NCBI RefSeq assembly: GCF_003054195.1
Contig: NZ_QBKP01000001.1
Location: 124,001 to 188,000 of the forward strand
Length of the DNA stretch: 64,000 nucleotides
DNA from: Gemmobacter caeni
GTDB taxonomy: Bacteria > Pseudomonadota > Alphaproteobacteria > Rhodobacterales > Rhodobacteraceae
Direction: 5' to 3'
Both the position numbers and the translations under genes were made by a program. Numbering within the stretch: position 1 is the stretch's first letter; every line of letters starts with the position of its first letter. Under the pieces are notes generated by a model. The model had not been told where the DNA came from, searched no databases, and was given only the letters and a program-made list of their open reading frames with translations. Of this stretch, positions 1-64,000 are shown in pieces.

Positions 1-1
1 T

Positions 2-28
2 TCGATGGCCATGAGGCTCTCCATGTGA
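2..28 (+). CDS. possible 3' end of an upstream gene (partial)
   Basis: Forward frame 2 runs from the window edge to a TGA at 26-28, and a GC-rich hairpin with a T-run starts four bases later, as expected for the tail of a rightward gene. Only eight codons are visible, so no product can be named. Alternatively, the reverse strand offers an ATG at 12 preceded by GGAGAG, which would be the first codons of a leftward gene leaving the window. The terminator makes the forward reading somewhat more likely. Confidence 0.2.
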   Translation, partial: SMAMRLSM

Positions 29-31
29 ATA

Positions 32-62
32 GGCGCGGGATGTGGCCCCCCGCGCCGGTTTT
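32..62 (+). terminator. rho-independent terminator-like hairpin
   Basis: Arms GGCGCGGG (32-39) and CCCGCGCC (49-56) pair perfectly around a nine-base loop and are followed by GG and TTTT (59-62). It would end a rightward transcript entering from outside the window. Confidence 0.5.
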
Positions 63-110
63 GTGGGCGCCTCCTACCATGCGACGGCGATGTTGAAAAG
101 CCCGTGACGC

Positions 111-185
111 ATGCGCGTCGCTTCCTGCCCGGTCTGCGGCGGAAGCTGCGACAAAGCGGTGCATTGCGATATCACACTCTTTTAG
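111..185 (+). CDS. possible 24-codon cysteine-rich small ORF
   Basis: An ATG at 111 opens a 24-codon frame with four cysteines, including a CPVCGGSC segment resembling a zinc knuckle, and closes with TAG at 183-185, just before the ribosome binding region of the next gene. There is no convincing Shine-Dalgarno sequence upstream. It could be a leader peptide or chance; I recognise no family. Confidence 0.15.
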   Translation: MRVASCPVCGGSCDKAVHCDITLF

Positions 186-218
186 TAAGGATATCTGCAA
201 GCAAACGGAGCTTCCGCC

Positions 219-488
219 ATGCGCTTCTGCGCCACCGCCCTTTTCGCCCTTCTGGCCACCCCGCTGGCCGCCGATCCCTTCGTGATGACCTATGAAGCCT
301 TCGAGCAGGCGGTGCCGCATATCGACCTGCCCGCCTGCCCCGTGGATCTGGACGGGCCGGGCCGGTTCTGCCGCCTGACCACCCATAATGACGCGCTGAA
401 TGTCTTCGTCTTTTCCGAAGATGGCGACCAGCCGCTTGTCGCGCTGAAAAGCTGGCCTGCCGATCTGCTGGCCGGTTTGATGGATTAG
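219..488 (+). CDS. small exported protein of unknown function (89 aa)
   Basis: The product starts with a signal peptide: positive Arg2, hydrophobic run ATALFALLATPLA, likely cleavage near Ala17-Ala18. The mature part of about 70 residues has two cysteines (in LPACPVDL and GRFCRLT) that could form a disulphide in the periplasm. CGGAG lies seven bases before the ATG, supporting the start. It stands alone ahead of the ABC-F gene, 45 bases away. I recognise no named domain. The signal peptide and reading frame are clear; the role is unknown. Confidence 0.7.
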   Translation: MRFCATALFALLATPLAADPFVMTYEAFEQAVPHIDLPACPVDLDGPGRFCRLTTHNDALNVFVFSEDGDQPLVALKSWPADLLAGLMD

Positions 489-533
489 CGGCGCATTGCC
501 GTTCCCGGCCCAAGCTGTTAGGGGCTTGGCACC

Positions 534-2387
534 ATGCTTCGGATATCAGACATCACCTATTCTGTCGAAGGCCGCCCTCTGTTCGAGGGCGCTTCGGCCA
601 CCATTCCGACCGGCCACAAGGTTGGCCTCGTAGGGCGGAACGGCGCGGGCAAGACCACGCTGTTCCGGCTGATCCGGGGCGAACTGGCGCAGGAAACCGG
701 CGAAATTGCCCTGCCCGCCCGCGCCCGTATCGGGGGCGTCGCGCAAGAGGTGCCTTCGTCCTCCACCTCGCTGCTGGAGACGGTGCTTCAGGCCGATACC
801 GAGCGCAGCGCCCTGCTGGCCGAGGCCGATACCGCCACCGACCCGCATCGCATCGCGGAAATCCAGACCCGTCTGGCCGATATTGATGCCTGGAGCGCGG
901 AGGGCCGTGCCTCGGCCATCCTGCGCGGGCTTGGCTTTGACGCCGAGGCGCAATTGCGCCCCTGCTCCGATTTCTCGGGCGGCTGGCGAATGCGGGTGGC
1001 GCTGGCGGGCGTGCTGTTCGCGCAGCCTGATTACCTGCTGCTGGACGAACCGACCAACTATCTGGATCTGGAGGGCGCGCTGTGGCTGGAGAATTATCTT
1101 CAGAAATACCCCCACACCGTCATCATCATCAGCCACGACCGCGGGCTTCTGAACCGGGCGGTGCAGGGTATCCTGCATCTCGATAACCGGAAGCTCACCT
1201 ATTGGCAGGGCGGCTATGACCAGTTCGCCCGTCAGGCCGCCGAACGCCGTGCGGTTCAGGCGGCCGAGGCCAAGAAGGTCGAGGCGCGGCGGGCACATCT
1301 GCAAAGCTTCGTGGATCGGTTCAAGGCCAAGGCCTCGAAAGCCGTGCAGGCGCAAAGCCGGGTGAAGATGCTGGAAAAGCTGACCCCCATCACGCCGCCG
1401 GAAGAGGCGCGCAAGATGGTCTTCACCTTCCCCGAGCCGGAAGAACTGTCGCCTCCCATCATCAATATGGAAGGCGCAAGCGTCGGCTACGGCGGCAAGG
1501 CCATCCTGCGCCACCTGTCGTTGCGCATCGACCAGGACGACCGCATCGCGCTTCTGGGCCGCAACGGCGAGGGTAAATCCACGCTGTCGAAACTGCTGGC
1601 GGGCAAGCTGCCGGTCATGGGCGGTGAACTGCACCGCCATGGCAAGCTGCGCATCGGCTTTTTCGCGCAGCATCAGGTGGAAGAGCTGCATATCGACGAA
1701 ACGCCCCTGCAACATGTGCAGCGGCTGCGCCCCGAGGAACATCAGGCCCGGTTGCGCGCGCGTCTGGCGGGCTTCGGGCTGATGGCGGAACAGGCGGAAA
1801 CTGTGGTCGGGCGGCTGTCCGGCGGGCAGAAGGCGCGGCTGTCTCTGTTGCTGGCCACCATTGACGCTCCGCATCTGCTGATCCTTGACGAACCGACCAA
1901 CCACCTGGACATCGAAAGCCGCGAGGCACTGGTCGAGGCGCTGACCGAATATCGCGGCGCGGTGATCCTCGTCAGCCACGACATGCACCTTCTGAGCCTT
2001 GTCGCCGACCGGCTGTGGCTGGTGAAGGCGGGCGCGGTCACGCCCTACGACAAGGATCTGGAAAGCTACCGCGCCGAATTGCTGGCCGGGGACGAGCCCG
2101 CGAAACCGGCGGCGAAGCCTGCGGAAAAGCCGAAACGCGCCAGCCGTGATGAAATCCTGCTGCTGCGGGCCGAGGTCCGCAAATGCGAGGAACGTCTGGG
2201 CAAGCTGAACGACATGCGCGACAAGCTCGCCGCCAAGCTGGCCGACCCCGAATTGTACGAGGACAGCCGCAAGGGCGATCTGGCGGTCTGGAACAAGAAA
2301 TACGCCGAGGTGATGGAGGCGCTGGACCGCGCCGAGGCGCTGTGGCTGGACGCGCAGGAGGCGCTGGAAACGACCGGGGCGGGCTGA
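534..2387 (+). CDS. ABC-F family ATPase (Uup/YheS-type)
   Basis: Soluble protein with two ATP-binding cassettes in one chain and no membrane segments, the hallmark of ABC-F proteins that act on ribosomes. The first cassette has Walker A GRNGAGKTT near residue 36 and signature FSGGWRMRVA; the second has GRNGEGKST and LSGGQKARLS. Both have Walker B LLDEPTN or ILDEPTN. A charged linker (about residues 225-280) joins them and a coiled-coil, Lys/Glu-rich tail follows after about residue 530. The 617-residue length is normal. ABC-F members modulate translation or protect ribosomes; which subfamily this belongs to cannot be settled by eye. Confidence 0.93.
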   Translation: MLRISDITYSVEGRPLFEGASATIPTGHKVGLVGRNGAGKTTLFRLIRGELAQETGEIALPARARIGGVAQEVPSSSTSLLETVLQADTERSALLAEADTATDPHRIAEIQTRLADIDAWSAEGRASAILRGLGFDAEAQLRPCSDFSGGWRMRVALAGVLFAQPDYLLLDEPTNYLDLEGALWLENYLQKYPHTVIIISHDRGLLNRAVQGILHLDNRKLTYWQGGYDQFARQAAERRAVQAAEAKKVEARRAHLQSFVDRFKAKASKAVQAQSRVKMLEKLTPITPPEEARKMVFTFPEPEELSPPIINMEGASVGYGGKAILRHLSLRIDQDDRIALLGRNGEGKSTLSKLLAGKLPVMGGELHRHGKLRIGFFAQHQVEELHIDETPLQHVQRLRPEEHQARLRARLAGFGLMAEQAETVVGRLSGGQKARLSLLLATIDAPHLLILDEPTNHLDIESREALVEALTEYRGAVILVSHDMHLLSLVADRLWLVKAGAVTPYDKDLESYRAELLAGDEPAKPAAKPAEKPKRASRDEILLLRAEVRKCEERLGKLNDMRDKLAAKLADPELYEDSRKGDLAVWNKKYAEVMEALDRAEALWLDAQEALETTGAG

Positions 2388-2515
2388 AGCCCCGCCCCTC
2401 GGCGCATGGGTGAACGCGAGCCCTGCATGGGCGCACAGTTTGCCCGGTTGTGCCGCCAAGCCTTTGGGCACACATACTTGCTGCAACCGCATCATAGTTC
2501 GGAAGAGGCAAGACG

Positions 2516-3136
2516 ATGACCAACGCAACCCTGCAAACCCTGAAAAAACGCCGCACGCAATATGCGCTGGGCAAGAAGCTGCCGCTCTCGAACGAGGCCG
2601 TCGAGGCGCTGATCAAGGAGGCCGTGCGGCTTTCGCCCTCGTCCTTCAACTCGCAAAGCTCGCGCGCCGTGATCCTGTTCGGCGAAGCCTCGGAACGGTT
2701 CTGGGAAATCACCACCGAAGCCCTGCGCGCCATCGTCCCGGCCGAGGCTTTCGGCCCGACGGAAGGCAAGATGAAAGCCTTCGCCGCCGGTGCGGGCACC
2801 GTGCTGTTCTATGAAGACCAGGCCACCGTGAAGGGCCTGCAAGAGCAGTTCCCGCTTTACGCCGATGCCTTCCCCGGCTTCTCGGAGCATTCGGCGGGCA
2901 TGGCGCAACTGGCGGTCTGGAACGTTCTGGCAGATGCCGGTATCGGCGCGAGCCTTCAGCACTACAACCCGGTTGTCGATGCGGCCGTCGCGAAAGAGTT
3001 CGACATCCCGTCCAGCTGGAAGCTGCGCGCGCAGATGCCGTTCGGCTCGCACGAGGGCGGGTTCGGTGACAAGACCTTCATCGAGGATGACAACCGCTTC
3101 CGCACCTTCGACAGCCTGGCCGTCGCCGCCGAATGA
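2516..3136 (+). CDS. nitroreductase family protein
   Basis: A 206-residue FMN-dependent nitroreductase-like oxidoreductase, similar in length and pattern to the YdgI/Frp-like branch. The N-terminus has the family opening (LKKRRTQYALG, then LSPSSFNSQSSRAVIL, the phosphate-binding stretch), and the C-terminal half has GMAQLAVWNVLADAGIGASLQHYNP. It probably uses NAD(P)H to reduce nitro compounds or quinones in the cytoplasm. GGAAGAGG lies upstream of the ATG. It is monocistronic with a hairpin at 3144-3166. The natural substrate is unknown. Confidence 0.88.
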   Translation: MTNATLQTLKKRRTQYALGKKLPLSNEAVEALIKEAVRLSPSSFNSQSSRAVILFGEASERFWEITTEALRAIVPAEAFGPTEGKMKAFAAGAGTVLFYEDQATVKGLQEQFPLYADAFPGFSEHSAGMAQLAVWNVLADAGIGASLQHYNPVVDAAVAKEFDIPSSWKLRAQMPFGSHEGGFGDKTFIEDDNRFRTFDSLAVAAE

Positions 3137-3143
3137 TCGCAGC

Positions 3144-3166
3144 GGGGCGCCCGCCACGGGCGCCCC
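3144..3166 (+). terminator. hairpin after nitroreductase gene
   Basis: Ten-base arms GGGGCGCCCG (3144-3153) and CGGGCGCCCC (3157-3166) with a three-base loop, starting seven bases after the stop codon. There is no T-run, so it may be a stability hairpin or weak terminator. Confidence 0.5.
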
Positions 3167-3219
3167 ATTGCCTTGCGCCCCGATCCGGTCCACCATGCGC
3201 CGCGCGCACAGGGCAGGAC

Positions 3220-3837
3220 ATGATCGACACCGCTTTTCTGATTACCGCTTTTGCCACCCTGTTCGTGGTGATCGACCCGCCGGGTCTGGTGCCGCTGTTC
3301 ATTGCGCTGACCCGCGGCATGGATGTCGAACGCCGCCGGTCCATGGCGCTGCGGGCCTGCATCATCGCCACCATTCTGCTGACGGCCTTCGCGCTGATGG
3401 GCGAGGCGCTGCTGGGATTCATCGGCATTTCCATGCCCGCCTTTCGCATCGCGGGCGGTATCCTTCTGTTCCTGACCGCGCTGGACATGCTGTTCGAACG
3501 CCGCACCCAGCGACGCGAGGGGCAACAGGCGGACCCTGACCATGATCCTTCGGTCTTTCCGCTGGCCACGCCGCTGATCGCCGGGCCGGGCGCCATCGCC
3601 ACGATGATTCTGCTGATGGGGCAATCGGGTGGTGGCTGGCTGGGGGCGGCGCAGGTGCTGGGTCTGCTTCTGGCGATGATGGTGGCCACCTTCCTGTTCC
3701 TGCTGGCCGCCCCGCCCATCGAACGCGCGCTGGGCCGCACCGGAACCGTGGTCATCACCCGGCTTCTGGGCATGTTGCTGGCGGCGCTGTCCGTCCAGTT
3801 CGTCATCGACGGGGTGCGCGGCACCGGGCTGATCTGA
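3220..3837 (+). CDS. MarC family integral membrane protein
   Basis: A 205-residue polytopic inner-membrane protein with about six hydrophobic segments. Family marks are the opening LITAFATLFVVIDPPGLVPLFIALT and the central FPLATPLIAGPGAIATMILLMG. The reading frame is open from 3133, but the ATG at 3220 places the first membrane segment at the N-terminus as in relatives, and the 29 extra residues look unlike protein. Despite the name (multiple antibiotic resistance locus), the physiological function of MarC/YhgN proteins is unknown. Confidence 0.88.
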   Translation: MIDTAFLITAFATLFVVIDPPGLVPLFIALTRGMDVERRRSMALRACIIATILLTAFALMGEALLGFIGISMPAFRIAGGILLFLTALDMLFERRTQRREGQQADPDHDPSVFPLATPLIAGPGAIATMILLMGQSGGGWLGAAQVLGLLLAMMVATFLFLLAAPPIERALGRTGTVVITRLLGMLLAALSVQFVIDGVRGTGLI

Positions 3838-3895
3838 CGCCGCGCCCTTGCACCCTGCCCGCCTACGCCCCAGATCGGGGGCAAAGGAGACCCCG

Positions 3896-4468
3896 ATGGA
3901 CGGCGACATGACCGCGCGCATTCTCTACCTCAGCCTGCTGGTGGCCGCTGTCGGCGGCTGGGCCATGGCGGAATATCGCGGCAAGCTGGGCGCTGGTCTG
4001 CGCACGCTGATGGCCTGGGGCATGATCATCGTCGGGCTGATGGCGGGATATGGTCTCTGGACCGACATGCGCAGCAACATCCTGCCCATGCAGCAGGTGG
4101 AGGGCCAGAGCATCCACATCCCCCGCGCCGCAGACGGGCATTTCTACCTGACGCTGGAGATAGAGGGCCGCAGCATTCCCTTCATGGTCGACACCGGCGC
4201 CACCAACATCGTGCTGTCGGCGCGCGATGCGGCACGGCTTGGCGTGACGACCGAGGGTCTTGTCTACATGGGTGAGGCCAATACCGCCAATGGCACCGTG
4301 CGCACTGCGCGGGTCTGGCTGAAGGATGTGCAGCTTGGCCCCTTCCATGACGACAGCGTCACCGCCTATGTGACCGATGGCGCAATGGATGGCTCGCTTC
4401 TGGGAATGGATTACCTGCGCCGCTACCGGATGGAGATTGACGGCGACCAGATGATCCTCAGCCGGTAG
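3896..4468 (+). CDS. retropepsin-like aspartic protease, membrane-anchored
   Basis: Two hydrophobic segments (about residues 8-22 and 33-52) precede a soluble domain with FMVDTGATNIVLSARDAARL, the DTGA active-site motif of clan AA single-domain aspartic proteases, and a later GSLLGMDYL motif typical of these folds. It probably acts as a dimer on the periplasmic side. The ATG at 3896 follows AAAGGAGA; an open frame from 3848 adds 16 implausible residues. Its 3' end overlaps the opposite-strand holC by 11 bases. Family membership is clear; the substrate is not known. Confidence 0.85.
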   Translation: MDGDMTARILYLSLLVAAVGGWAMAEYRGKLGAGLRTLMAWGMIIVGLMAGYGLWTDMRSNILPMQQVEGQSIHIPRAADGHFYLTLEIEGRSIPFMVDTGATNIVLSARDAARLGVTTEGLVYMGEANTANGTVRTARVWLKDVQLGPFHDDSVTAYVTDGAMDGSLLGMDYLRRYRMEIDGDQMILSR

Positions 4469-4931
4469 CTTCCGCCAGCCGTTCGGTCTGCATGGCCCAG
4501 CGGCCGGATTCCTCGGACCAGTATTGCAGATGTGCCCCCTCGCCCGCGAGCCGCTTCCAGAGGCCCCGCGCCGCATTCACTGCGCCCTGATCCTGCCCGT
4601 CGAACAGAACCCAGACCCTTTCGAGCCCGGCCGCCTCGCCCGGTTGCGGCTCGGCCCCGTCAACCAGCATCAGCGCCCTTGCGTCATTGGCGACCGGGCC
4701 AAGGCCCAGCAGCAGCGGCTGCGCCGCCTCGCGCCCTGCGCCTTCAAGACCATGCGGCAGGAACCCGTCTTCCGGTTCCAGCCACAGCTTTTCGTCCAGC
4801 CATTCCAGCCGTCCACGATCGGTGCCGCGCAGCATCACCCGCCAGCCCTGACCCAGCGCCCGCCCCGCAAGCTGCGTCACCGTTTCCGGCACGCCGCTGC
4901 GGGTCAGGTGGTAGAACAGCACACGCGACAT
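4458..4931 (-). CDS. holC: DNA polymerase III subunit chi
   Basis: The 157-residue product starts VLFYHLTRSG and contains the HolC pattern: WLDEKLW, a run GFLPHGL, LMLVDGAEP and a central VWVLFDGQD. Chi links the clamp-loader complex to single-strand DNA binding protein during replication. It is the second gene of a pepA-holC unit, four bases after pepA, an arrangement found in many proteobacteria. Its stop codon lies inside the 3' end of the convergent protease gene. Confidence 0.92.
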   Translation of the reverse strand: MSRVLFYHLTRSGVPETVTQLAGRALGQGWRVMLRGTDRGRLEWLDEKLWLEPEDGFLPHGLEGAGREAAQPLLLGLGPVANDARALMLVDGAEPQPGEAAGLERVWVLFDGQDQGAVNAARGLWKRLAGEGAHLQYWSEESGRWAMQTERLAEATG

Positions 4932-4935
4932 GCGC

Positions 4936-6405
4936 TTACTTCTCGAACCTGTCGCGGATCATCCGGTTCAGTGCCGCCACGCCCCAGCCGGTCGCCCCCT
5001 TGGGCGCCAGTGCCGTATCGGCCTGCAACAGCGCCGTCCCGGCGATGTCGAGGTGAATCCACGGCGTTTCCGCCTTCACGAAGCGTTGCAGGAACTGCGC
5101 CGCGGTGATCGAGCCGCCATCGCGCCCGCCGATATTCTTCATATCCGCGATGCGCGATTTCAGCTTGGCGTCATAAGCGTCACCCATCGGCATGCGCCAC
5201 GCGCCCTCGCCCTCGGCTTTTGCCGCCTTCAGGAACTGTTCGCAGAAGGCATCGTTGTTCGAGAATACGCCGGTGTTTTCATGCCCCAGCGCCACGATGA
5301 TCGCCCCGGTCAGCGTGGCGAGGTCGATCACGCCGCAGGGGTTGAAACGTTCCTGCGCATACCACAGCACATCGGCCAGAACGAGCCGCCCCTCGGCATC
5401 GGTGTTGATGACCTCGATGGTGTCGCCCTTCATCGAGCGCACCACATCGCCCGGACGCTGCGCGCGCCCGTCGGGCATGTTTTCCACCAGCCCGACCAGA
5501 CCCACGACATTGGCCTTGGCCTTGCGCAGTGCCAGCGTCCGCATCACGCCCGCCACCACACCGGCGCCGCCCATGTCCATCGTCATTTCTTCCATACCGC
5601 CCGCGGGCTTGATGGAAATGCCGCCGGTATCGAACACCACCCCCTTGCCGACCAGCGCCAGCGGGGCCTCGTCCTTCGCGCCGCCGCGCCAGTGCATGAC
5701 GACGACCTTGGACGGGCTTTCCGAGCCCTGCCCCACGCCCAGAAGCGCGCGCATGCCCAGTTTTGACAGATCCTCTTCCTCCAGGATCTCGACATCCAGA
5801 CCCAGTTCCTGCATCGCGGCCAGACGGGCGGCGAAATCATAGGTGGTCAGCACATTGGCCGGTTCGTTCACCAGATCGCGGGTGAAGAACACGCCTTCCG
5901 CCAGCGCGGCCAGCGGTGCCGCCTCGGCTGCCGCCGCCTCGGGGTTCGGCACCATCAGCGTCACCGGGCCAGGCGCTTTCGCCGTGCCGGTCTTGTGCGC
6001 GGTGAAGTCATAGGCCCGCAGCGCCAGCCCGAACGAGAGTTCCGCCAGATGGCGCCCGCCTTCGGCCAGAACCAGCGTCCCTGCCTCGGACAGCGCGCGG
6101 CCGATGGCGCCGCCCGCCTTGCGCGCCTGTGCCACATCGGCCTTGCGGTCCAGCTTCACCACCTGCACCGCCTCGGCCACCAGACCCGCGGGCCAGGCCA
6201 GAACCGTGCCCTCGCCCGCTTTCTGATCCACAAAGGCCGGCGCCGCCAGATAACGCGCCAGCGCGCCCTTCATCAGCCGGTCAAGCCGCCGCCCGGCTGC
6301 GCCCAGCTTGCCGCCCTCCTCCACCACCACGACAATAAGGCCCGTGGCCTTGGCCAGCGCTTCGGCATCGACGGGCTGGAACTGGATCGGAACGGGATGC
6401 GACAT
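4936..6405 (-). CDS. pepA: leucyl aminopeptidase (M17 family)
   Basis: A 489-residue cytosolic M17 aminopeptidase. The signature NTDAEGRLVLADVL, which carries metal ligands, is present, as are GKGVVFDTGGISIKPA (catalytic Lys and Asp) and DMGGAGVV. The enzyme removes N-terminal residues with two metal ions, normally as a hexamer. I start at 6405 (MSHPVPIQF) because GGAGA lies seven bases upstream; starts at 6411 and 6438 are also open. It is the first gene of the pepA-holC unit and is divergent from lptF across about 160 bases. Confidence 0.93.
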   Translation of the reverse strand: MSHPVPIQFQPVDAEALAKATGLIVVVVEEGGKLGAAGRRLDRLMKGALARYLAAPAFVDQKAGEGTVLAWPAGLVAEAVQVVKLDRKADVAQARKAGGAIGRALSEAGTLVLAEGGRHLAELSFGLALRAYDFTAHKTGTAKAPGPVTLMVPNPEAAAAEAAPLAALAEGVFFTRDLVNEPANVLTTYDFAARLAAMQELGLDVEILEEEDLSKLGMRALLGVGQGSESPSKVVVMHWRGGAKDEAPLALVGKGVVFDTGGISIKPAGGMEEMTMDMGGAGVVAGVMRTLALRKAKANVVGLVGLVENMPDGRAQRPGDVVRSMKGDTIEVINTDAEGRLVLADVLWYAQERFNPCGVIDLATLTGAIIVALGHENTGVFSNNDAFCEQFLKAAKAEGEGAWRMPMGDAYDAKLKSRIADMKNIGGRDGGSITAAQFLQRFVKAETPWIHLDIAGTALLQADTALAPKGATGWGVAALNRMIRDRFEK

Positions 6406-6564
6406 ATTCATTCTCCGGCTGTCGGTCTTGCCCGCCACCCTGAAACCGGGCAGGCTTTCGCCGCGAGGCTAGCCGCCCGCGCCGTCCTTGACCAGATAGC
6501 AGTTTTCCCCGCCGGGGATTTCGGCTAGCGTCGCGCCCGTTCCGGGGTTGAAGCGAGGGTCCGC

Positions 6565-7686
6565 GTGTCGAGATTCGACAGATATCTGCTGTCGCATTTG
6601 CTGGCGTTGTTCGGGTTCTTCTCGCTGGTGCTGGTTGCGATCTACTGGGTCAACCGGGCGGTGGGGCTGTTCGACGAGCTGATCGGCGACGGCCAGTCGG
6701 CGCTGGTCTTCCTTGAGTTTTCTCTGCTGACCCTGCCCAATGTCATCCGTCTGGTACTGCCGATTTCCGCATTTGCGGCAACTGTTTACGGCGTGAATCG
6801 CCTGATGGCCGACAGTGAGCTGATCGTGATGCAGGCCACCGGATTTTCCTCGTTCCGGCTTGCCCGGCCCGTTCTTTGGTTCGGGCTGATCGTCGCACTG
6901 ATGATGCTGGTTCTGATGCACGTTCTGGTGCCCGCCAGCCGCACCATGCTGGCCAGCCGGTCGGCGGAGATCGCGGAAAACGTGACCTCGCGCTATCTGT
7001 CAGATGGCGAGTTCATGCATCCGTCAAAGAATGTGACGCTGTTCATCCGCGAGATCACCGAGACCGGCGAATTGCGTGACCTGTTCATCGCCGATGATCG
7101 TGACCCGGCGGCGCGTGCCGTCTATACCGCCAGCCGCGCCCTGCTGGCGCGCAGCGATACCGGCCCCAAGCTGATCATGTTCGACGGTATGGTGCAGAAC
7201 CTGTCCGGCACCGAGCGTCTGTCAGTGACCCGGTTTCAGGATTTCACCTATGACCTTGGCCGGCTGATCGAAACCGGCGCCCTGCCGCATCGCGATGTCG
7301 AGGATCTCTCGACGCTTGACCTGCTGCGCGCCGATCCCGCGCTGCTGGCCGAAACCGGCGAAAGCCGCGCGGCTTTCCTCAGCGAGGCGCATGCGCGGTT
7401 TGCCATGCCCTTCCTGGGCACGGCGGCGGCCCTGCTGGGCTTTTCGGCGCTGCTTCTGGGGGGATTTTCACGCTTTGGCCTGTGGCGGCAGATCGGCATC
7501 GCCGTGGGGCTTCTGATCTTCGTGCAGCTGATCCACACCACCGCCATGTCGCAAAGCCTGCGCGACCCGATGGCTTGGCCGCTGGTCTATGCCGCGCCGC
7601 TGACCGGGCTTGCGATCTCGCTTTTCCTTCTGTGGTGGTCGCAACGCCCGCGCAGGCGGCCCAAACCGGCGGAGGCCACTACATGA
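6565..7686 (+). CDS. lptF: LPS export ABC transporter permease LptF
   Basis: A 373-residue inner-membrane permease with the LptF/LptG layout: hydrophobic segments near residues 10-30, 55-75 and 100-120, a long periplasmic beta-rich domain (about 135-265), then three more membrane segments. The start is GTG (MSRFDRYLL). With LptG and the LptB ATPase (not in this window) it extracts lipopolysaccharide from the inner membrane. It heads an operon with lptG, lptD and surA; its stop overlaps the lptG start as ATGA. Confidence 0.93.
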   Translation: MSRFDRYLLSHLLALFGFFSLVLVAIYWVNRAVGLFDELIGDGQSALVFLEFSLLTLPNVIRLVLPISAFAATVYGVNRLMADSELIVMQATGFSSFRLARPVLWFGLIVALMMLVLMHVLVPASRTMLASRSAEIAENVTSRYLSDGEFMHPSKNVTLFIREITETGELRDLFIADDRDPAARAVYTASRALLARSDTGPKLIMFDGMVQNLSGTERLSVTRFQDFTYDLGRLIETGALPHRDVEDLSTLDLLRADPALLAETGESRAAFLSEAHARFAMPFLGTAAALLGFSALLLGGFSRFGLWRQIGIAVGLLIFVQLIHTTAMSQSLRDPMAWPLVYAAPLTGLAISLFLLWWSQRPRRRPKPAEATT

Positions 7687-8777
7687 CGCTGAGCCTTTAT
7701 GTCGCGCGGCGCTTCCTGTGGATGTTCGTCCGGGTATTCCTGATCTTCTTCGGCATCCTCATGCTGATCGACATGCTGGAGCAGCTGCGCCGGTTTTCCG
7801 ACAAGGGCGCCGGTCTGGCGCAGGCGGCGCAACTGGCGCTGATGAATGTGCCGGACAGCCTTTACCGCATCCTGCCGCTCATCATGATCCTGTCCGCCAT
7901 CGCGCTGTTTCTGGGCCTTTCGCGGTCGTCGGAACTGGTGGTGGTGCGCGCGGCGGGCCGGTCGGGCTTGCGGTTCCTGATGGCGCCGGTCATCGTATCC
8001 CTGCTGATCGGTGCCTTTGCGGTTGCGGTGCTCAATCCGCTGGTGGCGGCGACGACCAAGGAATATGACGTGCTTTACGCACGCTATGCACGGGGAGCGG
8101 AACGGGTGCTGTCGGTATCGGACGAAGGGCTCTGGCTGCGTCAGGGCGGCGGCGGGTCGCAGACTGTGATCCATGCCGCCCGTGCCAGCGCCGATGGAAC
8201 CCGGCTGTTCGACGCGACCTTCCTGTCTTTCGACGCGACCGGCGTCCCGCGTGAGCGGGTCGAGGCCGCAGAGGCCCGGCTGGAACCCGGTGCCTGGGCG
8301 CTGACCGAGGCCCGGCGCTGGTCGCTGGATGCGGCCAACCCCCAGTCGGCGGTTGAAACCATGGCCAGTGGCACGTTCGCCTCGGATCTGACGGCGGCGG
8401 CCATCCGCGACAGTTTCGGCAGCCCCTCGGCCATTCCGGTCTGGGAACTGCCTTCCTATATCCGCGGGCTGGAACGCGCGGGCTTCACAGCGCGCAACCA
8501 TCAGGTCTGGTTCCAGATGCAACTGGCGCTGCCGCTCCTGATGACCGCCATGGTGCTGATCGCGGCGGGCTTCACCATGCGCCACGCGCGCTTCGGGCGC
8601 ACCGGCATGCTGGTGATGTTCGCCATTCTTGGCGGTTTCGCCATTTTCTTCCTGCGCAACTTCGCGCAGGTGCTGGGTGAGAACGGCCAGATCCCCGTGG
8701 CCATGGCCGCCTGGACGCCGCCGGTGACCGCGACGCTTTGCGCCATCGGGCTTTTGCTGCATCTGGAGGACGGCTGA
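7683..8777 (+). CDS. lptG: LPS export ABC transporter permease LptG
   Basis: Second permease of the LPS export complex, 364 residues, beginning MTLSLYVARRFLWMFVRVF. It has the same 3+3 membrane segments flanking a periplasmic domain as LptF. An open frame extends back to 7482, but the ATG at 7683 overlaps the lptF stop by four bases, the usual coupling for this pair, and leaves a normal length. Its own stop overlaps the lptD start (TGATG). It works with LptF and LptB to deliver LPS to the periplasmic bridge. Confidence 0.93.
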   Translation: MTLSLYVARRFLWMFVRVFLIFFGILMLIDMLEQLRRFSDKGAGLAQAAQLALMNVPDSLYRILPLIMILSAIALFLGLSRSSELVVVRAAGRSGLRFLMAPVIVSLLIGAFAVAVLNPLVAATTKEYDVLYARYARGAERVLSVSDEGLWLRQGGGGSQTVIHAARASADGTRLFDATFLSFDATGVPRERVEAAEARLEPGAWALTEARRWSLDAANPQSAVETMASGTFASDLTAAAIRDSFGSPSAIPVWELPSYIRGLERAGFTARNHQVWFQMQLALPLLMTAMVLIAAGFTMRHARFGRTGMLVMFAILGGFAIFFLRNFAQVLGENGQIPVAMAAWTPPVTATLCAIGLLLHLEDG

Positions 8778-10939
8778 TGGGCTGGCGCGCTTCCCTTTTC
8801 GCGCTGGCTCTGGCGCTGCTGCCCCTCGGCGGCAATGGCCAGACGGTCGACCGTGCGACCCTGACCGCCAATCAGGTGTCGGTCAGCGGCGACAGCCTCC
8901 TGGTGGCGCAAGGCGATGTCGAGGTGCGGTATCGCGGCCAGCGGCTCCGGGCGCAGCGCATCACCTATGATCGCGCCGCCGACCGGCTGCGGTTCGAGGG
9001 ACCGATCTACCTGACCGATGACAACGGCAATTTCGTCCGGGCCGAAACCGCGGATCTGAGCGCCGATCTGACCGAAGGGGTGATGAATTCCGCCCGTATG
9101 GTGCTGAACCGGCAGATGCAGATTGCCGCACGGCAGATGTTCCGCGCGGGCGGGCGATATACACAGCTCACGGACACCGTCGCCTCCTCCTGTCAGGTCT
9201 GCACCATTGACCCGGTCCCGCTGTGGGAGATCCGGGCGAGGCGCGTGGTCCACGACCAGCTGGAGCAGCAGCTTTACTTCGACCGGGCGCAACTGCGCTT
9301 TGCCGGGGTGCCGGTGTTCTATCTGCCGCGCCTGCGCATGCCCGATCCGACGCTGGACCGGGCGACCGGGGTGATGATGCCCGACATCCGCACCACCTCG
9401 GGTCTCGGCACCGGGATCAAGCTGCCGTATTTCATCACGCTCGGGTCGTCACGCGACCTGACAGTGACCCCCTATCTGAGCACGAAGAACGGGCGCACAC
9501 TGGAATTGCGCTATCGCGAGGCCTTCCGCACCGGCCAGATCGAGGTCACCGGCGCCACCTCGCGCGATGACATCCTGCCGGGCGAGGCGCGCGGCTATCT
9601 GCATGCCAGCGGCGATTTCGCGCTCCCCCGTGACTTTCGCCTCACCTTCCAGGCCGAAGCGGTCAGCGACCCGGCCTATCTGCTGGATTACGGCATTTCC
9701 GACAAGGACCGGCTGGACAGCCGGATCGAGGTCAGCCGCACCCGGCGCAACGAATATATCTCGGGCCGGTTCATCAACTTCCGGTCGATCCGTGACATCG
9801 ACGGCGTGCCGGAAAGCAATGCGACGCTGCCGACGCTGATCGGGGATTTCACCCTGCACCGCCGCTTTTCCGGCGGGCCGCTGGGCGGCGAGGCGGGGCT
9901 GATGTTCCAGACCCATTCGCATTACCGCACCTCCACGCTGGATTATGACACCGACGTGGATTCCGATGACATCGCCGATGGCCGTGACATGTCGCGCGCC
10001 TCGTTGCGGCTGGACTGGCGCCGCAACTGGGTGACCGGGCCGGGAATTGTCGTCTCGACCATGGCGGAGGTTTCTGCCGATCTTTACAACATCCGGCAGG
10101 ATGCCACCTATGGCGGCACGCACAGCCGTCTGCATGGGGCAACCGGGCTTGAACTGCGCTGGCCCTGGGTGGGCGGCACCGCGGACGGCGCCACGCATGT
10201 GATCGAGCCGGTGATGCAGCTGGTTCTGGCCAGCCGTGATGGCAGCGATATCCCCAACGAGGACAGCGCGCTGGTCGAGTTTGACGAGGGCAATCTGTTC
10301 GCGCTGGACCGTTTCGCAGGGTCAGACGCCCATGAAGACGGCGCGCGGCTGAATGTGGGTCTCAGCTGGACCCGCTATGCCCCTTCGGGCTGGAGCCTCG
10401 CGCTCGCCGGGGGCCGGGTGTTCCGGCGCGAGGATTTCGGCCAGTTCAGCACCGCCTCGGGCCTTGATGGCGTCACCTCGGACTGGCTCGCCACCGCGCA
10501 GGTCACCGTGCCGGGCGGGCTGTCGCTGACCAACCGCGCGCTGTTCGACGGTGCGTTCGGCATTACCAAGGCCGAATTCCGGCTGGACCTCGACCGCGAG
10601 AAATACGCGCTCAGCACCTCCTACATCTGGTTGCAGGCTGATGCCGCGGAAAACCGCATCGCCGACACGCAGGAGCTTTATCTGAACGGCCGATATGCGC
10701 TGACCGATACATGGACCGGCAAGCTGAGCGGCCGTTACGATTTCGAGGCCGACCGTGCCACCCGCGCAGGCCTCGGGCTCGAGTTCCGCAACGAATGCCT
10801 TCTTGTCGATCTTTCCCTCTCGCGCCGCTTCACCTCCTCGACTAGTGTGAAGCCAACTACGGATTTCGGCCTTTCGGTCGATCTGCTCGGTTTCGGCGGC
10901 AGCGCCAAGCCCGGTCCGGCCCGCAAGTGCCGGGGCTGA
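8777..10939 (+). CDS. lptD: LPS assembly outer-membrane protein LptD
   Basis: A 720-residue outer-membrane beta-barrel with signal peptide (MGWRASLFALALALLPLGG). Residues about 30-150 form the OstA/LptA-like beta-jellyroll. Next comes CQVCTIDPVPLWEIRARRV, a conserved region with two cysteines, and a third Cys lies near the end (RNECLLVDLSL), consistent with the disulphides known in LptD. The long C-terminal part alternates polar and hydrophobic residues as barrel strands do. Together with LptE it inserts LPS into the outer leaflet. The upstream in-frame extension to 8738 is rejected because the 8777 ATG is coupled to lptG. Confidence 0.93.
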   Translation: MGWRASLFALALALLPLGGNGQTVDRATLTANQVSVSGDSLLVAQGDVEVRYRGQRLRAQRITYDRAADRLRFEGPIYLTDDNGNFVRAETADLSADLTEGVMNSARMVLNRQMQIAARQMFRAGGRYTQLTDTVASSCQVCTIDPVPLWEIRARRVVHDQLEQQLYFDRAQLRFAGVPVFYLPRLRMPDPTLDRATGVMMPDIRTTSGLGTGIKLPYFITLGSSRDLTVTPYLSTKNGRTLELRYREAFRTGQIEVTGATSRDDILPGEARGYLHASGDFALPRDFRLTFQAEAVSDPAYLLDYGISDKDRLDSRIEVSRTRRNEYISGRFINFRSIRDIDGVPESNATLPTLIGDFTLHRRFSGGPLGGEAGLMFQTHSHYRTSTLDYDTDVDSDDIADGRDMSRASLRLDWRRNWVTGPGIVVSTMAEVSADLYNIRQDATYGGTHSRLHGATGLELRWPWVGGTADGATHVIEPVMQLVLASRDGSDIPNEDSALVEFDEGNLFALDRFAGSDAHEDGARLNVGLSWTRYAPSGWSLALAGGRVFRREDFGQFSTASGLDGVTSDWLATAQVTVPGGLSLTNRALFDGAFGITKAEFRLDLDREKYALSTSYIWLQADAAENRIADTQELYLNGRYALTDTWTGKLSGRYDFEADRATRAGLGLEFRNECLLVDLSLSRRFTSSTSVKPTTDFGLSVDLLGFGGSAKPGPARKCRG

Positions 10940-10992
10940 ACTGCCATGAACCGCCAGATCGCCGCGAAGGCCATAGCCAAGAGACTGCCCGA

Positions 10993-12201
10993 ATGACCCG
11001 AGTTCTGCCCCTCCTGACCGCAAGCTTCCTCGCGCTGGCCGCTGTTTCCGGCCCCGGAGCCGCCCAACAGAACCTGTTCGCACCGCGGATCATCATCAAT
11101 GACCGGGCGGTCACCGAATACGAATACCAGCAGCGCCTGCTGTTCATGCAGATCCTGCGCGCGCCGGGCGATCTGGAAAAAGAGGCGATGAAGGGGCTGA
11201 TCGAAGACCGGCTGCGCCTTCAGGAGGCCAAGCGGATCGGCGTCAAGCCGACCGAGGCCGAGGTGCGCAAGGGCATGGAAGAATTTGCCAGCCGCGCTAA
11301 CCTTTCCGCCGATGAATTTCTGAAGGTCATCGGTCAGGCCGGAATCGCGCCCGAGACCTTCCGCGATTTCGTAACCGCCGGGATGGTATGGCGCGAGGTG
11401 GTGCGGGCGAAATACGGCGCCACCACCAAAGTGACTGAGGCCGAGATCGACCGCGCGCTGGAAGCCGAAACCCGCAAGACCGCGCTGACCGTTGCGCTGT
11501 CGGAACTGATCATCCCCGCCCCTCCGGGTCAGGAGGATGCGGCGATGGCGCAGGCGCGCAGCATTCAGGGGCAGATCAATACCGAAGGTGGCTTTACCTC
11601 GGCCGTGGCGCGCTATTCCGCCGCAGCCTCGCGGGATCGGGGGGGGCGACTGGCGCCGATGCCGCTGAGCAACCTGCCGCCGCAGATCGCCAGCGTCATC
11701 CTCGCGCTTGGTCCCGGTCAGGTTTCAGCTCCGATCACCATTCCGGGTGGGGTTGCCCTGTTCCAGCTGCGCGACGTGACCGCCTCGAAAGAGGCGAGCC
11801 CGGCGATGGTGCAGGTGGAATATGCCCGGCTGCGCCTGCCGAAGGCCGAGACCACCGCCACCGATTTCGCGCGGATCCGGGCCAATGCCGATACCTGCAA
11901 AGATCTCTATACCCCGGCGCGCGGCCTGCCGGAAAACCAGCTTCAGATCGAGACCAAGCCGATGTCGGCGGTTCCCGCCGATCTGGGGCTGGAACTGGCG
12001 CGGCTGGACCCGGGCGAAAGCGTGCTGCGTGATCTGGGGGGGGCCACCGAAATGCTGATGCTGTGTTCGCGCCAGCCGGTCAGCGAAACGCCGGTCGACC
12101 GCAGCGCGATCCGCAACCAGATCCTCAACCGCAAGGTCGAGGCGCAGAGCGACCTTTATCTGGCTGAACTGCGCGCCAATGCCCTGATCCGCGAGCCCTG
12201 A
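10993..12201 (+). CDS. surA: SurA-like periplasmic peptidylprolyl isomerase
   Basis: A 402-residue secreted chaperone: signal peptide LLTASFLALAAVSGPGAAQQ, an N-terminal SurA helical domain (residues about 45-170, with GLIEDRLRLQEAKRIGV) and a parvulin-type PPIase domain (about 180-290, with FTSAVARYSAAASRDRGGRLAPM). SurA helps outer-membrane barrels such as LptD fold, which fits its place directly behind lptD. Only one parvulin domain is evident, as is common in alphaproteobacteria. The start at 10993 places the signal peptide correctly; the 22 residues upstream of it are not signal-like. Confidence 0.88.
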   Translation: MTRVLPLLTASFLALAAVSGPGAAQQNLFAPRIIINDRAVTEYEYQQRLLFMQILRAPGDLEKEAMKGLIEDRLRLQEAKRIGVKPTEAEVRKGMEEFASRANLSADEFLKVIGQAGIAPETFRDFVTAGMVWREVVRAKYGATTKVTEAEIDRALEAETRKTALTVALSELIIPAPPGQEDAAMAQARSIQGQINTEGGFTSAVARYSAAASRDRGGRLAPMPLSNLPPQIASVILALGPGQVSAPITIPGGVALFQLRDVTASKEASPAMVQVEYARLRLPKAETTATDFARIRANADTCKDLYTPARGLPENQLQIETKPMSAVPADLGLELARLDPGESVLRDLGGATEMLMLCSRQPVSETPVDRSAIRNQILNRKVEAQSDLYLAELRANALIREP

Positions 12202-12204
12202 GCC

Positions 12205-13182
12205 ATGGCCGATCTGGCGCCGGTGGCGCTGAGCTGTGGCGAGCCTGCGGGCATCGGCCCGGAAATCGCAGTGAAGGCGCGTGCCGTTCTGGGGCGCGCC
12301 TTGCCTTTCTTCTGGATCGGCGATCCCCGGCATCTGCCTCAGGGCACCGATTTTACGGAAATCGCCCGCCCGGCAGAGGCGGTCGCTGTGCCGCCCGACC
12401 GGCTTCCGGTTCTGCCACTGCCCTTCGCCGCCCCTGCCACCCCCGGCGTGCTGGAACCTGCCAATGCGGCGGGCGTCATCGCCGCGATACGGCGGGGGGT
12501 AGAACTGGTGCAGACGGGCGAGGCTTCCGCGATCTGCACCGCCCCCCTGCACAAGAAGGCGCTGAAGGACGGCGCGGGATTTGCCTTTCCGGGTCATACC
12601 GAATTTCTGGCTGATCTCGCAGGCGGCGCCGATGTGGTGATGATGCTGGCTGCGCCGGAATTGCGTGTGGTGCCGGTCACCATCCACATCCCGCTGGCCG
12701 AGGTTCCTGCTACGCTGACCGCTAATCTGCTGGAGCGGGCCATTCGCATCACCCATGCCGGGCTGGTCCGCGATTTCGGAATTTCCGCACCGCGTCTTGC
12801 GGTGGCCGGGCTGAACCCCCATGCGGGTGAAGGCGGGGCCATGGGGCATGAGGATGCCACCGTGATCGCGCCGGTGGTCGCCCGGCTGGCGGCCGAAGGC
12901 ATGGCGATCTTTGGCCCGCTGCCCGCCGATACGATGTTCCATCCACGCGCCCGCGCCGCCTATGACGTGGCGATCTGCATGTATCACGATCAGGCGTTGA
13001 TCCCGATCAAGACGGTGAATTTCGACGGCGGCGTGAATGTGACGCTGGGCCTGCCCTTCGTGCGCACCTCGCCCGACCATGGCACGGCGCTCGACATTGC
13101 CGGGCGGGGCATTGCCGAGCCGTCAAGCCTTGTGGCGGCGCTGCGCATGGCGCATGACATGGCGGCGGCGCGGGGCCGGTAA
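12205..13182 (+). CDS. pdxA: 4-hydroxythreonine-4-phosphate dehydrogenase
   Basis: A 325-residue NAD-dependent enzyme of pyridoxal phosphate synthesis that oxidises and decarboxylates 4-phosphohydroxy-threonine. It begins [16 protein letters not shown], has [19 protein letters not shown] and [12 protein letters not shown], then [16 protein letters not shown]; the histidines in these stretches are the known metal ligands. It lies three bases behind surA and ahead of rsmA, the order seen in many proteobacteria. A repeated intergenic element follows immediately. Confidence 0.95.
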
Positions 13183-13233
13183 GCCCCGGGGGGTTGCCCC
13201 GGACCCGGGATATTTGGACCAGAATAAAAGCAG
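13183..13233 (+). repeat. intergenic hairpin-GATATTT element, copy A
   Basis: Directly after the pdxA stop, a G/C-rich hairpin-forming run is followed by CCCGGGATATTTGGACC and AGAATAAAAGCAGG. The tail matches copies at 28291-28340 and 58671-58739. The AGGAG at its end serves as the rsmA ribosome binding site. Confidence 0.6.
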
Positions 13234-13244
13234 GAGCCGGTTTC

Positions 13245-14084
13245 ATGGCGACGATCGACGGTTTGCCGCCGCTGCGCGAGGTTATCCGGGCGCATGACCT
13301 GGTGGCGAAGAAGCAGCTTGGGCAGAACTTTCTGCTGGATCTGAACCTGACCGCCAAGATCGCGCGACAGGCGGGCGACCTTTCGGGCTGCGATGTACTG
13401 GAGGTCGGGCCCGGCCCCGGCGGCTTGACGCGCGGGCTGTTGGCGGAAGGTGCGCGGCGGGTGCTGGCGGTGGAGAAAGACGCTCGCTGTCTGCCCGCGC
13501 TGGCCGAGGTTCAGGCGGCGTATCCGGGCAAGCTGGATGTCATCAACGGCGATGCGCTGGAGGTCGATGTGCTGGCGCATCTGACACCGCCGATCCGCGT
13601 GGTGGCGAACCTGCCCTATAATGTGGGGACCGAACTGCTGATCCGCTGGCTGACGCCCGCGAACTGGCCACCGTTCTGGGAAAGCCTGACGCTGATGTTC
13701 CAGAAGGAAGTGGCCGAGCGGATCGTGGCGAAGCCGAGGGGCGACCACTACGGGCGGCTCGCGCTTCTGGCGCAATGGCGCTGCGAGGCGAAGATCGTCC
13801 TGCATCTGCCGCCCGAGGCATTCACCCCTGCGCCCAAGGTGCATTCGGCGGTGGTGCATCTGACCCGGCTGCCGGGGCCGCGCTTTCCGGCGGATGAGAA
13901 GATCCTGAGCCGGATCACCGCCATGGCCTTCAACCAGCGACGCAAGATGCTGCGGTCCTCACTGAAGGGGCTGGGGCCGGACATCGAAGCGCGGCTGGAG
14001 GCGGCGGGGATTGCACCGACGGCGCGGGCGGAGGAAATCCCGCTGGAAGGGTTCTGCGCCCTGGCGCGCGAGATGGCAAAATGA
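13245..14084 (+). CDS. rsmA: 16S rRNA dimethyladenosine methyltransferase
   Basis: RsmA (KsgA) dimethylates two adjacent adenines near the 3' end of 16S rRNA. The 279-residue protein has the opening [14 protein letters not shown] motif [12 protein letters not shown] and motif [13 protein letters not shown], the catalytic NLPY. The C-terminal helical domain follows after about residue 200. AGGAG lies before the ATG at 13245; an earlier in-frame ATG at 13194 lies inside the repeated element and is rejected. It converges on the DUF4167 gene with a shared terminator. Confidence 0.95.
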
Positions 14085-14108
14085 AAACGGGGCCGCGTGG
14101 CCCCGTTT
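14085..14108. terminator. bidirectional terminator between rsmA and DUF4167 gene
   Basis: Ten-base arms AAACGGGGCC (14085-14094) and GGCCCCGTTT (14099-14108) with a four-base loop. The A-run on one side is a T-run on the other strand, so it can stop transcription from both converging genes. It fills the whole gap between the two stop codons. Confidence 0.75.
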
Positions 14109-14109
14109 C

Positions 14110-14895
14110 TTATTCTGCGGCTTCCGGCTTTTCCGCCTCGGTCTTGGGTTTCGGCGTGCGCGGCTTGCGCGGGGCAGCCGGCTTGCGCGGCTTCGGCGCC
14201 TCGGCAGCGGGGGCCTCGGTGGCCGGGGCTTCCGGGGCGGCCGTCACCGGCGCCGAAGGTTCGGCAGGTGCTTCGGGCGTGGCCGCGGGTTCGGCGGCGC
14301 CTTCAGTGCCTTCGCCACGCGGGGCACGACGGTCGTATTGCGGACGCGGGCCACGGAAATCGCGGCGGCTACGGTCGCCCTCGCGGCGCTGGTTCTGCCC
14401 TGCCTGCGGCTGCCCCTCGCGCTTCATTTCCGGCGTTTCGACCAGCGTGCTTTCCTCGTCAGCGGTCAGCGTCATGGCCTCTGCCGGAACCTCGGGCTGG
14501 TCGCCTGCCCCCGGGTCGCGGGCATCGTTCCGGTCGCTGCGGTCCTGATGGCGGGGATTGCCGCCGGACTGGCCGTTGTTCTGGCCGCCGCCCTGCTGGT
14601 TGTTGTGGTTCTGATATTGCTGCTGACGCGCCTCTTGCTCGGCCGCCAGTTCGCGTTGCGCCTCGCTGAGCATACGGGTGTAATGCTCGGCGTGCTGAAG
14701 AAAATTCTCGGCGGCGACGCGGTCATTCGAGAGCTGCGCGTCACGCGCGAGAATGAGGTACTTCTCGATGATCTGCTGCGGCGTGCCGCGCACCTTGCCT
14801 TCGGGGCCGGAGCTGTCGAAGACACGGTTGATGATGTTGCCCATCGTGCGCGGGCGGTTCGACTTCGAACGCGAGCGGGATTTAGAGGATCTCAT
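14110..14895 (-). CDS. DUF4167 domain protein
   Basis: A 261-residue protein with a basic start (MRSSKSRSRSKSNRPRTMG) and a conserved block NIINRVFDSSGPEGKVRGTP ending in a helical stretch (about residues 18-95, QQIIEKYLILARDAQLSND) that matches the DUF4167 family. The remaining two thirds is low-complexity: Asn/Gln-rich (about 95-125), Arg/Gly-rich, then an Ala/Pro/Lys tail. This composition suggests nucleic-acid binding, but the function is not established. It lies downstream of prmC on the same strand, a common alphaproteobacterial arrangement. Confidence 0.87.
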   Translation of the reverse strand: MRSSKSRSRSKSNRPRTMGNIINRVFDSSGPEGKVRGTPQQIIEKYLILARDAQLSNDRVAAENFLQHAEHYTRMLSEAQRELAAEQEARQQQYQNHNNQQGGGQNNGQSGGNPRHQDRSDRNDARDPGAGDQPEVPAEAMTLTADEESTLVETPEMKREGQPQAGQNQRREGDRSRRDFRGPRPQYDRRAPRGEGTEGAAEPAATPEAPAEPSAPVTAAPEAPATEAPAAEAPKPRKPAAPRKPRTPKPKTEAEKPEAAE

Positions 14896-14952
14896 CTTGT
14901 CCTATGATCCGGTAGTCCGGGGTGACTGGCCGACCTGCATCGTCTGCCGCGC

Positions 14953-14967
14953 GAGGGAAATTCCCTC
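14953..14967. promoter_or_regulatory. inverted repeat upstream of DUF4167 gene
   Basis: Perfect seven-base arms GAGGGAA and TTCCCTC around one base, 58 bases upstream of the DUF4167 start in a 234-base gap after prmC. It could be an operator; no matching regulator is known to me. Confidence 0.25.
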
Positions 14968-15129
14968 CGGAGGTATGCTGTCATGCTTTCAGCTTGAAAA
15001 CGGGGAGCGAGCCAATCGCCCCGCCGCTGAAACCGGAGTAACCATGCGACGTGCTGCGTGACAAGCAGATTCTGCGCAGAAAATTGGGGAAAACCTCGAT
15101 TTTGTGCCAAAATGGCCGGAAGTCGCCGG

Positions 15130-15963
15130 TCATTGCGGTGCAATGGCGGAAACGACGCGGTGGCGATTGTCCAGATCGGCGAGGATTCGTGCCTGTGCCA
15201 GACCGGCGGCGGTGAACAGCGCGGCAACGGCGGCCCCCTGTGTCGGGCCGATTTCCACCAGAAGCCTGCCCTGCGGCAGCAGATGGTCGCGCGCACCGGC
15301 TGCGATGGCGCGGTAGGCATCCAGCCCGTCGCCACCGGGGGTCAGGGCCAGATGCGGCTCCCATTCGCGGACCTCGGGGGAAAGCCCGGCCATTTCATCG
15401 GCGGCGATATAGGGCGGGTTGGAGACGATCAGATCGAAGCGACCGCTGATCGGGGCGAACCAGTCGCCTTGCAGGAAGGACGCGCGGTCCGTGAGGCCGA
15501 GGGCCACAGCATTGCCGCGCGCCACCTCCAGCGCGGCGTCCGACAGGTCGGTCGCAATTCCCGTCGCCCCGGACCGTTCTGCGAGCAGCGTCAGCAGGAT
15601 CGCGCCCGAGCCGGTACCAAGGTCCAGAACACGGGAGAACGGCGCGGCCAGGGCTTCGGCGACCAGCGTTTCGGTTTCGGGGCGCGGGTCCAGCACATCA
15701 CGGGTGACGCGGAAACTGCGCCCCCAGAACTGTCGCTGCCCGGTGATCTGACTGACCGGCTGACGCGCCAGACGCGCGGTCACGGCCTCTTCCAGCCGCA
15801 TCGCCGCCGCCTCGGGCAGCGGATCATGCAGCGCCAGCATCACCCGGTCGGCTGAGATCTCAAGCGCATGCGCCATGAGAAGCCGGGCATCCCGTGCGGC
15901 ATCGGGCAGACCGGCGGCCGTCAGGCGGGCGACAGCCTCGCGATAGGCCAGGGCAGCGGTCAC
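15130..15963 (-). CDS. prmC: peptide chain release factor N5-glutamine methyltransferase
   Basis: PrmC (HemK) methylates the glutamine of the GGQ motif in release factors RF1 and RF2. The 277-residue protein has an N-terminal helical domain (about residues 1-80) and a Rossmann methyltransferase domain with [12 protein letters not shown] and the diagnostic IVSNPPYIA. Its ATG overlaps the prfA stop codon (ATGA), so enzyme and substrate are translationally coupled. Confidence 0.95.
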
Positions 15964-17015
15964 GCCTCCATCTCCGCCAGTTTGGCGGCCTGATCATGCG
16001 AAACCAGCGCCTCGATCACCTCGCCCAGATCGCCCTGCATGATCTGCGGCAGGGCGTAGAGCGTCAGGTTGATGCGATGGTCGGTCATCCGCCCCTGGGG
16101 GAAGTTGTAGGTACGGATGCGCTCGGAACGGTCGCCGGACCCCACCTGCGCCTTGCGGTCGGCGGCGCGGGCCGAAGCGGCCTTGTCACGCTCCATCTCG
16201 AACAGACGGGCACGCAGCACCTGCATCGCGATGGCGCGGTTCTGGTGCTGCGACTTCTCCGACGAGGTGACGACGATGCCACTGGGGATATGGGTGATGC
16301 GCACAGCCGAGTCGGTGGTGTTGACGTGCTGGCCACCTGCCCCGCTGGCGCGCATCGTGTCGATGCGGATGTCGGTGGCGGGGATGTCGATGTCGACCTC
16401 CTCGGCCTCGGGCAACACGGCGACGGTAGCGGCAGAGGTATGGATGCGGCCCCCCGCCTCGGTTTCCGGCACGCGCTGCACGCGATGGGTGCCCGCCTCA
16501 TATTTCAGCCGGGCAAAGACGCCCTCGCCCTGCACATGCGCGGTGAATTCCTTCAGCCCGCCAAGATCGGAAAGCTGCTGTTCCAGCACCTCGAAGCGCC
16601 AGCCCATGCGTTCGGCATAGCGTTGGTACATCCGGGCCAGATCACCGGCGAAAAGGCTCGCCTCCTCGCCGCCGGTGCCGGGACGGATCTCAAGGATCGC
16701 CGGGCGCGCATCGGCGGCATCTTTCGGCAGAAGCGCCAGACGCAGGGCCTGCTCCATCTCGGGGATGCGGTCTTTCAGGCGGGGAAGCTCTTCCTCGGCC
16801 AAGGCGCGCATTTCGGGATCGGTCAGCATGGCCTCGGCCTCGGCCAGATCGGCCAGGGCACTGCGATAGGCCACGATTTCCGCCACCACGGGTTTCAGAT
16901 CGGCATATTCGCGGCTGAGCGCGGCAATCTCGGCCGGGGCGGCGCCCTGTCCGAGCTTCGCTTCCAGATATTCGAAGCGGCGGGTGATCTGGTCGAGTTT
17001 TTCGAAGGGAACCAT
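15960..17015 (-). CDS. prfA: peptide chain release factor 1
   Basis: RF1 ends translation at UAA and UAG codons. The 351-residue protein shows [20 protein letters not shown], where PET fits the PxT codon-recognition motif of RF1, and [16 protein letters not shown] with the catalytic GGQ. Length is normal. It is 31 bases downstream of the DUF1499 gene and overlaps prmC. No strong Shine-Dalgarno sequence is visible before its ATG. Confidence 0.96.
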
Positions 17016-17046
17016 GCGACCGATGTGGCGCGAAGGCCGCGCGCGG

Positions 17047-17520
17047 TCAAGAGGCGGATGGGGACAGCGCGGCCAGCCAGCGTTCGGCGCGCGCCCGGTT
17101 CACCCCCATATCGGAATAGCCAAACCGCGCGCGGGACCAGAGCCTGAGGCTGGCGCCTTGCGGTGTGGCGAAGGTTTCGACCGTGATGACATCGGGAAAA
17201 CCCCAAAGGGCAGACCGCTGCACAAAGGTCATGCGCCCTTCCGCCGGGCTGCCCGCGATCAGGGTCGTGCGCGGCTCGGCCAGCGCCACGGCTTGCAGAC
17301 GTTCGGCCAGTTCCCAGTCTGTCAGGCCAGGGAACACCGGGGCGGCAATCTCGCCGCCCTCGGGTCGCACCCGCACGTCATTCGGCTTGCCGGTGCGCAA
17401 AGGCTCGGCAAGGCTGACATGCCAGTCCGCCGGATCAAGCGGCGCGAACCGCACCGCCAGCGCGAGGCACAACACAGCCAGCAGCGGCAGACCAAAAGTG
17501 ACGGCGAGGATCAGTTTCAT
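17047..17520 (-). CDS. DUF1499 family protein
   Basis: A 157-residue protein with an N-terminal membrane segment ([23 protein letters not shown] shortened here to its role) followed by a soluble domain containing [12 protein letters not shown]-like and [16 protein letters not shown] stretches, with [19 protein letters not shown] at the end, typical of DUF1499. The domain has no assigned biochemical function. The start at 17520 overlaps the speB stop (ATGA), showing coupling to speB; the six-codon upstream extension is therefore rejected. Confidence 0.8.
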
Positions 17521-18482
17521 CGCCGGGTCTTGGCCCAATGGTGCAGGCAGAGGATTTCGTAGGCGACATGGGCGCCTGCAATGGCCGTGGCCCCGGTGGT
17601 GTCATAGGGCGGCGAAACCTCGACCACATCGCCCCCGACGAGGTTCACCCCCGCCAGATCGCGCAGAATCGCGGCGGCCTGCCAGCTTGCCAGCCCACCC
17701 CAGACCGGCGTGCCGGTGCCGGGCGCGAAGGCCGGGTCCAGCGCGTCGATGTCGAAGGTCAGATAGACCGGATGGTCGCCGACGATGGCTTTCACCTTCT
17801 CGACGATCCGCGCCACACCGATTTCATGGCATTCGCGGGCGTCGATGACATTCATCCCCAGATAATCGTCGCAGAAGGTGCGAATGCCGATCTGGACGGA
17901 TCGTTTCGGGTCCACAAGTCCGGTCCTGACCGCCTTGTACATCATGGTGCCGTGGTCGATGCGGGTCAGGTCGTCATCGGCCCAGAGGTCGGAATGGGCG
18001 TCGAAATGGATCACACTCATCGGGCCAAATTTCTCGGCATAGGCCTTGAGGATCGGCCAGGTGATGAAGTGATCGCCGCCCAGCGTGATGCTGGCGGCGC
18101 CTGCGTCGAGGATCGTGCGGATGTGATCGGTCAGCCGGTCGGGGAAATCCGCGACCTTGGCGTAGTCAAAGGCGAGATCGCCGTAGTCGATCACCGCCAG
18201 ATCCTCCAGCGGATCGGTGCCCCAGCCCTGCGGCGGATCATAAGGTTGCAGGCTCGATGCCTCGCGGATGGCGCGCGGGCCAAAGCGGGTCCCGGTGCGA
18301 TGCGTCACCGCCTGATCGAAGGGCACGCCGGTCACGGCGACATCCACCCCCGTCAGATCCTTGGTATAGGTCCGGCGCAGAAAGCTGGTGGCGCCGGCAA
18401 AGGCGTTTTCAAAGGCATAGCCGCGCGGGCTTTTACGGGTAAAGGCGGTATCGACTTCGTTCTTGGCATCTTCAAGGGCCAT
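17517..18482 (-). CDS. speB: agmatinase / ureohydrolase family enzyme
   Basis: A 321-residue binuclear manganese ureohydrolase. Metal-binding motifs are all visible: TLGGDHFITWP, VIHFDAHSDLW and LTFDIDALDPAFAPGTGTP. The closest match by pattern is agmatinase, which splits agmatine into putrescine and urea, but guanidinobutyrase cannot be excluded by eye. Start 18482 is chosen for GAGGAGCG upstream of ATG. It leads a reverse-strand unit with the DUF1499 gene and prfA. Confidence 0.85.
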   Translation of the reverse strand: MALEDAKNEVDTAFTRKSPRGYAFENAFAGATSFLRRTYTKDLTGVDVAVTGVPFDQAVTHRTGTRFGPRAIREASSLQPYDPPQGWGTDPLEDLAVIDYGDLAFDYAKVADFPDRLTDHIRTILDAGAASITLGGDHFITWPILKAYAEKFGPMSVIHFDAHSDLWADDDLTRIDHGTMMYKAVRTGLVDPKRSVQIGIRTFCDDYLGMNVIDARECHEIGVARIVEKVKAIVGDHPVYLTFDIDALDPAFAPGTGTPVWGGLASWQAAAILRDLAGVNLVGGDVVEVSPPYDTTGATAIAGAHVAYEILCLHHWAKTRR

Positions 18483-18596
18483 GGAACGCTCCTCGGGTCT
18501 GAAGGTCGTCATTCTGGTCATCGGAGACGCGCCGGATCCGGGTGCGGCGAGATTGCCGCCCCGGTCGCCAAAGTCAAGCCTTGCGGCGGAATTTGA

Positions 18597-19091
18597 TCAT
18601 TTTGCAGTAGCGCGCAGCATCCAGGCTGCCTTTTCATGCGCAGCACAACGCCCGGTCAGCAGATCGGCTGTGACCGGGTCATTGCCCTTTTCAGCCGCCG
18701 CGATCACTTTGCGCATCCGCTTGGCCACCGCCTCGTGATCCGAGGCCAGATCCTCGATCATCTCATGTGCCGAGGGCAGCTTGGCCGGGTCGCTGATGAT
18801 CGAGCCTTTGGCCATGGCATCCAGCTGGAACGGCGCCAGACGACCCAGCGCGCGCATCCGTTCGGCCAGATCATCGGCGGCCTGGAACAGGTCGTTATAC
18901 TGTTCCTCGGTCAGCAGATGGATCGGATGGAACAGCGGCCCTTCCACATTCCAGTGATAGGCATGGGATTTGAACAACAGCCGGTAAGTATCGGCCACGG
19001 CCTGCGACAGGCCCTCGGAAATGGCCAGCACATTCACAACCCCGGTGTCGATCCGGTCGGCCTGCGGGACGGTGTCCAGAACATCGGTCAT
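18597..19091 (-). CDS. dps: Dps-type DNA-protection ferritin
   Basis: A 164-residue Dps family protein. The ferroxidase pattern is clear: LFKSHAYHWNVEGPLFHPIH, then LFQAADDLAERMRALG with the acidic ligands. Dps dodecamers oxidise and store iron using peroxide and shield DNA in starved cells. AAGGAGA precedes the ATG. It appears monocistronic, between speB and the aminotransferase gene. Confidence 0.93.
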   Translation of the reverse strand: MTDVLDTVPQADRIDTGVVNVLAISEGLSQAVADTYRLLFKSHAYHWNVEGPLFHPIHLLTEEQYNDLFQAADDLAERMRALGRLAPFQLDAMAKGSIISDPAKLPSAHEMIEDLASDHEAVAKRMRKVIAAAEKGNDPVTADLLTGRCAAHEKAAWMLRATAK

Positions 19092-19172
19092 GGCAGTCTC
19101 CTTTCCTGATGGCCGGGGCGGGATGCCCCGGCGGTCAGTCAGGCAACGTGCATTGCCGCCTGCGGGTTCCGC

Positions 19173-20579
19173 TCAACCCAGTTTAACGCCTTCGCGCACC
19201 AGATCGTCGGCCACCTGCCGGATGGCACGCTCCAGCGTATCGCCCACCATCCCGACATCCTCGGCCGTCAGGGTCAGCGGCGGCGACATCACGTTCAGAT
19301 GGCCCAGCGGGCGCACCATCAGGCCCATCGCCTCGCAGGTGTCGGCAATCCGGGTGCCCACGTCCAGATCCTCGGGCAGAAGCGCCCTGGTGGCCTTGTC
19401 GGCAACATTCTCGACGCAGATCATCAGCTTGCGGCCGCGCACCTGCCCGACCATGGGCAGCGCCTCCAGCGCCTTCATCCGCGCTTCGAACAGCGCACCC
19501 ACGCGGGTGGCATTGCCCAGCAGGTCTTCCCGCTCGATGATCTCGATGTTCTTCAGCGCGGCGGCGCAGGCGACGGGATGGCCGGAATAGGTGCAGCCGC
19601 TGGTGAACCAGCGCGCGCCATCCGCCGCCATGGCCTGCCAGATCCGGTCGGAAAAGATCAGCGCGCCCAGCGGCAGATAACCCGAGGTCAGCCCCTTGGC
19701 GCAGGTGATCATGTCAGGCTGGATGCCGAATTCTGCCTCGCTGGCGAACCAGTGGCCCAGACGTCCGAAAGCGGTGACCACCTCATCGGCCACGAACAGG
19801 ATGTCATGTTGGCGACAGATCGCGGCCATGCGTTGCAGATAGCCTTCGGGTGGCACGATCACCCCGCCCGAGGCCTGAATCGGCTCGGCGAAGAATCCGC
19901 CGACCTTCTCGGGGCCGATCTGGGCCAGTTTCGCCTCGAACTCCGCCACCAGCCAGTCGCAGAAGGCGGCCTCGTCCATGCCTTCCGGCGCGCGATAGGG
20001 GTTCGGCGCGGTCAGGTGATGGATGCCGGTTTCCTGATAGCGGAAGAATGGCACGCGGTCGCCGGGGCGCTTGCCCACCGATTGCGAGATATAGGTGGAG
20101 CCGTGATAGCTGTAATCCCGCGCGATCATCTGCGTCTTTTCGGGTCTCCCCATCGCGGTCTGATAGTAATGCACCATGCGATAGGCCGTATCGACAGCAG
20201 TGGAACCCGAGGTGGTGAAATGCACCCGGTTCAGATCGCCCGGCGCAAGGCTGGCAAGCTTCGCCGCCAGCAGCGCCGCCGGTTCGTTGGTCGTGTCAAC
20301 GAAGGTGTTGGAAAAGGCGAGCCGCGTCACCTGATCGGCTATCGCCTCGGCCATCTCGCGTCGGCCAAGGCCGATATTGGTGCACCACATGCCGCCGATC
20401 GCGTCGAAATAGCGCCGCCCCCCGGCATCCCACAGCCAACAGCCCTCGCCCCGCGACATCACCAGCGCCCCCTTCTCCTCGAAGGGGCCAAAGTTGGTCC
20501 AGGGGTGCAGGTGATGGGCCTTGTCCATCGCCTGCACATCCTGTGGGCTGGGGCTATTGCGGGGAAAATCGGCGGTCAT
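19173..20579 (-). CDS. class III (omega) aminotransferase
   Basis: A 468-residue PLP enzyme of the class III family. Motifs: VNRVHFTTSGSTAVDTAYRM-type cofactor loop, DILFVADEVVTAFGRLG, and MITCAKGLTSGYLPLGAL with the PLP lysine. The opening HLHPWTNFGPFEEKGALVM is typical of omega-amino acid:pyruvate aminotransferases. Likely donors are beta-alanine, putrescine-derived amines or taurine-like compounds; the nearby agmatinase makes a polyamine role attractive but unproven. The start at 20579 gives the normal length; the frame is open to 20651. Confidence 0.87.
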   Translation of the reverse strand: MTADFPRNSPSPQDVQAMDKAHHLHPWTNFGPFEEKGALVMSRGEGCWLWDAGGRRYFDAIGGMWCTNIGLGRREMAEAIADQVTRLAFSNTFVDTTNEPAALLAAKLASLAPGDLNRVHFTTSGSTAVDTAYRMVHYYQTAMGRPEKTQMIARDYSYHGSTYISQSVGKRPGDRVPFFRYQETGIHHLTAPNPYRAPEGMDEAAFCDWLVAEFEAKLAQIGPEKVGGFFAEPIQASGGVIVPPEGYLQRMAAICRQHDILFVADEVVTAFGRLGHWFASEAEFGIQPDMITCAKGLTSGYLPLGALIFSDRIWQAMAADGARWFTSGCTYSGHPVACAAALKNIEIIEREDLLGNATRVGALFEARMKALEALPMVGQVRGRKLMICVENVADKATRALLPEDLDVGTRIADTCEAMGLMVRPLGHLNVMSPPLTLTAEDVGMVGDTLERAIRQVADDLVREGVKLG

Positions 20580-20739
20580 CACTCGCTCCGTTGCGGTTGG
20601 CGTCAGGAGCGACTGTAGCATTTTGATCAAAATTCGGCCAGCCGGAGCCACCTACCAAAGGCTGCGGTTGCATAGATATGGTGGCCTAAAGGTTGATCCA
20701 CCACGACATGCCGAAGCCGCCCGCTTTAAAGCGATTCGG

Positions 20740-21582
20740 CTAGGCCAGCCGATCCGACAGGCGGCGATCCGACATCAGCGCCGAAACCTCCGCATCCGGC
20801 ATCGCGGCAGCAGCATAGTCAAAGCAGCCCTCGCTCAGGATCTGTCTGGCAGCAGCCTGCACCGCGCCAAAGCCCGTGCGGAACAGTGACCCGCCCAGGC
20901 TGATGCGCTTCACCCCGGCCCCGGCCAGTTCCGCCACGGTAAAACGTGCCCCGGTCAAGCCCATCACCACATTGACCGGACGGTCGACCGACGCACAGAC
21001 ACTGCGGATTGCTGCCAGGTCACGCAGGCCCGGCGCGAACAGCACATCGGCGCCCGCCTCGGCAAAGGCTTGCAGCCGCGCGATGGTGTCATCCAGATCA
21101 GGGCGCCCCCACAGAAAGTTCTCGGCCCGCGCGGTCAGCAGAAAAGGCTGCCCCTGCACCGCCTCGGCAGCGGCGCGCACCCGTTCCACCGCATGTTCAA
21201 AGCGAAAGATCGGGTCGGTGGCGTCACCGGTCGCATCTTCGATGGAACCGCCCGCCAGACCCACAGCAAGCGCCAGACGCAGGGTTTCGGCGCAATCCTC
21301 CGGCGCCGGACCAAAGCCATCCTCCAGATCGGCGCTGACCGGCAGGTCGGTCGCCGCCACGATTTCGGCCGCATTCTGCAAAACGCCCCGGCGGCCAAGC
21401 GCCCCGGCGGAATCGCGCAGGCCTTGGGCATAGGCATGGCCCGCGCTGGTGGTCGCAAGGGCCGCAAACCCCGCAGTTGTCAGCAGACGGGCCGAGCCTG
21501 CATCCCAGGCATTTGCCACCACAAAAGCGCCGGGCGCCTGATGCAGCGCCCGGAACCGTTCAAACTTTGCCGGTTGGTCCAT
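20740..21582 (-). CDS. isocitrate lyase/PEP mutase family protein
   Basis: A 280-residue TIM-barrel protein of the PEP mutase/isocitrate lyase superfamily. Seen: FVVANAWDAGSARLLTTAGF, VSADLEDGFGPAPEDCAETL (metal-binding acidic region), GGSIEDATGD and LFAPGLRDLAAI. The KKCGH-type catalytic cysteine loop of isocitrate and methylisocitrate lyases is not evident, so it is likely one of the small 2-oxo-acid-related members (oxaloacetase, carboxy-PEP or PEP-type). GGGAG precedes the ATG. The reaction is unknown. Confidence 0.8.
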   Translation of the reverse strand: MDQPAKFERFRALHQAPGAFVVANAWDAGSARLLTTAGFAALATTSAGHAYAQGLRDSAGALGRRGVLQNAAEIVAATDLPVSADLEDGFGPAPEDCAETLRLALAVGLAGGSIEDATGDATDPIFRFEHAVERVRAAAEAVQGQPFLLTARAENFLWGRPDLDDTIARLQAFAEAGADVLFAPGLRDLAAIRSVCASVDRPVNVVMGLTGARFTVAELAGAGVKRISLGGSLFRTGFGAVQAAARQILSEGCFDYAAAAMPDAEVSALMSDRRLSDRLA

Positions 21583-21635
21583 GTGAAATCTCCCTTTTCA
21601 GGAAGTCTGGGCCAACCGGAACAAAATGGAAACAC

Positions 21636-22799
21636 CTATTTCGCAGGCAGCGCGGTTTCCACCAGCCGGGCGAAGAAGCTGGCCCCGACCGGCGCCGCCT
21701 CGTCGTTGAAATCAAAGGCCGGGTGATGCAGCCCCGCGCCCGGTCCGGTTCCGAGGAACAGATAGGCGCCTGGCCGCGCCTCCAGCATATAGCTGAAATC
21801 CTCGGACCCCATCTCGCGCCCGGCCTCGGCATTCACCAAAGCAGGGCCGACGACCTCGCGCGCGACCGAGGCCGCGAAATCGGCCTGATCGGCATGGTTG
21901 ATCGTGGGCGGATAGCCCCAGTCATAATCAATCCGCGCGGCGACATTGAATGCAGCGGCATGCCCTTCGATGATCTCGTAGATCCGTTTTTTCAGCAGCG
22001 CCCGCACCTCGGGTTTGAAGCAGCGGATGGTGGCGGCAAACATCGCCTCTTCCGGCACGATATTGCTCGCCGTCCCGGCATGGATCATGGTGACGGACAG
22101 CACCGCCTCATCCATCGCAAAGATATTGCGCGACAGGATGGTCTGCAACCCCTGTACCATGGAAACCACGGCCGGAATCGGGTCGATGCATTCATGCGGG
22201 GTAGCCGCATGGCCGCCGCGCCCGGTGACATGGACGACGGCAGTATCGACCGAGGCCATCAGCGCCCCGCGTGTGGTCTGGAACTGGCCGAAGGGCAGAC
22301 CCGGCGCATTGTGGATGCCATAGACCTCGGCGATGTCGAAAGTGTCCATCACCCCTTCCTGCACCATGACATTGCCGCCGCCGCCATCCTCCTCGGCCGG
22401 CTGGAACAACAACGCCACCCGCCCCGAAAACCGCCGCGTCTCGCACAGGTATTTTGCCGCGCCCAGCAGCATGGTCACATGGCCATCATGGCCGCAGGCA
22501 TGCATCTTGCCCGGCACTTTCGAGGCATATTCCGCCCCGGTCGCCTCGTCGATGGGCAGCGCATCCATATCGGCGCGCAGCCCGATGGTCCGACCGGCCC
22601 CCTGCCCGTTGATGATGGCCACGACACCGGAGGTCGCGATCCCTTCGTGGATTTCATCCACCCCCATCTCGCGCAGGCGCTCCACGATGAAGGCCGCCGT
22701 CTGGTAGCACTGGAATTCCAGTTCGGGATACTGGTGCAGATGCCTCCGCCATCCCTTCATCTCTTCGGCGAAATCGGCGATGCGGTTCAGGACTGGCAT
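21636..22799 (-). CDS. M20 family amidohydrolase (hippurate hydrolase-like)
   Basis: A 387-residue zinc-dependent amidohydrolase. Metal-binding motifs: MHACGHDGHVTMLLGAA, PAEEDGGGGNVMVQEG, and the C-terminal MGSEDFSYML. The start region WRRHLHQYPELEFQ is typical of the HipO/AmaA/ILR1-like group, which removes acyl groups from N-acylated amino acids. GGGAG lies eight bases before the ATG at 22799; a GTG at 22817 is an alternative. It is divergent from mazG. The actual acyl substrate is unknown. Confidence 0.9.
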   Translation of the reverse strand: MPVLNRIADFAEEMKGWRRHLHQYPELEFQCYQTAAFIVERLREMGVDEIHEGIATSGVVAIINGQGAGRTIGLRADMDALPIDEATGAEYASKVPGKMHACGHDGHVTMLLGAAKYLCETRRFSGRVALLFQPAEEDGGGGNVMVQEGVMDTFDIAEVYGIHNAPGLPFGQFQTTRGALMASVDTAVVHVTGRGGHAATPHECIDPIPAVVSMVQGLQTILSRNIFAMDEAVLSVTMIHAGTASNIVPEEAMFAATIRCFKPEVRALLKKRIYEIIEGHAAAFNVAARIDYDWGYPPTINHADQADFAASVAREVVGPALVNAEAGREMGSEDFSYMLEARPGAYLFLGTGPGAGLHHPAFDFNDEAAPVGASFFARLVETALPAK

Positions 22800-22864
22800 G
22801 AGGTGGACTCCCGGCACGTTTCAGGTCTAAGCCCGGAGGGAAGCCGAAAACCGGAGCCTCCGCA

Positions 22865-23722
22865 ATGCCCAAGCGTCCCCTGCCCCGATCCGAAAGCGAC
22901 GCCCTCGTGCATGACGCCACGGCAGGCATGCCCCGCCTGCTGGAGATCATGGCCCGCTTGCGTGCACCTGACGGCTGCCCATGGGACCGCGAACAAGACT
23001 TTACCACCATCGCCCCCTATACGCTGGAAGAGGCGCATGAGGTCGCCGATGCCATCGCGCGCGAGGCATGGGACGAGCTGCGTCTTGAACTGGGAGATCT
23101 GCTGTTCCAGTCGGTCTATCACGCGCAACTGGCGGAAGACGCGGGGCTTTTCGCCTTCGAGGATGTGGTTTCGGCGATTTCCGACAAGATGGTTGCCCGG
23201 CATCCCCATGTCTTTGGCGACGAAAGCAACGCGAAAAGCGCCGAACAGCAGACGGCGGATTGGGAACGGGTCAAGGCCGCCGAACGCGGCCCGGCCCGCA
23301 CACTGGACGGTGTGGCCATGGCACTTCCGGCGCTGACGCGGGCGGTGAAGCTGCAAAAGCGCGCGGCGCGGGTAGGGTTTGACTGGCCCTCGACCGCCGA
23401 GGTCGTCGACAAGATCGTCGAGGAGGCGCAGGAGCTGACCGAGGCCCGCGACCGGCTGACCGAGGCCGAGGTCTTCGAGGAATTCGGCGATCTGATGTTC
23501 GTCGTCGCCAATCTGGCGCGGCACCTGAAGATCGACCCTGAGGCCGCGCTGCGCGCCGCCAATGCCAAATTCACCCGCCGCTTTGGCCGGATCGAGAATT
23601 GGCTGGCCGAGTCAGGCCGCAGCCCCGCCGACAGCGACCTCGCGGAAATGGACGCGCTGTGGAACCGGGCCAAGGCGGAGGAAAAGGCAAGAGGCGAGAG
23701 GCAGACGCCAAATTCGGCGTGA
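22865..23722 (+). CDS. mazG: nucleoside triphosphate pyrophosphohydrolase MazG
   Basis: MazG removes pyrophosphate from nucleoside triphosphates and helps clear abnormal nucleotides. The 285-residue protein shows the family opening LRAPDGCPWDREQDFTTIAPYT, EEAHEVADAI and LGDLLFQSVYHAQLA, with the metal-binding Glu/Asp residues, and a second, C-terminal MazG repeat (EEAQELTEARDRL, EEFGDLMFVVANLARHL). It is transcribed away from the amidohydrolase and followed by a palindrome at 23731. Confidence 0.93.
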   Translation: MPKRPLPRSESDALVHDATAGMPRLLEIMARLRAPDGCPWDREQDFTTIAPYTLEEAHEVADAIAREAWDELRLELGDLLFQSVYHAQLAEDAGLFAFEDVVSAISDKMVARHPHVFGDESNAKSAEQQTADWERVKAAERGPARTLDGVAMALPALTRAVKLQKRAARVGFDWPSTAEVVDKIVEEAQELTEARDRLTEAEVFEEFGDLMFVVANLARHLKIDPEAALRAANAKFTRRFGRIENWLAESGRSPADSDLAEMDALWNRAKAEEKARGERQTPNSA

Positions 23723-23730
23723 ACGAATAT

Positions 23731-23756
23731 GCAAATTTCTTCCCGAAGAAATTTGC
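23731..23756. repeat. perfect intergenic palindrome
   Basis: Arms GCAAATTTCTTC (23731-23742) and GAAGAAATTTGC (23745-23756) pair perfectly around CC. It lies eight bases after the mazG stop and 92 bases before the iron-binding protein start. An imperfect relative with the same left arm is at 46196-46221. Confidence 0.55.
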
Positions 23757-23848
23757 CCGCTCAATTCCGACTCGTTCAGTCAGGCATTGACCCAAGTGAA
23801 AGACTCGGGTTATCACGGCGCCAGAATTTTTGACAAAAGAGGTCAACA

Positions 23849-24850
23849 ATGAAGCGCGCCCTGCTGGCACTCGCCCTCTGCTCGACGGCCCTTCCCGTCT
23901 TCGCGGACGAAGTGAACATCTATTCGCACCGTCAGCCCGAACTGATCCAGCCGCTGCTGGACGCCTTCACCGCCGAGACCGGCATCGAAACCAACGTGGC
24001 CTTCGTGGACAAGGGCATGGTGGAACGTCTGGTGGCCGAGGGCGACCGCTCGCCCGCCGATCTGGTGCTGACCGTTGACATCGCCCGGCTGAGCCAGGTG
24101 GTCGAGGCCGGTGTGACCCAGGCCGTCCAGTCCGACGTTCTGAATGCCAATATCCCGGCCGAGTTCCGCGACAAGGATAATCACTGGTTCGGCCTGACCA
24201 GCCGCGCCCGCATCGTATATGCCTCGAAAGAGCGCGTGAAGGACGGCGAGGTCACCACTTACGAGGATCTGGCCGATCCGAAGTGGAAGGGCCGCATCTG
24301 CTCGCGCTCGGGGACGAATGATTACAACATTGCGCTGCTGTCGGCCTATATCGCCCACCACGGCAGCGAAGCCGCGACGCAATGGGCCGAAGGTCTGAAG
24401 GCCAATCTGGCGCGCAAGCCCACGGGCAATGACCGCGATCAGGTCAAGGGCATCTGGGCCGGCGAATGCGACATCTCGATCGGCAATACCTATTACATGG
24501 GACAGATGCTGGCCGACCCGGAGCAGCAGGAATGGGCCAATTCCGTTCGCATCGTCTTCCCGGTGTTTGAAGGCGGCGCCACGCATATGAACATCTCGGG
24601 CGTTGCCATGACCAAGGCCGCCCCGAACCATGATGCGGCTCTGAAGCTGATGGAATGGCTGTCGTCGGACGAGGCGCAGCGCATCTATGCAGAAACCAAC
24701 AACGAATTCCCGGTGAAGCCGGGTGTGCCTGCGTCGGAACTGGTGGCAAGCTGGGGCACCTTCACCCCCGATGGCCTGTCGCTGGCCGATATCGCCGGGC
24801 ACCGCGCCGAGGCGCTGAAGATCATGGAACAGGTCGATTTCGACGGCTGA
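23849..24850 (+). CDS. periplasmic Fe(3+)-binding protein (FbpA/FutA-like)
   Basis: A 333-residue ABC substrate-binding protein with signal peptide (MKRALLALALCSTALPVFA). The mature start VNIYSHRQPELIQPLLDAF and the downstream GNTYYMGQML, with the twin tyrosines used for ferric iron, match the FbpA/IdiA/FutA group. No permease or ATPase gene follows; the next gene is a nucleoside hydrolase after a strong terminator, so it must work with a transporter encoded elsewhere. GAGGTC lies before the ATG. Iron control is plausible but no certain Fur/Irr site was identified. Confidence 0.88.
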   Translation: MKRALLALALCSTALPVFADEVNIYSHRQPELIQPLLDAFTAETGIETNVAFVDKGMVERLVAEGDRSPADLVLTVDIARLSQVVEAGVTQAVQSDVLNANIPAEFRDKDNHWFGLTSRARIVYASKERVKDGEVTTYEDLADPKWKGRICSRSGTNDYNIALLSAYIAHHGSEAATQWAEGLKANLARKPTGNDRDQVKGIWAGECDISIGNTYYMGQMLADPEQQEWANSVRIVFPVFEGGATHMNISGVAMTKAAPNHDAALKLMEWLSSDEAQRIYAETNNEFPVKPGVPASELVASWGTFTPDGLSLADIAGHRAEALKIMEQVDFDG

Positions 24851-24876
24851 TCCCGGATCCTGCTCCGGCACGGCAG

Positions 24877-24904
24877 ACGGGCGCCTCTGGCGCCCGTTTT
24901 TACT
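24877..24904 (+). terminator. rho-independent terminator
   Basis: Nine-base arms ACGGGCGCC (24877-24885) and GGCGCCCGT (24889-24897) around TCT, followed by TTTTACTAT. It ends the iron-binding protein transcript 26 bases after the stop codon. Confidence 0.85.
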
Positions 24905-25045
24905 ATATGGTCAAATGTCCGCTGCCGGAATAAACCTTGCAGACCACTGACATGCCAGGCAGGATCGCCGATAAACTCCGGGTTGAACGTGCAACTCCGG
25001 CCCTGCTATGCCAGCGTGTCCGACAGAGTCGCACAGGAGAGACCG

Positions 25046-25993
25046 ATGCCTCAAGGCCCGCGCAAGATCATCATCGACACCGATCCGGGGCAGGACGATG
25101 CCGTGGCGATCCTGCTGGCGCTTGCCAGCCCCGAAGAGGTGGAGGTTCTGGGCATCTGCGCCGTGGCGGGCAATGTGCCGCTGGCGCTGACCGCCCGCAA
25201 TGCGCGCATCGTCTGTGAACTTGCGGGCCAGCCCGGCGTGAAGGTCTTTGCGGGTTGCGACCGGCCGCTCAGCCGCAAACTGGTGACGGCGGAATATGTG
25301 CATGGGGCGACCGGGCTGGACGGGCCGCAACTGCCCGATCCCGTGATGAAATTGCAAGACCGGCATGCCGTCGATTTCATCATCGAGACGCTGCGGGCCG
25401 AACCCGCGGGAACCGTCACGCTTTGCCCGCTGGGGCCGCTGACCAATATCGCCACCGCCCTGCAACGCGCGCCCGACATCGCCTCGCGCATTCAGGAAAT
25501 CGTGCTGATGGGCGGCGCCTATTTCGAGGTGGGCAATGTTACCCCGGCGGCGGAGTTCAACATCTATGTCGACCCGCAGGCGGCGGATATCGTGTTCCGC
25601 TCCGGCGTGCCGCTGGTGGTGATGCCGCTCGATGTGACCCATAAGGCGCTGACCACCCGCCCCCGGATCGAGGCCTTCCGCGCCATGGGCACCAAACCGG
25701 GCCGCATGGTGGCGGAATGGACCGACTTTTTCGAACGTTTCGACGTGCAGAAGTATGGCAGCGAAGGCGCCCCGCTGCATGACCCCTGCGTCATCGCCTG
25801 GCTGATGCGGCCCGAGTTGTTCACCGGGCGGCACATCAATGTCGAGATCGAAACGCAGTCCGAACTGACACTGGGCATGACCGTCGCCGACTGGTGGGGC
25901 GTGACCGACCGCAAGCCCAATGCACTGTTCATCGGGGATCTGGATGCCGACGGTTTCTATGCGCTGCTGACCGAGCGCATCGCCCGGCTTTAA
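25046..25993 (+). CDS. nucleoside hydrolase (IunH family)
   Basis: A 315-residue ribonucleoside hydrolase that splits nucleosides into base and ribose. The N-terminus IIIDTDPGQDDAVAILLAL holds the calcium-binding DTDPGxDD motif, and LMGGAYFEVGNVTPAAEFNIYVDPQAA and HDPCVIAW are further active-site stretches. AGGAGAG precedes the ATG at 25046, so the 21 residues upstream are rejected. Its last bases overlap the 3' end of the opposite histidine kinase gene. Purine versus pyrimidine preference cannot be told. Confidence 0.92.
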   Translation: MPQGPRKIIIDTDPGQDDAVAILLALASPEEVEVLGICAVAGNVPLALTARNARIVCELAGQPGVKVFAGCDRPLSRKLVTAEYVHGATGLDGPQLPDPVMKLQDRHAVDFIIETLRAEPAGTVTLCPLGPLTNIATALQRAPDIASRIQEIVLMGGAYFEVGNVTPAAEFNIYVDPQAADIVFRSGVPLVVMPLDVTHKALTTRPRIEAFRAMGTKPGRMVAEWTDFFERFDVQKYGSEGAPLHDPCVIAWLMRPELFTGRHINVEIETQSELTLGMTVADWWGVTDRKPNALFIGDLDADGFYALLTERIARL

Positions 25994-27048
25994 CCCAGCG
26001 GCAGAACCACGGTGAAGGTGCTGCCCTGCCCTTTTTCACTTTCGATGCGCAGCCGTCCGCGATGACGGTTGACGATATGCTTGACGATGGCCAGCCCCAG
26101 CCCGGTGCCCCCTTTCTCGCGCGAGCGGTGGGTATCGACCCGGTAGAACCGTTCGGTCAGGCGCGGCAGATGCTGCGCCTCGATCCCTTCGCCCCTGTCG
26201 CGCACCGCCACCGAGACCGCACCGCCCGGCGATCCGGGCAAAGCCGCCTCGCGGCCGATGCTGACGGTGACCAGCTTGCCGGGCGTGCCGTATTTCACCG
26301 CATTCTCGACGAGATTGTGAAACACCTGGGTCAACTGGTCCGCATCGGCCCTCAGCTTCACCGGCGCCGCGCCGCCGGTCAGTTCCAGCGTCACCCCCGC
26401 CTGTTCGGCCATCGGGCGCAGCGTCGTCAGCACGCTGGCCAAAAGACCCGACAGATCGACCACGCCCTCGGGCCGCATACGCTCCTGCGATTCCACCCGG
26501 CTGAGCGACAGAAGATCGCGCACCAGCCGGGTCATCCGTTCGGCCTCGCGCGACATGATGCCCAGAAACCGCTCGCGGGCATTGGCGTCGTTCTTCGCCG
26601 GACCTTGAAGGGTTTCGATGAACCCCAGCAGCGCGGTCAGCGGCGTGCGCAGCTCGTGGCTGACATTGGCCACGAAATCCCGCCGCAACTGGCCGATCAG
26701 CTCCTGTTCCGTCACGTCGAAGAAACTGCACAGCGCCCCGCCTCCCGGCGTCGGGCCGACGGTGATGTCATAGACCACCTCATGCGCGCTGGGGCTGAGA
26801 TTGCAGCGCAGATGCTGTTTCTCGCCGCCGTGCATGACTTCTTCGATCGCGGCCACCAGCGCCGGCTGGCGCAGGCTCAGCCCGAAATGCCGCCCGACGG
26901 CCTGTGGCCCCAGAAGGACCACCGCCCGCGCATTGGCCACACCGATCCGCATGTCGGGGCCGACATGCAGCATCGGCAGGGGCACCGCCTGCATGAAAGC
27001 CTCGCGTTCCGCCACGATCCGCGCCGTTTCACCATCCATGTCCTGCAT
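25990..27048 (-). CDS. PhoR-like sensor histidine kinase lacking membrane segments
   Basis: A 352-residue kinase with a PAS domain (about residues 15-110), a HisKA domain with FVANVSHELRTPLTALLG (phosphoacceptor His131) and a HATPase domain (about 225-345) with LVENAVKYG, VRDRGEGIE and GTGLGLAIVKH. The layout follows PhoR, but no transmembrane segment is present, so it should be cytosolic or membrane-recruited by partners. No PhoB or pst genes are adjacent; instead a small receiver-like protein is encoded divergently 71 bases away. The signal it senses is unknown. Confidence 0.88.
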   Translation of the reverse strand: MQDMDGETARIVAEREAFMQAVPLPMLHVGPDMRIGVANARAVVLLGPQAVGRHFGLSLRQPALVAAIEEVMHGGEKQHLRCNLSPSAHEVVYDITVGPTPGGGALCSFFDVTEQELIGQLRRDFVANVSHELRTPLTALLGFIETLQGPAKNDANARERFLGIMSREAERMTRLVRDLLSLSRVESQERMRPEGVVDLSGLLASVLTTLRPMAEQAGVTLELTGGAAPVKLRADADQLTQVFHNLVENAVKYGTPGKLVTVSIGREAALPGSPGGAVSVAVRDRGEGIEAQHLPRLTERFYRVDTHRSREKGGTGLGLAIVKHIVNRHRGRLRIESEKGQGSTFTVVLPLG

Positions 27049-27119
27049 CCGCTCGGGCCTCCCGGGTTGAGGCAGGCTTACCGCCCTCCTGCCCTTGCCG
27101 CAACAGGAAGCCCTGCCCG

Positions 27120-27485
27120 ATGACCGAACACCCGCCCGATCCCCCGCAGAATGTGCTGGTCATCGACTGCCCCGAGGCCATGCGGATCGCCGAAAACCTG
27201 GAGCCGCCGCCGATGGTCATTTCCATCGCCTTCCGCCAGCTCAGCCGCACGCTGCTGGAGGTTGTTGCCCCGGATTGCGTCGCCCTGCCGCTGCTGGGCA
27301 GCGGTTTTGACGCGGTGCAGGTGATCGAGCGCCTGCGGACCTTCGGCTACACCGGCCGGATCTGCGCCATCGCGCCGGACCTGCCCGATGCTGCCCTTGT
27401 CGCGGCAGAACTGACCGCGCTGGCCGACGGCCTTCCGGTTCATGTGATCACGCCGGGGCAATACCCCGGTTACAGGTCGCGCTGA
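27120..27485 (+). CDS. small receiver-like protein of unknown function (121 aa)
   Basis: The 121-residue product starts NVLVIDCPEAMRIAENLEP after a Pro-rich start, then CVALPLLGSGFDAVQVIERLRTFGYTGRICAIAP. The order of short beta strands and helices resembles a response-regulator receiver, but the strand where the phosphoacceptor Asp should sit reads VALPLLGSG, so it would be a degenerate receiver. CAGGAAG lies eight bases before the ATG. It is divergent from the PhoR-like kinase and overlaps the 3' end of iolB by 16 bases. Family assignment is tentative. Confidence 0.6.
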   Translation: MTEHPPDPPQNVLVIDCPEAMRIAENLEPPPMVISIAFRQLSRTLLEVVAPDCVALPLLGSGFDAVQVIERLRTFGYTGRICAIAPDLPDAALVAAELTALADGLPVHVITPGQYPGYRSR

Positions 27486-28276
27486 TAGATCCAGTCATGA
27501 TCCGGGTCGTTCCGGAACCGCCATTTGCGCAGCGGCCCGGCCATGACGTTGAGGTAATACATCTCATAGCCATAGGGCACGCCGCAGGGATGATGCCCCT
27601 TCGGGACCAGCGTGACATCATGGTTCCGCACCGCCATGGTCTCGTCCAGGCTGCCATCCTCGGTATAGACCCGCTGCACGCCGAAGCCCTGCGCCGGGTT
27701 CAGCCGCATGTAATAGGTCTCCTCCAGATAGGTCATTCGGGGGAAATCATCCTCGTCATGGCGATGACTGGGATAGCTTGACCAGTTACCGGCGGGGGTG
27801 AAAACCTCGGTCACCAGCAGGCTGTCAGCGACCTCCTGCATCTCCATCGCGATGTTGTTGACGAAACGCGTGTTGGCACCCTTGCCGCGCGGGGTCAGCG
27901 TGATGCCGTCAGGCCCCAGCCGCCGCACCGGATGACCACCCTTGCCCGGCGCGGAACAGACTGCCAGCGTGCAGGAGGTGGTGGCCTCCGCCGACCAGTT
28001 GCTGCCGTTCGGCACATAAAGGCAATGCGGCGGCGTCTTCTCGAAAACATCCATCCTCTCGCCCATTTCACCGAAGGCAATACCGGCGGCCGTCAGCCGG
28101 GCCCTGCCCTCGACCAGCACAAGGATGACTTCACGCGTGCCCGTCGTCTCGGCCACGCGGTCCCCCGGCTCAAGGCGATAGAGACCGAAGCCCACATAGC
28201 CCCAGCCCGCGCTGTCGGGGGTCACGTCATGCACCTTGCCGCGTGTACCCTGCGGCCGCACCAGAAGATCGCCCAT
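27470..28276 (-). CDS. iolB: 5-deoxy-glucuronate isomerase
   Basis: IolB converts 5-deoxy-glucuronate to 5-dehydro-2-deoxygluconate in myo-inositol breakdown. The 268-residue cupin-type protein has WGYVGFGLYRLEPGDRV, a metal-binding region SSYPSHRHDED (histidines visible) and LVPKGHHPCGVPYGYEMYYLN. The start at 28276 follows AAGGGG; a start at 28291 adds five residues, and the frame is open to 28354. Last gene of the iolC-iolD-iolE-iolB unit, separated from iolE by a repeated hairpin element. Confidence 0.93.
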   Translation of the reverse strand: MGDLLVRPQGTRGKVHDVTPDSAGWGYVGFGLYRLEPGDRVAETTGTREVILVLVEGRARLTAAGIAFGEMGERMDVFEKTPPHCLYVPNGSNWSAEATTSCTLAVCSAPGKGGHPVRRLGPDGITLTPRGKGANTRFVNNIAMEMQEVADSLLVTEVFTPAGNWSSYPSHRHDEDDFPRMTYLEETYYMRLNPAQGFGVQRVYTEDGSLDETMAVRNHDVTLVPKGHHPCGVPYGYEMYYLNVMAGPLRKWRFRNDPDHDWIYQRDL

Positions 28277-28290
28277 CCTTCGCCCCTTCA

Positions 28291-28340
28291 TCTGTTCCAA
28301 AATATCCTCGGGGGTACGGGGGGGCAGACAGCCCCCCGTC
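28291..28340 (-). repeat. intergenic hairpin-GATATTT element, copy B
   Basis: On the reverse strand, after the iolE stop, a hairpin GGGGGGCTGTCTGCCCCCC is followed by CCCCCGAGGATATTTTGG. The hairpin core and GAGGATATTT are the same as in the copy at 58671. It lies inside the iol operon between iolE and iolB and may lower iolB expression or stabilise the upstream mRNA. Confidence 0.65.
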
Positions 28341-28350
28341 TTCGTCCCCC

Positions 28351-29247
28351 TCACATCAGCCCGCTGGCCCGCGCCAGCCGTTTCAGCGTCGCGAGGCCCA
28401 GCGTCTGATACATCAGCGGATTGCAGCGCCTCGGGTCCTGCTCCGCCTCGATCACGATCCAGCCGTCATATCCGGCGGCCTTGAGTATCCGCATCAGAGG
28501 CGCGAAATCCACCCCGCCTTCCTGATCCCCCGGCACCGTGAAGGCGCCCGCCCGCACCGCCTGCAGAAAGCTCATCTCCTCCGTCCGGGCCCGGTGCACC
28601 ACATCGGGACGGATGTTCTTGGCATGGAAATGCCGGACCCGGCCGATATGGCGGCGCAACACCGCCTCTGGGTCGCCACCGCCAAAAGCGCAATGCCCGG
28701 CATCGAACAAAAGCTGCACATGCGGCCCCGTCGCCGTCATAAGCGCGTCGATGTCTTCCGGCGTTTCAATGATCGTGCCCATGTGGTGATGATAGACCAG
28801 CGTTACCCCTTCGCCCGCCAGATAAGCCGCGAAAGCCTCCAGCCGCGCCCCGAAGGCGCGCATCCCGGCCGCGGACAGCATGGGCCTCTCGCGCATTGGC
28901 CGGTCCGCCTCGCAATGGATCGCGTTCGAGGTTTCGCAGACGATGCAGACCTTGCAGCCATTGTGCTTGAGCTTTGCCAGATGGCCCTGCACCGCCGCGA
29001 TTTCCTCGGCCACCGTGCGGGTCAGCAGTTCCGAGGAATACCAGCCCGAGACGAAGCGCAGCCCGTATCCGGCAAGCAACGCGCGCAGGGCCTCGGGGTC
29101 ATCGGGCCAGCGATGTCCGTTCTCGATCCCGTCAAAGCCGATCTGGCGTCCGGCCTCGTCAAGGATCAGGGCGGTTGGAATATGCGCGCCGATGCTGGGA
29201 TCGTAGTCATTGGCCCAGGCGATCGGATTGGTGCCAAAGCGGATCAT
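28351..29247 (-). CDS. iolE: inosose dehydratase
   Basis: IolE removes water from scyllo-inosose (2-keto-myo-inositol). The 298-residue TIM-barrel protein begins IRFGTNPIAWANDYDPSIGA and has IGFDGIENGHRWPDD, LVYHHHMGTIIETPEDID and LLFDAGHCAFGGGDPE; the acidic and histidine residues here bind the metal in this xylose-isomerase-like family. It lies ten bases downstream of iolD. The C-terminal YDGWIVIEAEQDP is also characteristic. Confidence 0.94.
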   Translation of the reverse strand: MIRFGTNPIAWANDYDPSIGAHIPTALILDEAGRQIGFDGIENGHRWPDDPEALRALLAGYGLRFVSGWYSSELLTRTVAEEIAAVQGHLAKLKHNGCKVCIVCETSNAIHCEADRPMRERPMLSAAGMRAFGARLEAFAAYLAGEGVTLVYHHHMGTIIETPEDIDALMTATGPHVQLLFDAGHCAFGGGDPEAVLRRHIGRVRHFHAKNIRPDVVHRARTEEMSFLQAVRAGAFTVPGDQEGGVDFAPLMRILKAAGYDGWIVIEAEQDPRRCNPLMYQTLGLATLKRLARASGLM

Positions 29248-29257
29248 GGCTGCGCCC

Positions 29258-31132
29258 TCAGTTCGTCAGCCGCGCGCGGGCGGTGTTGGCGATGTAGCGC
29301 TCATAGGCCTCCCGCATCGTGTCACGGTCGCCCACTGCGGGAACCGCCACTTCCCAGAAATGACCGTGCGGGCCCGCGGCTGTCTCGATGCCGGTGCCCG
29401 GAAAATCACGGGCGGTGGTCTCGATCACGATGACGGTGGGTTTCTGCCGGCCCCGTGCCTCGCGGATGGCGCGCTGCAAGCCTGCCAGACCCGCCACCTT
29501 CACCGCATGTGCCCCCATCGAGGCCGCATGGGCCGCATAGTCGATCCGGGGCTGATCCTCGATCAGGCAGTCCTCGTAAAGATTGTTAAAGGCCGCCCCG
29601 CCACAGCCCAGAGTTTGCAGCCGGTTGATACAGCCATATCCCCGGTTGTCGGTCAGGACCACGGTAAAGGGGATGCGCCGCATCACCGCCGTGGCCAGTT
29701 CGGCATTGGCCATCATGTAACTGCCATCGCCCACGAAACAGATCACCTCGCGCGCAGGCTGCGCCAGTTTGAGCCCCATGGCCCCGGCCAGTTCATACCC
29801 CATGCAGGAATATCCGTATTCCATGTGATAGCCGCCCGGCGCCGCCTGCCACAGCAGCTTCAGCGCGCCCGGCATGGTTCCGGCGGCGCAAAGGGCGATG
29901 GTCGCCTCCGTACTGACCGCCTGCACGGCACCGATCACCTGGGCGTCACTGGGCAGCGCATCCTCCGCCACCGGGGCGCTGCAATGGGCATCGACCGCCC
30001 GCAGCCAATCGGCCCGCGCCGCGGCGTCGACCCCGGCGCAATAGCCGTCCAGCAACGGCGACAGCGCCTCCAGTGCGATCCTGGCATCGGCCACAAGGCT
30101 CAGGGCGCCATGCTTGGCCGCGTCATAGCCATGGACGTTGATCGAAACCAGCCGCGCATCCGGCGCGAACAGCGTGCGTGAGCCGGTGGTGAAATCCTGC
30201 AAGCGCGTGCCAATGCCAATCACCAGATCCGCCGCGCGCAACGCCGCGTTGGCGGCGGCAGAGCCATCGACGCCCGCTGCACCAAAGTTCATCGGATGGG
30301 CCTGCGCCAGCGCCGACTTGCCCGCCTGCGTCTCGGTCACCGCAATCCCATGGCGGCTGGCGAAAGCCGCCAGCACGGCCTCGGCGCCGGAATAGATCAC
30401 CCCGCCCCCGCAAAGGATTAACGGACGCTCTGCCGCCCGGATCTGCGCCGAAACCTCTGCAAGCTCTCGGGCATCCGGGGCCGGACGCCGGATGTGCCAG
30501 ACCTTCGGCGCAAAGAAGGCCTCCGGCCAGTCAAAGGCCTCGGCCTGCACATCCTGGCAGAACGCCAGGCAAACCGGGCCGCAATCCGCCGGATCGGTCA
30601 TCACCCGCAAGGCACGGGGCAAGGCGGTCAACAGGTGTTCGGGCCGCTGGATGCGGTCGAAATAGCGCACCACCGGGCGAAAACAGTCATTCGCGCTGAC
30701 CGTGCCGTCGTCGAAATCCTCGACCTGCTGCAAGACCGGATCGGGGCGGCGACTGGCAAAGACATCCCCCGCGATGAACAGGACCGGCAGGCGGTTCACA
30801 TGCGCCATGGCCGCCGCCGTGACCATGTTGGTCGCCCCCGGCCCGATGGACGAGGTAACGGCATGGGCCTGACGCCGTGCCCGTCCCTTGGCGAAGGCGA
30901 TGGCGGCATGGGCCATGGTCTGTTCGTTCTGTCCCCGCCAGGTCGGAAACGGCGTATTGCCGCAAAGCTGCCCGTGCAGGCCCTGGTGCAATGCCTCGCC
31001 CAGCCCAGCCACATTGCCATGGCCGAAGATCGCCCAGCAGCCTTCGATGAAACGTTCGCCCTCGGCGGTCATCTGGACCGACAGCCATTTCACCATGGCC
31101 TGCGCGGCGGTCAGCCGGATGGTCTGTGTCAT
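29258..31132 (-). CDS. iolD: 3D-(3,5/4)-trihydroxycyclohexane-1,2-dione hydrolase
   Basis: IolD opens the ring of the diketone made by IolE and is thiamine-diphosphate dependent. The 624-residue protein has the TPP-enzyme three-domain layout: N-terminal pyrimidine domain, central domain with VNRLPVLFIAGDVF, and a TPP-binding motif VCFVGDGSYMMANAELAT ending in NRGYGCINRLQ. Start 31132 follows GGGAG and overlaps the iolC stop (ATGA). It is the second gene of the inositol operon. Confidence 0.94.
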   Translation of the reverse strand: MTQTIRLTAAQAMVKWLSVQMTAEGERFIEGCWAIFGHGNVAGLGEALHQGLHGQLCGNTPFPTWRGQNEQTMAHAAIAFAKGRARRQAHAVTSSIGPGATNMVTAAAMAHVNRLPVLFIAGDVFASRRPDPVLQQVEDFDDGTVSANDCFRPVVRYFDRIQRPEHLLTALPRALRVMTDPADCGPVCLAFCQDVQAEAFDWPEAFFAPKVWHIRRPAPDARELAEVSAQIRAAERPLILCGGGVIYSGAEAVLAAFASRHGIAVTETQAGKSALAQAHPMNFGAAGVDGSAAANAALRAADLVIGIGTRLQDFTTGSRTLFAPDARLVSINVHGYDAAKHGALSLVADARIALEALSPLLDGYCAGVDAAARADWLRAVDAHCSAPVAEDALPSDAQVIGAVQAVSTEATIALCAAGTMPGALKLLWQAAPGGYHMEYGYSCMGYELAGAMGLKLAQPAREVICFVGDGSYMMANAELATAVMRRIPFTVVLTDNRGYGCINRLQTLGCGGAAFNNLYEDCLIEDQPRIDYAAHAASMGAHAVKVAGLAGLQRAIREARGRQKPTVIVIETTARDFPGTGIETAAGPHGHFWEVAVPAVGDRDTMREAYERYIANTARARLTN

Positions 31133-33036
31133 GCTCCCGCTCCGTTCTGCGCACGCGCGCTGTCCCAGACCTGACAAAGACCCTGATACCGGGCCACCAT
31201 CGCCGCAATCGCTTCGGCATCGCCGATCTCGCCCCGGAGCCAGCGCCGGGCGGCATCGGCAAAAATGGTGCGACCCACGGCGAAACCGCGCACCAGATCG
31301 TGCCGCGCCGCAAGGGCAAAGCTCTCGGCAAGCTGGTCTGCCGGGGCATCCAGACCCAGGACGACAATGCCGCGCACATGCGGGTCATTTTCCGTGATCG
31401 CTGCGCAGGCCTTTTCCCAGGCGACGGCAGAGGTGAAGGGTTCCAGCTTCCACCAGTCAGGATAGATCCCGATCTCGTAAAACCGCCGGATCAGCCGGGC
31501 CGAGGTGTCATCTTCCACCGGCCCCACCTTGGAGGGAATGATTTCCAGCAACATTTCCAGACGGTTGCGGCGGCAGGCGTGGAACAGACGCGTCACCGTC
31601 GCCTCCTGTTCCGCGCGCGTCTCGGGCGGATCATCAGGGTGGCAGAAGCACAGAACCTTCACCACCTGCTCCAGCGGCCATTCCGAAAGCCCGCCGTAAT
31701 CCGGTCCGATCTCGGGCTCCAGTTCCAGCGGCCGCGAGCCCGGCCATTCCACCGGACGCCCGATCCACAGCCCCGAACCGGCAGCCGCGTAAAGCGCCTG
31801 TCGCCCCAGACGGCCATCGCAGAGGATGCCATAGCCGGGCCTACCGGCCTGAACGCCTTTCGCCGCTTCCAGACACAAGAGCTTGAACGCGCCTATCTTT
31901 TCGGGCGTCGCGCCATCCATCGCCTCCATCTGCATCCGGTGGTCGAAGGCGAAGACCCGCATGGTGGACCAGTCGCCATGGCGATTGGTCGCCCAGTGCA
32001 CCTGCTCCAGCGCCGCATCCTTGCGCAGCGCCTTTTCCCGCACCCCGCGGCTGAGGAAGTAATTCATCTCCTCAAGGCTTGGGTAGGCCGGGGTGCAGCC
32101 ATGGCGGCTGACGGCAAAGGCCCCGCAGGCATTGGCGTACTTCAGCGCGACCGGCCAGCTTTCGCCATCCAGCCAACCCTTCAGCAGACCCGACATGAAG
32201 CCGTCGCCCGCCCCGAGCACATTGAATACCTCGATGGGGAATCCGGGGCCGGTTTCGCCGTCCTCCAGTTTATCAGGAATGGCGCCGGTGAAGGCCACCG
32301 CCCCAGCCGCCCCGCGCTTGCAGACCAGAACTGCGCCCGAAACCGCCCGCACGGCCCGGAGCGCTGCCACCGTGTCGGTACTGCCACCCGCGATGTGAAA
32401 CTCCTCTTCCGTTCCGACGATCAGGTCGAACAGATGCAGCGTGGATTGCAGCTTCGCCGTCACCGCCGCACTGGCGATGAAGCGGTTCTCGCCATCGCCA
32501 TGCCCGGACAGACCCCAGAGATTCGGGCGATAGTCGATATCCAGCGCGGTCTGCGCGCCGCTTTCGCGCGCCAGATGCAGCGCCTTCAGGACCGCTGCCT
32601 CGGTCCGGGAATGGCTCAGATGCGTGCCGGTCGCCACAACGGCGCGCGCCTCAGCGATGAAGGACGGGTCAATATCATCTTCGCACAGCGCCATATCGGC
32701 ACAGTTCTCGCGGTAGAAGATCAGGGGGAACTGGCAGTCATCGCGGATGCCCAGCAGAACGAGCGCGGTCAGCCGCTGGGGATCTGTCTTCACCCCGCGC
32801 ACATCGACACCCTCGCGCGCCAGTTCCTCGCGGATGAAGCGCCCCATGTGTTCGTCGCCGACACGCGTGATCAATGCCGATTTCAGCCCCAGACGCGCGG
32901 TGCCTGCCGCCATATTGCAGGGGCTGCCACCGATGTATTTCTGGAACGATCCCATGTCCTCCAGCCGGCCACCCACCTGCGCGCCGTAAAGGTCGACCGA
33001 CGACCGGCCAATGGTGATCACATCCAGCGTCTTCAT
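31129..33036 (-). CDS. iolC: bifunctional IolC kinase with DUF2090 domain
   Basis: Residues about 1-320 are a PfkB-type sugar kinase (5-dehydro-2-deoxygluconokinase): DVITIGRSSVDLYG, GGSPCNMAAGTARLG and the anion-hole motif NVLGAGDGFMSGLLKG. Residues about 330-635 are a DUF2090 domain, a TIM-barrel aldolase-like module proposed to act on the phosphorylated product. The fusion would join two successive steps and could replace a separate IolJ. GGGAGGGG precedes the ATG. First gene of the operon, with an IolR-type operator 46 bases upstream of the start. Confidence 0.93.
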   Translation of the reverse strand: MKTLDVITIGRSSVDLYGAQVGGRLEDMGSFQKYIGGSPCNMAAGTARLGLKSALITRVGDEHMGRFIREELAREGVDVRGVKTDPQRLTALVLLGIRDDCQFPLIFYRENCADMALCEDDIDPSFIAEARAVVATGTHLSHSRTEAAVLKALHLARESGAQTALDIDYRPNLWGLSGHGDGENRFIASAAVTAKLQSTLHLFDLIVGTEEEFHIAGGSTDTVAALRAVRAVSGAVLVCKRGAAGAVAFTGAIPDKLEDGETGPGFPIEVFNVLGAGDGFMSGLLKGWLDGESWPVALKYANACGAFAVSRHGCTPAYPSLEEMNYFLSRGVREKALRKDAALEQVHWATNRHGDWSTMRVFAFDHRMQMEAMDGATPEKIGAFKLLCLEAAKGVQAGRPGYGILCDGRLGRQALYAAAGSGLWIGRPVEWPGSRPLELEPEIGPDYGGLSEWPLEQVVKVLCFCHPDDPPETRAEQEATVTRLFHACRRNRLEMLLEIIPSKVGPVEDDTSARLIRRFYEIGIYPDWWKLEPFTSAVAWEKACAAITENDPHVRGIVVLGLDAPADQLAESFALAARHDLVRGFAVGRTIFADAARRWLRGEIGDAEAIAAMVARYQGLCQVWDSARAQNGAGA

Positions 33037-33078
33037 CCGCCCCTCCCTGCCTGCCGCCCCAAAAGGCGCGACTCCCTT

Positions 33079-33098
33079 AATGGAATATTTATTCCATT
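33079..33098. promoter_or_regulatory. probable IolR operator at iolC promoter
   Basis: A 20-base near-perfect palindrome AATGGAATATTTATTCCATT containing GGAA-N6-TTCC at 33082-33095, 46 bases before iolC. GGAA-N6-TTCC is the reported binding form for RpiR-type IolR in rhizobia, and a second copy fronts iolR. Confidence 0.75.
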
Positions 33099-33120
33099 TT
33101 AATCTGCAAGGAAAGCAGTT

Positions 33121-33951
33121 TCACGCGCTGTCCCGCGCACTCCCCACGGAAACGGCCAGGGCCAGAGCGAGCGCAATGGTTGCCGAAAGCGAACGGAACG
33201 CCCCGAAATCCACCTCGGGCACGGTCAGGATGGCATCCGAAAGCGGCACCAGCGGGCTTGAGGCATGATCGGTGATTGCCACCACTGCAACGCCCCGCTC
33301 CCGCGCCTCGGTCGCCAAAGCCAGCGTTTCCTCGGAATAGGGCGCGAAGGTGATGGCGATCAGCGCATCGCCCGCGCGCAACGCAAACCTGTGATCCAGC
33401 TTGCCCGCCCCATCGTGCAACATCGCCGGAACGGACATTTTCTCAAAGACATACGCAAGATAGCTCGACACCGGATAGGCCCGGCGGAATCCGGCGACAT
33501 GCAGCATCCCGGCCCCGGCCAACAAAGCGACCGCCCGCGCGAGCGCAGCTTCGTCTGTCGCTTTCGCCAGGGCCTCAAGGCTCTGCCGCCCTGCCTCGAC
33601 AAATTCCGCCAGAAGCGCTGCCGGGCTGCCCGCCCCGTTCTGCTTCAGGTTTTTCAGCCGCGTTGCATAATCCGGCCGCCCCGGCGCATAGGCCTCGCGA
33701 AACAGCTTCTGCATTTCGGAAAAGCCTGAAAACCCGAGGATCTGGCAGAAGCGCATCAGGGCCGAGGGCGGCACATCCGCCCCCGCCGCCAGTTCCGCCA
33801 CCGTCGACACGGCGATCCGGTCCACATTCGCGGCGATGTGATCGGCGCATTGGCGCAAACGCTTGGGCAAATCGCCCCCAATCTGCGCCAGACGGTCGTG
33901 AAACTCCTCGACACTGGCAGGCGCCGCTACCGACGCGTCAACATTCGACAT
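33121..33951 (-). CDS. iolR: RpiR-family repressor of inositol genes
   Basis: A 276-residue regulator with an N-terminal HTH_6 domain (about residues 15-90, GGDLPKRLRQCADHIAANVD then ADVPPSALMRFCQILGFSG) and a C-terminal SIS sugar-phosphate-binding domain (about 125-255, with DALIAITFAPYSEETL). RpiR regulators sense a phosphosugar; IolR members respond to a phosphorylated inositol intermediate and release the operator. It is upstream of, and co-oriented with, the iol operon but has its own operator, suggesting autoregulation. Confidence 0.87.
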   Translation of the reverse strand: MSNVDASVAAPASVEEFHDRLAQIGGDLPKRLRQCADHIAANVDRIAVSTVAELAAGADVPPSALMRFCQILGFSGFSEMQKLFREAYAPGRPDYATRLKNLKQNGAGSPAALLAEFVEAGRQSLEALAKATDEAALARAVALLAGAGMLHVAGFRRAYPVSSYLAYVFEKMSVPAMLHDGAGKLDHRFALRAGDALIAITFAPYSEETLALATEARERGVAVVAITDHASSPLVPLSDAILTVPEVDFGAFRSLSATIALALALAVSVGSARDSA

Positions 33952-33991
33952 GGATCACTCCCCGACAGATTGACTGCAGGCTAGCAGAATT

Positions 33992-34005
33992 GGAAAATTT
34001 ATTCC
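33992..34005. promoter_or_regulatory. probable IolR operator at iolR promoter
   Basis: GGAAAATTTATTCC fits GGAA-N6-TTCC and differs by one base from the core at 33082-33095. It lies 41 bases upstream of the iolR start, consistent with autoregulation. Confidence 0.7.
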
Positions 34006-34040
34006 ACACCGAAGCACTGCCGACCCCGATCATGCCCGCA

Positions 34041-34076
34041 TCAAAGCAAACGGCGCGAGGGTTGGCCCCGCGCCGT
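34041..34076 (-). terminator. terminator of the DAHP synthase gene
   Basis: On the reverse strand ACGGCGCG (34076-34069) pairs with CGCGCCGT (34057-34050) around an 11-base loop and is followed by TTTGCTTTGA. It lies 30 bases after the gene's stop codon. Confidence 0.7.
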
Positions 34077-34105
34077 CCGTTTCATCCGATCCAGGCTGAT
34101 CCGGA

Positions 34106-35476
34106 TTACATCGCCACGCGGCGCTGGTCGTCGCGGCGCGCAGTCAGCTCCTCGGAGACGAGGAAGGCCAGTTCCAGCGATTGCGAGGCGTTCAGACGCG
34201 GATCGCAGGCGGTGTGGTAGCGGTCGCTCAGGTTCTCGTCCGTTACAGCCCGCAGGCCGCCGGTGCATTCGGTCACGTCCTGGCCGGTCATCTCGAAATG
34301 CACGCCACCCGGAATGGTGCCCTCAGCCTTGTGGATCGCGAAGAACTCGCGCACCTCGCGCAGCACCGAATCGAAGGGCCGGGTCTTGTAGCCCGAGGCC
34401 GCCTTGATGGTGTTGCCGTGCATCGGGTCGCAGGACCAGACGACATTGGCACCTTCTTCCTGAACGGCCTTGATCAGGCGCGGCAGATGCTCGCCCACCT
34501 TGCCGGCACCGAAGCGCGCGATCAGGGTCAGCCGGCCAGCCTCGTTGGCCGGGTTCAGCTTGGCCATCAGCACCTTCAGATCCTCGGCCGTGGTCGAAGG
34601 GCCGCATTTCAGGCCGATCGGGTTCAGCACGCCACGGCAGAACTCGACATGGGCGCCGTCGGGCTGACGGGTGCGGTCGCCGATCCAGATCATATGGCCG
34701 GAGCCCGCCACATTCTGCCCGGTGATGGAATCGATGCGGCAAAGCGCCTCTTCATATTCCAGCAGCAGCGCCTCGTGGCTGGTGTAGAAGTCCACCCGGC
34801 TCAGTTCATGCGCGGTGTCGGAATTCACCCCGGCTGCATTCATGAAGTCGAGCGCGTCCGAGATGCGGTTCGACAGTTCGCGGTAACGCTCGGCTTTGTC
34901 ATGTTCGGCAAAGCCAAGAGTCCAGCTGTGAACTCGGTGGATGTCGGCAAAGCCGCCGGTCGAGAAGGCGCGCAGCAGATTCAGACTGGCCGCCGCCTGG
35001 GTATATGCCTGCAGCATCCGTGCCGGATCGGGCACGCGGGCATCGGCAGTGAAGTCGAAGCCGTTGATGATATCGCCACGGTAGCTCGGCAGCTCTACGC
35101 CGCCCGCCACTTCGGTCGGCGCCGAACGCGGCTTGGCGAACTGGCCCGCCATGCGGCCGACCTTGATGACCGGCACCTTGGCGCCATAGGTCAGCACGAC
35201 CGCCATTTGCAGCATGACGCGGAACGTGTCGCGGATATTGTCGGCGCTGAATTCGGCGAAGCTTTCGGCACAGTCGCCGCCTTGCAGCAGGAAGGCCTTG
35301 CCCTCGGCAGCCAGTGCAAGCTCTTTCTTCAGACGGCGCGCCTCGCCCGCAAAAACGAGGGGCGGATATTTCGCAAGCTGTGCCTCAACGGCAGTGAGTG
35401 CGGCCTGATCCGGATAGTCCGGCATCTGGACCCGCGGCTTTGCGCGCCAATCCGATTTTTGCCAGCCCTTCGTCAT
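34106..35476 (-). CDS. class II 3-deoxy-7-phosphoheptulonate synthase
   Basis: This enzyme joins phosphoenolpyruvate and erythrose 4-phosphate at the start of the shikimate pathway. The 456-residue protein is the plant/mycobacterial class II type: [64 protein letters not shown], and [21 protein letters not shown] shortened to its core [19 protein letters not shown] precedes the ATG. It is divergent from the GlxA-type regulator and monocistronic, with its own terminator. Confidence 0.95.
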
Positions 35477-35616
35477 GGGGTGTCTCCGTGCGTTAGCGGT
35501 AATCCGACTGCCTATAAGGAGTCGTGTCGGAAATGCAAAGAGCCAAGCAAGGATCGCCCCTTGAAGGGGGGGCTGTTTCCTGCCTAGATGTGCCGAAATC
35601 GACGCAAACGGGTCGC

Positions 35617-36642
35617 ATGATGTCCAGCCTGCCGCGCAAAGCCACGTCTATCGCCAAGGATGCAGCGCCGCGCCGCTTCATTTTCCTGTTGCTGGACCGT
35701 TTTACCATGCTGTCTTTTGCCGGTGCGATCGAACCCCTGCGCATCGCCAACCGCGTTGCGGGGCGTCAGATTTATACCTGGAAACTGGCGGGCGAAGGCG
35801 GGATAGAGGCGACCTGTTCCAACGGCGCATCCTTCAAGCTCGACATGGGGCTGGATGAGATCGACCGCGAGGATACCCTGCTGGTCTGCGGTGGCATCGA
35901 CATTGGCCGCGCCACCACGCGCGGCGTCACCGGCTGGCTGCGGCGCGAGGCGCGGCGCGGCGTGGTGATGGGGGGGCTGTGCACCGGCGCCTATTCGCTG
36001 GCCAAGGCCGGGCTGCTGGAGGGGCGCAAGGCCACGATCCACTGGGAAAACCAGGACGGATTTCTGGAAGAGTTCGAAGAGGTCAAGCTGACCAAATCGG
36101 TCTTCGTGATCGACGGCAACCGGCTGTCCACCGCCGGGGGGACCGCCTCCATCGACCTCATGCTGAAGCTGATCGCCGCCGACCATGGCGAGGATCTGGC
36201 GAATACCGTGGCTGATCAGCTGATCTACAGCTCGATCCGCACCGATCAGGATACGCAGCGTCTGTCGATCCCGACCCGGATCGGCGTGCGGCATCCCAAG
36301 CTCAGCCAGGTCATCCAGAAGATGGAAAACAACATCGAAGACCCGATGAGCCCGGCCGATCTGGCCGAGGAAGTGGGCATGTCCACCCGGCAGCTGGAGC
36401 GGCTGTTCCGCCGCTACCTGAACCGCAGTCCGAAGCGGTATTATATGGAATTGCGGCTGCAAAAGGCGCGCAATCTGCTGATGCAGACGGATATGAGCGT
36501 GATCAACGTGGCCCTGGCCTGCGGCTTTGCCAGCCCGTCGCATTTTTCGAAATGCTACCGGAGCCACTATAATACCACGCCCTACCGCGAGCGCGGAACC
36601 CAGAGCGGGATGCCCGGAATCGGGACGCGGCTGTCGATCTGA
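35617..36642 (+). CDS. GlxA-family AraC-type transcriptional regulator
   Basis: A 341-residue protein with an N-terminal DJ-1/PfpI-like domain (about residues 15-190, [21 protein letters not shown] and [16 protein letters not shown] with a nucleophile-elbow Cys) and a C-terminal AraC helix-turn-helix pair (about 235-330, [21 protein letters not shown] and [18 protein letters not shown]). Relatives often control quaternary-amine or arginine use. The start is uncertain: 35533 (ATG behind AAGGAG) and 35524 (GTG) are in frame. The amine-related ABC operon 1.8 kb downstream is a possible target, as inference only. Confidence 0.85.
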
Positions 36643-36649
36643 GGTCGCG

Positions 36650-37042
36650 TCAGACGGCCAGCGGGTCCGGCCCATAGGCATTCGGACCCGCCGTGCCGCG
36701 CAGGCTGGCCCAGGCAAGCAGGAACAGCACCCCGATCATAGGGATCAGCCCCAGCAGCAGCCACCAGCCTGATTTGCCAAGATCATGCAGCCGCCGCGCC
36801 CCGAGCGCCAGAATCGGCAAAAGATTCACCAGATGCCAGATCGCCCCCAAAAGGCCCGGCGAATAGGTATAACGCATCATGCCAGGCCCCGTTATCATCT
36901 GGCTGGTACCGTCGATCTGCGAGATCAGTGCCGCGACAACGATCTGAAACAGCACGAACCACCAGAAGTCCGACCGCGCCGCGCGGCCCTCAAAACTGGC
37001 ATAATTGCGATAGGCCGATTTCACGGCATCGACAGCGGTCAT
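36650..37042 (-). CDS. DUF805 family membrane protein
   Basis: A 130-residue membrane protein with the DUF805 marks: YRNYASFEGRAARSDFWWFVLFQ at the start, then about four hydrophobic segments and RRLHDLGKSGWWLLL. The function of DUF805 proteins is unknown. It converges with the GlxA-type regulator gene, eight bases apart. Confidence 0.85.
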   Translation of the reverse strand: MTAVDAVKSAYRNYASFEGRAARSDFWWFVLFQIVVAALISQIDGTSQMITGPGMMRYTYSPGLLGAIWHLVNLLPILALGARRLHDLGKSGWWLLLGLIPMIGVLFLLAWASLRGTAGPNAYGPDPLAV

Positions 37043-37107
37043 GCGGGCCTCCGGGCAATACGGTCCAAATCTGGCGCAGGCAGCGCCCGCCGTCCAGCAC
37101 CTTTGCC

Positions 37108-38211
37108 TCAGGGCGCCATGCGATAAAGCGCGCCATTTTCCACTGACAGGAACCAGATCGCACCATCCGGCCCTTCGGCCACATCGCGCAGACGGCCGGT
37201 TTCCTCCGCGGCGATACGCTCTTCGGCAAAGCCGGTCCCGGCAGGCCTGTCGGGGTCCAGTCGGCTGAGGAAACCGCTGTTCAGGCTGCCGGTGAACAGA
37301 TCGCCCGTCCAGTCAGGCACCAGCGCGCCGGAATAGACCATCAGGCCAGAGGGCGCGATGGAAGGGTCCCAGTAATGCAGGGGCTGCTCCATCCCCTCTT
37401 TCCGGGTGCCCTCGCCAATGGGGCTGTCATCATAGTTCACGCCGTAGCTGATGACGGGCCAGCCATAGTTGCGCCCCGGCTGCACTGCGTTCACCTCATC
37501 CCCGCCGCGTGCGCCATGTTCGACGGTCAGCAAGCGCCCGTCCGGCGCCAGCTCGGCGCCCTGAACATTGCGGTGCCCCAGCGAATAGACGCCGGGTTGC
37601 CAGCCCGGCAAGGACGTCGCCGGGCTGCCGTCGCGGTTCAGGTGGATGATCTTGCCAGCCGCCTTCGTCGCCTGCTGCGCCGCCATGCCCGCAGGGCCGG
37701 TCCCCCGGTCGCCGGTGGTCAGGAACAGCGTGCCATCCGGCGCCTCCACCAGCCGGGCGCCGAAATGCCGCCCGCCGCGATAGCCCTCGGCGGTAAACAT
37801 CAGCCGGAAATCCTCCAGCCGCGTCTCATCCTGCGAGAGGTGGCCGCGCCCCACGGCGGTCGCCGCACCGCCCTTCACGGGCGCGGCGAGGCTGAGCCAG
37901 ATTTCACGGCTTTGCGCGAAATCGCGCGGCACCAGAACATCCAGCAATCCCCCCTGCCCACGGGCGAAAACCTCAGGCAGCCCCGCGATGACCTGCCGCG
38001 TCTCGCCCCGCAGCAAGGTCAGTTGGCCTGCCCGCTCGGTCACCAGCACCGCGCCATCCGGCAGGAAGGCCAAAGCCCAGGGCTCCTCGAATCCGGTGGC
38101 AACCGGGGAAATCTGCATCACGCCGGCCGAAGTCTGCACTTCGCCCGCGATCACACCACCCGCGAGCATGACGCCCAGACCTACAACCGCCGCATAGCGA
38201 AAATGACGCAT
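37108..38211 (-). CDS. PQQ-dependent soluble aldose sugar dehydrogenase-like protein
   Basis: A 367-residue secreted six-bladed beta-propeller of the YliI/soluble glucose dehydrogenase group. Signal peptide FRYAAVVGLGVMLAGGVIAG, then FEEPWALAFLPDGAVLVTERAG, GDRGTGPAG, LGHRNVQGAELAPDG, VEHGARGGDEVN and NYGWPVISYG, the ring of residues around PQQ in this family. It would oxidise sugars in the periplasm if PQQ is available; no pqq genes are in this window. AAGGAG lies six bases before the ATG at 38211. Confidence 0.88.
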   Translation of the reverse strand: MRHFRYAAVVGLGVMLAGGVIAGEVQTSAGVMQISPVATGFEEPWALAFLPDGAVLVTERAGQLTLLRGETRQVIAGLPEVFARGQGGLLDVLVPRDFAQSREIWLSLAAPVKGGAATAVGRGHLSQDETRLEDFRLMFTAEGYRGGRHFGARLVEAPDGTLFLTTGDRGTGPAGMAAQQATKAAGKIIHLNRDGSPATSLPGWQPGVYSLGHRNVQGAELAPDGRLLTVEHGARGGDEVNAVQPGRNYGWPVISYGVNYDDSPIGEGTRKEGMEQPLHYWDPSIAPSGLMVYSGALVPDWTGDLFTGSLNSGFLSRLDPDRPAGTGFAEERIAAEETGRLRDVAEGPDGAIWFLSVENGALYRMAP

Positions 38212-38450
38212 CGTCAACTCCTTGCCCTGTCGGTCAGAGTTAGGCCGGAGCCGCCGCATGTCCAGCAAATCGCCGGATCATACGGGCGAAATGACGAAAC
38301 CCGGCCTTTTCTCTTGCGGGAACCAAACCGCACGGCAATCTGGCGTCAGTCTGCGCGGAGGATCGGCAGAAGCCTGTCAATTGGGCACTTTCCTTTTATC
38401 CTCCTGCATTCTAGCCTTGGACACAGACACGTCCGACATGGGAGTCAAAA

Positions 38451-39635
38451 ATGAAAAAACTGCTGCTTGCCACCGCGGCGACCGCTCTTGTTGCGGGGGC
38501 CGCATCGGCCGAAGAAGTGAAGATCGGTGTTCTGCTGGGCTTCACCGGCCCGCTGGAATCCACCGTGCCGAACATGGCCAACGGTGCGGAACTTGCGATG
38601 AAGGAAGTCAGCGAATCCGGCAAGCTGCTGGATGGCGCGACCGTCACCCCGGTGCGCGGCGACACCACCTGCGTCGACGCCGCTGCGGCACAATCGGCAG
38701 CCGAGCGTCTGGTGACCTCTGACAAGGTTTCCGGCATCGTCGGTGGCGACTGCTCGGGCGTGACCGGCGCAGTCCTGCAAAACGTTGCCCGCCCGAACGG
38801 CATTGGCATGATCTCGCCCTCGGCGACCTCGCCCGCGCTGTCGGCGGCCGAAGATGACGGCCTGTTCTTCCGCACCGCCCCGTCCGACGCCCGTCAGGGC
38901 GAGGTGATGGCCGACATCATCTCGGACCGTGGCGTGAAGGAAGCTGCTGTCACCTACACCAACAACGACTACGGCAAGGGCGTTGCCGAAAGCTTCCAGA
39001 AGGCTTTCGAGGCCAAGGGTGGCAAGGTCACGCTGGCCGCGCCGCATGAAGACGGCAAGGCCGACTATTCGGCTGAAATCGCGGCGCTGTCCTCGGCTGG
39101 CGGCGAGGTTCTGGTGGTTGCGGGCTATGTCGACCAGGGCGGCAAGGGCATGATCCAGGCTGCGGTCGACTCCGGCGCCTTCTCGACCTTCTTCCTGCCC
39201 GACGGCATGTATGGTCAGAGCCTGATCGACGCCATCGGCGCGCCGCTGAACGGCTCCTACGGCGACGTGCCCGGCACCGACAGCCCCGGCGCGGCGAAAT
39301 ATGTCGAGATCTCGAATGCTTCGGGCTTCGACGGTGCCACCGCCTATTCCGGCGAAAGCTATGATGCGGCGGCGCTGATGATGCTGGCCATGCAGGCGGC
39401 TGGTTCGACCGACTCGAAGGAATGGTCGAAGAAAGTGTTCGACGTGGCCAACGGTCCGGGCGAGCAGATCCTGCCGGGCGAGCTGGGCAAGGCGCTTGAC
39501 CTGATCAAGGAAGGCAAGGACATCGACTACGTTGGTGCCACTGCCGTGGAACTGATCGGGCCCGGTGAATCCGCTGGCAACTTCCGCGAATATTCCGTCA
39601 CCGACGGCGCTTTCGTGACCGACAAGTTCCGCTGA
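38451..39635 (+). CDS. branched-chain amino acid-type ABC transporter substrate-binding protein
   Basis: A 394-residue periplasmic binding protein of the LivJ/type 1 family. Signal peptide KKLLLATAATALVAGAASA, then VKIGVLLGFTGPLESTVPNMANGAELA split by family convention, and a disulphide-type Cys pair (TTCVDAAAAQ, GGDCSGVTG). GGGAG precedes the ATG. It leads the importer operon; a hairpin between it and livG would give the binding protein higher expression. The ligand may be an amino acid or a methylated amine, given the dehydrogenase gene that follows. Confidence 0.88.
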   Translation: MKKLLLATAATALVAGAASAEEVKIGVLLGFTGPLESTVPNMANGAELAMKEVSESGKLLDGATVTPVRGDTTCVDAAAAQSAAERLVTSDKVSGIVGGDCSGVTGAVLQNVARPNGIGMISPSATSPALSAAEDDGLFFRTAPSDARQGEVMADIISDRGVKEAAVTYTNNDYGKGVAESFQKAFEAKGGKVTLAAPHEDGKADYSAEIAALSSAGGEVLVVAGYVDQGGKGMIQAAVDSGAFSTFFLPDGMYGQSLIDAIGAPLNGSYGDVPGTDSPGAAKYVEISNASGFDGATAYSGESYDAAALMMLAMQAAGSTDSKEWSKKVFDVANGPGEQILPGELGKALDLIKEGKDIDYVGATAVELIGPGESAGNFREYSVTDGAFVTDKFR

Positions 39636-39660
39636 TCGCGGTCGATACGACCATAAGGTG

Positions 39661-39683
39661 CGGCCCGGGTGCTCCCCGGGCCG
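39661..39683 (+). terminator. intra-operon hairpin after the binding-protein gene
   Basis: Nine-base arms CGGCCCGGG (39661-39669) and CCCGGGCCG (39675-39683) with a five-base loop, 26 bases after the stop codon and 79 before livG. With only a short T-rich tail it probably attenuates or protects mRNA ends rather than stopping all transcription. Confidence 0.55.
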
Positions 39684-39762
39684 TTGCCGTAACGCATGTG
39701 CCGCAGGGCTATCGGGGACCAACTCCGAAGCACGAACCCGGCACCTTGGGGGAAGATAACGG

Positions 39763-40554
39763 ATGATCGTTGTCGAAAATCTGCACAAGCATTTCGGGGG
39801 CTTCCATGCCGTCGACGGTGCCTCGCTCGAAATCCGGAAAGGCTCGATCACCGGGCTGATCGGTCCGAACGGCGCGGGCAAGACCACACTTTTCAATGTC
39901 ATCGCCGGAAGATACCAGCCGACCTCGGGCCGCGTCCTGATGGCGGGCGAGGATATCACCGGCCTGCCGCCGCACGAACTGTTCGGCAAGGGCCTGTTGC
40001 GCACCTTCCAGATCGCGCATGAGTTCGGCTCGATGACGGTGCGCGAGAACCTGATGATGGTGCCCGCGCTGCAATCGGGCGAACGGCTGTGGAACGCCTG
40101 GTTCCGCCGCGGCGCGGTCGCCGCCGAAGAGGCGCGCATCCGCGACAAGGCCGATGAGGTGCTGGAGTTCCTGACCATCAGCCATCTGGCCGACCAGAAG
40201 GCCAGCCAGATCTCCGGCGGGCAGAAGAAGCTGCTGGAACTGGGTCGCACCATGATGGTGGATGCGAAGATCGTGTTCCTTGACGAGGTGGGCGCAGGCG
40301 TGAACCGCACGCTGCTGAACACCATCGGCGACGCCATCGTGCGGCTGAACCAGGAACGCGGCTACACATTCTGCGTCATCGAACATGACATGGATTTCAT
40401 CGCCCGCCTCTGCGACCCGGTCATCGTGATGGCCGAGGGCAAGGTGCTGGCGCAAGGCACGGTAGACGAAGTGAAGAACGACGAACGGGTGATCGAGGCC
40501 TATCTGGGCACCGGCCTGAAGAACAAGGTAAAGGAGGAAGCCGCCCATGGCTGA
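39763..40554 (+). CDS. livG: ABC transporter ATPase LivG-type
   Basis: A 263-residue ATP-binding subunit: Walker A GPNGAGKTT, signature ISGGQKKLLELG, Walker B IVFLDEVGAG (an unusual EVGAG in place of the common EPxAG) and switch His in CVIEHDMDF. This is the LivG type that pairs with LivF to power a branched-chain amino acid-type importer. Its end overlaps livF by eight bases. The name reflects the family, not proof of the substrate. Confidence 0.9.
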   Translation: MIVVENLHKHFGGFHAVDGASLEIRKGSITGLIGPNGAGKTTLFNVIAGRYQPTSGRVLMAGEDITGLPPHELFGKGLLRTFQIAHEFGSMTVRENLMMVPALQSGERLWNAWFRRGAVAAEEARIRDKADEVLEFLTISHLADQKASQISGGQKKLLELGRTMMVDAKIVFLDEVGAGVNRTLLNTIGDAIVRLNQERGYTFCVIEHDMDFIARLCDPVIVMAEGKVLAQGTVDEVKNDERVIEAYLGTGLKNKVKEEAAHG

Positions 40555-41257
40555 GCCCTTCCTGATCGGCGACGGTATGACCGGCGGCTATGGCGCGGCC
40601 GACATCCTGCACAACTGCACCATTGCGGTGGAAAAGGGCCAGATCGCGGTGATCGTGGGCCCGAACGGCGCGGGCAAATCCACCGCCATGAAGGCGGTCT
40701 TCGGCATGCTGAAGCTGCGCGGTGGCCGTGTGGTGCTGGATGGCGAGGATATCACCACGCTCACCCCGCAGGCGCGGGTCCACAAGGGCATGGGCTTCGT
40801 GCCGCAGACGCACAACATCTTCACCTCGATGACGGTGGAGGAAAATCTGGAAATGGGCGCTTTCATCCGCGAGGACGGCTTCGCCGATACCATGGCGCAG
40901 GTCTATGATCTGTTCCCCATCCTCAAGGAAAAGCGCCATCAGGCGGCGGGTGAGCTTTCGGGCGGCCAGCGGCAGCAGGTGGCGGTCGGACGCGCGCTGA
41001 TGACGCGACCCAAGGTGCTGATGCTGGATGAACCCACGGCAGGCGTGTCGCCCATCGTGATGGACGAGTTGTTCGACCGGATCATCGAGATCGCGCGCAC
41101 CGGCATTTCCATCCTCATGGTGGAACAGAATGCCCGGCAGGCGCTGGAGATTGCGGACAAGGGCTATGTCCTTGTGCAGGGCGCCAACCGCTTCACCGAC
41201 ACCGGCAAGGCCCTGATGGCCGACCCGGAGGTCCGCCGTTCCTTCCTCGGGGGCTGA
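40547..41257 (+). CDS. livF: ABC transporter ATPase LivF-type
   Basis: A 236-residue second ATPase: Walker A GPNGAGKSTAMK, signature LSGGQRQQVAVGRAL, Walker B VLMLDEPTAGVSP, switch His region replaced by LMVEQNARQAL, where Gln is usual in LivF. Start overlaps livG; the next gene begins three bases after its stop. Forms the ATPase heterodimer with LivG. Confidence 0.9.
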   Translation: MAEPFLIGDGMTGGYGAADILHNCTIAVEKGQIAVIVGPNGAGKSTAMKAVFGMLKLRGGRVVLDGEDITTLTPQARVHKGMGFVPQTHNIFTSMTVEENLEMGAFIREDGFADTMAQVYDLFPILKEKRHQAAGELSGGQRQQVAVGRALMTRPKVLMLDEPTAGVSPIVMDELFDRIIEIARTGISILMVEQNARQALEIADKGYVLVQGANRFTDTGKALMADPEVRRSFLGG

Positions 41258-41260
41258 GCC

Positions 41261-42271
41261 ATGGATATTCTCAACGCCCTCGTGGCTTTCCTCAACTTCG
41301 TGTTCATTCCGGGCCTCGCTTATGGCAGCCAGCTTGCGCTGGGTGCTCTGGGTGTGACGCTGATCTACGGCATCCTGCGGTTTTCCAACTTCGCCCATGG
41401 CGACACTATGGCCTTTGGCACCATGGTCACCATCCTCGTGACCTGGTGGTTTCAATCCATGGGCATCGGATTTGGTCCGCTGCCGACCGCCCTGCTGGCC
41501 CTGCCCTTCGGCATTGCCGCCACAGCGGCGCTGCTGCTGCTGACAGATCGTGCGGTCTATCGCTTCTATCGCAAGCAGAAGGCCGCGCCGACCATTCTGG
41601 TGATCGTCTCGCTGGGGGTGATGTTCGTGATGAACGGCATCGTCCGACTGATCATCGGGGTCGAGGATCAGAACTTTGCCGATGGCGCACGCTTCCTGAT
41701 CACCGCAGGCGATTTCAAGACCATGACCGGCCTGACTGAAGGTCTGGCCATCAAGACGACGCAGGCCGTGACCGTGGTGACCGCCGGGCTGACCGTGGCC
41801 TTCCTGTTCTGGTTCCTGCAAAAGACCCGCACCGGCAAATCCATGCGCGCCTTCTCGGACAACGAGGATCTGGCGCTGCTGTCGGGCATCAACCCCGATC
41901 GCGTGGTGCAGGTGACCTGGATTCTGGCCGCCGCCATGGCGACCATCGCGGGCGTGCTCTATGGCCTCGACAAGAGCTTCAAGCCCTTCACCTATTTCCA
42001 GCTTCTGCTGCCGATCTTTGCCGCGGCCATCGTCGGCGGTCTGGGCAGCCCGCTGGGGGCGATTGCCGGGGGCTTCGTGATCGCCTTTTCCGAAGTGATG
42101 GTGACCTATGCCTGGAAAAAGGTGGCGACCTATCTGCTGCCTGACAGCATGGCGCCGGATGGTCTGCTGCAACTGATGTCGACCGATTACAAATTCGCGG
42201 TCAGCTTCTCGATCCTCATTCTGGTGCTGATCTTCATGCCTACGGGCCTGTTCAAGGGGAAATCGGTCTGA
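41261..42271 (+). CDS. livH: ABC transporter permease LivH-type
   Basis: A 336-residue inner-membrane permease. GVTLIYGILRFSNFAHGDTMAFG is the family's first signature, with about eight hydrophobic segments, and GLGSPLGAIAGGFVIAFSE lies near the C-terminus. Pairs with LivM. Its TGA overlaps the livM ATG by one base, so the two subunits are translationally coupled. Confidence 0.9.
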   Translation: MDILNALVAFLNFVFIPGLAYGSQLALGALGVTLIYGILRFSNFAHGDTMAFGTMVTILVTWWFQSMGIGFGPLPTALLALPFGIAATAALLLLTDRAVYRFYRKQKAAPTILVIVSLGVMFVMNGIVRLIIGVEDQNFADGARFLITAGDFKTMTGLTEGLAIKTTQAVTVVTAGLTVAFLFWFLQKTRTGKSMRAFSDNEDLALLSGINPDRVVQVTWILAAAMATIAGVLYGLDKSFKPFTYFQLLLPIFAAAIVGGLGSPLGAIAGGFVIAFSEVMVTYAWKKVATYLLPDSMAPDGLLQLMSTDYKFAVSFSILILVLIFMPTGLFKGKSV

Positions 42272-43572
42272 TGTCGAAGAACCTTTATCTCTTCGCGGGC
42301 GTTGTCGCGCTGTTTCTGTTTACCGGGCTGGTGCTGACCAGCTGGAACCAGACGCTGCTGATCCTGAACTTCGCACTGGTCTCTTCCATCATGGCGCTGG
42401 GGGTGAATATCCAGTGGGGCTATGCGGGCCTGTTCAACACCGGCGTCATGGGCTTTGCCGCGCTGGGCGGTCTGGCCGTGGTTCTGGTGAACTCCCGCCC
42501 TGTGCCCGAGGCATGGTCCGCCGGCGGCTTCGGCATTCTTGCCGGTCTCGCCCTGGGCGCCCTGACGATCGCCGCCACGATCTTCCTGCGCCGCCGCATG
42601 GTGAAGGGCCGCGCCCGCAGCCTTGCAACGGTCGCGCTGCTGGTCGGGGGCTTCTTCCTCTTCCGTGCGGTCTTTGACCCGGCTGTCGATGCGGTGGAGG
42701 CGATCAACCCGACGATCCAGGGCAACCTTGGCGGCCTTGGCCTGCCGGTCCTGCTGGCCTGGCCTGCGGGTGGCCTGCTGGCCGCACTGGCCGCCTGGGG
42801 CATCGGCAAGACGGCGCTTGGGCTGCGGTCCGACTATCTGGCCATCGCCACGCTGGGCATCGCCGAAATCATCGTTGCGGTGATGAAGAACGAGGACTGG
42901 CTGGCGCGCGGCGTCAAGATGATGGACCTGAAGGAACGGCCCTGGCCGGTGCCTTACGAGGTCAGCCTGCAACAGAATCCACGCTTCCTTGAACTGGCGG
43001 CGAACTGGGGCTTTGATCCGGTTTCGGCCTCGTCTGTGGTGGTGAAGCTCTGCTACATGGTGATGATCCTCATCGTTCTGGGCCTCTTGATCTGGCTGTC
43101 GGAACGCGCGCTCAACAGCCCCTGGGGCCGCATGATGCGCGCCATCCGCGACAACGAAGACGCCGCCCGTGCGATGGGCAAGGATGTGACGAAGAAACAC
43201 CTGCACATCTTCATTCTCGGCAGCGCGGTCATCGGCATCGCGGGCGCCATGCTGACCTCGATGGACGGCATCCTGAACCCCGGCACCTACCAGCCGCTGC
43301 GATTCACCTTCCTGATCTGGGTCATGGTGATCGTGGGCGGCTCGGGCAACAACTGGGGCGCACTGCTGGGCGGCCTGCTGGTCGGCTGGCTCTGGCTGAT
43401 CGTGGAAACGCTCGGGCCGATGGTCATGGGCGGCATCACCGCCGGAATGGCCCCCGGCCCGCTGAAATCGCATCTGGTAGACAGCGCGCAACATATGCGC
43501 CTGCTGACCATGGGCATCATCCTGCTGCTGGTGCTGCGCTTCAGCCCGCGCGGCCTGATCCCCGAGAAGTGA
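42271..43572 (+). CDS. livM: ABC transporter permease LivM-type
   Basis: A 433-residue permease, longer than typical because of an insert with two extra hydrophobic stretches (about residues 80-180). Family marks: NIQWGYAGLFNTGVMGFAALG, LGLRSDYLAIATLGIAEI and WGRMMRAIRDNEDAARAMGKD, the cytoplasmic loop contacting the ATPase. It closes the importer operon and is followed by a hairpin at 43594. Confidence 0.9.
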   Translation: MSKNLYLFAGVVALFLFTGLVLTSWNQTLLILNFALVSSIMALGVNIQWGYAGLFNTGVMGFAALGGLAVVLVNSRPVPEAWSAGGFGILAGLALGALTIAATIFLRRRMVKGRARSLATVALLVGGFFLFRAVFDPAVDAVEAINPTIQGNLGGLGLPVLLAWPAGGLLAALAAWGIGKTALGLRSDYLAIATLGIAEIIVAVMKNEDWLARGVKMMDLKERPWPVPYEVSLQQNPRFLELAANWGFDPVSASSVVVKLCYMVMILIVLGLLIWLSERALNSPWGRMMRAIRDNEDAARAMGKDVTKKHLHIFILGSAVIGIAGAMLTSMDGILNPGTYQPLRFTFLIWVMVIVGGSGNNWGALLGGLLVGWLWLIVETLGPMVMGGITAGMAPGPLKSHLVDSAQHMRLLTMGIILLLVLRFSPRGLIPEK

Positions 43573-43593
43573 GCGAAAGCGATACGATCCGGC

Positions 43594-43617
43594 AAGGGGC
43601 GCCTGCGGGCGCCCCTT
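43594..43617 (+). terminator. hairpin terminator after the ABC operon
   Basis: Ten-base arms AAGGGGCGCC (43594-43603) and GGCGCCCCTT (43608-43617) around TGCG, 21 bases after the livM stop. The downstream sequence is only moderately T-rich. Confidence 0.65.
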
Positions 43618-43640
43618 CGCATTTCCGGGAGCGCCAGATA

Positions 43641-43664
43641 TTTGCGACACATTCGCGTCGCAAA
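43641..43664. promoter_or_regulatory. inverted repeat upstream of dehydrogenase gene
   Basis: Perfect eight-base arms TTTGCGAC (43641-43648) and GTCGCAAA (43657-43664) separated by eight bases, ending 60 bases before the ATG. The 16-base centre spacing suits a dimeric regulator. Possible operator. Confidence 0.4.
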
Positions 43665-43724
43665 ACCGCATGACCCTTTGCCCTGCCCCGGCCATTCTGG
43701 CGCAAACCCGCAGGGAGTCCCTCC

Positions 43725-46145
43725 ATGAAAACCCATACCCGCGTTCTGGTCATCGGCGGCGGAGTCGTCGGCTGTTCGGTCCTTTACCACCTGACAAAGC
43801 TCGGCTGGTCCGATGTCATGCTGGTGGAACGGTCGGAGCTGACCTCGGGCTCAACCTGGCATGCGGCGGGCGGCTTTCACACGCTGAACGGCGACACCAA
43901 TATGGCGGCGCTGCAGGGCTATACGATCCGCCTGTATAAAGAACTGGAAGAGATCACCGGCATGTCCTGCGGTCTGCACCATGTCGGCGGCATCACGCTG
44001 GCCGACAATGCGGCGCGGTTTGAACAGCTAAAGGCCGAACGCGCCAAGCACCGCTACATGGGGCTGGATACCGAAATCCTTGGCCCGGCCGAGATCCAGA
44101 AATTCACCGACGGGATGGTGAACCTCGAAGGCATCATCGGCGCGCTCTACGATCCTCTGGATGGCCATCTGGACCCGTCGGGCACCACCCATGCCTATGC
44201 CAAGGCCGCACGGATGGGCGGGGCCGAGATCGTTCTGCACAACCGCGTGCTGGAAACCAACCCGCGCCCCGACGGCTCGTGGGAGGTCGTCACCGAAAAG
44301 GGCACGATCATCGCGGAACATGTGGTGAATGCCGGCGGCCTCTGGGCGCGCGAGATCGGCGCGATGGCGGGCGTCTACCTGCCGCTCTTGCCGATGGCGC
44401 ACCAATACCTCGTCACCGACGACATTCCCGAAATCATGGACATCCTGAAATCGGGCCGCGAATTCCCGCATGTGATGGACCCCGGCGGCGAAAGCTATCT
44501 GCGGCAGGAAGGGCGCGGTCTGTGCATCGGCTTCTATGAAAAGCCGTGTGAGCCGTGGAGCGTTGACGGCACACCGTGGAATTTCGGCCATGAACTCCTG
44601 AACGAGCAATGGGACAAGATCGAGGACAGCGTCGCCTTCGCCTATCGCCGCTTCCCGGTGCTGGAACGCTCGGGCGTGAAGCGGGTCATCCATGGCCCCT
44701 TCACCTTCGCCCCCGATGGCAACCCGCTGATCGGGCCGGTGCCGGGGTTGCGTAACTACTGGTCCGCCTGCGCGGTGATGGCAGGCTTCAGCCAGGGCGG
44801 CGGCATGGGCCTCGCACTGGCGCAATGGATGATCGAGGGCGAGGTCGAGCGCGACCCGCGTGGCTTCGACGTGGCACGCTTCGGCAACTGGACTTCGCCG
44901 GGCTATACCGTGCCGAAGGTCATCGAAAACTATCAGATGCGCTTCAACGTGTCCTATCCGAACGAGGAACGCCCCGCTGCCCGGCCCTTCCGCACCACGC
45001 CGATGTATGACATCTTCGACGGTATGAATGCCGTCTGGGGCCAGCAATACGGGCTGGAAGTGGTGAACTATCACGCGCTGCCCGGCGAGCCGCGGCTGGA
45101 AACGCCGACCTTCAAACGCTCCAACGCCTGGGAGGCGACGCGTCAGGAGGTGCTGGCGGTGCGCGAGGGCGTCGGCATCAACGAGGTGCAGAATTTCGGC
45201 AAATATCTGGTGAAGGGGCCGAAGGCGCGTGCCTGGCTCGACCGGATCATGGCGGGCGCGATCCCGAAACCGGGGCGGCTGTCGCTGACGCCGATGCTGG
45301 CGGAAAGCGGCAAGATCATCGGCGATTTCACCGTCTCCTGCCTGTCAGAAACCGAATTCCAACTGACCGCCAGCTATGGCGCGCAGGGCTGGCACGGCCG
45401 CTGGTTCGAACAACATCTGGAAGAGGGCGTGACGGTCGAGAATATCTCGGACGCGCGCTCGGGCTTCCAGATCGCCGGGCCGAAGGCGCGCGAGTTGCTG
45501 GCCCGTGTCACCCGAGCCGATGTCAGTGCCGAAGCCTTCCGCTTCATGGATGTGAAGCGCATGACCATCGGGATGGCCAATTGCATCGTGCAGCGCGTCA
45601 GCTACACCGCTGATCTGGGGTTCGAAATCTACACCGACCATATGTCGGTGCGGCACCTCTGGCATACGCTCTGGTCCGCCGGGCAGGATCTGGGGCTGCG
45701 GCCTTTTGGTATGCGGGCAATGATGTCGCTGCGGCTCGACAAATGGTTCGGCAGCTGGGGCCGCGAGTTCAGCCCCGATTATACGCCGGCCGAAACCGGG
45801 CTTGACCGTTTCATGCGCTGGAACAAGGAGTTCATCGGCAAAGCCGCCGCGATGGCGGAAAAGGAGGCCGGGCCGAAGCGGCGTCTGGTCAGCTTCATCG
45901 TCGATGCAGCGGATGCCGATGTGGTGGCATGGGAGCCGATCTGGCTGGACGGCGCGGTGGTGGGTTTCTGCACTTCGGGCGGGTTCAGCCACTGGACCGG
46001 GAAATCGGTCGCCATGGGCTTCCTCCCCGCCGACAAGGTGCAGGACGGGCTCGTCTGCGAGATCGAAATTCTGGGCGAACGCCGCACCGCAACAGTACAT
46101 CTGGCACCGCTGTGGGATGGGGATGGCGCACGGATGCGCGGCTGA
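43725..46145 (+). CDS. dimethylglycine/sarcosine dehydrogenase-like FAD-GcvT protein
   Basis: An 806-residue two-part enzyme. Residues about 5-380 are a DAO-type FAD domain with dinucleotide motif VIGGGVVGCS and SGSTWHAAGG, where His46 corresponds to the covalent flavin-attachment His in dimethylglycine dehydrogenases. Residues about 430-800 form a GcvT-like tetrahydrofolate domain. Such enzymes demethylate N-methylated glycines and pass the one-carbon unit to folate. It follows the ABC importer, suggesting uptake and breakdown of a methylated amine. Substrate specificity cannot be read from the sequence. Confidence 0.88.
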   Translation: MKTHTRVLVIGGGVVGCSVLYHLTKLGWSDVMLVERSELTSGSTWHAAGGFHTLNGDTNMAALQGYTIRLYKELEEITGMSCGLHHVGGITLADNAARFEQLKAERAKHRYMGLDTEILGPAEIQKFTDGMVNLEGIIGALYDPLDGHLDPSGTTHAYAKAARMGGAEIVLHNRVLETNPRPDGSWEVVTEKGTIIAEHVVNAGGLWAREIGAMAGVYLPLLPMAHQYLVTDDIPEIMDILKSGREFPHVMDPGGESYLRQEGRGLCIGFYEKPCEPWSVDGTPWNFGHELLNEQWDKIEDSVAFAYRRFPVLERSGVKRVIHGPFTFAPDGNPLIGPVPGLRNYWSACAVMAGFSQGGGMGLALAQWMIEGEVERDPRGFDVARFGNWTSPGYTVPKVIENYQMRFNVSYPNEERPAARPFRTTPMYDIFDGMNAVWGQQYGLEVVNYHALPGEPRLETPTFKRSNAWEATRQEVLAVREGVGINEVQNFGKYLVKGPKARAWLDRIMAGAIPKPGRLSLTPMLAESGKIIGDFTVSCLSETEFQLTASYGAQGWHGRWFEQHLEEGVTVENISDARSGFQIAGPKARELLARVTRADVSAEAFRFMDVKRMTIGMANCIVQRVSYTADLGFEIYTDHMSVRHLWHTLWSAGQDLGLRPFGMRAMMSLRLDKWFGSWGREFSPDYTPAETGLDRFMRWNKEFIGKAAAMAEKEAGPKRRLVSFIVDAADADVVAWEPIWLDGAVVGFCTSGGFSHWTGKSVAMGFLPADKVQDGLVCEIEILGERRTATVHLAPLWDGDGARMRG

Positions 46146-46195
46146 CACACCACGCGCAGCTTGACAGGCGGGCGCAAAATCCGTCGAAAGCTTCT

Positions 46196-46221
46196 GCAAA
46201 TTTCTTCAGCAGGAAATCTGC
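46196..46221. repeat. imperfect relative of the GCAAATTTCTTC palindrome
   Basis: GCAAATTTCTTC (46196-46207), identical to the left arm at 23731-23742, faces AGGAAATCTGC (46211-46221), a degenerate right arm. It lies 50 bases after the dehydrogenase stop, immediately before a terminator. Confidence 0.35.
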
Positions 46222-46244
46222 CCCCGGTCCCGGCCGGGGGTTTC
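46221..46244 (+). terminator. rho-independent terminator
   Basis: Arms CCCCCGG (46221-46227) and CCGGGGG (46234-46240) with a six-base loop followed by TTTCT. It ends the dehydrogenase transcript and leaves 16 bases to the next start codon. Confidence 0.7.
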
Positions 46245-46260
46245 TGTCAGGGAGGGCGGA

Positions 46261-46839
46261 GTGTTGCTGACGACCGTGATCCTTGCCGCTGGCGCGTCCA
46301 GCCGGATGCGTGGCGGCGACAAGCTGCTGGAAGTGGTGGAGGGGCAGCCCCTGCTGCGCCGCCTCGCAGAGGCCGCGATCCGCGCGGGCGGGCCGGTGCG
46401 CGTGGTGCTGCCAGCAGACCGGCCAGAGCGGCAGGCGGTGCTAAAGGGTCTGGCGGTCGGGATCGTGATTGCCCGTGACGCCGCCAGCGGCATGTCGGCC
46501 TCGCTGCGTGCAGGCATTGCCGGGCTGGACGGCCCGGTGATGATCCTGCCCGCCGATATGCCGGAACTGGACCAGGAAGCGCTGCGGCAGATGCAGGCCG
46601 TGCAATCCGCTGCGCCGGAGGCAATCCTGCGCGGAGCCAGTGGCGACACCCCCGGTCATCCGGTGATCTTTCCGGCGGATCTGCTGCCGGAACTGGCCCG
46701 GCTGAATGGCGACGAAGGCGCGCGCGCGGTTATCGCCGCCCATCGCGGGCGCCTGCGGCTGGTTCCGCTGCCCGGCCGGGCAGCGCTGACCGATCTGGAC
46801 ACGCCCGAGGACTGGGCGCTCTGGCGGCAGGGGCGTTAG
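46261..46839 (+). CDS. MobA/MocA-like NTP transferase
   Basis: A 192-residue nucleotidyltransferase starting VILAAGASSRMRGGDKLLE, the signature loop of molybdenum-cofactor guanylyl/cytidylyltransferases, with VMILPADMPELDQEAL holding the metal-binding Asp and GHPVIFPADLLPEL as in MocA. Most likely it adds CMP or GMP to molybdopterin; no molybdoenzyme or XdhC gene is adjacent. The start is GTG, preceded by GGAGGG. It converges with the RTX gene, seven bases between stops. Confidence 0.82.
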   Translation: MLLTTVILAAGASSRMRGGDKLLEVVEGQPLLRRLAEAAIRAGGPVRVVLPADRPERQAVLKGLAVGIVIARDAASGMSASLRAGIAGLDGPVMILPADMPELDQEALRQMQAVQSAAPEAILRGASGDTPGHPVIFPADLLPELARLNGDEGARAVIAAHRGRLRLVPLPGRAALTDLDTPEDWALWRQGR

Positions 46840-46846
46840 CCCCCCC

Positions 46847-49800
46847 TCAGGCCATCAGCAAGACCCGCGCCTCATGTGCCCGCAGGCTGCGCCTGGCCGA
46901 CAGGAACGGGCGATACTGCCCGGCTGCCAGTTCGGGGAACAGCGCCAGAAGTTCATTGCGCTGTGCATCATCCATGCCCGCCAGCGTCATGTCGCCGGGC
47001 TGGAAGCTCTCGCTCCAGGCGCCATCGGCCCGCACGATTTCGTGCCGGTCGAACATCAGGTGAATATAGCTGACCTGCTGCGGCATCGCTCGCGTGACTC
47101 CGGACAGGCCGGTCAGGTGGGTCGCCGCCACCAGAACCTCATGCTCGCCGAACAGCATCTCCGCCCGGTGGCCGGTAAACAGGATGCGGTGCTGCGGGCT
47201 GACCATCATGTCGCGCAGCGGCAGTTCCCCCCCTAGCGCACCGCGCGCGATGCGCACCGGCGCGAAATTGGGATGGGCCTGCAATTCGGCCCCCGAGAGA
47301 TCGCGGCGCCCGATCCAGCGGACCGGCTGATAGCCGTTGTCACGGGTGAGAACCAGATCACCTTCCTCAAGCTGTTCCACCCGAACCTCGCCCCGCTCTG
47401 TCACGATAAGGCTGCCCGGCGTGAAACAGGGTATGACCTTCTCGATATCAGTGAAGGTCATAGTCCCGGTGACATTGCCGTCGGTATCAAGGAACTGGAC
47501 GGTGCCATTTTCGGGATTGGCACTGTCGTAGATGATGTTCGTCAGATCCTTGCCCCAGGCGCTGAGGTCAAGGGTGTCGAAATCATCGCCGCCGTTCCCG
47601 CCATCGACCACCGCGCCGATCCCGGCACCGGCGCCAAGGGTGATCGTATCGCGGTCATCGCCACCGGCAACGGTATCGGCGCCGCCGTCAAGCTGGATGT
47701 TGTCATCCCCGGCGCCACCGTCGAGCAGATCATTGCCCGCGCCGCCGCTGAGCATGTCATTACCCGCGCCGCCGTAAAGCTGATCGTCGCCCGCATCGCC
47801 GGACAGCATGTCATTGCCGATACCGCCGGTCAGCAGGTCATTGTCCAGCCCGCCGAACAGCCGGTCATTGCCGTCGCCGCCATCCAGCGTATCGGCCTCG
47901 CTGCCACCGTAAAGCGTATCGCTGCCACCGCCACCAGACAGGCTGTCGGTGCCGCTGCCGCCGGTCAGCGAGTCGTCGCCCGTGCCGCCATCAAGGACGT
48001 CATTGCCCTCGTCGCCCTGCAACACGTCATTGTCGGCACCGCCCGCCAGCGTGTCATCGCCCAGACCGCCGACCAGTGTATCCTCTCCGGCGTCGCCCAG
48101 CAGCGAATCCGAACCGCCCTCACCATAAAGGGCATCGTCCCCCTCGCCGCCATAGACCGTGTCATTGCCCGCGCCGCCTTCCAGCAGGTCATTCCCGGCA
48201 TCGCCATAAACCTGATCCGCGCCATCGCCTGCACGCACGGTATCGTCGCCAGCGCCCGCCTTGACCACATCGTCGGCATTGCCGAACTGGTTGTCATTGG
48301 CGTCGATCATATCGCCTTCAGGGTCGCCCGTGTAAGACCCGTCGATCAGATCATTGCCCGAGGTGCCCTCGACGATGAAATCGGGCGGGAAAACCTGTGC
48401 GCCATCCACGAACAGATTTTCGATGTTGAAGAACTGGAGCGTTTCACCCGAGGCGTAATGCACCACGCCGTTTTCGGGGTTCAGCAGATCCCAGACGATA
48501 TGGTCGATGTTCGTGACATGAAGCGTATCATTGTCGGTGCCGGTGGTGACTGCCTCGCCACCATCGACATAGTCGCCTGCGCCGCCATAGAAGACGTCGG
48601 CATCCTCCTCGCCCAGCATCGTATCGTTGCCGGTGCCGCCGTAGATCGTGTCATTGCCGTCCGAGCCTTGCAGCAGGTCGTCGCCTTCATCGCCATGAAC
48701 GATGTCATCGCCACCCGAGCCGGTAACGCTGTCGTTGCCCGCACCACCAAAGACAGTGTCGGTGCCATAGCCGCCAAAGACGTGATCGTCGCCAGCGCCG
48801 CCAAAGACCGAGTCGTCATCGGCCCCGCCATAGACAGAATCGTTCCCCGCGCCGCCATAGACCACATCATTCCCGGCATCGCCGCGCAGGAAGTCATCCC
48901 CGTCGCCGGCATCGAGCGAGTCATTGCCCGCATCGCCCTGCATGTAGTCATTGCCGTCGCCGCCCAGAACGGTGTCGTTGCCGTCACCGCCATAGAGGTT
49001 GTCATTGCCGGTGCCACCGATGATGGAATCATGGCCCGCCCCGGCAAATACCTCGTCATTGCCGCTTCCGGCGTCGATGTAGTCATTGCCGGTGCCGCCC
49101 GTGACGAAATCGGCGCCGCCCCCGGTGAAGATCTGGGTATTGCCGGTCGCGGCCGAGGCATTGACGTTGTCGTTCAGGTCAGTGGTGACCAGTTGCTCCA
49201 TCTCGGAAAAGGTGCCTGAAGCACCGCTGCCGAAGGTGAAGCTGCCCGATTCCGTCCCGCTGAAGTTGACGTTGACGCCCGATCCGGCTGCCGTCAGCTC
49301 AAGCCGGTCCAGATCACCGGGATTCTCGCCGCCCACTGCCGTCACGGTGCCCGCATCGCCCGCAATGGTGAACACGTCATTGCCGGTGCCGCCATAAAGC
49401 GTGTCGTTGCCGGTGCCCCCGGCGGTCAGCCCTGCCGTGAGTGTATCATTGCCCGCGCCGCCATAGACCAGATCATCTCCGGCGTCACCGGCCAGGCTGT
49501 CATTGCCGTCGCCCCCATCCAGCGTGTCATTGCCGTCGCCCCCGGCCAGGACGTCATTGCCGGTTTCGCCCAGCACGCTGTCATTGCCCGCGCCGCCCGC
49601 AACCGTATCGTTGCCGGTGCCGCCATAAACCGTATCATTGCCCAGGCCCGCAGCGATCTGGTCATCCCCGCCATAGCCATAGATCGTATCGTTCAGCCCG
49701 TCGGTCCCGTCGATCTGATCGCCGTTCACATCGGTATAGCCGGGATTCATCACATCGTTCCCGGCCGTGCCGTCCACCGGCCCGGCAAAGACGATCCGCT

Positions 49801-52282
49801 CGATCTGGCTGAAGGTCAGCGTACCGCCCGAGGCCAGCGCGATAGTGCCGGATTCGTTGTCGCCGCCCGCATAGGTGATGGTCGAACCCGCCTCGACCAC
49901 CAGCACGTCATTGTCATTGCCGGTTTCGCCGCCAATGATCGTGTCGCCCGCGCCACCCCAGATCGTATCGGCATCCGCGCCGCCGGTCAGCAGGTCATTG
50001 CCCGCCCCGCCATAAAGCACATCATTCCCCGCGCCGCCGTCCAGGGTATCGTTGCCGGTGCCTCCATCGACCGTATCATTGCCCGCCCCCGCGATCAGCG
50101 AGTCATTGCCGTCGCCGCCGCTGACAGAGTCGTTGCCCGCCCCCGCATCAATCGTGTCATTCCCCGCCCCGGCAAGGATTGAATCATTCCCCGCCCCGGT
50201 CGCCACGCTGTCATTGCCGACGCCGCCGTAGACGGTATCGTTGCCTGATCCGAGCGTGATGCTTTCAATCTCGCCAAACCCGGCGTTACCGCCGGTTGAG
50301 GACAGCGTGCCCGCTTCGGCCCCCGTGAAGGTCAGCGTCACATTGGTGGTCAGCGCCGAGGCGTCGATGCTGTCGCCCGTGGTTTCAGAGGTCTCGCCGC
50401 CGAGGATCGTGTCATTGCCATAGCTGCCCGAGAGGACGAACTTGTCATCCCCCGCGCCACCGCTTTGCACATCCGCGCCGCCGCCGCCGGTGATCGTGTC
50501 ATTGCCGGTGCCGCCATAAAGGCTTTCGGCCCCGGAGCCGCCGGTGATGCTGTCATTGCCCGCCCCGCCGTCGAGCAGGTGCCCGGTCGTGCTGGAGGCG
50601 GCGTTGATCGTGTCGTTGCCGCTGCCCCCATAGACGTTCTCGATCTCCGAGAAGGTGGTGGAGCCGCCGGTATAGGTTGCGGTGCCATTCTCGTTGCCCG
50701 AGAAGGTCACGTTGATGCCGGTGGAGATAAGGCTGCCGTCCAGCGCGTCGCCAGTCGTCTCGCCGGTTTCGCCGCCCACCACGGTGTCCGACTCGCCGGT
50801 GCCGCCATTTGTCAGGTAGAAGCGGTCATCCCCGGCCCCGCCCGACAGGCTGTCATTGCCAAGGCCGCCATTCAGCGTGTCATTCCCCGCATCGCCGAAC
50901 AACGTGTCATTCCCGGCATCGCCCAGCAGCGAGTCATTGCCGTCGTCGCCGTGGATCAGATCGTTTCCGGCCCCGCCGGAAATCGTGTCCGCGCCCTCGT
51001 CGCCATACAGCCGGTCCGCCCCGTTGCCGCCGGAGATCGAGTCATTGCCACTGCCGCCATAGACAATGTCATTTCCCTCGCCGGACGTGACAGTATCATT
51101 ACCTGCCCCCGCATAGACAAGGTCGGCGTTGCCGGTCGTGCCCTGCACACCCAGACCGTCATTGTTGTCGATCCGGTCGCCATCCGGGTCGCCGGTATAG
51201 TTCGTGTCGATCACGTCATTGCCCGACGTGCCCGAAACGATGCCATCCTTCGTCACCGAGGTCGAGGTATGGATGGTGACGAAGCCAACATCGGTATTCC
51301 CCAACCCGTCGGAAACGGTATAGGAAAACGGTTCATTCCCGGTCGTCCCGTTCGAGAAAATGGTGATCGTGCCATCCGCGTTCAGCCGGACCTGCTGGCC
51401 TGACGGCAGGGTGATCGTCTGCCCCGCCACGACATTCTGGCCATTGATCTTGGTGATGGTCAGGTTCGAGCCGGAGGGATGTTCGTCGTTCGCCAGAATG
51501 TCGAAGCTGCGCGACGAATTGGTCAGCAAGTTGACCGTATCATCATTGGCCAGCGTATAGGTCTGCACGCTGTCGCCCATGATGAGCAGGTTGGAATCGT
51601 AGACCGCGTCGCCGCCATCCGCGATGCCGATCTTGATCGTGTTCACCTGCCCCGCATTTACCGGCGCCTTGATCGACAGCACATAGGTCAGGCCGTCCAT
51701 CTCGGTGTTATACTGATCGGAAGTATTGTCGCGATAAAGGTTCTTGTTGAAGCCAGAGTTCACCGTGTCGATGGCCACATTGCCCGAGGTCGAGACACTG
51801 ATCGGGGCAAAAACCCCGTTGACCCAGACGCCGAAGGCATCGTTGACGCCTTGGTTGATGTATTCCGGGTATTCCTCCGAGGCGAACACGAACTGCATCG
51901 TGATCATGTCACCGTCAGGCACGAAGCTGGCCTGAAGGATCGCGCCGTCATAGGTATTGACCCCGGACACCGCATTGAGCTGCGCGTCGCCGTCCACACC
52001 GCCGGCCATGTCGGTGCCGGTGTTGGTATTGACGTTGGTGTTCGTCGTCCCCGAGCTGTTGGTGAAATCCGCCGCATTGCCGGTTGACAGGATCACCCCG
52101 GTGTCCGTGGGCGAAACCCCCGCAATCGTGGTCAGCGCGCCGGTATAGGTCGCCGAGGAAGCCGCCGCCCCGCTGTAGGTCGCCGTACCGCTGACAAGCT
52201 GGACGCCATTCCCGAAGATGGCATTGAACATCTGTTCCGCAGTTGCGGCGGTATTGATCGAAAGTTCGGTTGCAACCGGCAT
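46847..52282 (-). CDS. giant RTX protein with anchor-L-like and Hint domains (1811 aa)
   Basis: Residues about 15-235 match a 'choice-of-anchor L' type beta domain ([29 protein letters not shown]). A cadherin/Ig-like domain follows (about 240-345, [20 protein letters not shown]). Residues about 365-1590 carry many GGxGxDxUx calcium-binding nonapeptide repeats in several blocks. A Hint (Hedgehog/intein) domain begins at Cys1619 ([20 protein letters not shown]) and runs to the end. No Sec signal is visible; RTX proteins are usually exported by type I secretion, but no such transporter is in the window. Likely a calcium-stabilised cell-surface or secreted protein; the Hint domain may cleave itself at Cys1619. 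Confidence 0.9.
47640..51200 (-). repeat. RTX nonapeptide repeat tract (long)
   Basis: A 27-base periodic tract encoding repeated GGxGND segments, visible on the forward strand as recurring GTCATTGCC and CCGCC units. Blocks are separated by non-repeat spacers with SEIENV-type sequence. Boundaries are approximate. Such tracts are prone to length change. Confidence 0.85.
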
Positions 52283-52670
52283 GGCGTCACTCGTTCACGG
52301 TTTGAGGGAGGGAAGGCGGAAAAGAAACGGCGGCAAGCGGGCATGTTCCGGCACCCCGCCAAAGCGGCGGGCGGTTCGGGAACAAAGGCAATCCGGGGCT
52401 TGCGTGACCCATTATCCGATCCATTTCTAAATTCATGTCCGCCCCCATCCGCCCCTGCGGGCAGACGACAGGCTGGTACAGGATCGGCTTAGGCGCCGAT
52501 CATGGCTGAATAGTGGTTCTGGATGGACAGATTATTGACTTCGTGCCCTTTGGAGGCACCGAATACGGCAAAATAAAGACACTGTGTTTAAAAATAAAAT
52601 CAATAAGTTGCCGCGCGATCTTCGTTTCCCTTGCGGAAACTGCCTGTGTATCTTTTTTCAAGACCTGAAA
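52283..52670. other. gene-free region upstream of the long RTX gene
   Basis: About 390 bases without a supported gene. The part nearest 52560-52660 is AT-rich compared with the rest of the window (TAAAAATAAAATCAATAAG), and probably holds the promoter of the long RTX gene. No clear -35/-10 pair could be fixed. The rest is GC-rich untranslated leader with no recognisable motif. Confidence 0.5.
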
Positions 52671-52699
52671 GCAAAAAGGAGCCCGGAAGGGCTCCTTTT
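52671..52699 (-). terminator. strong rho-independent terminator of the short RTX gene
   Basis: Arms AAAAGGAGCCC and GGGCTCCTTTT pair perfectly around a four-base loop, with a run of Ts on the reverse strand, 27 bases after the stop codon. It separates transcription of the two RTX genes. Confidence 0.9.
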
Positions 52700-52725
52700 C
52701 TGAAGGTATGCGCTGGCCGCGCCGG

Positions 52726-55596
52726 TCACTTCACCAGCAGGCGCGCCTCGTGCTTTTTCAGCGTGCGCCGCGCCGCGCCGTAAGCCTCGCGGCCGACATC
52801 GGATTTCAGCTCGGGGAAGAGCTCGTAAATCTCGTTGCGCTGCGCATTGCCCATGCCGTTGAGCGTATAGTCGCCCGGCTGGAAGCTTTCGGTCCAGGCA
52901 CCATTCGACAGAACGACCTCGTGGCGGTCGAACATGAAGTGGATATAGGTCGTCCCCATGCTGTCCACCTCGTGCACCCCGCGCCCGGCGACCAGATGCT
53001 TGGCGGCCACCAGAACCTCGTGCTCGTCGAAGTAAAGCGCGGTACGGTCGTTGGCCACCAGAACACGGTGGTTCGGGCTGACCATCATGTCGCGCTCCGG
53101 CAGGCCGTTGCCGAGGCTGCCCTTGCGGATCAGGATCGGCTTCAGATGCGGGTTCAGCGACAGGTCGGTCCAGTTCAGCGCCTTCTGGCCCACCCAGCGG
53201 ATCTGCTGGATGCCGTTGTCGCGGGTGATGACCCGGTCACCGGCTTTCAGCTCTTCCACCGGCACCTCGCCACGCGGGGTCGCGATCAGTGTGCCGGGGG
53301 TGAAGCAGGGGATGACATTCTCGATATTCGTGAAGGTCATCGTCCCGGTGACATTGCCATCGGCATCAAGGAAATCGACGGTGCCGTTTTCCGGGTTGTC
53401 GGCGGCATAATGCACCACCAGCGGACCGGCGCTGCGCAGGTCGAGCGTGTCGTAATCGTCACCCCCCTCGCCGCCGTCGATCACATCGCCGATCCCGTCA
53501 TTGGCCGAGCCGATGACGAAGGTGTCGCGATCATCGCCACCCGACAGGCTGTCTGCCCCCTCGCCGCCGAGGATCGTGTCATTGCCCTCGTCGCCGTAGA
53601 TGGTGTCCTGATCAATGCCGCCGTCCAGCATGTCATTGCCGACACCGCCATAGAGGACATCATTGTCGTCCATCCCGAAGATGGTGTCGTTGCCCAGACC
53701 GCCATAGATCGTGTCCATGCCATTGTCGGGGCGCAGATCGGTCGCATCGGGAATGTTCAGCTCGTCCGGGTAGGACGGATCAAGGCCGCCATAGGCAAGG
53801 TCATCGCCATGGCCAAGGTGGATCAGGTCGGACCCTTCGCCGCCGATAACGGTATCATCGTCGCGGCCGCCATAGATCGTGTCGGCGTCGATGCCACCGT
53901 CGATCAGGTCGTTCTCGTCACCGCCGTAGATCAGATCGGCATCATCGCCGGTCCGGATCGTATCATTGCCATCGCCACCATAGACGGTGTCCATGTCGTT
54001 GAACGGATTGGCGTCATCCGGGTAAAGCCCCGGATAGCCCATATCCGGGCGCGGAATGCCGGTGGCAGAAGTGTCGATCAGGTCATTGCCCTGGCCGCCG
54101 CGCACGATATCGCGGCCATTGCCGCCATAGATCGTGTCATCGCCATCCCAGCCCACGATCGAGTCATCGCCCGGCCCGCCATAAACCAGATCATTGCCCG
54201 CTCCGGCAAAGACCGTGTCATCGCCCAGACCGGAATAGACGGTGTCATCACCTTCGCCCGCGCGCACGCGGTCATCATTCGGGTCGTCGCCCGGAATGAT
54301 CGCGTCATTGGCGTCGATGCGGTCGCCATCCGGGTCGCCGGTATAGCTGGTGTCGATCAGGTCATTCCCGGCCGTGCCATCGACCCAGCCGTCGCGCGGC
54401 GGCGGGGCCACCGTGACGGTCACCGTGGCGGTGTCGGTCAGGCCATCGGGATCGGTGATGGTGTATTCGAAGGTCGCATCACCCGAGAAGCCCGCGTTGG
54501 GGGTGAAGGTGATCGTGCCATCGGCATTCACCGTCACCGTACCATCCGGCGAGGTTCCTGCCGAAACCACCGACAGCGGATCATTGTCGACATCGGTGTC
54601 ATTCGCCAGAACGGCGATGACCACCGGCGTACCCGCATCGGTGTTGGCGTGATCGTTCACCGCATCCGGCGCGTCGTTCACCGGGTTCACCGTCACCGTC
54701 ACGGTGGAGGTTGCGGTATTCCCGTCGGGATCGCGGATTTCGTAGGTGATGGTATCCGTGCCGTTGAAATCGGCGTTCGGCACATAATGCAGCGTGCCGT
54801 CGGGATTGACCGTGACCGTGCCGTTCGTCGCCGAGCCGGTCGTCACCGTCAGGGTCTGGCCCTGCGGATCGGTGTCATTGGTCAGCACGTCGATATCGAC
54901 GGGCACATCCTCGTCGGTTTCGGCGGTGTCGGGATTGGCAACCGGGTCCTGCGACTGGTTGTCGACGGTATCGGAGATCGAGAAATACTCGACCGAACCC
55001 GCAAAATGCTGATCAATGTTGTTCAGCATGTTGGGGTTGGAATGCGCCTGCCCCGCGCCGATCATCCAGGGCTGGTCAATGCCCTCGCTGCTCTGGTCCA
55101 TGGTCAGGCCGGGCGGAACCGCATCGTCAAAGCTGGTGCCCTGGGTGAAGTTTTCCAGATCCAGATGACCGCCGTTGGCCGCATCCCAGGAATAGGTCAG
55201 CTTGATCTCGTCGCCCGGCGCCGAGAAACCCGGCCCGGTGGTGAACACGGTCGAGCTGGTATCCGTTTCATGCGTGATGACGATGCTGCCATCGTCCAGC
55301 AGCTCCACCCTGTATCCACCGGGGGTTTCGCCGACGCTGTCGCGCGACAGGATGGTCTGGGTGCCCGAAACCGGATTTTCCGACGAGGAAAACTGGATTT
55401 CCAGCGTCCCGCGATCCAGCTGGAAGGCCGGGTTCGGATAGATCTTCACCAGATCATTGTCGCCGTCCAGAACAGCGCGTGTGCCGTCAGAAGTGGCTCC
55501 GTTCAGGTAAATCCCGTCCTGCGCCCCGTTGTCGAGAGCCGAGTCGCGGGCGTGGGTGTCCGTATCCTCGAAATTGTAGAGCGCGAAAACCGGCAT
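52726..55596 (-). CDS. RTX protein with LamG-like and Hint domains (956 aa)
   Basis: Residues about 1-210 resemble a concanavalin/LamG-type sugar-binding domain (GTLEIQFSSSENPVSGTQTI, LTYSWDAANGGHLDL). Two cadherin/Ig-like repeats follow (about 215-390, each with VLANDTD or VLTNDTD). RTX calcium repeats occupy about 410-740, and a Hint domain starts at Cys764 (CFTPGTLIATPRGEVPVEEL). The last 198 residues align without gaps to those of the neighbouring 1811-residue protein. No Sec signal; export by type I secretion is expected. GGGGAAAAG lies before the ATG. The two proteins are likely paralogues in C-terminal module only. Confidence 0.9.
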   Translation of the reverse strand: MPVFALYNFEDTDTHARDSALDNGAQDGIYLNGATSDGTRAVLDGDNDLVKIYPNPAFQLDRGTLEIQFSSSENPVSGTQTILSRDSVGETPGGYRVELLDDGSIVITHETDTSSTVFTTGPGFSAPGDEIKLTYSWDAANGGHLDLENFTQGTSFDDAVPPGLTMDQSSEGIDQPWMIGAGQAHSNPNMLNNIDQHFAGSVEYFSISDTVDNQSQDPVANPDTAETDEDVPVDIDVLTNDTDPQGQTLTVTTGSATNGTVTVNPDGTLHYVPNADFNGTDTITYEIRDPDGNTATSTVTVTVNPVNDAPDAVNDHANTDAGTPVVIAVLANDTDVDNDPLSVVSAGTSPDGTVTVNADGTITFTPNAGFSGDATFEYTITDPDGLTDTATVTVTVAPPPRDGWVDGTAGNDLIDTSYTGDPDGDRIDANDAIIPGDDPNDDRVRAGEGDDTVYSGLGDDTVFAGAGNDLVYGGPGDDSIVGWDGDDTIYGGNGRDIVRGGQGNDLIDTSATGIPRPDMGYPGLYPDDANPFNDMDTVYGGDGNDTIRTGDDADLIYGGDENDLIDGGIDADTIYGGRDDDTVIGGEGSDLIHLGHGDDLAYGGLDPSYPDELNIPDATDLRPDNGMDTIYGGLGNDTIFGMDDNDVLYGGVGNDMLDGGIDQDTIYGDEGNDTILGGEGADSLSGGDDRDTFVIGSANDGIGDVIDGGEGGDDYDTLDLRSAGPLVVHYAADNPENGTVDFLDADGNVTGTMTFTNIENVIPCFTPGTLIATPRGEVPVEELKAGDRVITRDNGIQQIRWVGQKALNWTDLSLNPHLKPILIRKGSLGNGLPERDMMVSPNHRVLVANDRTALYFDEHEVLVAAKHLVAGRGVHEVDSMGTTYIHFMFDRHEVVLSNGAWTESFQPGDYTLNGMGNAQRNEIYELFPELKSDVGREAYGAARRTLKKHEARLLVK
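53510..54360 (-). repeat. RTX nonapeptide repeat tract (short)
   Basis: Periodic segment encoding GGxGxD calcium-binding repeats, recurring on the forward strand as ATCATTGCC and CCGCCATAGAT-like units. Repeats are more divergent than in the long RTX gene. Boundaries are approximate. Confidence 0.8.
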
Positions 55597-56473
55597 CGTC
55601 TTTTCCCCGTTTCAGCGCGGCCCGTACGGCCCCGCCCGATCAAATGGACCCTTGCGGGCATGTGACCGGCACAAACCACGAGGGCGTGCCGGGAAGCCAA
55701 CCGTTCAGAGTTCGGAGAAGAAAAAGTGCCTGAAATCCGGCATCACGAAGCGGCGCGTAAAATACGCGCACAGCAAAATGATTGTACGAAGCCTGGCAGC
55801 TCTTTTCACAACTCCTGCGTCAACTGACGCGCACCCTTTACGGCCGCCCCCACGGCCAATGTCCTTCCCAGAAAGACATCCTATGGATACCTCTTGTTCG
55901 GCGTGTCGAAAAGTAAATTCTCCACATTTTCGCCGCTTAGCGCGCATTCCGGACACGTCACCGCCCAGTCTTCACCATATTTTTGCCCGATTTGACGCTG
56001 GATTGTTCGCGCGGTGGACGCAGTTCAGGCGCTGTCAGGGATACGAAAATGCGCGTCTTTATTGGGACTTTTCGTCACATCCCGACGCATCCTCTGGTCG
56101 GCTCCGCACAGGACTGTTCCCACGGCGGAAACAGTGGCTCCGTCTTACTTTACGGTAACCAGGGCCCGAGTTTTGCCATGATGTTTAACCTTCCGTTCAC
56201 TCCGAAGAACCAATCCGGCGCTCTGACAGGGATAGGACAGGCTCGGGAGACGGCCCGAAAAGCCGAAATCCGAATCACACGCAGAATCACGGCGAAAAGA
56301 AGGCAGGATCGGAGCGGGGTATGCCCGCCGCAAAACCTGTGCGGGAATCCGCCCGGACGGGCGACCGTGCAGCGGCGATTTTCGCCACCTCGCGCGGCGC
56401 AGGTCAGAGGGCCTGGAACTTTCGCTGTCGGGTCGTCCGGGGCGCGGCGCCGTTGCGGCAGGCCGGTCCCGAT
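55597..56473. other. 877-base gene-free region
   Basis: No frame here has convincing composition, ribosome binding site and domain. The open frames that exist run into the tRNA or lack coding character. Base composition is mixed, with AT-richer patches near 55735-55800 and 55900-56000 that may include the promoter of the short RTX gene. No structured RNA was recognised. Confidence 0.5.
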
Positions 56474-56557
56474 TGGTGCGGGCGGTGGGACTCGAACCCA
56501 CACACCTTGCGGTAAGGGTGTTTGAGACCCTCGCGTCTACCATTCCGCCACACCCGC
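56474..56557 (-). tRNA. tRNA-Leu (anticodon CAA)
   Basis: Read on the reverse strand, a seven-base acceptor stem GCGGGTG pairs with CGCCCGC, the anticodon stem AGGGT/ACCCT encloses loop CTCAAAC with anticodon CAA, and a T-arm GTGGGTTCGAGTCCCAC is present. The long variable arm is typical of leucine tRNA. The CCA end is encoded (56474-56476). A good promoter lies just upstream. Confidence 0.96.
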
Positions 56558-56567
56558 ATCGCCAACC

Positions 56568-56596
56568 GATCTATGGGGCGGCGACGGGGCTGTCAA
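56568..56596 (-). promoter_or_regulatory. sigma-70-type promoter of tRNA-Leu
   Basis: Reverse-strand -35 TTGACA (56596-56591) and -10 TAGATC (56573-56568) with 17 bases between, the optimal spacing. The expected start site is a few bases before the tRNA 5' end at 56557. Confidence 0.7.
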
Positions 56597-56614
56597 GCGC
56601 GGCCGCGTGCTGTG

Positions 56615-57463
56615 TCAAAGCTGCCGGGCAGCGAAGGTGTCGCATTGCCCCATGTCGCCCGAGCGATAGCCGCGCAGGAACCAGCGTGACCGCTGTTCAG
56701 AGGTGCCATGGGTGAAGGTATGCGGCATCGGGCGGCGCCCCGCATTGCGTTGCAGCGTGTCGTCGCCAATCTGCCGGGCGGCGTTCACCGCCTCCTCGAT
56801 ATCACCTTCCTCCAGCGTGCCGAACCGCGCATCGGCCTCGCGCGCCCAGATGCCGGAAAGGCAATCGGCCTGAAGCTCGATCCGAACCGAGATCGCGTTG
56901 CTTTCAGCCTGGCTGGATTGCGCCCGCACCTGATTGGCGCGGTTCAGGATGCCGATTTCGTTCTGCACATGGTGCGCGACCTCATGCGCCACCACATAGG
57001 CCGCAGCGAAATCGCCACCCGCGCCCAGTTGCTGCGACATGGTAGTGAAGAAATCGGTATCCAAATAGACCTTGCGGTCGGTCGGGCAGTAAAACGGGCC
57101 GGTCGCGCCGCTGGCATCGCCGCAGGGCGAAGGCGTCACGCCCTTGAACAGCACCAGCACCGGCGGACGATATTCCTTGCCCACCTGTTCGGGAAAAACG
57201 TGGCCCCAGACCTCCTCGGTATCGGCCAGCGTGACCGAGACGAACTCGCCCGCCGCCTTGTCAGCGGGGCTGAGATCGGCCTGCGTGGTCTGGCTCTGCG
57301 GCGCCGAGCCTGCGCCCTCCAGCAGCGGGGTGACATCGATGCCAAGGAAATAGCCGATCAGCAGAACGGCGATCACGCCGACACCGCCCATGGCCCCGCC
57401 GGCGCTGCGCATGCCGCGACGATCCTCGATGTTGCGGCTGCCGCGCCGACCTTTCCATTCCAT
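56615..57463 (-). CDS. neutral zinc metallopeptidase (YpfJ family)
   Basis: A 282-residue membrane-anchored metallopeptidase: a hydrophobic segment near residues 25-45 (GGVGVIAVLLIGYFLGI), then an extracytoplasmic domain with FYCPTDRKVYLDTDFF and the zinc motif HEVAHHVQNEIG. The end RRPMPHTFTHGTSEQRSRWF is characteristic of this family (PF04228-type). Its physiological substrate is unknown. It is the gene immediately upstream of tRNA-Leu on the same strand. Confidence 0.92.
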   Translation of the reverse strand: MEWKGRRGSRNIEDRRGMRSAGGAMGGVGVIAVLLIGYFLGIDVTPLLEGAGSAPQSQTTQADLSPADKAAGEFVSVTLADTEEVWGHVFPEQVGKEYRPPVLVLFKGVTPSPCGDASGATGPFYCPTDRKVYLDTDFFTTMSQQLGAGGDFAAAYVVAHEVAHHVQNEIGILNRANQVRAQSSQAESNAISVRIELQADCLSGIWAREADARFGTLEEGDIEEAVNAARQIGDDTLQRNAGRRPMPHTFTHGTSEQRSRWFLRGYRSGDMGQCDTFAARQL

Positions 57464-57594
57464 GTGAAACTCCCTGCCCCGTTACGCCTGCGACCCTCAG
57501 GCGCAGATTACCCCGATGCCGCCGCATCGCAAGCGGCTTGACCTCGCCCCTCCGGCGTGATGAACCCCAACGGACAACAGGCGGGGCGGTTCCG

Positions 57595-58176
57595 ATGATC
57601 AGGCGGCTGTATGACTGGACCATGGCGCTCGCGGGCCATCGCCATGCCCTGCTGGCGCTGGCAGCCGTGGCCTTCATCGAAAGCTCGGTCTTTCCGATTC
57701 CGCCGGACATCCTGTTGATCCCGATGATCATTGCCGCCCCGCAACGCGCCTTCCTTTACGCGCTGGTGGCCACCGTGGCCTCGGTACTGGGCGGTCTTGC
57801 GGGCTACGGGATCGGCTTTTTCCTGTTCGACACGGTGGGCGAGCCGGTGCTGGCCTTCTATGGCATGACCGCCGAGTTCGAGACATTCAGTGAAAGCTAC
57901 AATGCCTGGGGCGCCTGGGCTGTGCTGATCGCGGGGGTGACGCCCTTTCCCTACAAGGTCATCACCATCCTGTCGGGCACCACGCAACTGTCGCTGCCGG
58001 TGTTCATCGTCGCCAGTATCGTGGCGCGGGGGCTGCGGTTCTTCATCGTCGCGGCCCTGCTGTGGAAATTTGGCGCACCGATCCGTGATTTCATCGAGCG
58101 GCGGCTTGGGCTTATGTTCACGCTGGCGCTGGCGCTGCTGATCGGCGGTTTTGCCGCCGTCAAATATCTCGGCTGA
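57595..58176 (+). CDS. YqaA/DedA family inner-membrane protein
   Basis: A 193-residue membrane protein with the SNARE-associated (VTT) domain pattern: FIESSVFPIPPDILLIPMII, LGGLAGYGIGFFLF, and GVTPFPYKVITILSGTTQL with the re-entrant glycine/proline loop. DedA-type proteins are linked to lipid flipping and membrane energetics. The ATG at 57595 gives the usual length; the open frame begins at 57538. dsbB starts 21 bases later, likely co-transcribed. Confidence 0.87.
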   Translation: MIRRLYDWTMALAGHRHALLALAAVAFIESSVFPIPPDILLIPMIIAAPQRAFLYALVATVASVLGGLAGYGIGFFLFDTVGEPVLAFYGMTAEFETFSESYNAWGAWAVLIAGVTPFPYKVITILSGTTQLSLPVFIVASIVARGLRFFIVAALLWKFGAPIRDFIERRLGLMFTLALALLIGGFAAVKYLG

Positions 58177-58197
58177 CCGCCCCGGAAGGAGACCGCC

Positions 58198-58662
58198 ATG
58201 ACCTATTTCCGCTTTCTGGCGCTTGTCGCCGCCGGAGGCTCTGCCGCCCTGCTGCTGGGCGCGCTGGCCTTTCAGTATATCGGCGGGATGGCGCCCTGCC
58301 CGCTGTGCCTGTGGCAACGCTGGCCGCATGTCGCGGCGGTGGTCATCGGTCTGCTGGCCGTGGCTTTCGGCACGCGGGTTCTGGGCTGGCTGGGCGCGCT
58401 GGCGGCACTGACCACTGCGGGCATCGGCATCTTCCATGTCGGGGTCGAGCAGAAATGGTGGGCCGGTCTGGCCAGTTGTTCTTCCGGCTCGATCACCGGC
58501 CTCAGCGGGGCGGACCTGCTGAACACCGATATTGCGGTCGGTGCGGTGGTGCGCTGCGACGCGATTGCCTGGAGTCTGTTTGGCATTTCCATGGCGGGCT
58601 GGAACGTGATCATCTCGCTGGTGCTGGCGCTGATCTGGGTGGCGTCTGCGCGGCGCGGCTGA
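58198..58662 (+). CDS. dsbB: disulphide bond formation protein DsbB
   Basis: A 154-residue four-helix membrane protein that reoxidises DsbA and passes electrons to quinone. The first periplasmic Cys pair is in APCPLCLWQRW, and the second loop has ASCSSGSITG plus VVRCDAIAWSLFG, giving the second redox pair. AAGGAGA precedes the ATG. It follows the YqaA-type gene and is followed by a repeated hairpin element. Confidence 0.93.
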   Translation: MTYFRFLALVAAGGSAALLLGALAFQYIGGMAPCPLCLWQRWPHVAAVVIGLLAVAFGTRVLGWLGALAALTTAGIGIFHVGVEQKWWAGLASCSSGSITGLSGADLLNTDIAVGAVVRCDAIAWSLFGISMAGWNVIISLVLALIWVASARRG

Positions 58663-58670
58663 CGAAGAAA

Positions 58671-58739
58671 GGGGGCTGTCTGCCCCCTCGCCCCTGCGGG
58701 GCTCACCCCCGAGGATATTTCAATCAAGGTAAAAGCAGG
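58671..58739 (+). repeat. intergenic hairpin-GATATTT element, copy C
   Basis: After the dsbB stop, hairpin GGGGGCTGTCTGCCCCC, a smaller CCCCTGCGGGG hairpin and then ACCCCCGAGGATATTTC and AATCAAGGTAAAAGCAGG. The first hairpin core and the GAGGATATTT are shared with copy B (28291-28340); TAAAAGCAGG is shared with copy A. It fills the gap to the convergent dgt stop. Confidence 0.7.
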
Positions 58740-59912
58740 TCAGCCGAACAGGCGGCCGTGTTCCTGAATGGCAAAGCGGTCGGTCATGCCGGCGACGTAA
58801 TCAGCGACGATGCGGGCCAGTTGCGTGTCATCTGTCGCGGCTTCGATATCGGCGCGCCATTCCTCGGGCAGCAGATCGGGGCGGCGCAGGAACAGCGGGA
58901 ACAGATCGTCCAGCATCGCCGTTACCTCGGTCCGCATCTTCACTACTGAAGGCGCGCGATACATGCGGTGGAACAGGAAGCTGCGCACCGCCTTCAATTC
59001 CTGGTACAGCGGTTTAGAGAAGCGGATGATGGTGGTGCCCATGTGCCGGATGTCATCGACCGATTTCGGCTGCGCGGCTTCCAGCCGGTTCTGCGCAACA
59101 TGGATCACATCCTCGACCATGCGGCCGAAGACGCGGCGCAGCGCCTCGTGCCGTCGGCGCATCTTTTCGAGACCGGGGTAAAGCCGGTCCACCTCCTCGA
59201 AGGCGGGGGCGGTCACCGGAAGCTCCATCAGGTCTTCCTCGGTGAACAGGCCCGAGCGCAGCCCGTCATGCAGATCGTGGTGGCTGTAGGCCACATCATC
59301 GGCGATGGCCGCCACCTGCGCCTCGGCACTGGCATGGGTGTCGAGACCCAGATCCCAGTCGGCATTCACCTCGGCCAGCGCATAGGGCAGCGGGCCTTCA
59401 TGCTTCTTGTCAGCGAAGGGGCCGATCACCGGACCGTTGTGCTTGGCAATGCCCTCAAGGCTTTCCCAGGTCAGGTTCAGCCCGTCGAAACCGGCGTAGT
59501 GCCGTTCCAGCTTCGTCACGATGCGCAAGGCCTGGGCATTGTGGTCAAAGCCGCCATAGGGCTGCATCAGCCGGGCCAGCGCATCTTCGCCGGTATGGCC
59601 GAAGGGTGTATGGCCTAGGTCATGCGCCAGCGCCACGCATTCCGCAAGATCGGTGTTCAGGCCCAGCACGCCGGAAATCGTACGCGCGACCTGCGCCACC
59701 TCGATAGAATGCGTCAGGCGGGTGCGGTAGTAATCCCCCTCGTGTTCGATGAACACCTGCGTCTTGTGTTTCAGCCGGCGGAAGGCGGAGGAATGGATGA
59801 TGCGGTCACGGTCACGCTGGAACGGCGAACGGAAGGTGGACATGCCCTCGTCATGGCGCCGCCCGCGCGAGGCTTCAGGCAGGCAGGCGAAGGGGGCGAG
59901 GATCTGGGTCAT
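58740..59912 (-). CDS. dgt: deoxyguanosinetriphosphate triphosphohydrolase-like protein
   Basis: A 390-residue HD-domain enzyme that cuts dNTPs to nucleosides and triphosphate. Motifs: RRLKHKTQVFIEHEGDYYRTRLTHS with the first His, and ALAHDLGHTPFGHTGEDAL, the HD pair. The N-terminal MTQILAPFACLPEASRGR is typical of the alphaproteobacterial type. The frame is open to 59990, but the ATG at 59912 gives the usual length. Divergent from the Fe-S protein gene. Confidence 0.92.
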   Translation of the reverse strand: MTQILAPFACLPEASRGRRHDEGMSTFRSPFQRDRDRIIHSSAFRRLKHKTQVFIEHEGDYYRTRLTHSIEVAQVARTISGVLGLNTDLAECVALAHDLGHTPFGHTGEDALARLMQPYGGFDHNAQALRIVTKLERHYAGFDGLNLTWESLEGIAKHNGPVIGPFADKKHEGPLPYALAEVNADWDLGLDTHASAEAQVAAIADDVAYSHHDLHDGLRSGLFTEEDLMELPVTAPAFEEVDRLYPGLEKMRRRHEALRRVFGRMVEDVIHVAQNRLEAAQPKSVDDIRHMGTTIIRFSKPLYQELKAVRSFLFHRMYRAPSVVKMRTEVTAMLDDLFPLFLRRPDLLPEEWRADIEAATDDTQLARIVADYVAGMTDRFAIQEHGRLFG

Positions 59913-60012
59913 GGTCGCAGGTCGTTCTTCCGGTCGGTTGGCAGAGGCTTGTTTGGCAAACCTGCTGCCCCTATATGATGAAAACCCCATGAAGGATATG
60001 GAAATTCCGACG

Positions 60013-60360
60013 ATGGACCTTCAGCTTCCCGCAGATGCGGCCCTGCCGCGTGTCACCGACCGGGCCTTTGCCCGTCTGGCCGAGATCGCCGAGATGACGG
60101 GCGAGCGCAAGGCATTGCGCGTCGCGGTCGAGGGCGGCGGTTGTTCGGGCTTCCAGTATGACATCCGGCTGGACGATGCGGCGGGCGACGATCTGGTGCT
60201 TGAAAAGGATGGCCAGCAGGTGCTGGTCGATCCGGTGTCGCTGCCCTTCCTGCAAAATGCCGTGGTGGATTTCACCGAAGAGCTGATCGGCGCGCGCTTC
60301 GTGATTGAAAATCCGAATGCCTCGTCCAACTGCGGCTGCGGCACGTCCTTCTCGATCTGA
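60013..60360 (+). CDS. HesB/IscA-type iron-sulfur cluster carrier
   Basis: A 115-residue A-type scaffold. The three conserved cysteines are visible: GGGCSGFQYDI and SSNCGCGTSFSI. These proteins carry Fe-S clusters to client enzymes. The start is uncertain: ATGs at 59989 and 59998 are in frame, but a TATATGAT-like promoter sequence at 59974 sits so close to them that the later ATG (60013) is preferred. ErpA versus IscA subtype cannot be separated by eye. Confidence 0.9.
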   Translation: MDLQLPADAALPRVTDRAFARLAEIAEMTGERKALRVAVEGGGCSGFQYDIRLDDAAGDDLVLEKDGQQVLVDPVSLPFLQNAVVDFTEELIGARFVIENPNASSNCGCGTSFSI

Positions 60361-60380
60361 TCTTTCCCGATCCCGGCGGC

Positions 60381-61277
60381 TCAGCGCGCCGGCGCGGCGC
60401 GCTGGCTGTGGATCAGCCAAAGCCCCGAAGCAACGACCAGCGCAGAACCCACCCAGAGATGCGCGCCGGTGAGTTCGCCGAACAGATGTTCGCCGAGCAG
60501 TACCATCCACAGGAACTGGACATTGGCGATCTGCATGACGACATAGGCGGGCAGCATCCGCAAAATGATGACCATCAGCCAGCGCGTGCCGACGATGAAC
60601 AGCGTATATGCGACCAGCAACGCCAGATCCGCCCAGCCCATCGGCTGCCAGACGAAGGGTGCCACGACCGCGCCGAGAACCATGCAGGCGAGTTGAGCAT
60701 AGAAGACCTGCGCCATGGAATGCGTGTGGCTCTTGCAGATCCGCCGCGACAGGACGATGGAAGCCGAGCCCGACAGGCTGGCGGCAAGCCCGATCCAGTG
60801 ACCGGGGGTGATACCGCCCAGACCTTCGGGAAACAGGAACAGCATCCCGGCCAGCCCCAGCCCCAGCGCGCACCAGACTGCGGGCGCCAGCCGCTCGCGC
60901 AGGATCAGGCCAGACAGGACCGCGCCAAAGATCGGCATGATGGCGATGAAAACGAAGATTTCCGCGAAGGGCAGAAAGCGCAGGGCATAAAAAAAGCCGG
61001 TCGTGCTGATGGCCCCCAGAGTCGAGCGCAGCGCAACCAGCCAGGGGCTGCCGGTGTGGAACACGCGGCTGCCCTGCCCCGCCGCCGCCGTACCCAGACC
61101 GACCAGCACCGCAATAAGACCGGACAGCAGCATCAACTGCGGCGCGGCATAGGTTGCGATCAGATCCTTGGCTATCGCATCGGCGCTGACCGAAATGAGA
61201 GTGTTCAGCACAACAAGCCCCGCCCCGATCAGGGCGGTTTTCTGCAAGACAGGGCGCAGTCCAACCTCTGCGGTCAT
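60381..61277 (-). CDS. EamA-family (DMT) transporter
   Basis: A 298-residue membrane protein with ten hydrophobic segments and two EamA repeats, of the RhaT/YdcZ drug/metabolite-transporter type. Marks: SADAIAKDLIATYAAPQLMLLSGL, RFLPFAEIFVFIAIMPIFGAVLSG and NVQFLWMVLLGEHLFGE. Such proteins usually export small solutes. The ATG at 61277 overlaps the stop of the unknown 363-residue gene by one base (TGATG), so it is coupled to it and probably serves the same process; its solute is unknown. Confidence 0.88.
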   Translation of the reverse strand: MTAEVGLRPVLQKTALIGAGLVVLNTLISVSADAIAKDLIATYAAPQLMLLSGLIAVLVGLGTAAAGQGSRVFHTGSPWLVALRSTLGAISTTGFFYALRFLPFAEIFVFIAIMPIFGAVLSGLILRERLAPAVWCALGLGLAGMLFLFPEGLGGITPGHWIGLAASLSGSASIVLSRRICKSHTHSMAQVFYAQLACMVLGAVVAPFVWQPMGWADLALLVAYTLFIVGTRWLMVIILRMLPAYVVMQIANVQFLWMVLLGEHLFGELTGAHLWVGSALVVASGLWLIHSQRAAPAR

Positions 61278-62368
61278 CAGGCCCCCTTCCGCACGGCGCC
61301 GTGCGCCAGAACTGGCCGGGCAAAGGTTGCGAAAAACGCCTCGAACTCCGGTCCCTCCGCCATGGCCCTGTCCGCGATTTCCAGTGCTTCGGGCGACAGC
61401 CGCCCCGCGCAGGCCCGCCGCATGGCAGGGTAATCCGCCTCGCGCCGTCCTCCAAGGGCCATAAGGGCCTGCGACCATTCGCGCAGCGGAGAGATCAGGG
61501 GACGCACCAAAGAAAATCGCATAGGACCAACCGGGTAATCTTCGCCAAAGGCGGTTTCTCCCATAGTCCCCATCAACCAGCGATTGACAAGAAAATTATG
61601 GTAGGCGTCGGAAGAATCTTCACAGACGCCCGCTTCGATGCGGAAGGCCGCAGATTCCCGGTGCAAATGGCCCAGCCACAGCGGCGGGACCGGCAGTCCG
61701 GCATAGCGCAGGGCGATGCAGACCTCGCCCAGAAGGTCTCCGTTCTGTTCCAGCCAGGCCAGATTTCCCAGAACATGAAGCGATTGTTGCGCGGCCTTTG
61801 GCAGGTGCAGCGGACGGCGGCCATATTCGGACAGGTAAAACACCGCATGCAGCAGGTCATAGGCGGCGCGCGGATTTGGCAGGGCAAAAGTTTCGGGCCG
61901 GGACATGAAGCCGGTGAGCCGCGCGTCAAGCCCCGGCAGATCGACGGCCTGTCCTGCGCGCGCCATCAGAAAACGGCTTTCGGCGCGCTGGAGATCGTTC
62001 ACCTCCATTCCGATCCAGCCTTCGGAGGCGATGCGCGCGGCCATCCGCGCCGCTGTATCGCCCGGCTGGCCCAGATCCTCCAGCCAGACCGCGACACCCA
62101 GCATCATGCGGTAATATTGCGGGTGAAAGGCAAGCTGATCCTCCAGCCCGTCATGGAAAGGCTGGTAGACCGCAAGCGCTGCCTCGGGCACATCGTGGTT
62201 CAGCGCCGAAAGGATCATCAGAAGTTCGGCATTTTCCTTCAGCCACCACGCATCGCCCTGGCGCCTGCGCCCGGTGGCAAAGCCCGACAGCAGTGAAACA
62301 AGCCCGCCGGTTGCGCCCATGGCAGGACGGGCCGCGCGACGCGCGGCGAAACTCACGATGTTGGTCAT
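61277..62368 (-). CDS. protein of unknown function (363 aa), operon with repeat peptide
   Basis: I do not recognise a defined domain. The protein opens with MTNIVSFAARRAARPAMG, then an alpha-helical body with repeated helix-like stretches (LLMILSALNHDVPEAALAVYQPF, HPQYYRMMLGVAVWLEDLG). Only one or two cysteines occur, and there is no signal peptide or membrane segment. It lies 77 bases after the small repeat peptide gene across a terminator and overlaps the EamA gene. It may be a Rhodobacterales-restricted family; a role in processing the peptide is only inferred from position. Confidence 0.8.
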   Translation of the reverse strand: MTNIVSFAARRAARPAMGATGGLVSLLSGFATGRRRQGDAWWLKENAELLMILSALNHDVPEAALAVYQPFHDGLEDQLAFHPQYYRMMLGVAVWLEDLGQPGDTAARMAARIASEGWIGMEVNDLQRAESRFLMARAGQAVDLPGLDARLTGFMSRPETFALPNPRAAYDLLHAVFYLSEYGRRPLHLPKAAQQSLHVLGNLAWLEQNGDLLGEVCIALRYAGLPVPPLWLGHLHRESAAFRIEAGVCEDSSDAYHNFLVNRWLMGTMGETAFGEDYPVGPMRFSLVRPLISPLREWSQALMALGGRREADYPAMRRACAGRLSPEALEIADRAMAEGPEFEAFFATFARPVLAHGAVRKGA

Positions 62369-62399
62369 TGGCCCTCTCCGGCAGATTGCCCGGCAGGAA

Positions 62400-62439
62400 A
62401 GCCCCCCTTTGGCGCCGGGCCCGGGCGAAAAGGGGGGCT
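62400..62439 (-). terminator. strong hairpin between repeat peptide and unknown gene
   Basis: Perfect 11-base arms AGCCCCCCTTT and AAAGGGGGGCT enclose an 18-base GC-rich inner sequence that can itself fold; the reverse-strand exit is TTTCCT. Placed directly after the small gene, it should make the peptide mRNA far more abundant than the downstream genes, while allowing read-through. Confidence 0.75.
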
Positions 62440-62445
62440 GTCAGA

Positions 62446-62700
62446 TCAGTTGGAGCAGGGCATCAGCGCGACGCCGGCGCCTGCAACCATGGTCTCGCCT
62501 TCGATGTTCGAGCAGGGCATCAGATCGGCGGCCACGCCGGTTTCGATGTTCGACGCCGGCATCAGCGCCACGCCGCCGCCCAGGATCATCTCGGTGCCCT
62601 CGATGTTCGAGCAGGGCATCAGATCGGCGCCAAGACCCATGGTCATGTCCGCCACATCGGCCGCTTCGGTGACTTCGACGAATTTACGCAGTGCGCTCAT
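62446..62700 (-). CDS. small repeat peptide with four LMP[C/A]SN motifs (84 aa)
   Basis: A 24-residue leader-like part (SALRKFVEVTEAADVADMTMG) precedes four repeats: ADLMPCSNIEG, VALMPASNIET, ADLMPCSNIEG, and VALMPCSN at the C-terminus. Three cysteines occur, one per repeat except the second, where Ala replaces Cys. No signal peptide or membrane segment. GGGGG lies before the ATG at 62700. The design (leader plus repeated cysteine-containing cores ending at the C-terminus) resembles multi-core precursor peptides, but no known modifying enzyme is adjacent. A structural repeat protein is the alternative. Confidence 0.8.
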   Translation of the reverse strand: MSALRKFVEVTEAADVADMTMGLGADLMPCSNIEGTEMILGGGVALMPASNIETGVAADLMPCSNIEGETMVAGAGVALMPCSN

Positions 62701-63050
62701 GATAAACCCCCGTGGTTCGAGCAGTGTTTGCCCCCTGAGCCTTGCACCTAGTAATTGATTTTTCAAAGAAAATTGCATTCACAGGTTGTATCCAGCCTTA
62801 TCCACATGCCGGGCTGGCAACAACTATCGGATAGAGTTAACCAATTGGGCGAAATTATGACTTATCCACGCGTCAGTCTCATGCGAACAATCCACAGCCC
62901 CGGCCGGAAAGCATGATTCGCGAATATTAACAAAGCCTTAATTCCACAGCATTTCCGAGCGGCACTCCCGGCGCACCGCATCGGGGTTGCGGTCTGTCCC
63001 CTCGCGGGCGATAGAGGTCTGGCCAGATGTCCGACAGAAGCGGAGAGCCG
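62701..63050. other. 350-base intergenic region between repeat peptide and xth
   Basis: AT-rich for this genome from about 62750 to 62945. It holds the divergent promoters of the repeat-peptide operon and the xth gene, and several DnaA-box-like sequences (see next entry). No gene is supported; the open frames on the strand of xth start inside unlikely composition. Confidence 0.6.
62775..62948. other. cluster of DnaA-box-like sites
   Basis: TTATCCACA (62798-62806) is a perfect consensus DnaA box; TTATCCACG (62862-62870) differs by one base; CAATCCACA (62888-62896) and GCATTCACA (62775-62783) are 7-of-9 matches and AATTCCACA (62940-62948) is weaker. All are on the same strand within 174 AT-rich bases. 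This could be a replication origin or a DnaA-controlled promoter; no dnaA, parAB or gidA genes are near. Confidence 0.4.
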
Positions 63051-63860
63051 ATGAAACTCGCAACTTTCAACATCAACGGGATCAAGGCCCGGATCGAGGC
63101 CCTGCCCCGCTGGCTGGACAGCGCCCGCCCCGATGTCGTGGCCTTGCAGGAAATCAAGTCGGTCGACGAAGGCTTTCCGCGCGCCCTGTTCGAGGACATG
63201 GGATACCGCGTCGAAACCCACGGGCAGAAAAGCTTCAACGGTGTCGCCCTGCTGTCGCGCCTGCCGCTGGAAGATGTGACACGCGGTCTGCCCGGCGCGC
63301 CCGAAGACGAACAGGCCCGCTGGATCGAGGCGAGCGTGATCGGCGAGAAACGCGCCGTCCGGTTCTGCGGGCTGTATCTGCCGAACGGCAACCCCGTCAG
63401 CTTCGGCCCCGATGGCGCCCCTGAGGCCGAGGGGAAATACGGCTACAAGCTCTCGTGGATGGCGCGCATGCGCCAGCGCGCGACCGAACTTCTGGCGACG
63501 GAAGAGCCGATGGTGATGGCCGGTGACTACAACATCATCCCGCAGCCCGAGGATGCGGCGCGTCCCGAGACCTGGACCAAGGATGCGCTGTTCCTGCCCG
63601 AAAGCCGCGCGGCCTTCCGCCGGATCGTGAATCTCGGTTTCACTGATGCGTTCCGGGCGCGGGTAACCGGCCCGGGCCATTACAGTTTCTGGGATTATCA
63701 GGCGGGCGCATGGGAACGGAACAACGGCATCCGCATTGACCACTTGCTCCTCTCTCCGCAGGCGGCAGATCTGTTGCGTGACGTGCAGATCGACCGGGCG
63801 GTGCGGGGCGGCGAAAAACCCTCCGATCACGTCCCGGTCTGGATCGACCTCGACGCCTGA
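63051..63860 (+). CDS. xth: exodeoxyribonuclease III
   Basis: A 269-residue apurinic/apyrimidinic endonuclease and 3' exonuclease for base excision repair. Catalytic and metal motifs are visible: LATFNINGIKARIE, VVALQEIKSVDEGFP, GDYNIIPQPEDAARPETW, IDHLLLSP and SDHVPVWIDLD. CGGAGAG precedes the ATG at 63051; an ATG at 63027 adds eight residues. The next gene begins 21 bases later. Confidence 0.95.
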   Translation: MKLATFNINGIKARIEALPRWLDSARPDVVALQEIKSVDEGFPRALFEDMGYRVETHGQKSFNGVALLSRLPLEDVTRGLPGAPEDEQARWIEASVIGEKRAVRFCGLYLPNGNPVSFGPDGAPEAEGKYGYKLSWMARMRQRATELLATEEPMVMAGDYNIIPQPEDAARPETWTKDALFLPESRAAFRRIVNLGFTDAFRARVTGPGHYSFWDYQAGAWERNNGIRIDHLLLSPQAADLLRDVQIDRAVRGGEKPSDHVPVWIDLDA

Positions 63861-63881
63861 TCCCCCGGAACAGGAGCTGCG

Positions 63882-64000
63882 ATGACCACGGACCAAGGGC
63901 TCAGCCTGCTTCTGATCTGCGCCACCGTTCTGTTGTTCCTCAGCGGGCGCCTGCGGCATGACATCGTGGCGCTGTCCGCCCTGATTGCTGCCGTGACCGT
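63882..64000 (+). CDS. SLC13-like permease, N-terminal part
   Basis: Only the first 39 residues are in the window: MTTDQGLSLLLICATVLLF, then LSGRLRHDIVALSALIAAVT, two hydrophobic segments separated by a short basic loop. This opening is typical of SLC13/ArsB-type anion transporters (citrate transporter family, often with TrkA-C domains). AGGAGCTGC precedes the ATG, and it follows xth by 21 bases. The function needs the rest of the gene. Confidence 0.6.
   Translation, partial: MTTDQGLSLLLICATVLLFLSGRLRHDIVALSALIAAVT

Follow-up and report, generated by a model that had tools for sequence, protein, structure and literature searches.

A multi-core repeat peptide and a DUF6902 protein form a recurring gene pair in Rhodobacteraceae that points to an undescribed route to short modified peptides

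Results

A repeat peptide, a DUF6902 protein and an EamA transporter are encoded together in Gemmobacter caeni

The window analysed here, a stretch of 64,000 nucleotides of Gemmobacter caeni (contig NZ_QBKP01000001.1, positions 124,001 to 188,000), contains a locus of three genes, all on the minus strand, in the order peptide, DUF6902 protein, EamA transporter. The features of the locus and its two plus-strand neighbours are, in window positions:

62446–62700, minus strand: multi-core precursor-like peptide, 84 residues, no known family (ATG at 62700, coding 62700 to 62449, stop 62448–62446)
62605–62622, minus strand: core 1, LMPCSN, residues 27–32, end of unit GLGADLMPCSN
62548–62565, minus strand: core 2, LMPASN, residues 46–51, end of unit GGGVALMPASN
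62506–62523, minus strand: core 3, LMPCSN, residues 60–65, end of unit GVAADLMPCSN
62449–62466, minus strand: core 4, LMPCSN, residues 79–84, exact C-terminus, end of unit GAGVALMPCSN
62400–62439, minus strand: G+C-rich hairpin, outer stem of 11 bp, inside the 77-bp gap 62369–62445
61277–62368, minus strand: DUF6902 protein (Pfam), 363 residues, predicted peptide-modifying enzyme (epimerase by DUF6895 homology)
60381–61277, minus strand: EamA (DMT) transporter (Pfam), 298 residues, accessory member
63027–63860, plus strand: exonuclease III-like gene (Exo_endo_phos), divergent neighbour outside the system, kept at 100 of 111 loci
59989–60360, plus strand: Fe-S_biosyn (A-type carrier) gene, convergent neighbour outside the system, kept at 97 of 111 loci

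The peptide, MSALRKFVEVTEAADVADMTMGLGADLMPCSNIEGTEMILGGGVALMPASNIETGVAADLMPCSNIEGETMVAGAGVALMPCSN, holds three copies of LMPCSN and one of LMPASN, the last copy forming the C-terminus. Its coordinates bear out the preliminary description of this DNA, which had noted an 84-residue peptide with four LMP[C/A]SN repeats, the last at the exact C-terminus, followed by two further genes on the same strand that overlap by one base. The overlap is that of the EamA ATG with the DUF6902 TGA (TGATG, 61279–61275), and 77 bp separate the peptide stop from the DUF6902 gene. An alternative in-frame ATG at 62778 would give a peptide of 110 residues; an M[ST]A start, however, is kept in seven aligned Gemmobacter relatives. 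The four cores differ in their codons at CCC/CCG and TCG/TCC, in addition to one Cys-to-Ala change. Since the core codons differ and the same design is found at 105 of 107 related loci, the repeat is not a product of chance.

When searched against Pfam and NCBIfam at E ≤ 0.1, the window peptide gave no match in either collection, and no signal-like N-terminus was seen by eye. An AlphaFold2 model based on an alignment of 8 sequences is disordered (pLDDT 40.9), a prediction that fits a substrate role. For peptides of related loci, a match of the L100 peptide to PF13296 (24.4 bits against a cut-off of 22.4, with no single stretch above it) and one of the L133 peptide to PF07016 (20.4 bits, cut-off 19.8) were judged to be chance matches of low-complexity repeats, as were other weak family matches. 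The hairpin in the gap between peptide and enzyme could be a RiPP-type attenuator. The whole gap folds with −38.6 kcal/mol, which does not differ significantly from shuffled sequences (z −0.6), so that the window hairpin is strong yet within the expectation for its composition; across 90 gaps, after exclusion of those that contain N, have fewer than 35 bases or come from L069, L117 or L139, z lay below −2 in 21, with a median of −0.76. The Zn_peptidase gene at 56615–57463 lies near peptide and DUF6902 at 3 of the 111 loci and is not linked to them outside the window.

The third gene product is above the EamA cut-off (46.5 bits versus 28.2, in two stretches). EamA lies directly downstream at 82 of the 108 loci for which 1.4 kb or more of downstream sequence could be inspected and was not found at the other 26, and is therefore best seen as an accessory exporter, where present. 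The earlier proposal that EamA exports the peptide loses the idea of a fixed partner: because 26 of 108 loci lack the gene, export by EamA can be suggested for those loci that have it. The flanking genes xth and erpA keep their places around the pair.

Repeat peptides occur with DUF6902 across Rhodobacteraceae

DUF6902 is present in 108 of 394 sampled Rhodobacteraceae genomes. The 111 hits were viewed with at most about 6 kb per side; four are 3' fragments at contig ends, leaving 107 loci whose 5' flank could be read. At 105 of these, a repeat peptide is encoded upstream on the same strand (104 identified by a script requiring at least two units of one core, and the partly masked L069 by eye), and the distance from the end of the peptide to the DUF6902 domain is mostly 70–210 bases, with 211–563 bases at six loci. 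The peptide is absent from two of the 107 loci, L117 and L139.

A plain sequence search with the window peptide found 2 of the 394 genomes, its own and one congener. In contrast to this, a profile built from the last repeats of 24 peptides matched 102 of the same 394 genomes at E ≤ 1e-4, and DUF6902 is present in all 102; another 286 have neither DUF6902 nor a strong peptide match. Seven genomes without DUF6902 gave marginal profile matches only (E 0.002–0.01). Six genomes have DUF6902 without a profile match: three of them carry divergent repeat peptides (G041, locus L136; G283, L133; G391, L138), one holds a contig-edge fragment (G139), and two are the peptide-less cases (G039, L139; G288, L117). 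The suggestion that a multi-core precursor-like peptide is tied to the 363-residue protein is thereby upheld, by 102 of 102 strong-match genomes. Conserved co-occurrence, which the preliminary description had proposed to examine, holds for DUF6902 and peptide (105 of 107 loci) and is not fixed for EamA. Peptides lacking their partners, which it had taken to speak against the system, are not seen for the enzyme (no strong match among the 394 genomes) and are seen for EamA.

A scan of 84,980 GTDB species genomes by pattern found 386 relatives. Among the best 80 of these 386, the script found the peptide at 78; at the remaining two loci, L183 and L186, repeats can still be made out despite partial masking, and L186 is identical with the stretch numbered L069. 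As the family sample and the GTDB collection overlap, the two sets of counts are not independent. The nearest named relatives among these best 80 of 386 are from Gemmobacter, with 81% identity in G. lutimaris. In a class-wide search, 4 of 240 genomes matched DUF6902, three of them over the cut-off and all Rhodobacteraceae, with one weak match outside, and a plasmid search with the window DUF6902 protein gave no matches. Within the samples searched, DUF6902 seems not to extend beyond the family. In literature searches whose coverage did not extend to subscription papers and preprints, we found nothing naming DUF6902 or DUF6749; nothing recognisable as the pair under multi-core RiPPs in Rhodobacterales or EamA/Roseobacter; and nothing recognisable as it under multi-core D-amino acid peptides or Rhodobacteraceae repeat peptides.

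The conserved synteny with xth and erpA would permit passive co-inheritance, in which a fast-evolving repeat ORF adjoins DUF6902 by accident, at a position kept in the chromosome, and there is no system at all. This explanation, already disfavoured, is one we regard as extremely improbable: it has to contend with the lack of a single strong peptide match without DUF6902 among 394 genomes, with a core that is under purifying selection while its codons have diverged, and with a joint loss at two loci, the last two being described below.

A tetrapeptide core is held within peptides and switched between species

The repeat unit is an 11-mer, G-x5-[FM]-x-x-x-x, that closes in a tetrapeptide (residues 8–11). 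Its initial Gly is invariant among 24 aligned peptides, the five variable residues that follow are often DAVEM-like, and the residue before the tetrapeptide is usually Phe, with Met in Gemmobacter. The N-terminal leader often has the form M[ST]A..K. Repeat number varies among relatives, a comparison that the preliminary description had called for, from 2 to 20 units per peptide with a median of 6, and the longest repeat proteins reach 420 residues (L035). In a parse of 105 peptides, which includes L117 wrongly as well as about six mis-registered cores, the precursor ends with the last tetrapeptide in 60 cases and within 5 residues of it in 29 more, and 82 peptides have Ser at unit position 9.

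We compared units within each of 91 peptides (624 units in total), anchoring them on G and F only as a control. The tetrapeptide residues proved 93–97% identical within a peptide, while the codon is shared in only 43–58% of cases where these residues are identical. Identity is 25–35% in the linker (positions −6 to −1 and 14–17) and intermediate, at 48–77%, at positions 2–6, 12 and 13 beside the core. Given a conserved tetrapeptide with diverged codons and linkers, the repeats must be old enough for such drift, with selection holding the tetrapeptide.

Between species, the core often differs. We counted 48 kinds of pentapeptide core among 104 peptides (L112, L113 and L133, out of register in the parse, were taken by eye), examples being FSSGS, FTSWS, FTSGS, FTCGL, FTTSC, FTNWC, FPSGS, MMCCS and MPCSN; the three commonest, FSSGS, FTSWS and FTSGS, are each found across many species. 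On a FastTree enzyme tree with 99 labelled tips, seven of the core labels being assigned manually and two further ones, out of register, being dropped, the core has changed at least 63 times. Marivita has six cores among 11 loci, and the nine Gemmobacter loci have MPCSN (seven), MPASN and MLCSN, with MPTSN in the congener G361. The description as a cysteine peptide is not supported by this comparison, since congeners carry cores free of Cys (four copies of LMPTSN at L003/L131, seven of LMPASN at L168) and Ser prevails at position 9 in the parsed peptides. A Cys-centred chemistry, of a methanobactin-like or thioether kind, was rejected for the same reason: Cys-free cores are common, even within a genus. 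The observation of a repeat peptide itself is right, and is far more general than a single locus.

This pattern also bears on the idea that the repeat peptide is a binding or structural protein, with DUF6902 as its chaperone or binding partner and no enzyme. Although the operon has no recognised protease or leader binder, and repeat proteins of up to 420 residues exist, such a function sits poorly with a peptide predicted to be disordered, with poorly conserved linkers around a tetrapeptide that is held, and with a number of core switches that a structural repeat could hardly tolerate. Together with the invariant or near-invariant His, Asp, Glu and Tyr residues of DUF6902 described next, these features make it improbable in our estimation.

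DUF6902 has a conserved polar site in common with the DUF6895 family

The 363-residue window protein matches DUF6902 (PF21843) far above the cut-off (348.4 bits versus 27, E 5.2e-104, residues 1–351). At E ≤ 0.1 in Pfam its only matches are DUF6902 and DUF6895, with no nucleotide-binding, radical-SAM or oxygenase domain. Its AlphaFold2 model (65 sequences) is nearly all-helical, with pLDDT 91.7 and pTM 0.89. Nothing reliable emerged from comparison with solved structures, either with Foldseek using the model (best E 0.19) or by sequence (one match, E 0.21). A weak likeness of the model to alpha/alpha-toroid proteins (GH154, transcobalamin, C3b; TM about 0.3–0.36) is recorded here as an observation and is not claimed as a relationship.

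The match to DUF6895 is also over the cut-off (72.5 bits versus 23.8), and profile-profile comparison with hhalign gave a probability of 96.9 and an E-value of 1.7e-10 over 192 columns. In the reverse test, one of six DUF6895 proteins gave a DUF6902 match, at 18.8 bits and thus below the cut-off of 27. All six are confirmed members of DUF6895 and come from Pseudalkalibacillus, from two Streptomyces plasmids and from three further genomes; together with L159 of genome G396, itself a weak, sub-threshold DUF6902 match only, they made up seven rows for comparison. E48, Y170, H174, G183, D211 and E215 are common to DUF6902 and all seven rows; H257, in a YH motif, is found in six, the L247 row ending before it and the full L247 protein having it.

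A DUF6895-family epimerase of a lasso peptide has been reported by Shi et al. (2026, ACS Catal. 16:1757), as cited in PMC13352647. The earlier view that no known RiPP enzyme is present at this locus therefore needs revising, to the extent that this citation conveys. Small precursor-like ORFs also accompany DUF6895: at seven of eight DUF6895 loci (the plasmid hit H5 left out), in Bacillota, Streptomyces and Pseudomonadota, such an ORF lies 2–66 bp upstream on the same strand, and five of the seven have a common pattern, for example LVGPWFVL or VAGYV-W--Y, present twice in L158 and L249. At the eighth locus, L246, which has two adjacent DUF6895-like frames, no precursor ORF was found.

Putative active-site residues of DUF6902 are E48, Y170, H174, Y178, D211, E215 and H257. 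In an alignment of 104 distinct DUF6902 proteins (105 rows, the window protein appearing twice; three truncated proteins excluded), R34, W42, E45 and D254 are among the residues that never vary. Variation at H174, Y178 and D211 is confined to two proteins, with Arg, His and Ser at these sites in L117 and Gln, Gln and Leu in L139; the L139 protein alone has lost H257 and E215 too. The loss of site residues thus coincides exactly with the two peptide-less loci; if placed at random, both H174 losses would land on these loci with a chance of 1 in 5356. The L139 protein also lacks many other conserved positions, and the L117 and L139 frames stay open. The joint loss concerns two loci, and general gene decay could be part of its cause.

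Discussion

A proposed multi-core RiPP-like system with a probable epimerase

The homology to DUF6895 and the site that the two families have in common lead us to regard DUF6902 as an enzyme that modifies peptides, most likely by epimerization. We therefore favour, at somewhat better than even chances, a multi-core RiPP-like system in which DUF6902, probably as an epimerase, modifies each core. Its anatomy, the tight pairing, the selection on the core, the DUF6895 homology and the loss of site residues together with the peptide are matters of observation; modification, with epimerization as its kind, the residue targeted, cleavage and export are what we infer from them.

In the proposed mechanism, the ribosome would make a short, unfolded precursor consisting of an N-terminal leader and 2–20 copies of the 11-residue unit, which DUF6902 would bind in order to modify the tetrapeptide of each unit. 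The most likely chemistry would be an L-to-D inversion at one alpha-carbon by a His/carboxylate acid-base site (H174, D211, E215, H257). The conserved Gly and the residues after it could serve as a local recognition element for DUF6902. Position 11, where most precursors end, may be a fair first guess for the inverted residue, although the internal cores show that modification would not depend on a free C-terminus. A house-keeping protease may then free the short core peptides, release relying on proteases of the cell because the operon has none, and EamA, where present, would export them.

The same multi-core system might instead use DUF6902 for another modification, such as hydroxylation, dehydration or cyclization on a Ser/Thr/Cys-rich core, or specific cleavage. 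The cores are indeed rich in Ser, Thr and Cys, and DUF6895 and DUF6902 are remote homologues that could catalyse different reactions, the sole functional report, as conveyed by PMC13352647, being on lasso peptides. Set against this are the Pfam result for the DUF6902 protein, which shows none of the domains named above, and the fact that its site residues are those in common with DUF6895. Moreover, position 9 may be Ala, as in window core 2 and L168, so that a fixed Ser or Cys chemistry there is unlikely. On balance we consider a different modification unlikely, if clearly less so than a structural role.

More tentatively than for the epimerase reading itself, and at less than even chances, we propose that the pair represents a new class of Rhodobacteraceae RiPP, in which DUF6902 would place a D-residue in each of the 2–20 near-identical cores of a single precursor, from which many copies of a tetra- to hexapeptide with a D-amino acid would be freed. 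This peptide would leave the cell, in many cases through EamA, and serve as a signal or metal-binding small molecule, with the core switching between close species.

The recurring pair, with a core that often differs between species, points to an undescribed route to short modified peptides. Two neighbouring genes without an assigned function become a testable biosynthetic pair, with cores readable from sequence and a predicted epimerase, and the 48 natural core variants provide material on enzyme tolerance. Because carriers include the marine roseobacters Ruegeria, Salipiger and Marivita, this chemistry of small peptides may occur widely in marine environments. If the proposal is true, a recently reported epimerase family would be extended from lasso peptides to multi-core substrates.

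Comparison with known systems

Multi-core RiPP precursors of the cyanobactin and dikaritin kind have a leader and repeated cores, with a modifying enzyme adjoining. The genes described here have the same layout, with a short precursor, a leader, repeated conserved cores and an adjoining dedicated partner whose role as an enzyme is probable. They differ in that none of the cyanobactin or dikaritin enzymes is recognised here, and in that the core has four residues, with an invariant Gly placed seven residues ahead of it. A protease or leader-binding domain is common in RiPP clusters without being universal; Pfam recognised none in this operon. Radical-SAM peptide epimerases of the PoyD/proteusin type give several D-residues per ribosomal peptide, whereas no radical-SAM protein is present among the window proteins scanned.

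A functional parallel may be MslH, the epimerase of the lasso peptide MS-271, for which PMC10406935 describes two His/Asp pairs, a calcineurin-like fold with Ca(II) and action on the C-terminal Trp. On that account, the substrate of MslH is a ribosomal precursor, in which the His/Asp pairs bring about inversion at one alpha-carbon, as we propose in kind for DUF6902. Its calcineurin-like fold (PMC10406935) stands in contrast to the nearly all-helical fold predicted for DUF6902, and the two would therefore at most do the same job by another fold.

The lasso peptidase (B) and cyclase (C) are absent among the nine window proteins scanned (56615–63860). The nearest relative remains the DUF6895 lasso epimerase family, which, as far as it is represented in PMC13352647 and in the loci compared here, is homologous to DUF6902, has the conserved polar site in common with it and, at seven of eight loci, likewise has a small ORF upstream. 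DUF6902 nevertheless forms a separate Pfam family, and its substrates would be multi-core repeats, in place of the lasso cores reported for DUF6895.

Chromosomal site of the peptide/DUF6902 pair

The repeat-peptide and DUF6902 genes are nearly always flanked by an exonuclease III-like gene on one side and erpA/dgt-like genes on the other (of 111 loci, a few of which are truncated where their contigs end, 100 have xth, 97 have erpA and 97 have dgt). Given this near-constant place, presence or absence of the pair looks like gain or loss at a single chromosomal site.

58740-63860, setting of the pair in the window, exonuclease III-like gene to erpA/dgt-like genes
62400-62439, gap between the peptide and DUF6902 genes, with a G+C-rich hairpin whose 11-bp outer stem is perfectly paired

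The hairpin could set the precursor:enzyme ratio; the peptide-enzyme gap had z < -2 in 21 of 90 relatives. At two loci, L117 (genome G288) and L139 (genome G039), DUF6902 has lost site residues with its reading frame still open, and no repeat peptide was found adjoining the gene. These may represent natural loss or change of function.

Small ORFs beside the homologous DUF6895 genes

On a Streptomyces plasmid, two adjacent DUF6895-like frames occur with a THxVFHLTDWG motif and no obvious precursor next to them. In seven loci from Bacillota, Streptomyces and Pseudomonadota genomes, a small ORF lies immediately 5' of the DUF6895 gene.

L246 3619-4986 and 4923-5903, plasmid DUF6895-like frames

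Small ORFs upstream of DUF6895 genes:
L244 4602-4862
L245 5747-5953
L247 4680-4904
L157 7506-7703
L158 8437-8868
L248 2148-2534
L249 4849-5259

Several have a KSG[IL]LN-like leader together with cores centred on GPWFVL or VAGYVxxW, and in two of the seven the pattern occurs twice. They look like RiPP precursors, possibly of further undescribed families.
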